Assembly: GCA_947381325.1 (NCBI GenBank)
Contig: CANCUP010000015.1
Coordinates: forward strand, 1-32,393
Source of the DNA: Comamonadaceae bacterium
Lineage (GTDB): Bacteria > Pseudomonadota > Gammaproteobacteria > Burkholderiales > Burkholderiaceae_C
Length of the DNA: 32,393 nt
Reading direction: 5' to 3'
The position numbers and the translations under genes were made by a program. Positions 1-32,393 of this stretch are shown here, one piece after another. The notes under the pieces are model-generated. The model was not told where the DNA came from, did not search any database, and saw only the letters and a program-made list of their open reading frames with translations. Position 1 is the first letter of the stretch, and each line of letters opens with the position of its first letter.

Positions 1-1082
<1,082 letters not shown>

Positions 1083-1102
1083 ATCAAAGCTCCTGAATCA
1101 AA

Positions 1103-1163
1103 AATTGTTGGAGGTCAAGGCTCTGCACTGGGCTGCCTCGCAAAGCACTGACCTCTAACAATT
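1103..1163 (-). promoter_or_regulatory. Inverted repeat in the pckG 5' leader
   Basis: Arms at 1103-1117 and 1149-1163 are 15 bases each and complementary at 14 positions, with a 31-base spacer. The proximal arm ends about nine bases before the pckG Shine-Dalgarno. A -10-like TAGAAT (1194 to 1189, minus strand) would start transcription near 1182 and place the whole repeat in the leader. A further 11-base palindrome, ATTCTAAGAAT (1189-1199), overlaps this -10. The repeat could be an RNA stem or two inverted binding sites of a protein. No known riboswitch class is recognised. Confidence 0.6.
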
Positions 1164-1266
1164 GCGTCCTGATGACAAAAGGTCGGACATTCTAAGAATT
1201 GATTTCCCCACCTTGGCTTGCATAGGTGACAAAAATCCGAAAAAGAACCCAAAAGAGTGCAAAAAA

Positions 1267-1289
1267 GCGCCTCAAAAGGCGCTTTTTTT
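1267..1289 (-). terminator. Rho-independent terminator, usable in both directions
   Basis: Six-base stem GCGCCT (1267-1272) and AGGCGC (1277-1282) with loop CAAA, flanked by A6 on the left and T7 on the right. On the minus strand it lies 43 bases after the stop of the small membrane protein gene (1326-1466), so it most likely ends that transcript. No plus-strand gene precedes it. Confidence 0.85.
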
Positions 1290-1325
1290 GGGATCCTCTG
1301 CCGCTGTGGCGACAGATTTGGTGCA

Positions 1326-1466
1326 TCAAGACATGAACACGGCGATGAATGCCAGCAAAAAAATCAAGATCGCACCGCCCACAGGCAAGACGATGGGCAT
1401 CAAAGGAACGATGGATTCCACAACGTCTTGCTCGCCGTCATGGTGGGTGGGGTGGTCGTGGGACAT
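1326..1466 (-). CDS. 46-residue single-span membrane protein, unknown function
   Basis: A short gene that length cut-offs would miss. It starts MSHDHPTHHDGEQDVVESIV and ends in about 24 strongly hydrophobic residues (PLMPIVLPVGGAILIFLLAF, then IAVFMS). The N-terminus is rich in His and Asp and could bind metal, but that is only a guess. Support for coding: ATG preceded by GAGGAAAA at good spacing, a stop right after the hydrophobic segment, and a strong terminator 43 bases downstream. It lies 75 bases after recQ and may be co-transcribed with it or have its own promoter. I do not recognise the family. Small hydrophobic proteins of this size are often subunits of membrane complexes; no such partner is visible here. 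Confidence 0.75.
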   Translation of the reverse strand: MSHDHPTHHDGEQDVVESIVPLMPIVLPVGGAILIFLLAFIAVFMS

Positions 1467-1541
1467 GTGGTTTTCCTCAATCGGTGAATGCTCTGAATTC
1501 TAAATCAGCCCTGAGATGGGCTCACGTGATGTGTTTGCGGC

Positions 1542-3533
1542 TCAGGCGTTGGTCACCACGCGCAACACTTCTTCACCATAGGCTTCGAGTTTTTTCACGC
1601 CAATACCGGCAATGTCTTGCAGTGCCGACAAACTATCGGGTCGGGCTTGGGCAATTGCGCCGAGCGTGGCGTCGTGAAAAATCACATAGGCGGGCAGGTT
1701 GTGGGCGCGTGCCACTTCGGCGCGCCAAGCCTTGAGGGCGGCATAACGCAGCTGACCTTGGGCATCGAGTTCTACCGGTGCGGGCTTGGCTGTGCCGCTG
1801 GCACCCCGTTTGGCTTTGCGCTCGGCCGGTGTCGACACCGAGGCACGCAAGCGCACGGTGACATCGCCTTTCAAAACTGCCCGTGAGGCCTCGGTCAGAT
1901 ACAAGGTGCTGAAGGCTTGGGCATCCACGCCCAAGGCTCCAATCGCAATGAGCTGACGCAACACGCCGCGCAACTGCACCTCGGTGAAATGGGCGCCAAT
2001 GCCAAATGTGCTCAAGGCTTGATGCCCGTATTGCTGCATTTTCTCGGTGGTTTTGCCGCGCAAGATGTCCATCAAGTGCCCGGCCCCAAAAGAGATGCCG
2101 CTTTGCTGTTGCACCCGGTAGATGGTGGACAGCAGCATGCGGGCGGCTTCGGTGCCATCCCAAATTTCGGGGGGGTGCAGGCAGTTGTCGCAGTTGCCGC
2201 AAAAATACTGACGTGCCCCCACGCTCGGCACTGGCGTGTCCTCGCTGCCCCCCGAGGGGGCTGGCCTGCCTTGGGAACGGCCCGGCGGCAGTCCGGCTGC
2301 CCCCACGCTCGGCACTGGCGTGTCGGGTTGGTAGGTTTCGCCGAAGTAGCGCAGCAGCCGCACGCGGCGGCAGTCGGTGGCTTCGGCGAGGGCGAGCAGG
2401 GCGTCGAGTTTGCCGCGCATGACTTGCTTGAAGTCTTCGCCTGCCGGGCTCTCGTCGATCATGCGGCGTTGGTTGACCACATCGTTCAGGCCGTAGGCCA
2501 TCCAGGCGTGGGCGTCTTGGCCATCGCGTCCGGCGCGCCCGGTCTCTTGGTAATAGCCTTCGATGTTTTTGGGCATGTCCAGGTGCGCCACAAAGCGCAC
2601 ATCGGGTTTGTCGATGCCCATGCCAAAGGCGATGGTGGCCACCATCACCAAGCCTTCTTCGCGCAAGAAACGGTTTTGATGGCGCTGGCGAATCGCCCCG
2701 TCCAAGCCCGCGTGGTAGGGCAGCGCGGCAATGCCGGCGTCGCACAACAGCTTGGCCACTTCTTCCACCCGGCGGCGGGATTGGCAGTAGACGATGCCGC
2801 TGTCTTGCCCCCAAGCCCCACTGTGCTCGCGTTGGATGAAGCGCAGCAGCTGCAAGGACGCGTCTTTTTTCTCCACGATGGTGTAGCGGATGTTGGGACG
2901 GTCAAAGCTGCTGACAAACTGCTGGGCGTCCTCTAACTGCAAACGCTCCACGATGTCGGCGCGTGTGAGGGCATCGGCGGTGGCGGTGAGGGCCAGGCGT
3001 GGCACACCCGCATAGCGTTCGTGCAGCACCGTGAGGGCGCGGTACTCGGGGCGAAAGTCGTGGCCCCATTGGCTCACGCAATGCGCTTCGTCAATGGCGA
3101 ACAGGCTGAGTTGGCCTTGGGCATGCAAGGCGTCGAGCTGTGCCAAAAAGCGTGGTGTGGTGACGCGCTCAGGCGCGGCATACAGCAAGGTGATGTCGCC
3201 CCGGCGCAGCCGTTGCTCCACCGCATAGGCTTCTTCGCCGCTCAGACTGGAGTTGAGAAAGGCGGCTTCAACGCCCGCTTCGTGCAGTGCGCCCACTTGG
3301 TCGTGCATGAGCGCGATGAGCGGCGACACCACGATGGCGATGCCATGTCCCATGCGTTGACGCGCTATGGCCGGTATTTGGTAGCAGAGCGACTTGCCGC
3401 CGCCGGTGGGCATGAGCACCAGCGCGTCACCACCGGCGCACACGTGCGCCACGATGGCTTCTTGCGGGCCGCGGAATGCGTTGTAACCAAAAACCTCGCG
3501 CAGGATCTCGTGCGTGCTTACATCTGTTCCCAC
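1542..3533 (-). CDS. recQ: ATP-dependent DNA helicase RecQ with an in-frame insertion
   Basis: Superfamily 2 3'-5' DNA helicase acting in recombination and fork repair. Walker A MPTGGGKS has its Lys at residue 47, DEAH is at 148-151, the RecQ aromatic loop [11 protein letters not shown] follows, and motif [12 protein letters not shown] is near 329-338. The C-terminus carries RQC and HRDC domains. The zinc site is C388, C445, C448, C451. In E. coli RecQ the first two cysteines are 17 residues apart; here they are 57 apart. The extra segment of about 40 residues contains DTPVPSVGA twice (404-412, 432-440), encoded by a DNA repeat (see 2214-2324). Start: GTG at 3533, overlapping the rhodanese gene by 16 bases; there is no clear Shine-Dalgarno, suggesting translational coupling. 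Confidence 0.95.
2214..2324. repeat. 27-bp direct repeat with GC-rich palindrome inside recQ
   Basis: Identical 27-base copies lie at 2214-2240 and 2298-2324, exactly 84 bases apart (28 codons), so the reading frame is kept. Between them is a hairpin-forming tract, G-C6-GA-G5-C (2247-2261), and a second GC-rich stretch with CCGGCGGCAG and CCGGCTGC. The look is that of a short dispersed palindromic element of a kind I recall from Comamonadaceae intergenic regions; I see no second copy in this window. It encodes the Pro/Gly/Ser-rich insertion of RecQ. Confidence 0.8.
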
Positions 3534-3910
3534 GGCAGCCCATCAAAGCGCCAGCCATTCAGGCTAGAGCGCTGGAAGTTGGCGTTCAAGTCGCCTTCGA
3601 ACCCGTGCAACACATTCACCACGTCGGTGAAACCGCCGGCTTCCAAGGCGCGGCCTGCATCCACCGAACGTTGGCCACTGCGGCACAGCAGCACCACGGT
3701 GCGGTCTTGGCGGCCCGCCTCGGCCAGCACGGCGGCACAAAACGCAGCCGTGTCGGTGGTGAATTCGGGGTATTCGTACCAAGAAATATGCACAGCACCC
3801 GGCGGGCGCCCCACATACATGGACTCAATCTCCATGCGGATGTCGACCATCAACGCATCAGGATTGGCTTGCATCAGGGCCCAGGTGTCTAAAGGGAGCA
3901 GGTTTCGCAT
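3518..3910 (-). CDS. Rhodanese-like domain protein
   Basis: A single-domain sulfurtransferase of 130 residues. The active-site loop is LLCRSGQRS with the catalytic Cys at 76, and the CH2A-like element MVDIRMEIE is at 21-29. Such proteins move sulfane sulfur to thiol acceptors; the physiological acceptor cannot be read from the sequence. There is no signal peptide, so it is expected in the cytosol. Its 3' end overlaps recQ by 16 bases, forming a two-gene unit. It is divergent from metH1 with only 34 bases between the two ATGs. A GACAAT hexamer lies eight bases before its ATG and there is no Shine-Dalgarno, so its mRNA may be leaderless. Confidence 0.88.
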
Positions 3911-3944
3911 GGGGCGTGATTGTCCCTCTTCTTACAATCCCCCC
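3911..3944. promoter_or_regulatory. Back-to-back near-leaderless promoters, rhodanese gene and metH1
   Basis: This 34-base gap holds two outward-facing -10-like hexamers: GACAAT on the minus strand (3924 to 3919), eight bases before the rhodanese ATG, and TACAAT on the plus strand (3933-3938), six bases before the metH1 ATG. Neither gene has a Shine-Dalgarno. Initiation about seven bases after each hexamer would begin the mRNA at or next to the start codon. Convincing -35 boxes are absent, and each would fall in or next to the other gene's coding sequence. Confidence 0.5.
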
Positions 3945-5018
3945 ATGACCCTCACCTACACCCGCGCCCAACAATTGCCCGCACTGCTGGCCCAACGCAT
4001 CGCCATCTTGGACGGCGCCATGGGCACCATGATTCAGCGCTTCAAGCTCAGCGAGGCCCAATACCGGGGTGAAGGCTACAACGGTGCCGATGCGCAATAT
4101 GCGCGCTTCAAAGACTTTCACAAAGACGTCAAAGGCAACAACGAGTTGCTCAGCCTGACACGCCCCGATGTGATTCGCGACATCCACGAGCGCTATTTGG
4201 CCGCGGGCGCCGACTTGATCGAGACCAACACCTTTGGCGCCACCACCATCGCGCAAGCCGATTACGACATGGCCGATTTGGCCCGCGAGATGAACCTGCG
4301 CTCGGCCCAAATTGCCCGCGAAGCTTGCGATAAATACAGCACGCCCGACAAGCCCCGCTATGTGGTGGGCGCTTTGGGCCCCACGCCCAAAACGGCCAGC
4401 ATCAGCCCGGATGTGAACGACCCCAGCGCACGCAATGTCGACTTTGAACAACTGCGCGCGGCCTATTACGAACAAGTGCAAGCACTGGTCGAAGGCGGCG
4501 CCGACGTGCTGATGGTGGAAACCATCTTCGACACACTCAACGCCAAGGCAGCGCTGTTTGCGATTGACGAGTTTTTCGAAGCGAGCGGCGAGTGCTTGCC
4601 CTTGATCATCAGCGGCACCGTGACCGATGCCTCGGGCCGCATCTTGAGTGGCCAAACCGTGACCGCGTTTTGGCACAGCGTGCGCCATGCCCAGCCATTG
4701 GCCGTGGGGCTCAACTGCGCACTCGGTGCGACCTTGATGCGGCCCTACATCCAAGAGCTGGCGCGGGTGGCGGGCGACACCTTCATCAGCTGCTACCCCA
4801 ATGCAGGCCTGCCCAACCCCATGAGCGACACCGGCTTTGACGAAACGCCCGATGTCACCAGCCGCTTGCTGCACGAGTTTGCGGCCGAGGGCTTGGTCAA
4901 CATCGTGGGTGGCTGCTGCGGCACCACGCCTGAGCACATCGCGGCCATTGGCCAAGCGGTGGCCGACCAACACGCCCGCGCCTTGAGTGCTGGCCCGTTC
5001 TACCGCGAAGCGGCATAA
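3945..5018 (+). CDS. metH: Methionine synthase, homocysteine-binding subunit
   Basis: This 357-residue protein corresponds to the N-terminal homocysteine S-methyltransferase domain of B12-dependent MetH (E. coli residues 1 to about 350). The signature [11 protein letters not shown] is at 21-31. The zinc-thiolate ligands that activate homocysteine are C258 in GLNCALG and C324/C325 in [10 protein letters not shown]. It accepts the methyl group from methylcobalamin, so it must work with the metH2 product (7032-9779). The open frame extends upstream, but that part lies opposite recQ and the rhodanese gene and is not plausible coding; [10 protein letters not shown] at 3945 is the natural start. 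A TACAAT box six bases upstream and no Shine-Dalgarno point to leaderless expression. The amidase follows after 10 bases. Confidence 0.95.
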
Positions 5019-5028
5019 GGCGCCTGCC

Positions 5029-6321
5029 ATGTCACACCACCTCTTGAGCGCTTGTGAGGCCGCCGAACAACTGGCCCAACGCAGCCTGCGTGCCGAAGAC
5101 TTGGTGCACGATTGCTTGGCCCGCATCGACGCCCGTGAAGCCGAGGTGCAAGCCTGGAACCACGTGGCGCGCGACGCTGCACTCGCGCGTGCGCGGGCTT
5201 TGGACCAAGGTGCCCACCAAGGCTTGTTGCATGGCCTGCCGATTGGCGTGAAAGACCTGATCGCCACCGCCGACATGCCCACCACCTATGGCTCGCCCAT
5301 CTATGCCGGGCATCAACCGGCGAACGACGCCAGTTGTGTGGCCCTGGCGCGTGCGGCGGGCGCGGTGGTGCTGGGCAAAACCGTGACCACCGAGTTCGCC
5401 ACTTTCCAACCCAACCAAACCCGCAACCCGCACAACACGGCGCACACGCCGGGTGGATCGTCGTCCGGCTCGGCCGCCGCCGTGGCCGATGGCATGGTGC
5501 CGCTGGCACTGGGCACGCAAACCGCAGGCTCGCTCACCCGACCGGCTGCGTATTGCGGCATCGTGGCTTTCAAGCCGAGCTTTGGCGGCATCAACCGTGC
5601 GGGCGCCAAGCCCTTGTCCGACACCTTGGACACCGTGGGCACCTTGGCGCGCAGCGTGCCCGATGCGGCCTTGTTTGCTGCGGCCTTGAGTGGTCGCCCT
5701 GACTGGTTGGTGCGCCCCATGGGCGAACACCTGGCCCGCCCCTTGCGCGTGGGCCTGTGCTACACCCACGAGTGGCCCCAGGCTTTGCCCGAAACCCAAG
5801 ACGCCATGCAGCAAGCGGCGACGCGCATTCAAGCCTCGGGTGCCATGACCTTGCACGAGGTGCGTTTGCCCAAAGACTACGAGCTGCTGGTGCAGGCCCA
5901 AACCCACATTCAGCTGGCGGAACAAGCCCAATGTTTGGCCTACGAACGCTTGCAACACTTTGAGCGCTTGAGCCCGCGCTTGCAGGGCATCGTGCAGTCG
6001 GGCGTGGCCGTGACCGCGGCGCAATACGACCAAGCCCAAGCGTGGGTGGCGCGCTGCCGCGCCCAGTTGACCGAGGTGTTCCAAGACGTGGATGTGCTGC
6101 TCGCGCCCAGCGCAGCAGGCGCAGCACCTGTGGGCTTGGACAACACCGGCGACCCATTGTTTTGCCGCATCTGGACCGTGCTGCACACCCCCACGGTGAA
6201 CATTCCGGCCGGCCACGCGCCCAATGGCATGCCAGTGGGGCTGCAGGTGGTGGGGCCGGTGGGTGCCGATGCGTTCACCTTGGCGGCGGCGCATGCGCTG
6301 CACCAGAGCTTGATGCGCTGA
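5029..6321 (+). CDS. Amidase, amidase-signature family
   Basis: A 430-residue enzyme of the amidase signature family, which hydrolyses carboxamides to acid and ammonia with a Ser-cisSer-Lys triad. Visible elements are K75 in PIGVKDL, the Gly/Ser-rich PGGSSSGSAAAV (cis-Ser about S144) and the nucleophile S168 in TQTAGSLTRPA. The substrate is unknown. GatA, allophanate hydrolase and other amidases share this fold; no gatB, gatC or urea gene is adjacent, so GatA is unlikely. No signal peptide is visible. It starts 10 bases after metH1 with a weak AAGG upstream and probably shares its transcript. Its position between the two halves of methionine synthase has no obvious metabolic explanation. Confidence 0.9.
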   Translation: MSHHLLSACEAAEQLAQRSLRAEDLVHDCLARIDAREAEVQAWNHVARDAALARARALDQGAHQGLLHGLPIGVKDLIATADMPTTYGSPIYAGHQPANDASCVALARAAGAVVLGKTVTTEFATFQPNQTRNPHNTAHTPGGSSSGSAAAVADGMVPLALGTQTAGSLTRPAAYCGIVAFKPSFGGINRAGAKPLSDTLDTVGTLARSVPDAALFAAALSGRPDWLVRPMGEHLARPLRVGLCYTHEWPQALPETQDAMQQAATRIQASGAMTLHEVRLPKDYELLVQAQTHIQLAEQAQCLAYERLQHFERLSPRLQGIVQSGVAVTAAQYDQAQAWVARCRAQLTEVFQDVDVLLAPSAAGAAPVGLDNTGDPLFCRIWTVLHTPTVNIPAGHAPNGMPVGLQVVGPVGADAFTLAAAHALHQSLMR

Positions 6322-6360
6322 GTTGGCCCGCGTGTTTCAGCCACAAGGGCTTGCACACCC

Positions 6361-6876
6361 ATGAACAAAAGGGTCTCGTTGACCGTTCTGTTGTGCGTGA
6401 CGCTGGGTGTCACGGGCTCGCACCTGGCGTGGGTGGAGAGGGACAACGGCCATCTGTTGCTGGTAGACGCGCGAGAAGTGGACGTGTTGGGGCAGGCCGA
6501 GAACCAGTGGGTCCGCCTGCGAAGAAGCTGTGCGGGTGTTGCACAACTTAGCCCACACGACGCTGGTTTTCAGCAGGCCCAAGCGGTGATCCAAGCGTAC
6601 AGCCCGCCGCACTCGCAATCTGCGCGGCTCGCCGGTGTTTGGACGACGGGCGACTGGACCTTGGCGGAGGTGGAATTCACCCAGCTGTTGCCCGCGGTGG
6701 TGCTCCTTCACTCCACGGGCACACGCGCGGAGGTCATTCCCGGCGCTGTTTGGAGTGGCTACACCTTGCCTTGGAAGGCCGCGCCCTACATCAGGCGCTA
6801 CCTGGGCGCGCAGGCCACTGGCGTGCCGGCGCGGTTGTTGGACTGTTTTGAGCCGCAATCCGAGGCCTTTCGGTGA
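6361..6876 (+). CDS. Exported protein of unknown function
   Basis: A 171-residue product I do not recognise. It begins MNKRVSLTVLLCVTLGVTGS, a basic start followed by a hydrophobic stretch, so a signal peptide or membrane anchor is likely. The rest is soluble, with two cysteines (in RRSCAGV and LLDCFEP) that could pair in the periplasm. It lies 39 bases after the amidase and just before the metH2 riboswitch. A weak AAGGGC lies about 12 bases before the ATG. The open frame, the sensible N-terminus and the fit between neighbours argue that it is real, but no domain is evident. Confidence 0.65.
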   Translation: MNKRVSLTVLLCVTLGVTGSHLAWVERDNGHLLLVDAREVDVLGQAENQWVRLRRSCAGVAQLSPHDAGFQQAQAVIQAYSPPHSQSARLAGVWTTGDWTLAEVEFTQLLPAVVLLHSTGTRAEVIPGAVWSGYTLPWKAAPYIRRYLGAQATGVPARLLDCFEPQSEAFR

Positions 6877-6902
6877 CATTTCAGGCCTGCGACGGGGCAC
6901 GT

Positions 6903-6908
6903 TAAAAT
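6903..6908 (+). promoter_or_regulatory. -10 element for the metH2 riboswitch transcript
   Basis: TAAAAT sits so that a start six to seven bases later (6914-6915) is exactly the first base of the riboswitch pseudoknot strand. This agreement supports a dedicated promoter. A -35 box is not convincing; GTGACA at 6873-6878 is spaced 24 bases away, which is too far. Confidence 0.6.
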
Positions 6909-6913
6909 TCGAC

Positions 6914-7002
6914 GGCCCCAAGGAGCGTTGCAGCTTCACCCAACCTTTCCCGGTTCGTGCGTGAAGTCAGGCTTGGGGCCCTACTTTTGCAACGACGCTC
7001 AC
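6914..7002 (+). promoter_or_regulatory. SAH riboswitch (S-adenosylhomocysteine aptamer)
   Basis: All parts of the SAH (ahcY-motif) aptamer can be traced. The 5' strand GGCCCCAAG (6914-6922) pairs over nine bases with CTTGGGGCC (6972-6980), forming the pseudoknot. P1 is GAGCGTTGC (6923-6931) with GCAACGACGCTC (6989-7000). P2 is CTTCAC (6934-6939) with GTGAAG (6961-6966). The conserved junction CAGG (6968-6971) precedes the pseudoknot strand, and the RNA ends in the typical GCTCAC. The class is known upstream of ahcY, metH and metF in Proteobacteria and is usually an ON switch that responds to SAH. Here it precedes metH2. Confidence 0.93.
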
Positions 7003-7023
7003 CTGAACGATGACCCCAGGTGA
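7000..7023 (+). promoter_or_regulatory. metH2 Shine-Dalgarno in a sequestering hairpin
   Basis: CACCTG (7000-7005) is fully complementary to CAGGTG (7017-7022), which contains the Shine-Dalgarno AGGTGA (7018-7023) eight bases before the metH2 ATG. The anti-SD strand begins at the last base of riboswitch P1. Formation of P1 with bound SAH could therefore compete with this hairpin and free the ribosome site. The overlap is only one or two bases, so exclusion may be steric rather than a full strand switch. Confidence 0.7.
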
Positions 7024-7031
7024 GATCCCCC

Positions 7032-9779
<2,748 letters not shown>

Positions 9780-9830
9780 GCAGACGCTTGTCTGATCAGC
9801 CAGCGCGCGTCTTACGGGCTTTGCCAAACA

Positions 9831-9857
9831 AGAAGGGCGCTCAACGAGCGCCCTTCT
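9831..9857. terminator. Bidirectional hairpin between metH2 and the psiF-like gene
   Basis: A 12-base stem, AGAAGGGCGCTC (9831-9842) with GAGCGCCCTTCT (9846-9857) and loop AAC, lies 51 bases after the metH2 stop and 19 bases beyond the stop of the convergent psiF-like gene. The tail TCATT is only moderately T-rich on the plus strand. A smaller hairpin, CAGAC-GCTT-GTCTG, directly follows the metH2 stop (9781-9794). Confidence 0.75.
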
Positions 9858-9876
9858 TCATTCCATGGGTGTGGGG

Positions 9877-10185
9877 TTAACTTTTCAGGCAAGCGCTCAT
9901 TTTTTGTTTGCGCTCATCGCCCTTGAGGCCGGTGGCCTCCTCGTTGCAGCGTTTCATTTTGTTTTGTTGCGATCCCGCGCCTTTGGACTTGGCAGTGTCA
10001 GCCTCGGGCGCTTTGGCACTCAAACACTCTTTCATGAAGGCTTTGCGCTCGTCGCCTTTTTTGCCTTCGGCCTCTTTGTTGCAGGTGGCCATTTTGTTGG
10101 GTTTGGCCGGTTTGTCGTCGCTAGCCCAAGCCGCGTTGCAGACCAAGGCGCAAGTCAAGGTGGTCATCAGCACCAGTTTGTTCAT
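9877..10185 (-). CDS. PsiF-repeat exported small protein
   Basis: A 102-residue exported protein. The signal peptide is MNKLVLMTTLTCALVCNAAWA, with cleavage expected before SDDKPAK. Two PsiF repeats follow, each of the form K-M-x-x-C-N-x-E-A-x-G-x-K-G-D-E-R-K with a closing Cys (TCNKEA...ECLS and RCNEEA...ACLK), so two conserved Cys pairs. E. coli PsiF is induced by phosphate starvation; the biochemical role of the repeat is not known. The start at 10185 is chosen over an upstream in-frame codon because GGAGAAA lies at good spacing and the signal peptide begins there. It probably has its own promoter, since comM upstream ends in a terminator. Confidence 0.88.
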   Translation of the reverse strand: MNKLVLMTTLTCALVCNAAWASDDKPAKPNKMATCNKEAEGKKGDERKAFMKECLSAKAPEADTAKSKGAGSQQNKMKRCNEEATGLKGDERKQKMSACLKS

Positions 10186-10288
10186 GGCATTTCTCCATCG
10201 TTTGAAAATGAACTCCGCCTGCAACCCTTGCAAGCAGGGACAAATTCAAACAGGCCGCTCGCCCACCCTGACCGCATGGCACACAGAT

Positions 10289-10315
10289 AAAAAGTGAGCC
10301 CCACCCCCCGGCTCA
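10289..10315 (-). terminator. Rho-independent terminator of comM, stop codon inside the stem
   Basis: On the minus strand TGAGCC (10315-10310) pairs with GGCTCA (10300-10295), followed closely by five T (10293-10289). The TGA stop of comM is the first three bases of the stem, so termination is coupled tightly to the end of the gene. Confidence 0.75.
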
Positions 10316-11860
10316 GTGCAAGGACAAGACCCTGCGGTACTGCACCGCTTCTGCCACATGTGCGGCGTGCACCTCATTGGAGTCGGCCAAGTCCGCGATG
10401 GTGCGCGCCACACGCAGCACGCGGTGGGTGCTGCGGCTAGACCACCCGAGCTTGTTGGCCGCTGCGTGCAAAAACGCACGGGCTTGCGGGTCTAGCTGAG
10501 CGTGCGTGTCCAAACCTTGACCTTGCAAGGCCTGGTTGTTGGTGCCTTGACGATCGATGGCGCGTGCATGGGCGCGCCAGCAACGCAGACGCACCGAGGC
10601 CGTGGGTTCGTTGGGCGCGGCTTGCATCAACACCTCGGCTGGCAGGGCTGGCACCTCAACTTGCAAATCAATCCGGTCGAGCAGCGGACCGCTGAGTTTG
10701 GCTTGGTAGCGCGCCACTTGATCCGGTGTGCACCGGCAGGCTTTCACGGTGGACCCCAAGTGCCCGCAAGGGCAGGGGTTCATGGCGGCTATCAGCTGAA
10801 AGCGGGCTGGAAACTCTGCTTGCATGGCAGCGCGTGAGAGGGTGATGCGCCCGCTCTCAAGGGGCTCGCGCAAGGCCTCCAGCGCGCGCCTAGGGAACTC
10901 GGGCAGTTCGTCCAAAAACAACACGCCGTGGTGGGCGAGCGAGATTTCACCGGGACGCGGCGGCGTGCCCCCGCCCACCAAAGCCACCGAGGTGGCGGTG
11001 TGGTGCGGGCTGCGGGTGGGCCGTTGCATCCACTGCGTCAACGAGAAGCGTCCGGCCAAGCTCGCGATGGCGGCGCTCTCCAGGGCTTCATCCAATGTCA
11101 TCTCTGGCAGCAAGGCGGCAAACCGCTGCGCCAGCATGGACTTGCCTGTGCCGGGTGGGCCCATGAACAACAGCGAGTGACCGCCTGCGGCCGCAATTTC
11201 GAGCGCACGCCTTGGGATGGCCTGGCCTTTGACGTCGGCCAAATCAGGGCCGCACGCGACAGAGACCGTGCTGGCTTGCTGTGGCCAAAGCCGGGCCCAG
11301 CCTTCGTCGTGATCGCTGGCGATCGTGGGTGCTTGGCCATCTGGTTTGGCAAACTGCGCCACCACATCCTTCAAATGGTGGGCCCGGTACACCTCGGCGG
11401 TGGGCACCAAGGCCGCTTCTTCGGCGCTGTTGGGGGGCAAGACCAAGCGTGTGCGCACGCCGGCCCCATGCAAGGCCAAGCCCATGGCCAGGGCGCCACG
11501 CACGGGGCGCAGCTCACCCGAAAGCGACAACTCTCCGGCGAACTCGTGCAAGCTCAAGGCCGCCGTGTCCAACACACCACTGGCGGCCAAGATGCCCAAG
11601 GCGATGGGTAAATCAAAGCGGCCAGAGTCTTTGGGCAGATCTGCCGGTGCCAAATTGACGGTGATGCGCTTGTTGCTGGGAAACTCAAGCCCCGAGTTTT
11701 GAATGGCGCATCGCACGCGCTCGCGCGCCTCTTTGACTTCGGTGTCGGCCAGGCCGACCAAGGTAAAGCTGGGCAAGCCATTGGCCAAATGCACCTCCAC
11801 CGTCACAGCCGGGGCATGCAAGCCCAAAAGCGCACGGCTGTGAATCAAAGCGAGCGTCAT
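10313..11860 (-). CDS. comM: YifB/ComM family AAA+ ATPase
   Basis: A 515-residue Mg-chelatase-like AAA+ protein. The N-terminal domain (VEVHLANGLPSFTLVGLADTEVKEARERV) is typical of the family and is followed by Walker A GPPGTGKS at 234-241 and Walker B HHGVLFLDELPEF. The C-terminal Mg-chelatase-type region contains MNPCPCGH. In Vibrio and Acinetobacter ComM is a hexameric helicase that extends branch migration during natural transformation, so its presence hints at DNA uptake competence without proving it. ATG 11860 gives MTLALIHSRALLGLHAP, the normal N-terminus of the family. The gene diverges from the torF operon; its upstream region also contains the NtrC site. Confidence 0.93.
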   Translation of the reverse strand: MTLALIHSRALLGLHAPAVTVEVHLANGLPSFTLVGLADTEVKEARERVRCAIQNSGLEFPSNKRITVNLAPADLPKDSGRFDLPIALGILAASGVLDTAALSLHEFAGELSLSGELRPVRGALAMGLALHGAGVRTRLVLPPNSAEEAALVPTAEVYRAHHLKDVVAQFAKPDGQAPTIASDHDEGWARLWPQQASTVSVACGPDLADVKGQAIPRRALEIAAAGGHSLLFMGPPGTGKSMLAQRFAALLPEMTLDEALESAAIASLAGRFSLTQWMQRPTRSPHHTATSVALVGGGTPPRPGEISLAHHGVLFLDELPEFPRRALEALREPLESGRITLSRAAMQAEFPARFQLIAAMNPCPCGHLGSTVKACRCTPDQVARYQAKLSGPLLDRIDLQVEVPALPAEVLMQAAPNEPTASVRLRCWRAHARAIDRQGTNNQALQGQGLDTHAQLDPQARAFLHAAANKLGWSSRSTHRVLRVARTIADLADSNEVHAAHVAEAVQYRRVLSLH

Positions 11861-11912
11861 GTTTTTCTTTCAGTACACAAAGCCCCAAAGCGGGGCGGAT
11901 AAGCCAAAAGAC

Positions 11913-11929
11913 AGCACCAAAATAGTGCG
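11913..11929 (+). promoter_or_regulatory. Predicted NtrC (GlnG) enhancer site
   Basis: The 17-mer A-GCACCA-AAA-TAGTGC-G matches the NtrC consensus TGCACCA-N3-TGGTGCA at nearly all informative positions (half-sites GCAC and GTGC seven bases apart). Its centre lies about 117 bases upstream of the transcription start predicted from the sigma-54 promoter at 12012-12027, a normal enhancer distance. Confidence 0.75.
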
Positions 11930-12011
11930 AGAAAATAAGGAAGTGTTCAGGCTACTGCATCACTTTGGGTTTTGGGGTAGCCACGGTGAACACTTTTGTG
12001 CGCTTCAACCC

Positions 12012-12027
12012 TGGCACGGACCCTGCA
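12012..12027 (+). promoter_or_regulatory. Sigma-54 (RpoN) promoter of torF-glnK-amtB
   Basis: TGGCACG-N4-CTGCA matches the -24/-12 consensus TGGCACG-N4-TTGCA with one mismatch, and the invariant GG (12013-12014) and GC (12025-12026) are exactly 10 bases apart. Transcription would begin near 12038, leaving a 30-base leader with GGAGA before the torF ATG. Together with the upstream NtrC site this predicts induction under nitrogen limitation. Confidence 0.85.
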
Positions 12028-12067
12028 TAGCAGCTAAGTGCCTTTATCTTTTCATGGAGAAAATCAA

Positions 12068-13199
<1,132 letters not shown>

Positions 13200-13236
13200 T
13201 CGTGTTGCACAGACCCCCTTTTTGAAAGACCTCATC

Positions 13237-14721
13237 ATGAAAAAACTGCTTGCCTCCCTCGCCCTCGGGCTAGGCCTGTTGCTTGGCGGCGCTGCCGTCA
13301 TGGCGCAGACCGCAGCCCCTGCTGCACCCGCTGCTGAAGCCAAGGCCACAGCGCCCGCTGCGGCCCCAGCCGCTGCAGCGCCTGCTGCAGCCGAAGCCGC
13401 ACCGGCACCCGTGCCTAACAAAGGCGACACCGCTTGGATGACCGTGGCCACCGTGCTCGTGATTCTGATGACCATCCCTGGCTTGGCTTTGTTCTACGGC
13501 GGCTTGGTACGCAGCAAGAACATGTTGTCTGTGCTGATGCAGGTGTTTGTGGTGACCTCCTTGATTTACGTCTTGTGGGTGCTCTACGGTTACACCTTGA
13601 CCTTCACCGCAGGCAATCCGTTCATCGGCAGCTTGGACAAGTTGTTCTTCAAAGGCATCACGCCTGACTCCATTGCTGCCACGTTCAGCAAAGGGGTGGT
13701 GATTCCTGAGTTGACCTTCGCTGCCTTCCAAGCCACGTTTGCTGCCATCACTTGCACGTTGATCGTGGGTGCCTTCGCCGAACGCGCCCGCTTCTCCGCT
13801 GTGCTCTTGTTCTGTGCTCTGTGGTTCACCTTCAGCTACATGCCCATCGCCCACATGGTTTGGTATTGGGACGGCCCTGACGCGATCACCGACGCTGCCA
13901 CCTTGGAAACCGTGACAGCTGCTGCAGGTTGGTTGTGGGCCAAAGGCGCACTCGACTTCGCAGGCGGTACCGTGGTGCACATCAACGCTGCGATGGCAGG
14001 TTTGGTGGGTGCTTACGTGATCGGCAAGCGCACGGGTTATGGCAAAGAGTCCATGGCACCGCACAGCTTGACCTTGACCATGGTCGGCGCATCGCTGCTG
14101 TGGGTGGGTTGGTTCGGTTTCAACGCAGGTTCTAACCTGGAAGCCAATGGCGTGACCGCTCTGGCCTTCGTCAACACCTTGGTCGCCACCGCGGCTGCCA
14201 CCTTGAGCTGGATCACCGGCGAGTCCCTGTCCAAAGGCAAGGCCTCGATGTTGGGCGCTGCATCCGGTGCCGTGGCTGGTTTGGTGGCCATCACCCCAGC
14301 GTGCGGTTTCGTGGGCCCCATGGGCGCCATCGTGATCGGTTTGCTGGCTGGCTTCTTGTGCCTGTGGGGTGTCAACGGCCTCAAGCGCATGCTCGGTGCT
14401 GACGACTCGCTCGACGTCTTTGGCGTGCACGGCGTGGGCGGTATCTTGGGTGCTCTGTTGACCGGTGTGTTTGCTGCGCCTTCCTTGGGCGGCACGGGCA
14501 TCTTCGACTACGTGGCCAATGCAGCCAGCCCTGAGTACTCGATCTCGGGCCAGGTGTGGATCCAGTTCCAAGCTGTGGTCACCACCATGGTGTGGTCGGG
14601 CGTGGTCTCTTACATTGCCTACAAATTGGTGGACTTGGTGTTGGGTCTGCGCGTCTCTGAAGAAGAAGAGCGCGAAGGCTTGGACATCAGCTCGCACGGC
14701 GAGACGGCTTACCACCGTTGA
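13237..14721 (+). CDS. amtB: Ammonium transporter AmtB
   Basis: A 494-residue Amt/Rh channel with 11 core membrane spans. An N-terminal signal peptide (MKKLLASLALGLGLLLGGAAVMA) is followed by an Ala/Pro-rich linker of about 40 residues before the first core helix (GDTAWMTVATVLVILMTIPG). Conserved elements are DFAGGTVVHINA, with the first pore His, and DVFGVHGVGGILGAL, with the second. The long low-complexity linker after the signal peptide is seen in betaproteobacterial Amt proteins. GlnK binds the cytoplasmic face and blocks the channel when nitrogen is ample. The start at 13237 is chosen because the upstream extension is the glnK gene in another frame. A strong terminator follows. Confidence 0.96.
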   Translation: MKKLLASLALGLGLLLGGAAVMAQTAAPAAPAAEAKATAPAAAPAAAAPAAAEAAPAPVPNKGDTAWMTVATVLVILMTIPGLALFYGGLVRSKNMLSVLMQVFVVTSLIYVLWVLYGYTLTFTAGNPFIGSLDKLFFKGITPDSIAATFSKGVVIPELTFAAFQATFAAITCTLIVGAFAERARFSAVLLFCALWFTFSYMPIAHMVWYWDGPDAITDAATLETVTAAAGWLWAKGALDFAGGTVVHINAAMAGLVGAYVIGKRTGYGKESMAPHSLTLTMVGASLLWVGWFGFNAGSNLEANGVTALAFVNTLVATAAATLSWITGESLSKGKASMLGAASGAVAGLVAITPACGFVGPMGAIVIGLLAGFLCLWGVNGLKRMLGADDSLDVFGVHGVGGILGALLTGVFAAPSLGGTGIFDYVANAASPEYSISGQVWIQFQAVVTTMVWSGVVSYIAYKLVDLVLGLRVSEEEEREGLDISSHGETAYHR

Positions 14722-14758
14722 TCCATCCAGGTTGACTTCAAGTTTTCCTTGGACTTTG

Positions 14759-14785
14759 AGCCCGCCTACCCGGCGGGCTTTTTTT
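14759..14785 (+). terminator. Rho-independent terminator after amtB
   Basis: An eight-base stem, AGCCCGCC (14759-14766) with GGCGGGCT (14772-14779) and loop TACCC, is followed by T7. It lies 37 bases after the amtB stop and separates the nitrogen operon from glcEF. Confidence 0.92.
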
Positions 14786-14849
14786 ATTTTGATCAAGCTG
14801 TTCAAAAAATTCAAACCGAGCCTTCTGCCCTGCCGCTAACATGCCTGCC

Positions 14850-16001
14850 ATGCAAGCGACCCTGCACTATTTCTCTGAGCGCCTACGCGCTGCCGCCAGT
14901 CATGCCACGTCGCTGCGTTTTCGCGGCGGTGGCAGCAAAGACTTTTACGGTCAAAGCCTGCAAGGCGAAGTCTTCGACACCCGTGCCTACCGTGGCATCT
15001 TGAGCTACGAGCCCAGCGAATTGGTGATGACGGTGCGCGCAGGCACGCCCATGCTTGAAGTGCAAGCTGCCTTGGCCGAGCAAGGTCAGTGCTTGCCGTT
15101 TGATCCCCCCCTGTTTGGCGCAGCCACCGTGGGCGGCATGGTGGCCAGTGGACTGGCAGGACCGGCACGCGCGAGTGTGGGCACGGTGCGCGACTTTGTC
15201 TTGGGTGTGCGCATGCTCAACGGGCAAGGCCAAGACCTGACCTTTGGCGGCCAAGTGATGAAGAATGTGGCCGGTTATGACGTGTCGCGTTTGATGGCGG
15301 GCAGCTTGGGACAGTTGGGCCTGATCACCGAGGTCTCTCTGAAGGTGCTGCCCGTAGCGCCGGGCGAAGCCACCTTGGTGTTCGCCGGTGTCACGCAAGC
15401 ACAAGCCCTCACCTTGCTCAACCAATGGGGTGGTCAGCCACTGCCGCTCAACGCCAGCGCTTGGGTGCATGACGACAGCGTGCAACCCGCACAAGACTGC
15501 TTGTTTGTGCGTTTGCGCGGTGCGGTGGCGGCGGTCGAGGCCGCTTTGGCGGCCATGACGGCGCAGGTGCAGGCCCTGGGCGCCAGCGTGACACGCATGG
15601 ACAACGTGCAAGCCGCTGCCGATTGGCGCGCCAGTGGCGAGCACAGCTTGCCGTTCTTTACCCAGCCGCCCTCGTCAGACGCTTGTTTGTGGCGTTTGTC
15701 GGTGCCACAAACAGCGCCTGCCTTGAATCTGCAAGCTTTGGGTGTGCCAGGGCATCCTTACATTGAGTGGCATGGCGCACAGCGGTGGGTCTGGGCCCCT
15801 GCGTCCAAGGCGAGCGCCTTGCGTGATTTGGCGCGCAGCCTGGGCGGCCATGCGGTGTTGTTCAGAACCAGCACGCAGCACGGCGACGCAGACAAAGCGG
15901 TGGGTGTGTTTGCGCCGCTCGATGCGGTGCAACAGCGCATCCAAGACCAACTGAAAAAACAATTTGATCCAGCGGGTATCTTGAACCCAGGGCGCATCTG
16001 A
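14850..16001 (+). CDS. glcE: Glycolate oxidase FAD-binding subunit GlcE
   Basis: A 383-residue FAD-binding PCMH-type subunit of glycolate dehydrogenase, which oxidises glycolate to glyoxylate and passes electrons to the membrane chain. It resembles E. coli GlcE throughout: RFRGGGSKDFYG near the start, SYEPSELVMTVRAGTP, SGLAGPARASVGTVRDFVLG and FGGQVMKNVAGYDVSRLM, ending FDPAGILNPGRI. Two ATGs are possible, 14841 and 14850. The second is preferred because a TAACAT -10-like hexamer ends seven bases before it, the spacing seen at other apparently leaderless genes here; 14841 would add three residues. glcF follows after 16 bases. The usual partner glcD is not upstream; amtB and its terminator are there instead. 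Confidence 0.92.
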   Translation: MQATLHYFSERLRAAASHATSLRFRGGGSKDFYGQSLQGEVFDTRAYRGILSYEPSELVMTVRAGTPMLEVQAALAEQGQCLPFDPPLFGAATVGGMVASGLAGPARASVGTVRDFVLGVRMLNGQGQDLTFGGQVMKNVAGYDVSRLMAGSLGQLGLITEVSLKVLPVAPGEATLVFAGVTQAQALTLLNQWGGQPLPLNASAWVHDDSVQPAQDCLFVRLRGAVAAVEAALAAMTAQVQALGASVTRMDNVQAAADWRASGEHSLPFFTQPPSSDACLWRLSVPQTAPALNLQALGVPGHPYIEWHGAQRWVWAPASKASALRDLARSLGGHAVLFRTSTQHGDADKAVGVFAPLDAVQQRIQDQLKKQFDPAGILNPGRI

Positions 16002-16017
16002 AAGCGGCACACCCACC

Positions 16018-17250
16018 ATGCAAACCCATCTGGCCCCCGAGTACCAAGACACGCCGCAAGGCCGCGAAGCCGAAGCCATTTTGCGCAAGTGCGTGCACTG
16101 TGGGTTTTGCACTGCCACCTGCCCCACCTACCAGCTCTTGGGTGACGAATTGGATGGACCGCGCGGACGCATTTACCTGATGAAGCAGGTGCTCGAAGGC
16201 GCAGCGCCTACGCGCAAAACCCAGCAGCACCTGGACCGTTGCCTGACCTGCCGCAACTGCGAAAGCACCTGCCCCAGCGGTGTGCAATACGGCCATTTGG
16301 TGGACATTGGACGCCAACTGGTCGATGCCAAAGTGCCACGCCCTCTGGGTGAGCGGGTGCTGCGTTGGGCGCTCAAAGAGGGCCTGACCTCGCCGGTGTT
16401 TGCCCCTGCCATGAAGCTGGGCCAAGCCTTGCGCGATGTGTTGCCCTCCGCCCTGCGCGCCAAGGTGCCAGCGCCGCAAACTGCAGGGGTGTGGCCCACG
16501 CAAAGTCACCCACGCAAGGTGCTGATGTTGGCCGGGTGTGTGCAACCGGCCATGCTGCCCAACATCAACACCGCCACCGCACGTGTCCTGGATGCGGCGG
16601 GCATTCAAACCCTGGTGGCGCCCGAGGCGGGATGTTGTGGTGCGGTGAAGTTCCACCTCAACGACCACGACGGCGGCAAAGCCCACATGCGCGCCAACAT
16701 CGATGCGTGGTGGCCGTTTGTGCAGCAAGGCGCGGAGGCGATTGTGATGAACGCGTCGGGCTGCGGTGTCATGGTCAAAGACTATGGCCATGTGTTGCGC
16801 GATGATCCGGCCTACGCCGACAAAGCGCAGCGCATCAGCGCCCTCACGCGCGATCTCAGCGAGTTCTTGCCCGAGTTGGTGCCGCGGCTCAAGCCCAAAC
16901 TCAAGGCTGCGGTGGTGGCCCAAGCGGGCCTGCAGGCGTTTCATCCACCTTGCACGCTGCAGCATGGACAGCAACTCAAAGGCGGCGTTGAAACGCATCT
17001 GGCAGATTTGGGTTTTGCGGTGCAGGTGGCGGCGGTCGAGCCGCATTTGTGTTGCGGCTCAGCAGGCACCTACTCGGTGCTCAACCCCGACATCGCTTAC
17101 ACCTTGCGTGACCGCAAGCTTGGCCACTTAGGTGCCTTGCAACCGCAAGCGATTTTGAGCGCCAATGTGGGTTGCATCAGCCATTTGCAAAGCGGCACCG
17201 AGGTGCCGGTCAAGCACTGGATCGAACTGCTCGATCAAGCCTTGGCTTGA
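16018..17250 (+). CDS. glcF: Glycolate oxidase iron-sulfur subunit GlcF
   Basis: A 410-residue Fe-S subunit that links the flavin subunits of glycolate dehydrogenase to the quinone pool. Two 4Fe-4S ferredoxin motifs are visible: CVHCGFCTATCP and CLTCRNCESTCP. Two CCG-type cysteine-rich domains follow (MLAGCVQPAMLP...AGCCGAVKFH and FHPPCTLQH...LCCGSAGTYS). Length and domain order are those of GlcF. The start at 16018 gives MQTHLAPEYQDTPQGREAEAIL, typical of the family; there is no clear Shine-Dalgarno, so translation may depend on glcE. It is convergent with the glutathione peroxidase gene, only 12 bases away, and no obvious terminator fits in that gap. Confidence 0.94.
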   Translation: MQTHLAPEYQDTPQGREAEAILRKCVHCGFCTATCPTYQLLGDELDGPRGRIYLMKQVLEGAAPTRKTQQHLDRCLTCRNCESTCPSGVQYGHLVDIGRQLVDAKVPRPLGERVLRWALKEGLTSPVFAPAMKLGQALRDVLPSALRAKVPAPQTAGVWPTQSHPRKVLMLAGCVQPAMLPNINTATARVLDAAGIQTLVAPEAGCCGAVKFHLNDHDGGKAHMRANIDAWWPFVQQGAEAIVMNASGCGVMVKDYGHVLRDDPAYADKAQRISALTRDLSEFLPELVPRLKPKLKAAVVAQAGLQAFHPPCTLQHGQQLKGGVETHLADLGFAVQVAAVEPHLCCGSAGTYSVLNPDIAYTLRDRKLGHLGALQPQAILSANVGCISHLQSGTEVPVKHWIELLDQALA

Positions 17251-17262
17251 AACACCGGGCCG

Positions 17263-17754
17263 TCAAGCGCTGGCGGCCAAGGCCTGCTCGATGTCGGCGG
17301 CCATCTTGGCCGGTGTGTCCATCGAGGCATAACGCGTGACGCTGGCGCCGTCCTTTCCCACCAAGAACTTGGTGAAGTTCCACTTGATGGCCTCGCTGCC
17401 GAGCACGCCAGGGGCTTGTTCTTTCAGCCACACAAACAGCGGATGCGCCTGCGTGCCATTGACCTCCACCTTGGCCATCATCTGAAAGCTCACACCATAG
17501 TTCTTTTGGCAAAACGCGCCAATCTCGGCGTTGCTGCCCGGGTCTTGGCCGCCAAACTGGTTGCAAGGAAAGCCTAAAACAGTCAGCCCTTGGTCTTGGT
17601 AGCGCTGGTGCAACGCTTCCAAGCCCGCCAATTGCGGCGTGAAGCCACAGGCGCTCGCGGTGTTGACCACCAGCAGCACGCGGCCCTGCAAGTCGGACAA
17701 GTTCAGCGCTGTGCCGTCGATGCGCTCGGCGGTGAAGTGGGCCACGGTGTTCAT
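17263..17754 (-). CDS. Glutathione peroxidase family protein
   Basis: A 163-residue thiol peroxidase that reduces hydrogen peroxide or lipid hydroperoxides with glutathione or thioredoxin. The peroxidatic Cys is C36 in NTASACGFTPQ (Cys, not selenocysteine). The rest of the tetrad is visible as Q71-type GFPCNQFGGQDPG (C64-Q66 region) and W125/N126 in KWNFTKFL. C64 in the PCNQ motif is the resolving Cys in thioredoxin-dependent members, which suggests thioredoxin rather than glutathione as donor. Start: ATG 17754, giving MNTVAHFTAERIDG; the longer open frame upstream is unlike the family and runs back towards the EamA gene. AAAGG lies 12 bases before the ATG. No signal peptide is visible. Confidence 0.93.
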   Translation of the reverse strand: MNTVAHFTAERIDGTALNLSDLQGRVLLVVNTASACGFTPQLAGLEALHQRYQDQGLTVLGFPCNQFGGQDPGSNAEIGAFCQKNYGVSFQMMAKVEVNGTQAHPLFVWLKEQAPGVLGSEAIKWNFTKFLVGKDGASVTRYASMDTPAKMAADIEQALAASA

Positions 17755-17806
17755 ACGGCAAAACCTTTCGCAAGTTGTGTGAGGGAGTGAGGGAGGCCGC
17801 CGCCGC

Positions 17807-18694
17807 TCAAGGCTTGGGTGTGTCTGCGCTGGCCTGTGAGGCCAGCAAGGCAGCCAGCACAATCAAGCCGCCGCCCAAGGCGATGCGCCACGTCAGCGTT
17901 GACACCCCAAGGCTAACCGAAGACGCCGAGGCAAACACCACCTCGCTGAGCATGACCATCGCCGTGGTGTGCGCATTCAAACGCGCGGCACCATATTGCA
18001 GCGCTAAATTTCCCAGCAAAAAAGCCAGCGTCAGCAACAGGGCCCAGGGCCACCAAGCGCCCACGTCCCACACCGACGCGTTCACGACGCCACCCGCTTG
18101 CGCGAGCAACGCGCACAGCACCGCCATCAAGGCGCCGCCGCCAAACATGGCCACCATGCGTGAGTCTTCGGGGGTGTTTTGCAAACGCAGCAGCAGCACA
18201 TTGGTCAAGGCAAAACACAGGCCCCCCAGCAGCGCCAACACATCGGGCCAAGACTGCGGCACAGGCCAGTCCACGTCAGGCGTTTTGAGCACCAACACCA
18301 CCCCGACCAAGGCCAGCCCCATGCGTGCCAAAGCGGCGGGTTGGGGCCGCTCACCCAACAACCACCAAGCCAGCAGCAGCGACCACGTGGGCATCAAATA
18401 AAACAGCAACACCACACGCACCACGTCGCCAGTGGTCACCGCCCAGTTGAACCCCACATTGGTCAAGCCCGAGGCCAACAACAGCCACCACAGGTGGGGG
18501 TGTTGCTTCAAACCCCGCCAAGCATGCGGGCGCCACAGCGTGATGCACAGCCATGCGGCGGTGAACACACAGGCCGTGGTCCACAGTGGGTGCAAGCCTG
18601 CGGCATGCAAGGTGCGCAGCGGCCACCAAGACAGGCCCCACACCAGGGCATTCAAGGCCAGGGCCGCGACCGGCAGCAGGCTTGGGGTGCTCAC
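17807..18694 (-). CDS. EamA/DMT family permease
   Basis: A 295-residue integral membrane protein with about ten hydrophobic spans in two homologous halves, the pattern of EamA (drug/metabolite transporter) proteins. LNALVWGLSWWPLRTL at the N-terminus and LGERPQPAALARMGLALVGVVLVL at the end of the first half are typical. The substrate cannot be deduced; relatives export amino acids or metabolites. Start: GTG at 18694 is proposed because it gives the normal N-terminus (STPSLLPVAALALNAL) and lies one base after the lplT stop. An ATG at 18748 or 18775 would add an unlikely Cys/Thr-rich tail overlapping lplT. The lplT-EamA pair is therefore likely co-transcribed and coupled. Confidence 0.88.
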   Translation of the reverse strand: MSTPSLLPVAALALNALVWGLSWWPLRTLHAAGLHPLWTTACVFTAAWLCITLWRPHAWRGLKQHPHLWWLLLASGLTNVGFNWAVTTGDVVRVVLLFYLMPTWSLLLAWWLLGERPQPAALARMGLALVGVVLVLKTPDVDWPVPQSWPDVLALLGGLCFALTNVLLLRLQNTPEDSRMVAMFGGGALMAVLCALLAQAGGVVNASVWDVGAWWPWALLLTLAFLLGNLALQYGAARLNAHTTAMVMLSEVVFASASSVSLGVSTLTWRIALGGGLIVLAALLASQASADTPKP

Positions 18695-18695
18695 C

Positions 18696-20003
18696 TCAGC
18701 CGTGCAAGTCGTCGTTGCGGGCGATGTGCATGAGTCGCGCCAACTCATCGCGGTGATGCACTTGGTTGTGGGCATGCCAGCGTTGGATCATCCACATCAT
18801 GAGGCTCACCAGCAGGCCAAACGCCGTGATCGCGCCAAACGCGCTCATGCCCATGCCGGTGGAGAAGGTGTAGAGGCCACCCAAACCCAGAATGCACACC
18901 TGCTCGTTCAAGTTCTGCACGGCGATGGAGCGTCCCGCACCCATCAGGTTGTGGCCTCGGTGTTGCAACAAGGCATTCATGGGCACCACCATGAAACCGC
19001 CCAAAGCGCCCAACACAATCAGCAGCGGCACGGCCAACCACAGGTTGTCGATGAAGTTCATGGTGAGCACCAAAACGCCCATGCCAATGCCCAAGGGCAT
19101 CACGCGGGTGGCGTGGTCGAGTCGCATCTTCATCGATGCCACCACCGCACCCAGTGCCGTGCCAATCGCCACCACCCCCACCAAGCTGGAAGCTTGGGTG
19201 GTGCTGTAGCCCAAGGCCGCGGCACTCCAGGCCAGCACGATGTAGCGCAAATTGCCGCTCACGCCCCAAAACAAGGTGGTGGTGGCGAGTGAGATTTGTC
19301 CCAATTTGTCATGCCACAGGCGTTGGGTGCAGTGCCAAAAATCAGGCAACAACGCCCATAAATTGCGCGCCATGCTTTTGTCGGGGTCCAGGCGCATGGG
19401 GATGAGTGCCGCACCGGTGTAGGGAATGCGGGTGTTGAACCATGCCGCTAGCGCATAGATCAACACCAACAAACAAATCGCCGCCTCGGCCGGGGTGTCG
19501 ACGCCGGTGTCGATGAGCGGCACATCCAAAGACAGCAAGCTGGTGGAGAGCGCATGCCCGACCAACTGGCCGCCCAACAAGACTCCCAAGATGATGGAGG
19601 CGATGGTCAGCCCTTCAATCCATCCATTGGCCTTGACCAACTGGGAGGAGGGCAACAACTCGGTCAAGATGCCGTACTTGGCGGGCGAATAGGCGGCAGC
19701 GCCCAAGCCCACCACCGCATAGGCCACCAGGGGGTGCACGCCAAACAGCATCATCAAGCAACCGATGACTTTGATGCTGTTGCTCATCAGCATCACCTGG
19801 CCCTTGGGCTGCGAGTCGGCAAAGGCCCCCACAAACGGCGCCAACACCACATAAAACAAGGCAAACATGGGCACCAGCGCGGCACGTTGCCATTCGGCGG
19901 CGCCGTCAGATTTGAGAAGTTCAACCGCGGTGACAAACAACGCGTTGTCGGCCAACGAGCTGAAAAACTGGGCCGACATGATGGTGTAAAAACCGCGCTT
20001 CAT
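18696..20003 (-). CDS. lplT: Lysophospholipid transporter LplT
   Basis: A 435-residue major facilitator superfamily protein with 12 predicted spans. The N-terminus MKRGFYTIMSAQFFSSLADNALFV is almost diagnostic of LplT, which flips lysophosphatidylethanolamine across the inner membrane for re-acylation. FVGAFADSQPKGQVMLMSN is the MFS loop 2-3 signature, and AAAYSPAKYGILTELLP is also conserved. In enterobacteria lplT lies next to aas (acyltransferase/synthetase); no aas is seen here. ATG 20003 has no Shine-Dalgarno. The nearest strong one (GAGGAG, 20048-20043) belongs to a different frame that opens at 20037, which may act as a leader ORF. Confidence 0.93.
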   Translation of the reverse strand: MKRGFYTIMSAQFFSSLADNALFVTAVELLKSDGAAEWQRAALVPMFALFYVVLAPFVGAFADSQPKGQVMLMSNSIKVIGCLMMLFGVHPLVAYAVVGLGAAAYSPAKYGILTELLPSSQLVKANGWIEGLTIASIILGVLLGGQLVGHALSTSLLSLDVPLIDTGVDTPAEAAICLLVLIYALAAWFNTRIPYTGAALIPMRLDPDKSMARNLWALLPDFWHCTQRLWHDKLGQISLATTTLFWGVSGNLRYIVLAWSAAALGYSTTQASSLVGVVAIGTALGAVVASMKMRLDHATRVMPLGIGMGVLVLTMNFIDNLWLAVPLLIVLGALGGFMVVPMNALLQHRGHNLMGAGRSIAVQNLNEQVCILGLGGLYTFSTGMGMSAFGAITAFGLLVSLMMWMIQRWHAHNQVHHRDELARLMHIARNDDLHG

Positions 20004-20037
20004 GGAACATGCGCATGCCGCTGCGCTGGGCGGGCAT
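19921..20037 (-). other. Possible 38-codon leader ORF overlapping the lplT start
   Basis: GAGGAG (20048-20043) stands five bases before ATG 20037. The frame runs 38 codons (MPAQRSGMRMFHEARF...) and stops at 19921, inside lplT and one frame off. The lplT ATG itself lacks a Shine-Dalgarno, so ribosomes loading here might reach lplT by coupling. The peptide shows no domain. It could also be chance. Confidence 0.25.
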
Positions 20038-20103
20038 GCAAACTCCTCTTTGTTATAAATCGCAACGCATTGGTTATATCACGCGGGTGCCACAATATTG
20101 CCC

Positions 20104-21198
20104 ATGCCCCGCCCGATCCAAGCCTTTGTTCACACCGATGCGCTGCGTCACAACGTAGAACGTTTGCATACATCCGCGCCCGATGCACGCCTGTGGGCGG
20201 TGGTCAAAGCCAATGCCTATGGACACGGCATTGAGCGGGTGTTTGAAGGCCTCAGAGCCTGCGATGGTTTTGCCCTGCTTGACTTGGACGAAGCCCAACG
20301 TGTGCGCGCCATGGGCTGGCGCGGCCCGGTGTGGCTGCTGGAGGGTGTGTTTGACGCACGCGATCTCGAGCTGTGCTCGCGGCTTGACCTGTGGCACACG
20401 GTGCATTGCGACGAACAACTCGACATGCTCAGCCGCCACAAAACCCAGGTGCCGCACCGGGTGTTTCTCAAAATGAACACGGGCATGAACCGGCTGGGCT
20501 TCAAGCCTCAGAGTTTTCGCTCGGCCTGGAGCCGACTCAACCAATTGCCCCAGGTGGACGAAATTTCTTTCGTCACCCATTTCAGCGATGCCGACGGCCC
20601 CCAAGGCGTGGCCGCACAAATGGCGCTGTTCACCCAAGCCACCCAAGACCTGAGCGGCGAGCGCAGCACCAGCAACAGCGCGGCCTTGCTGCGCCATGGC
20701 AGCGCGCCTGACGTGGCCGCCGATTGGGTCCGCCCGGGTATTGCGCTCTATGGCAGCGCACCCGATTTTCCGCAGCACGACATCGCCCACTGGCAGCTGC
20801 AACCCACCCTGAGTTTGCGCAGTCAAATCATTGCCTTGCAAGATTTACAAACAGGCGACTGCGTGGGCTATGGCGCGACCTTTCGCGCCGATGCGCCGAT
20901 GCGCATGGGCGTGGTCGCTTGCGGCTATGCCGATGGCTACCCGCGCCACTGCCCCACCGGCACCCCGGTGTTGGTGGACGGTGTGCGCACGCGCACCTTG
21001 GGGCGCGTGAGCATGGACATGATCGCGGTCGACCTCACGCCGTGTCCGCAAGCGGGCTTTGGCAGCGAAGTCACCTTGTGGGGCCGTGCGTCCAGCGGCG
21101 CGGTGTTGCCCATCGACGAGGTGGCCCATGCCGCTGGCACCGTGGGCTACGAGTTGATGTGTGCCGTGTCTGGCCGTGTGGGTTTCACGCAAGACTGA
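20104..21198 (+). CDS. alr: Alanine racemase
   Basis: A 364-residue PLP enzyme interconverting L- and D-alanine for peptidoglycan. The PLP lysine is K35 in [11 protein letters not shown], and the second catalytic base Y256 is in [10 protein letters not shown]. Other conserved stretches are [20 protein letters not shown] and [15 protein letters not shown] 20104 gives [24 protein letters not shown] hexamer ends seven bases before it and there is no Shine-Dalgarno, so the mRNA may be leaderless. It is divergent from lplT (100-base gap) and convergent with the ketopantoate-reductase-like gene. alr rather than dadX is chosen because no dadA is adjacent. Confidence 0.95.
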
Positions 21199-21215
21199 AC
21201 ACCGCGCGCTTGCGC

Positions 21216-21237
21216 CCACGTGAGCGTGTTCACGTGG
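21216..21237. terminator. Hairpin between convergent alr and the panE-like gene
   Basis: An eight-base stem, CCACGTGA (21216-21223) with TCACGTGG (21230-21237), and a six-base loop. The minus-strand stop TGA of the panE-like gene lies inside the stem. There is no T-tract on either side, so it may act as an mRNA end-stabiliser or a weak terminator rather than a classic intrinsic one. Confidence 0.55.
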
Positions 21238-22225
21238 CTGGGTACAAGCCCAAGCCCTGCGCTTGCAAACGCGCCAAGCCCATCAAGGCATCGGTGAAAG
21301 GCGTGGCCACACCGGTGATCTGGCCCAGCTCGCGCACTGCACCCACCAAGGCATCGAGCTCCACCGCGCGGTGGGCTTGCACATCTTGCAGCATGGAGGT
21401 TTTGAAGGCGCCGAGTTGGCGTGTCACCGCATGGCGGTCTTCGGGTTGTTGCTCAATCGCCAAGCCAATGCGCGCACCGATCTCTTTGGCTTCCAGCATG
21501 ACGCTGGAAATAAAGCCGCGCACCAGCGGGTCGTCCATGATCTTGTCGGTGGTGGCACCGGTCAGCGCACTGATGGGGTTGACGCTCATATTGCCCCACA
21601 GCTTGTACCAAATGTCTTTCTGAATGTGCGGCGACAGGCGGGCGTCAAACCCCGCCTCGGCCAGCATGGCGTGCAGAGCCTGACCGCGTGCGCTCAAGCT
21701 GCCCGACGGCTCGCCCACAATCAAGCCGTTGCCAAAGTGGTGATCCACCTCACCGGGTGCGCGCAGTGAACAACTCGCGTGCACCACACCACCGAGCACA
21801 TGCTGCGCAGGAATGGCGCGTGCAATGTGGCCATCGGCGTCCACACTGCGCAGCGGTGTGTTGGCGTAAGCGCCGCCGAACTGCTGCAACAACCACCAAG
21901 GCACGCCATTCATCGCGGTCAGCACCACCGTGTGTGGCCCCAACAAAGGCGCGATGTGCTGCGCCACCTCACGCAAGGCCGGGGCTTTGACGGCCACCAC
22001 CACCAGGTCTTGCACGCCCAATTCAGCCGGGTCCGAACTGGCCTGGGCCGCCACCGTGTGCGTCGCACCGGCGCTGTGCAAGCGCAAGCCGTGTTGTTGC
22101 AGCGCACGCAGGGTGTCCCCGCGCGCCACCAGCGACAACTGAACGCCTGCGAGTTGCCCCACACGTGCGCCCATCCAACCGCCGATGGCGCCCACGCCAA
22201 AAATGCAGACCTTGGAAAACATCAT
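21230..22225 (-). CDS. Ketopantoate reductase family oxidoreductase
   Basis: A 331-residue NAD(P)H-dependent reductase of the PanE/ApbA family. The Rossmann motif GVGAIGGWMGARVGQ is near residues 10-24, VAVKAPAL follows, and the catalytic C-terminal domain has KDIWYKLWGNMSVNPISALTG. True PanE reduces 2-dehydropantoate to pantoate for coenzyme A synthesis, but this family has many paralogues acting on other 2-oxo acids. Its position is telling: the start ATGATG overlaps the stop of the class II aldolase gene, and both follow the hpa catabolic operon. A catabolic or side-product role is therefore plausible. Either ATG 22225 or ATG 22222 may be used; both overlap the previous gene. Confidence 0.85.
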   Translation of the reverse strand: MMFSKVCIFGVGAIGGWMGARVGQLAGVQLSLVARGDTLRALQQHGLRLHSAGATHTVAAQASSDPAELGVQDLVVVAVKAPALREVAQHIAPLLGPHTVVLTAMNGVPWWLLQQFGGAYANTPLRSVDADGHIARAIPAQHVLGGVVHASCSLRAPGEVDHHFGNGLIVGEPSGSLSARGQALHAMLAEAGFDARLSPHIQKDIWYKLWGNMSVNPISALTGATTDKIMDDPLVRGFISSVMLEAKEIGARIGLAIEQQPEDRHAVTRQLGAFKTSMLQDVQAHRAVELDALVGAVRELGQITGVATPFTDALMGLARLQAQGLGLYPAT

Positions 22226-22980
22226 TGCTTGTACCCAGCGTCGATGCGGTCGACTTGGCGCACCAAGGCATCGAACACATCCACACCGGCGCCACCGTGT
22301 TGGTTGTCAAACTGCAGCGAGTCACGGGTGCATTTGGCGGCCACCGCTTCGGGCACTGCCATCGGCGCACCCATGCTCAAGGTCGCGAGTTGAATTTCGC
22401 ACGCACGCTGCAGCGTCCACAAAATCGCAAAAGTTTCGGGCACCGTCCGCCCCCAAGCCAACAAGCCATGGTTGCGCAAAATCACGGCTTGCTTGTGGCC
22501 AATGCTGCGCAGCACGCGCGGCCCCTCGTCGGCATGGATGGTGATGCCTTCAAAGTCGTGGTAGGCCACCATGTCGTGCAACTGCGCCGAATAAAAATTG
22601 CTTTGCGACAAGCCGCCTTGCAGGCTGGCCACCGCCACACCGGCGGTGGTGTGGGTGTGCATCACGCAATGTGCGCCGTCGATGCCACCGTGCAAGGTGG
22701 CATGCACCACAAACCCTGCCGGGTTGACGCGGTGTGATGAATCATCGAGTACCTCGCCTTGCAAATTGATCTTCACCAAGTTGCTGGCGGTGACTTCGCT
22801 GTAGTGCAGACCAAACGGATTGATCAAAAACTGCTTGTCGTCACCACTCACGCTGTGCGGCAGGCGCACGGTGAGGTGGTTGTAAATCATCTCGGTCCAG
22901 CCCAGCATGGCGAACACGCGGTAGCAAGCCGCCAGCTCCAAGCGGGCGGCCCATTCGTCGGGGTGAAAGTTGGCCGACAT
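22222..22980 (-). CDS. Class II aldolase/adducin family protein
   Basis: A 252-residue protein of the zinc-dependent class II aldolase/adducin family, which includes fuculose-phosphate and ribulose-phosphate aldolases and decarboxylases. Zinc ligands are H108 and H110 in VMHTHTTAGVAV, with another His in ILRNHGLLAWG. YNHLTVRLPHS and FLINPFGLHYSEVTASNLVKI match the family pattern. The substrate is not evident. It starts 10 bases after hpaI ends and overlaps the following reductase by four bases, so it is part of the same transcript. It is not HpaH, which has a different fold; its link to homoprotocatechuate metabolism is only by position. Confidence 0.88.
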   Translation of the reverse strand: MSANFHPDEWAARLELAACYRVFAMLGWTEMIYNHLTVRLPHSVSGDDKQFLINPFGLHYSEVTASNLVKINLQGEVLDDSSHRVNPAGFVVHATLHGGIDGAHCVMHTHTTAGVAVASLQGGLSQSNFYSAQLHDMVAYHDFEGITIHADEGPRVLRSIGHKQAVILRNHGLLAWGRTVPETFAILWTLQRACEIQLATLSMGAPMAVPEAVAAKCTRDSLQFDNQHGGAGVDVFDALVRQVDRIDAGYKQ

Positions 22981-22990
22981 GGTTGTGCGC

Positions 22991-23809
22991 TCAGTACACC
23001 TGGCCTTTGGTGGCAGCGGGTGCGGCCGTCAAGCCGTCTTTGTATTTGGCTGCCAAAGCCGAGGTTTGGCGCGACAAGATCATGCTGTCCACGCCCACGG
23101 CCACAAACAGTGCGCCCAAAGCCAGGTACTGACGCGCCAAAACTTCGTCGCCCATCAAGATGCCGGGCGCTTTGCCGGCTTGGCGAATGCGGGCAATGGC
23201 ATCCACGATGGCTGCTTGCACCGTGGGGTGAGCTTGTTCACCCACAAAGCCCATCGAAGCCGACAAATCATTGGGCCCAATGAACACGCCGTCGACACCG
23301 GGTGTGGCGGCAATCGCGTCCAGGTTTTTCAGCGCCAGGGGCGTTTCCGCTTGCACCAGCACACACACCTGGTCGTTGGCCTCTTTGCCGTAGTTGGGGT
23401 AGCGGCCCCAGCGCGAAGCACGCGTGCCGGCCATGCCGCGGATGCCACCGTGGCCATCGTTTTGCGGGTAACGGCTGGCTTGCACAATCGCCGCTGCTTG
23501 TTCAGGCGTGTCGACCATGGGCACCAGAATCGTGGGTGCGCCCAAGTCCAGCACTTGTTTGATCAAGGCTGGGTCGTGGTGCGGAATGCGCACCACCGGG
23601 TGCGCGCCGGGGTAGGCCGCCACGGTTTGCAGCTGCGCCAAGATGGTGGTCAGGTCATTGGGGCCGTGTTCGCCGTCGATCACCAGCCAGTCAAAGCCGG
23701 CACCAGCGCAGATGTCGGTGGTCACGGTGTTGCCCAGCCCCATCCACAAACCGATTTGGGCATGTTGTTGGTGCAGGGCTTGTTTGAAAAGATTGACAGG
23801 TGTTTGCAT
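22991..23809 (-). CDS. hpaI: 4-hydroxy-2-oxo-heptane-1,7-dioate aldolase (HpaI)
   Basis: A 272-residue metal-dependent class II pyruvate aldolase of the HpcH/HpaI family. It cleaves 4-hydroxy-2-oxoheptanedioate to pyruvate and succinic semialdehyde, the last step of the homoprotocatechuate pathway. Key residues by comparison with E. coli HpaI are H48 in [14 protein letters not shown]74 in PVVRIP, E155 in VQAETPLAL and D181 in [12 protein letters not shown]. It is separated from hpaF by 72 bases containing a short GAGTT tandem repeat, and has GTTCATTCACC before its ATG with no clear Shine-Dalgarno. Related enzymes (GarL, RhmA) use other substrates, but the operon supports HpaI. Confidence 0.93.
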
Positions 23810-23881
23810 GGTGAATGAACTGAAGTGAGTTGAGTTGAGTTGAAAAAATGGGAAAGAAAGGTGTGTGGGCTCAGCGCGAAC

Positions 23882-24289
23882 TCAGGCCGATGGCGCAAAC
23901 AGCGGATGCAGGTTGCCAAAGCGCGCATCAAACACCGGCAGACCGACATCGATTTGCAAGGTGATGCCCACAGGGCGGCGTGTCAACAGGTCGGCGAAAT
24001 GCTCGCGTGCGGTGGCCATCAGCAATTGCCCGGCATTTTTTTGGGTCGCCTCGCTGCGGCCCTTGCCCATGCGCAAGTTCAAATAGACAAAGCCGTGGTC
24101 GCCGCTGCCATCGGCCACGGCGTAATGCGCCGCCGGGTAGGCCAACACGCGCACACCGCCGGTGGGAAACACCTGTTCACCGGCTTCGTCACGCACCGTG
24201 CGCATGGTGTCGGCCAAGCGGCGGCACAACTGCGTCATGTCGGTCTCGTGATCAAGTTGGCCGGTGTAGAGGATGACAAGGTGTGGCAT
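23882..24289 (-). CDS. hpaF: 5-carboxymethyl-2-hydroxymuconate delta-isomerase (HpaF)
   Basis: A 135-residue isomerase of the tautomerase superfamily, in which the N-terminal proline after Met removal is the catalytic base: MPHLVILYTGQLDHETDM. The end RPVGITLQIDVGLPVFDARFGNLHPLF matches the E. coli HpcD/HpaF C-terminus. It interconverts carboxymethyl-hydroxymuconate isomers between HpaE and the HpaG decarboxylase. The gene starts 27 bases after hpaD and belongs to the hpa operon. Confidence 0.93.
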   Translation of the reverse strand: MPHLVILYTGQLDHETDMTQLCRRLADTMRTVRDEAGEQVFPTGGVRVLAYPAAHYAVADGSGDHGFVYLNLRMGKGRSEATQKNAGQLLMATAREHFADLLTRRPVGITLQIDVGLPVFDARFGNLHPLFAPSA

Positions 24290-24316
24290 GGGTGTGCAAA
24301 CAAAAGACGGTGGATC

Positions 24317-25240
24317 TTACAAACGTCCAAAGGCTTGGTAGGCGCTGGCTCCACTGGCTTGGGCGGCAGGGATGTGTGACCCGTCTTGGGGTGTGACAGG
24401 AAACACGGCATTGATTTGTCCCGTGCCTGAGGCCCCAAAGTACGGTGTGATGACTTCGGCCTTGCCGTCGTAGCCCGACCAACCCAAGGCGCCCAACAGC
24501 ATGGCGGTGTCGTGCATGAAGCCCTCGCCGTGCCCTTTGCTGGCGTACTCGGGCAGCATCTCGCAAAACGCCGCCCACTCACCGTCTTGCCACATGCGGA
24601 TCACTTGCGCGTCGAGCTTTTCCAGCAAGGGGCTCCAAATCTTGAACGCAAATTCAGGGGCCAAGCCGTTTTGGGCAAAGCGGTGGCTCAGCGAGCCGCT
24701 GGCCAACAACGCCACCCGGCCGTCGTAGTGCTGCTCAATCGCTTGGCGCATCGCCCAGCCCAGGCGCGCGCTGTCGTTCAGGTAATGCGCCATGCACAGG
24801 GCCGACACCGACACCACCTTGAAGTGCTGGTCGGCATTCATGTAGCGCAGCGGCACCAGCGTGCCGTACTCGGGCGACAAGGTGGTGGCATCGTGCGCCA
24901 GCGTTTCCACGCCGTACTCGTTGCACACCCGCGCCAGCAACTGTCCGAGTGCCGGATTGCCGGGCGACGCAAAGTCCATGTTGCGGATGAAGTGCGGCAA
25001 CTCGTTGCTGGTGTAGCTGCCTTTGAAATGCGCGGCACAGTTGATGTGGTAGTTCGCATTCACCAGCCAGTGGGTGTCAAACACCACCAAGGTGTCTACA
25101 CCCAGAGCCCGGCACCGGCGGCTGATCTCTTGGTGCCCCGCAATGGCGTCTTGTCGCGTGCCGTGGCGTGGGCCTGGCAGCTCGCTCAGGTACATGCTGG
25201 GCACGTGGGTGATCTTGGCGGCGAGGGCGAGCTGTCCCAT
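24317..25240 (-). CDS. hpaD: 3,4-dihydroxyphenylacetate 2,3-dioxygenase (HpaD)
   Basis: A 307-residue extradiol ring-cleavage dioxygenase of the LigB (class III) type. It opens homoprotocatechuate to 5-carboxymethyl-2-hydroxymuconate semialdehyde using Fe(II). MGQLALAAKITHVPSMYLSE holds the first metal His, and DTHWLVNANYHINC and GSLSHRFAQNG are further conserved stretches with His residues. The open frame extends much farther upstream, but that part lies opposite hpaE in another frame and is rejected. The chosen ATG at 25240 shares one base with the hpaE stop (TGATG), a classic coupling overlap. Confidence 0.95.
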   Translation of the reverse strand: MGQLALAAKITHVPSMYLSELPGPRHGTRQDAIAGHQEISRRCRALGVDTLVVFDTHWLVNANYHINCAAHFKGSYTSNELPHFIRNMDFASPGNPALGQLLARVCNEYGVETLAHDATTLSPEYGTLVPLRYMNADQHFKVVSVSALCMAHYLNDSARLGWAMRQAIEQHYDGRVALLASGSLSHRFAQNGLAPEFAFKIWSPLLEKLDAQVIRMWQDGEWAAFCEMLPEYASKGHGEGFMHDTAMLLGALGWSGYDGKAEVITPYFGASGTGQINAVFPVTPQDGSHIPAAQASGASAYQAFGRL

Positions 25241-26712
25241 CACACGCCCCAATGTGGAATGTGGTGGCTGCCCATCGAGACCGCCACGTTTTTGGGTTCG
25301 CAAAACACCTCGTAACTCCAGGTGCCGCCTTCGCGTCCGGTGCCGCTGGCCTTGGTGCCACCAAAGGGCTGGCGCAAATCGCGCACGTTTTGGCTGTTCA
25401 CAAAACACATGCCCGCTTCCACCGCAGCGGCCACGCGGTGGGCGCGGCCAATGTTCTCGGTCCACACATAGCTGCTCAGGCCGTAGGCGATGTCGTTGGC
25501 CAGGGCAATCGCATGCGCTTCGTCCTTGAACGGAATCAGGCAGGCCACGGGGCCAAAAATTTCGTCTTGCGCGATCTTCATGCGGTTGTCGACATCGGCA
25601 AACACCGTGGGCCACACATAGTTGCCGCGTGCCACGTGGGCGGGCAGTTCGGGGGCATACGAGGGTCGGTCGAGCCCGCCGCACAGCAGCGTGGCGCCTT
25701 CTTTGGGGCCGAGGTCGATGTAGCTGCGCACCTTGGCCAAATGGGCCTGGCTGATCATCGGGCCCACCACGGTGGCTTCGTCGAGGGGGTCGCCCACGCG
25801 GATGCGCTTGGCGCGCTCGGTGAATTGGGCCACAAAGTCGGCGTAGATGCTTTGCTGCACCAAGATGCGGCTGCCGGCGGTGCAGCGCTCGCCGTTGTTG
25901 GAAAAGATCATGAACACGGCGGCGTCCATCGCGCGTTCGAGGTCGGCGTCTTCAAACACCACAAAGGGCGACTTGCCGCCCAGCTCCATGCTGAACTTTT
26001 TCAGGCCGGCGGTTTGCACAATGCGGTTGCCGGTGGCGGTCGATCCGGTGAACGAAATGGCGCGCACATCGGGGTGCGCCACCAGCGGCTCACCGGCGTC
26101 TTTGCCGTAGCCGTGGACCAAGTTCAACACGCCCGGTGGCACGCCGGCTTCCAGCGCCAACTCGCCCAAACGCGCGGCACTCAAGGGCGAGAGCTCGCTC
26201 ATTTTGAGCACCGCCGTGTTGCCAAATGCCAAACAGGGCGCCACTTTCCAAGTGGCGGTCATGAAGGGCACGTTCCACGGGCTGATCAATGCGCACACAC
26301 CCACCGGATGAAACAGCGTGTAGTTCAGGTGGGTGGGGGTGGGGTAGGTGTGGCCATCGACGCGCGTGCACATCTCGGCAAAGTACGAAAAGTTGTCGGC
26401 CGCGCGTGGCACCAGTTGCTTGCCAGTTTGGGCAATCACTTGGCCGCAGTCTTGGGTTTCGGTGCGGGCAATCTCGGGCACGTGTTGGGTGATCAGCTCG
26501 CCCAAACGACGCATCACCTTGGCGCGTTCGGGCGCAGGCGTGTTGGCCCATTTGGGGAACGCAGCTTTGGCGGCGGCCACCGCCGCGTTGACTTCGGCCT
26601 CGCCTCCGCTGGCCACTTCGGCCAACACCTCTTGGGTCGCGGGGTTGATGGTTTCAAAGCGCGGGCCGTGGCTCACCGATTGGCCGTTGATGAGGTGGTC
26701 GATGGTGGGCAT
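25240..26712 (-). CDS. hpaE: 5-carboxymethyl-2-hydroxymuconate semialdehyde dehydrogenase (HpaE)
   Basis: A 490-residue NAD-dependent aldehyde dehydrogenase that oxidises the ring-cleavage product of HpaD. The catalytic residues are N147 in SPWNVPF, E243 in FSMELGGKSP and C277 in NNGERCTAGSR. FTGSTATGNRIV is the cofactor-binding loop. Start: ATG 26712 (MPTIDHLINGQ) with GGAGA just upstream; a TTG four codons earlier would include the Shine-Dalgarno and is rejected. The assignment as HpaE rather than a generic aldehyde dehydrogenase rests on operon position between hpaG2 and hpaD and on the HpaE-like HTYPTPTHLNYTLFHPVGV region. Confidence 0.94.
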   Translation of the reverse strand: MPTIDHLINGQSVSHGPRFETINPATQEVLAEVASGGEAEVNAAVAAAKAAFPKWANTPAPERAKVMRRLGELITQHVPEIARTETQDCGQVIAQTGKQLVPRAADNFSYFAEMCTRVDGHTYPTPTHLNYTLFHPVGVCALISPWNVPFMTATWKVAPCLAFGNTAVLKMSELSPLSAARLGELALEAGVPPGVLNLVHGYGKDAGEPLVAHPDVRAISFTGSTATGNRIVQTAGLKKFSMELGGKSPFVVFEDADLERAMDAAVFMIFSNNGERCTAGSRILVQQSIYADFVAQFTERAKRIRVGDPLDEATVVGPMISQAHLAKVRSYIDLGPKEGATLLCGGLDRPSYAPELPAHVARGNYVWPTVFADVDNRMKIAQDEIFGPVACLIPFKDEAHAIALANDIAYGLSSYVWTENIGRAHRVAAAVEAGMCFVNSQNVRDLRQPFGGTKASGTGREGGTWSYEVFCEPKNVAVSMGSHHIPHWGV

Positions 26713-26734
26713 CGCTGTCTCCAAAAGTGGGGTG

Positions 26735-27514
26735 TTACGCGCGAGCCGGGGCCGCTGCGATGGTGTTGGTCAGGGCGCCGAGGCCTTCGATCTCGGTCAC
26801 GATCACGTCGCCCGGCTGGCAGTCCACCACGCCGTCGGGCGTGCCGGTCAAGATCAGATCGCCGGGGTACAAGGTCATGAACTCACTCAGGTACTCGATC
26901 AAGGTGGGCACATCAAAAATCATGTCGCGGGTGTTGCCGCGTTGTGTGACTTGGCCGTTGACCGTGGTTTGCAGCGCCAAATTCGACGGATCGCCATGGT
27001 CGCGGTGCAGCGAGGTGGCATCGACCAGCCAGGGGCCCAGTGGTGTGCAGGTGTCGCGGTTTTTCACCCGCATGTTGGGGCGGTACCAGTTCTCCAGGTA
27101 GTCGCGGATGGCGTAGTCGTTGGCCACGCTGTAGCCACCCACAAAGTCGTAGGCGTCATGGCGGCGCACCCGCTTGGCGGTTTTTCCAATCACCACCGCC
27201 AACTCGCACTCGTAGTGCATGAACGTCACTTCATTGGGGCGCAGCGTGTGTTCGTGATGGCCGATCAAGCCACCTTCGCCTTTGACAAACACCAAGGGCT
27301 CTTTGGGCGGCTCTTTGAACGCCAGCTCTTTGGCGTGGTCGGCATAGTTCAAGCCCAGCGCCAGCACCGTGCGCGGGCGCGCCACCGGGGCCAAGGGCGG
27401 CAGCCAACGCACCGCGTCAAAGGCCAAGCACCGCCCGTCGTCGAGCAGCAGTTGGCCGTCGCGCTCGGTGGCGTCGTGCGTCTGGTGTTGGTAGATCACG
27501 CGTGCGTGTTTCAT
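26735..27514 (-). CDS. hpaG2: HPA-pathway isomerase/decarboxylase, C-terminal-type subunit (HpaG2)
   Basis: A 259-residue fumarylacetoacetate-hydrolase-fold protein matching the second half of E. coli HpaG, the bifunctional decarboxylase and 2-hydroxyhepta-2,4-diene-1,7-dioate isomerase. Metal-binding acidic residues appear in FMHYECELAVVIG, and the fold's usual loops GLNYADHAKE, DYAIRDYLENWYRPNMRVKNRDT and LTGTPDGV are present. The pathway needs it after HpaF. Start: ATG 27514 with AGGAG upstream (GATAGGAGCTGTGGC), overlapping the hpaG1 stop as ATGA. In E. coli both halves are one fused protein; here they are two coupled genes. Confidence 0.93.
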   Translation of the reverse strand: MKHARVIYQHQTHDATERDGQLLLDDGRCLAFDAVRWLPPLAPVARPRTVLALGLNYADHAKELAFKEPPKEPLVFVKGEGGLIGHHEHTLRPNEVTFMHYECELAVVIGKTAKRVRRHDAYDFVGGYSVANDYAIRDYLENWYRPNMRVKNRDTCTPLGPWLVDATSLHRDHGDPSNLALQTTVNGQVTQRGNTRDMIFDVPTLIEYLSEFMTLYPGDLILTGTPDGVVDCQPGDVIVTEIEGLGALTNTIAAAPARA

Positions 27515-28200
27515 GCCACAGCTCCTATCAAGTGGTGGCGCAAGACGCCTAAGCCTGGCACGCCGGGCGCATGAATGTCCACCACGTCGCCCACGCGCGT
27601 CTGCGGGCGTTGTCCGGCCTCGGGGCCATCGTGGCACACGTCCAAGCCCAACATCAACACATCGCCCGCTTGCAGGGTCATGAACTCGCCCACATCGGCC
27701 AGCAACTGGGGCAAGAACCGGCGCATCTGGCCAAGCTGCACGGTTTGGCGCAGCCTGCCGTTGATGCGCACTTCCAGCTTGATGGCGTGGGGGTCTGGCA
27801 AGTCAGCGGCGGGCAGCAGCTGTGCGCCAATTCCCAAAAATCCATCGATGCATTTGTATTTCACGGGTGGGCGGTAAAAGCCTTGCTCGGCCACGCTGTG
27901 TGGCACGGACAGGTCGTTGAGCAGCACGTAGCCGCGCACGGCGCCTTGTTCGGTCAGCACCACGCCCAGGGTGGCGCCTATCTCCACCGCCTGCAGCTTG
28001 GATGGCACGGCGATGGCGTGCTCGCTCAAGGTCCAGGTGTTGGCGGTCTTGATGTAGAGCACCGGCGCTTGGGGCGGCGCTTGGTAGGGCGCGTTGCTCA
28101 TCAGGGGTTCGGCCACTTGCCATTCAGCCTGGCTGTTGAGCAAGACGCCGTAGACCGTGCCATGAATCGGCAGATCGGGTGAGGGGATGTGGGCAGTCAT
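27511..28200 (-). CDS. hpaG1: HPA-pathway isomerase/decarboxylase, N-terminal-type subunit (HpaG1)
   Basis: A 229-residue protein of the same fold, matching the first half of E. coli HpaG. TVYGVLLNSQAEW, PVLYIKTANTW, VEIGATLGVVLTEQGA and YVLLNDLSVPH are recognisable. It pairs with HpaG2 to decarboxylate and isomerise the tricarboxylic intermediate to 2-oxohept-3-ene-1,7-dioate. It is the first enzyme gene of the operon, 45 bases after hpaR, and overlaps hpaG2 by four bases. N-terminus MTAHIPSPDLPIHG. Confidence 0.92.
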   Translation of the reverse strand: MTAHIPSPDLPIHGTVYGVLLNSQAEWQVAEPLMSNAPYQAPPQAPVLYIKTANTWTLSEHAIAVPSKLQAVEIGATLGVVLTEQGAVRGYVLLNDLSVPHSVAEQGFYRPPVKYKCIDGFLGIGAQLLPAADLPDPHAIKLEVRINGRLRQTVQLGQMRRFLPQLLADVGEFMTLQAGDVLMLGLDVCHDGPEAGQRPQTRVGDVVDIHAPGVPGLGVLRHHLIGAVA

Positions 28201-28245
28201 GGCGGTGTGGGCTTGGTGATGGGGTTTTGGGGTTGGAAGGTCAGG

Positions 28246-28701
28246 TCAAGCAGCAGGCGGCAGGTCAAGCGCAATCACCTCGTCGAGCAAGGCATACAGC
28301 TGGGCCAATTTGGTTTTGCCCAGGTGCTGCTCCATGGTTTGGTAGTGCGCTTCGATGGTGTGTGACAGGGTGTCCACGCGTTGCAGTCCCAAGGCGGTGG
28401 CACTGACCACAGTGCGGCGTTGGTCGCTGGCATCGCGCTGGCGCTGCACCAAGCCATCGCGCTCCATGCGCGTGAGCACGCCACTCAGGCTGGGGCCGGT
28501 GATGAAGGCTTCGCGCCCAATGCGACCGGTCTCCACCCCGTGGCCCCCGTTCCCGTGGTCTTCGCCCAGCACCCGCAAGACCCGCCATTGCTGGTCGCTC
28601 AGGCCGTGGCTGCGCAAACCCGGGCGGGTGTGGGCCATCACCGATTCGCGCGCTTGCAGCAGCAAACGCGGCAGGTTGCGGTGGACGAAGGGTTGGCGCA
28701 T
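28246..28701 (-). CDS. hpaR: MarR-family regulator HpaR
   Basis: A 151-residue winged-helix MarR-family protein, the usual repressor of homoprotocatechuate meta-cleavage genes. LPRLLLQARESVMAHTRPGLRSHGLSDQQWRVLRVL is typical of HpaR N-termini, ITGPSLSGVLTRMERDGLV is the recognition helix region, and RQRDASDQRRTVVSAT is the wing. It lies upstream of and in the same direction as the catabolic genes, unlike the divergent or terminal positions in some species, so it may autoregulate the whole transcript. A 16-base palindrome 26 bases before its start (28728-28743) is the likely operator. Confidence 0.93.
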   Translation of the reverse strand: MRQPFVHRNLPRLLLQARESVMAHTRPGLRSHGLSDQQWRVLRVLGEDHGNGGHGVETGRIGREAFITGPSLSGVLTRMERDGLVQRQRDASDQRRTVVSATALGLQRVDTLSHTIEAHYQTMEQHLGKTKLAQLYALLDEVIALDLPPAA

Positions 28702-28727
28702 GGGCTGGATGAGGGGACGTGGTAATT

Positions 28728-28743
28728 ACTTAACATGTTAAGT
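28728..28743. promoter_or_regulatory. Predicted HpaR operator
   Basis: The sequence ACTTAACATGTTAAGT is a perfect 16-base palindrome, the form expected for a MarR-family dimer. It lies 26 bases upstream of the hpaR start and 98 bases before radA on the other side. TTAACA within it resembles a -35 box on the minus strand, so binding would block the hpa promoter. No second copy is seen near hpaG1. Confidence 0.75.
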
Positions 28744-28841
28744 GAGTGAGGCCCTTTGACCAAGCCGAGAAATGCGTCTGGCCACTGGGGCTTACCCTCA
28801 AAACCCGCGAACACTGGTTGTTTGTCCAGTACTATTGCGCC

Positions 28842-30218
28842 ATGGCCAAAGAAAAAACCCATTACGTTTGCACCGACTGCGGCGGCACCAGCCCCAAATG
28901 GCTGGGCAAATGCCCCAGCTGCAACGCCTGGAACACCCTCATCGAGAGCGCCGTCGAGTCAGCCGGCGCCAGCAAAAACCGCTACGCCGGCATGGCCGCA
29001 CTCGCGCCCAGCGCCGAGGTGGCCACGCTGTCTGACATCGAAGCCCACGACGTGGCGCGCACGCCCACCGGTCAAGAAGAGCTCGACCGCGTGCTCGGAG
29101 GCGGCATGGTCGACGGCGGGGTGGTGTTGATCGGCGGCGACCCCGGCATTGGCAAATCCACCTTGTTGTTGCAAGCCATGGACGGCTTGCAGCGTGGCGG
29201 CATGGCGACCTTGTATGTGACGGGCGAAGAATCGGCGGCGCAAGTGGCGCTGCGCTCGAGGCGTCTGGGGCTCGACCACAGCCAGGTGCAGGTACTGGCC
29301 GAAACCCTGCTGGAGAAAGTGCTGGCCACGGTCGACAAACTCAAGCCCGCCGTGGTGGTGATGGACTCGATCCAAACCGTGTATTCCGACCAACTCACCA
29401 GCGCGCCGGGCTCGGTGGCCCAGGTGCGCGAATGCGCCGCCCACCTCACCCGCATGGCCAAGTCCACCGGCACGGCGGTGGTGTTGGTCGGTCACGTCAC
29501 CAAAGAGGGCGCCTTGGCCGGGCCGCGTGTCTTGGAACACATGGTCGACACCGTGTTGTATTTCGAGGGCGACACCCACTCCACCTACCGGCTGGTGCGC
29601 GCCATCAAAAACCGCTTTGGGGCGGTCAACGAAATTGGCGTCTTCGCCATGACCGAAAAAGGCCTCAAAGGCGTGAGCAACCCGAGCGCGATTTTCTTGA
29701 GCCAGCACCCCGAGCCCGTGCCCGGCAGCTGTGTGCTGGTCACGCTGGAAGGCACGCGCCCCATGCTGGTAGAAATCCAAGCCTTGGTCGACACCGGCGG
29801 CCCCTCGCCCCGGCGTTTGAGCGTGGGCTTGGACCGTGACCGTTTGGCCATGTTGCTGGCGGTGTTGCACCGCCATGCCGGTGTGGCCTGCATGGACCAA
29901 GACGTGTTCGTCAACGCGGTGGGCGGCGTGCGCATCAGCGAGCCCGCCGCCGACTTGGCGGTCATGCTGGCCATCCAAAGCAGCTTGCGGGGCAAGCCCT
30001 TGCCCCAGGGCTTCATCGCCTTTGGCGAGGTTGGCTTGGCGGGCGAAGTGCGCCCGGCGCCGCGCGGTCAAGAGCGACTGAAAGAAGCCGCCAAACTGGG
30101 CTTCACCGTGGCCGTGATTCCCAAAGCCAACATGCCCAAAAAACCCATCGAGGGCATGACCTTGCACCCGGTGGAACGTGTGGATGAGGCGATTGGCTTG
30201 GTGCGTTCGCTGGCTTGA
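28842..30218 (+). CDS. radA: DNA repair protein RadA
   Basis: A 458-residue RecA-like helicase that processes recombination intermediates and extends D-loops. It has an N-terminal zinc finger (C10, C13, C24, C27), Walker A GDPGIGKST at 99-107, the RadA-specific KNRFG at 256-260, and a C-terminal Lon-protease-like domain without an active Ser-Lys dyad. The open frame runs upstream, but MAKEKTHYVCTDCGG at 28842 is the family start. TACTAT lies six bases before this ATG and there is no Shine-Dalgarno, suggesting a leaderless transcript. It is divergent from hpaR. Confidence 0.96.
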   Translation: MAKEKTHYVCTDCGGTSPKWLGKCPSCNAWNTLIESAVESAGASKNRYAGMAALAPSAEVATLSDIEAHDVARTPTGQEELDRVLGGGMVDGGVVLIGGDPGIGKSTLLLQAMDGLQRGGMATLYVTGEESAAQVALRSRRLGLDHSQVQVLAETLLEKVLATVDKLKPAVVVMDSIQTVYSDQLTSAPGSVAQVRECAAHLTRMAKSTGTAVVLVGHVTKEGALAGPRVLEHMVDTVLYFEGDTHSTYRLVRAIKNRFGAVNEIGVFAMTEKGLKGVSNPSAIFLSQHPEPVPGSCVLVTLEGTRPMLVEIQALVDTGGPSPRRLSVGLDRDRLAMLLAVLHRHAGVACMDQDVFVNAVGGVRISEPAADLAVMLAIQSSLRGKPLPQGFIAFGEVGLAGEVRPAPRGQERLKEAAKLGFTVAVIPKANMPKKPIEGMTLHPVERVDEAIGLVRSLA

Positions 30219-30220
30219 CG

Positions 30221-30293
30221 CAGGCCCGAATGCGCCGCAGCTGTGCGCCGCTTGTGAGGTGCGCGCATAGACGATCGGTGGATCACGGGCCTG
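30221..30293. repeat. Inverted repeat between radA and the next gene
   Basis: CAGGCCCG (30221-30228) and CGGGCCTG (30286-30293) are perfectly complementary, 57 bases apart. The interior holds a direct repeat of TGCGCCGC (30231-30238 and 30244-30251) and a GCGCGCA tract, so a folded RNA is possible. The left arm begins three bases after the radA stop, and the right arm abuts a GACAAT -10-like hexamer of the following gene. No T-tract is present. Confidence 0.5.
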
Positions 30294-30306
30294 AGACAAT
30301 AGCGCC

Positions 30307-30762
30307 ATGAACTTTCAACGATATGCGATACCGATAGGGGCTGTCGGCCTGACCGTTTGGGCTTGGCAATCCATGCAGTGGATGGGCGTGGCCATGGTCT
30401 TCACCGGTGGTGTGATGTGGCTTTTGCTGTACTTCACCCGCTTGGTGCAAATCATGAAGCGTGCCAGCAAGCGCCCGATCGGCTATGTGGACAGCGCGGT
30501 CATGCTCAATGCCAAGCTCAAAACTGGCGTGAGCTTGATGCACGTCATCGCCCTGACCCGTGCCTTGGGCCAACCCGAGACCGAGAAAGACGCCCAGCCT
30601 GAAGTCTTCAGCTGGCGCGATGGCTCCGAATCGGTGGTGCGCTGCACCTTCGTGCATGGCAAGCTGCAAAGCTGGTTGCTCACCCGCCCTGACGCCTTGC
30701 CCGACAGCGAGGTGCCCGCACGTGCAGCCCCCGAGGTCACCGACGTGACCGCCAAGCTTTGA
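30307..30762 (+). CDS. Small membrane protein of unknown function
   Basis: A 151-residue protein with two hydrophobic segments near the N-terminus (IPIGAVGLTVWAW and WMGVAMVFTGGVMWLLLYFT) and a soluble C-terminal part (about 55-151) containing RPIGYVDSAVMLNAKL and PEVFSWRDGSESVVRCTF. From memory, similar betaproteobacterial proteins are sometimes labelled glycerate kinase, but nothing here resembles a kinase, so that label should not be transferred. GACAAT six bases before ATG 30307 and no Shine-Dalgarno suggest a leaderless mRNA. It lies between radA and ilvE in the same direction. Confidence 0.82.
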   Translation: MNFQRYAIPIGAVGLTVWAWQSMQWMGVAMVFTGGVMWLLLYFTRLVQIMKRASKRPIGYVDSAVMLNAKLKTGVSLMHVIALTRALGQPETEKDAQPEVFSWRDGSESVVRCTFVHGKLQSWLLTRPDALPDSEVPARAAPEVTDVTAKL

Positions 30763-30859
30763 GCTGCTTGGCCACCGCCGAGCCAGCGCTTGGCCCTCGC
30801 TAAAATCAAACGCTAGGCTGGCTCAGTCCAGCGCCCCCCACACCTCCAAAGGAAAACCC

Positions 30860-31810
30860 ATGAGCGTCGTAATTCCCTCAATGTCTGACCGTGACGGCAA
30901 GATTTGGATGGATGGCCAGATGGTGGAATGGCGCGACGCCAAGATCCACGTGCTGTCGCACACCCTGCACTACGGCTGCGGCGCGTTTGAAGGCGTGCGT
31001 GCTTACAAAACCGCCAACGGCACGGCGATCTTTCGCTTGCAAGAGCACACCGACCGCTTGTTCAACAGCGCCAAAATTTTGCGCATGGCCATTCCGTTCA
31101 CCAAAGAACAGGTCAACGAAGCCCAACGCGCGGTGGTGCGTGAGAACAAGCTCGAGAGCGGCTACATCCGCCCCCTCACCTGGATTGGCGACAAGAAACT
31201 CGGCGTCAGCCCCAAGGGCAACACCATCCACCTGATGGTGGCGGCCTGGACCTGGGGCGCGTACCTGGGCGAAGAAGGCATGAAGCGCGGCATCCGCGTC
31301 AAGACCAGCAGCTACACGCGCCACCACGTCAACATCACCATGACGCAAGCCAAGGCGGTGAGCAACTACACCAACTCGATCTTGGCCAACATGGAAGTCA
31401 CCGACGAGGGCTACGACGAAGCCCTGTTGCTCGACACCTCGGGCTTTGTGTCGGAAGGCGCTGGCGAAAACATTTTTGTCGTCAAAGATGGCGTCATCTA
31501 CACCCCCGACCTGTCGGCTGGTGCCTTGAACGGCATCACCCGCAACACGGTGTTCCACATCGCCAAAGACCTGGGGCTGGAGATTGTGCAAAAGCGCATC
31601 ACCCGCGACGAGGTCTACATCGCCGACGAGGCCTTCTTCACCGGCACGGCCGCTGAAGTCACGCCGATTCGTGAACTCGACCGCATCGAGTTGGGCAAAG
31701 AAGGCTATGTGGGCAGCCGCGGCCCCATCACCGAAAAAATTCAAAGCGCCTTCTTTGACATCGTCAATGGCCGCAACCCCAAGTACGCCCATTGGTTGAC
31801 GCAAGTCTGA
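30860..31810 (+). CDS. ilvE: Branched-chain amino acid aminotransferase
   Basis: A 316-residue fold-type IV PLP aminotransferase that makes valine, leucine and isoleucine from their 2-oxo acids with glutamate. The PLP lysine is K165 in TQAKAVSNYTNS. The substrate and phosphate-site stretches HTLHYGCGAFEGVRAY, GYIRPLTWIG, SEGAGENIFVV and FFTGTAAEVTPI are standard. ATG 30860 has AAAGGAAA upstream. A TAAAAT box at 30801-30806 would give a leader of about 45 bases, which contains a small hairpin, GCTGG-CTCAGT-CCAGC (30817-30832). The zinc-finger gene follows after 19 bases. Confidence 0.95.
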   Translation: MSVVIPSMSDRDGKIWMDGQMVEWRDAKIHVLSHTLHYGCGAFEGVRAYKTANGTAIFRLQEHTDRLFNSAKILRMAIPFTKEQVNEAQRAVVRENKLESGYIRPLTWIGDKKLGVSPKGNTIHLMVAAWTWGAYLGEEGMKRGIRVKTSSYTRHHVNITMTQAKAVSNYTNSILANMEVTDEGYDEALLLDTSGFVSEGAGENIFVVKDGVIYTPDLSAGALNGITRNTVFHIAKDLGLEIVQKRITRDEVYIADEAFFTGTAAEVTPIRELDRIELGKEGYVGSRGPITEKIQSAFFDIVNGRNPKYAHWLTQV

Positions 31811-31829
31811 AGCACAAGGGAACGCCCAC

Positions 31830-32033
31830 ATGACACACCCTGTTGAACTCCTGGCCAAAGACCTCAATGGTCATGGCGGCGTGTTTTGCCCCAGCGCCAA
31901 AGCCGACATGACGCTCTGGAACAGCCACCCCAAGGTCTACCTGGACGTGGCCAAGACGGGTCAAGCCAAGTGCCCCTATTGCGGCACCGAGTACCACCTC
32001 AAAGCCGGCGAACACGTTGGCGGCCACCACTGA
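31830..32033 (+). CDS. CHCC zinc-finger domain protein
   Basis: A 67-residue zf-CHCC protein, related to the NDUFS6 subunit of mitochondrial complex I. The four ligands are C20 (VFCPS), H33 (NSHPKVY), C48 and C51 (KCPYCGTEY). In bacteria it is a small stand-alone protein without an established role, often beside ilvE and LPS heptosyltransferase genes in Burkholderiales; that neighbourhood is what is seen here. AAGGGAA lies about 10 bases before the ATG. Its 3' end overlaps the next gene by 17 bases. Confidence 0.92.
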   Translation: MTHPVELLAKDLNGHGGVFCPSAKADMTLWNSHPKVYLDVAKTGQAKCPYCGTEYHLKAGEHVGGHH

Positions 32034-32393
32034 CAACGCCCTCGTCATCGCGCCGCAATGGATAGGCGACGCGGTGATGACCGAGCCCTTGCTGCGCCGT
32101 TTGGCCGCACGTGGTGAGCGCCTGACGGTTGGTGCCTTGCCTTGGGTGGCACCCGTCTACCGCGCCATGCCCGGCGTGGCCGAGGTGATTGAGTTTCCGT
32201 TCCAGCACGGCGGCCTGCAGTGGCAAGGGCGCTTGGCCATGGCGCGTGCCCTGCGCGGGCGCTTTGAGGTGGCCTATGTCTGCCCCAACTCGCTCAAGAG
32301 CGCGCTCATTCCCTGGCTGGCGCGCATTCCCAAACGCGTGGGCTACACCGGCGAAATGCGCTTGGGCCTGTTGACCGACCGTTTGGACAACCC
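32017..32393 (+). CDS. waaF: ADP-heptose:LPS heptosyltransferase II, C-terminus outside window
   Basis: The first 125 codons of a GT9-family glycosyltransferase that adds the second heptose to the LPS inner core on the cytoplasmic face of the inner membrane. ALVIAPQWIGDAVMTEPLL is the typical WaaF N-terminal signature, and YVCPNSLKSALIPWLARIPKRVGYTGEMR is also characteristic. No ATG is available before the conserved start; TTG at 32017 (MAATTDNALVIAP) is the best candidate and overlaps the CHCC gene by 17 bases, implying translational coupling. The rest of the gene lies beyond the window. Confidence 0.92.
   Translation, partial: MAATTDNALVIAPQWIGDAVMTEPLLRRLAARGERLTVGALPWVAPVYRAMPGVAEVIEFPFQHGGLQWQGRLAMARALRGRFEVAYVCPNSLKSALIPWLARIPKRVGYTGEMRLGLLTDRLDN

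Follow-up and report, generated by a model that had tools for sequence, protein, structure and literature searches.

The stretch of DNA analyzed here (the window; 32,393 nucleotides of a Comamonadaceae genome) encodes a cobalamin-dependent methionine synthase split into two genes on the same (+) strand. The first of these, metH1 (3945-5018), codes for the homocysteine-binding half, a protein of 357 aa with an S-methyl_trans domain (PF02574, E = 9.4e-97). The second, metH2 (7032-9779), codes for a 915 aa half that holds the folate-, cobalamin- and reactivation-domains, with the Pfam domains Pterin_bind, two B12-binding and Met_synt_B12 (PF00809, PF02607, PF02310 and PF02965); its nearest named match is from Limnohabitans sp. 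JirII-31 (96% identity). Between the two halves lie, again on the (+) strand, an amidase-family gene (5029-6321, 430 aa; PF01425, E = 9.6e-83) and an ORF of 171 aa (6361-6876) for which neither Pfam nor NCBIfam gives a match (E 0.001). The product of this ORF bears a hydrophobic, signal-like N-terminal stretch, and tblastn (E 1e-5) recovered no match to it in the 80 upstream loci. On the other side of metH1 is a divergent gene for a rhodanese-domain protein (3518-3910, - strand; PF00581), which starts 34 nt from metH1. As a GACAAT box is present on the strand of the rhodanese gene (3919-3924), 8 nt before its ATG, the divergent pair may share a two-way promoter. Of 78 metH1 genes, 15 have the complementary hexamer, ATTGTC, in the 70 nt that precede them.

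Immediately upstream of metH2 is the single Rfam match of the window (cmscan, gathering score), namely the SAH riboswitch RF01057 at 6914-7007 (+), which was also recovered by a whole-genome SAH search. Its score of 59.3 bits (E = 1.1e-8) is well above the cut-off of 37, and the match covers model positions 1-78 of 78. By this covariance-model score the element is predicted to be an SAH riboswitch. The P1 helix is formed by GGCCCCA (6914-6920) and TGGGGCC (6974-6980), both supported by the cmscan alignment and the MFE fold, and the CAGG core is present at 6968-6971. The cmscan alignment and the sequence place the 5' strand of the pseudoknot, GAGCGTTGC (= GAGCGUUGC), at 6923-6931 and its 3' strand, GCAACGACGCTC (= GCAACGACGCUC), at 6989-7000; the GAGCG of the former pairs with the CGCUC of the latter, and as a free duplex the two strands have a computed energy of -13.6 kcal/mol. 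Thus, the proposal of an earlier note, made from the letters alone, that a complete SAH aptamer stands before the second half of a split methionine synthase is borne out by the Infernal search that it had itself suggested: in the source genome the riboswitch precedes metH2 and not metH1. Its 3' end is 24 nt from the metH2 ATG, which places it before a gene of the SAH recycling and methionine synthesis pathway, the kind of target described for RF01057. A second SAH riboswitch, found by the whole-genome search of this assembly (88.9% complete), precedes a gene that we take to be ahcY from its AhcY motif. The class was reportedly described by Wang et al. 2008 and Edwards et al. 2010, and the title of the former is said to state that its members activate genes.

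A scan of positions 3400-7200 for sigma-70 consensus promoters returned 0 sites, with 0.5 expected; hence, we judged -10 boxes by their conservation instead. A TAAAAT -10-like box lies directly 5' of the aptamer at 6903-6908 (+). An alignment of 72 leaders (L103, which offers no anchor, was left out, as was L248 from the corresponding ahcY alignment) revealed a TAAAAT-like box at a near-constant distance upstream of the aptamer, with A at 75-88% in three positions, while no -35 signal stood out in these leaders. This conservation supports a metH2 transcript start at about 6914. The earlier note had drawn attention to the same box, and in this it was right; however, it had the RNA begin at the first base of the pseudoknot, while 6914 is the first base of P1 and the pseudoknot begins only near 6923.

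We then surveyed which half carries the switch in the family. SAH matches were found in 195 of 200 sampled family genomes, and metH2 likewise in 195 of 200. Genomic positions were compared in 80 genomes, which were hand-picked from the listed metH2-bearing entries ordered by score and are hence not a random sample. Among these 80, a switch directly before metH2 is the rule, being found in 72 (71 above the cut-off and one, G154, at 32.0 bits). In a single genome (G125) the switch is placed before the metH1 of a metH1-metH2 pair (L077, 5804-5893), where metH1 lies 39 nt before metH2; here the switch would gate both halves, which makes this genome a natural control. A switch before metH1 alone was seen in none of the 80 genomes, and in 7 there is none at either gene; in three of these seven (G001, G192 and G168) metH1 lies 48-120 nt before metH2. 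Eight loci had shown no switch at threshold; on a rescan with relaxed settings only L135 of these yielded an SAH match, which at 32.0 bits is below the cut-off. One locus, L105, contains on the (-) strand (5230-5314) a match of 61.2 bits to anti-hemB (RF02837), a Burkholderia sRNA family.

The metH1 gene presents a distinct type of start. In the window, a TACAAT -10-like box (3933-3938, +), recognized from its sequence and conserved position, is situated 6 nt before the ATG. We sought the pattern TAnnAT 4-10 nt before the start codon in the 80 genomes and the window and found it in 74 of 81 metH1 genes, ending 6-9 nt before the start. For those 78 genes with automatically assigned starts it is present in 72, always at 6-9 nt, as against 0.63 expected from shuffles, and in 54 of the 72 the box is TACAAT; of the three starts set by eye, two have a box and one (L286) has none. 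The same pattern is absent from all 46 SD-type starts among the leaders (that of G125 included) and from all 39 ahcY starts. Further, anti-SD pairing upstream of metH1 (mean -3.63) is weaker than in shuffles (-4.68). As a rough background, 20 of 353 ORFs from the loci carry the pattern early in the frame, of which 15 are metH1 by motif and another (L142) is also metH1, leaving 4 that are not; this ORF set, built greedily, captures no more than some 16 of the metH1 genes present there, so that the background rate may be underestimated and is only indicative. Thus, metH1 shows the features of a leaderless gene, i.e., a -10 box that would place the transcript start at the start codon and the lack of a Shine-Dalgarno (SD) sequence. 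The position of the box together with the weak SD pairing suggests that the metH1 mRNA is probably leaderless. In G125, where the switch stands in front of metH1, this gene lacks the box near its ATG and has an SD-type leader.

Based on these observations we consider it quite likely that the SAH riboswitch turns on the translation of metH2 alone, and that metH1 has a separate promoter, which yields a leaderless mRNA. The strongest competitor, which we nevertheless regard as unlikely, is that the two halves are still co-regulated, either because metH2 is also transcribed from the metH1 promoter or through a control of metH1 that has escaped our view. Indeed, metH1, the amidase gene, the ORF and metH2 are co-directional with short gaps, so that read-through from the first three into metH2 is possible in the source genome, and metH1 is found upstream on the same strand as the switch-bearing metH2 at 250-10000 nt in 41 of the 80 genomes and at less than 250 nt in 5 more. 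However, a switch acting on the SD would act on any mRNA that carries it, and a leaderless metH1 would leave no room for a riboswitch of its own. Moreover, in 26 switch-bearing genomes metH1 is elsewhere: in 10 of them, of which some have fragmented assemblies, it is on another contig, and in 16 it shares the contig with metH2 but is distant from it or on the opposite strand.

How the switch might act on metH2 is suggested by the 24 nt that separate it from the ATG. An anti-SD arm, CUCACCUG (6998-7005, +), which shares its CUC (6998-7000) with the 3' strand of the pseudoknot, can pair with CAGGUGAG (7017-7024, +), situated 7 nt before the ATG at 7032, to form an OFF hairpin of 8 pairs with a computed energy of -12.5 kcal/mol. 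Withdrawal of the CUC would reduce this hairpin to a remnant of 5 pairs, ACCUG/CAGGU, at a computed -4.1 kcal/mol. The AGGUGA within CAGGUGAG is predicted to pair with the 16S tail, for which we assumed the sequence, at -10.8 kcal/mol, three further downstream pairs included; hence, CAGGUGAG is the likely SD of metH2. Using fold programs that represent neither the pseudoknot nor the ligand, we found that blocking the pseudoknot bases raises the predicted accessibility of the SD in all 46 leaders considered (mean of 0.02 before and 0.25 after blocking; for the window, 0.00 and 0.19). The model therefore has the pseudoknot state and the full SD hairpin as in part mutually exclusive, from which it follows that SAH binding should raise metH2 translation. 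Thus, the element should be a translational ON switch, with an SD that is sequestered in a hairpin and freed when the ligand-bound fold disrupts the latter. The pseudoknot removes only 3 of the 8 pairs of the OFF hairpin and the mean accessibility reaches only 0.25, and with the 5-pair remnant this suggests that the release of the SD may be partial.

The conservation of this pairing was assessed in 73 leaders, comprising 71 metH2 leaders from the family, that of the window and that of G125, which stands before metH1. The six-pair core CUCACC/GGUGAG or a variant thereof is complete in 68 of the 73 when G-U pairs are allowed (a count that takes in four CTCGCC and one CTTGCC loci), as against an average of 6% of shuffles; 56 of the 68 use Watson-Crick pairs only. 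The variants include CUCGCC, which pairs with GGUGAG through G-U (four leaders), CUCACU with AGUGAG (one leader) and, in one leader (L094), a change on both sides to CUUGCC/GGUAAG. The position adjoining the core, which lies outside the pseudoknot, forms a Watson-Crick pair in 54 of the 68 leaders versus 32.2 after shuffling, an excess that is inflated by the shared ancestry of the relatives, such that the shuffles overstate covariation; position 8 of the arm has no covariation excess in the 68 leaders (39 versus 36.6 after shuffling). When the first ATG is taken irrespective of its frame, the SD arm lies at most 9 nt from it in 46 of the 68 leaders and 13 to 76 nt from it in the other 22, which indicates that the direct SD form of the switch is not universal. 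In certain more distant family members (for instance L133, L136 and L139) a GC-rich hairpin some 29-37 nt upstream of metH2 contains the GGUGAG, and in L136 and L139 a GGCCGCC recurs just before the metH2 ATG. Such hairpins may represent the switch in an indirect form.

The ahcY leaders of the family provide a point of comparison. In these the same arm is fully paired in 35 of 39 cases (an AhcY-like peptide is found behind each of the 39), and the first ATG is at least 14 nt from the arm in all 34 that have an ATG within 90 nt; the leaders listed mostly possess a separate TGGAG-like SD further downstream. Many of them (L223-L261) display a GGUGAG, a short CGTGG or similar motif, a T run and a separate TGGAG before the ATG. 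We did not include in this set the third SAH match of G173 (L262, 38.1 bits), which lacks the CGCTC, is followed by no AhcY-like peptide and bears no resemblance to the others. Hence, while in the metH2 leaders the strand that competes with the pseudoknot is the likely SD, in the 39 ahcY leaders it is not, and the ahcY platform thus appears to differ from that of metH2.

These leaders bear on a further alternative, to which we attach a low probability, namely that the riboswitch works mainly at the transcriptional level (via termination or Rho access) with the SD pairing being secondary. The short stem followed by a T run in some ahcY leaders and the GC-rich hairpin around the GGUGAG in the more distant metH2 leaders would be compatible with it, but in the window itself there is no terminator-like site between the aptamer and metH2, the ATG is just 24 nt from the aptamer, and the pairing arm is itself the likely SD. 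That the aptamer is merely a decayed copy of the ahcY switch with no effect on metH2 is highly improbable: seven of the 80 relatives lack a switch at metH2 and that of G154 is low-scoring, but the window copy is a full-length match of high score, and most of the family genomes examined retain the aptamer along with the -10-like box and the SD pairing.

We hence return to the translational switch on metH2 alone as the preferred reading. The aptamer, the pairing partners, the gene layout and their conservation can all be read directly from the sequences, and from these we infer the transcript starts, the response to SAH, the direction of control and the leaderless translation of metH1. The RNA would be transcribed from the TAAAAT box, starting at about 6914. 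When SAH is scarce, CUCACCUG would pair with the SD region CAGGUGAG and keep the ribosome off metH2; on binding, SAH would stabilize the pseudoknot and draw the CUC out of the hairpin, leaving the 5-pair remnant and an exposed SD. No such switch would operate on metH1, with its own promoter and leaderless mRNA. On a build-up of SAH, ahcY and metH2 would rise together, such that SAH is hydrolysed and homocysteine remethylated, and the amount of the cobalamin/folate half would track that of SAH.

To place these features in a wider context, we sampled 60 genomes from the order, 58 of them outside the family. A fused metH, called when the metH1 match falls in an open frame of >1200 aa common to the metH2 match, was counted by eye in 44 of the 49 outside genomes with a strong metH1 match (E <1e-100), while G256 has a split MetH with no riboswitch nearby. 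In the 46 outside genomes having both metH and an SAH riboswitch, none has the two within 10 kb of each other, the closest pair on the same contig being 10.3 kb apart; an earlier distance comparison outside the family used a stricter filter, which can lose weak matches. This gives no support to the view that metH2 inherited its regulation from a fused metH that was already controlled. A leaderless-type box was found in 2 of the 28 outside metH loci read, which are those of the best matches, and one of the two stands before a TTG. Tandem SAH matches on one strand, 44-95 nt apart, occur in other families of the order (G209:C93, G238:C45, G245:C1 and G247:C32). A natural SAH riboswitch of Dechloromonas aromatica, named after metH, is reported to have been used in riboswitch design (PMC5621056). 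That report notwithstanding, the split, the switch at metH2 and the box at metH1 look like family features in the genomes compared.

Taken together, these observations suggest that the two halves of the enzyme have opposite modes of initiation, with an ungated, leaderless metH1 and a metH2 whose SD is shut by the switch. We lean towards a scenario wherein SAH sets the MetH2:MetH1 ratio, and the switch and the box arose along with the split of metH, given that in the other families the gene is mostly fused, has no SAH riboswitch nearby and mostly lacks the leaderless box; any order among the split, switch and box changes is tentative. The system would thus be a natural case of a two-protein enzyme in which one subunit is metabolite-sensed and the other is not, an arrangement that most of the examined family genomes share. 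The switchless genomes and G125 offer natural contrasts for asking whether SAH sets the subunit ratio or the total amount of the enzyme. The leader is also a candidate for a compact ON switch, with a single strand that would take part by turns in the pseudoknot and in the anti-SD pairing. To us, the most interesting part lies outside the coordinates of the aptamer: metH1 looks leaderless, whereas metH2 would be gated by the switch.

In comparison with known systems, the window copy resembles the RF01057 class in its aptamer, pseudoknot, conserved core and target pathway, and we saw no difference in the aptamer; passages of two papers give the class as about 1000-fold selective for SAH over SAM (PMC7367207, PMC11188199). 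A split of the same kind is described in the main text of a study on Burkholderia glumae, with an N-terminal MetH1 of 38.2 kDa and a C-terminal MetH2 of 99.6 kDa at neighboring locus numbers, and that text does not use the word riboswitch (PMC6667456). Leyn et al. (2014; PMC4239095) list MetH in the SAH riboswitch regulon as a member specific to the Comamonadaceae; hence, both the riboswitch class and its target are already in print. For the Comamonadaceae, the passages of that paper compared here, section 9 among them, make no statement on control of the second half only, on the expression platform or on metH1. Likewise, the portions of the literature searched (including PMC7949028) contain nothing on point regarding one-sided control, a leaderless metH or metH1, or leaderless genes in the family. 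Thus, the sensor is an ordinary one for its class, while its one-sided control of a split enzyme with a leaderless partner gene may be new.
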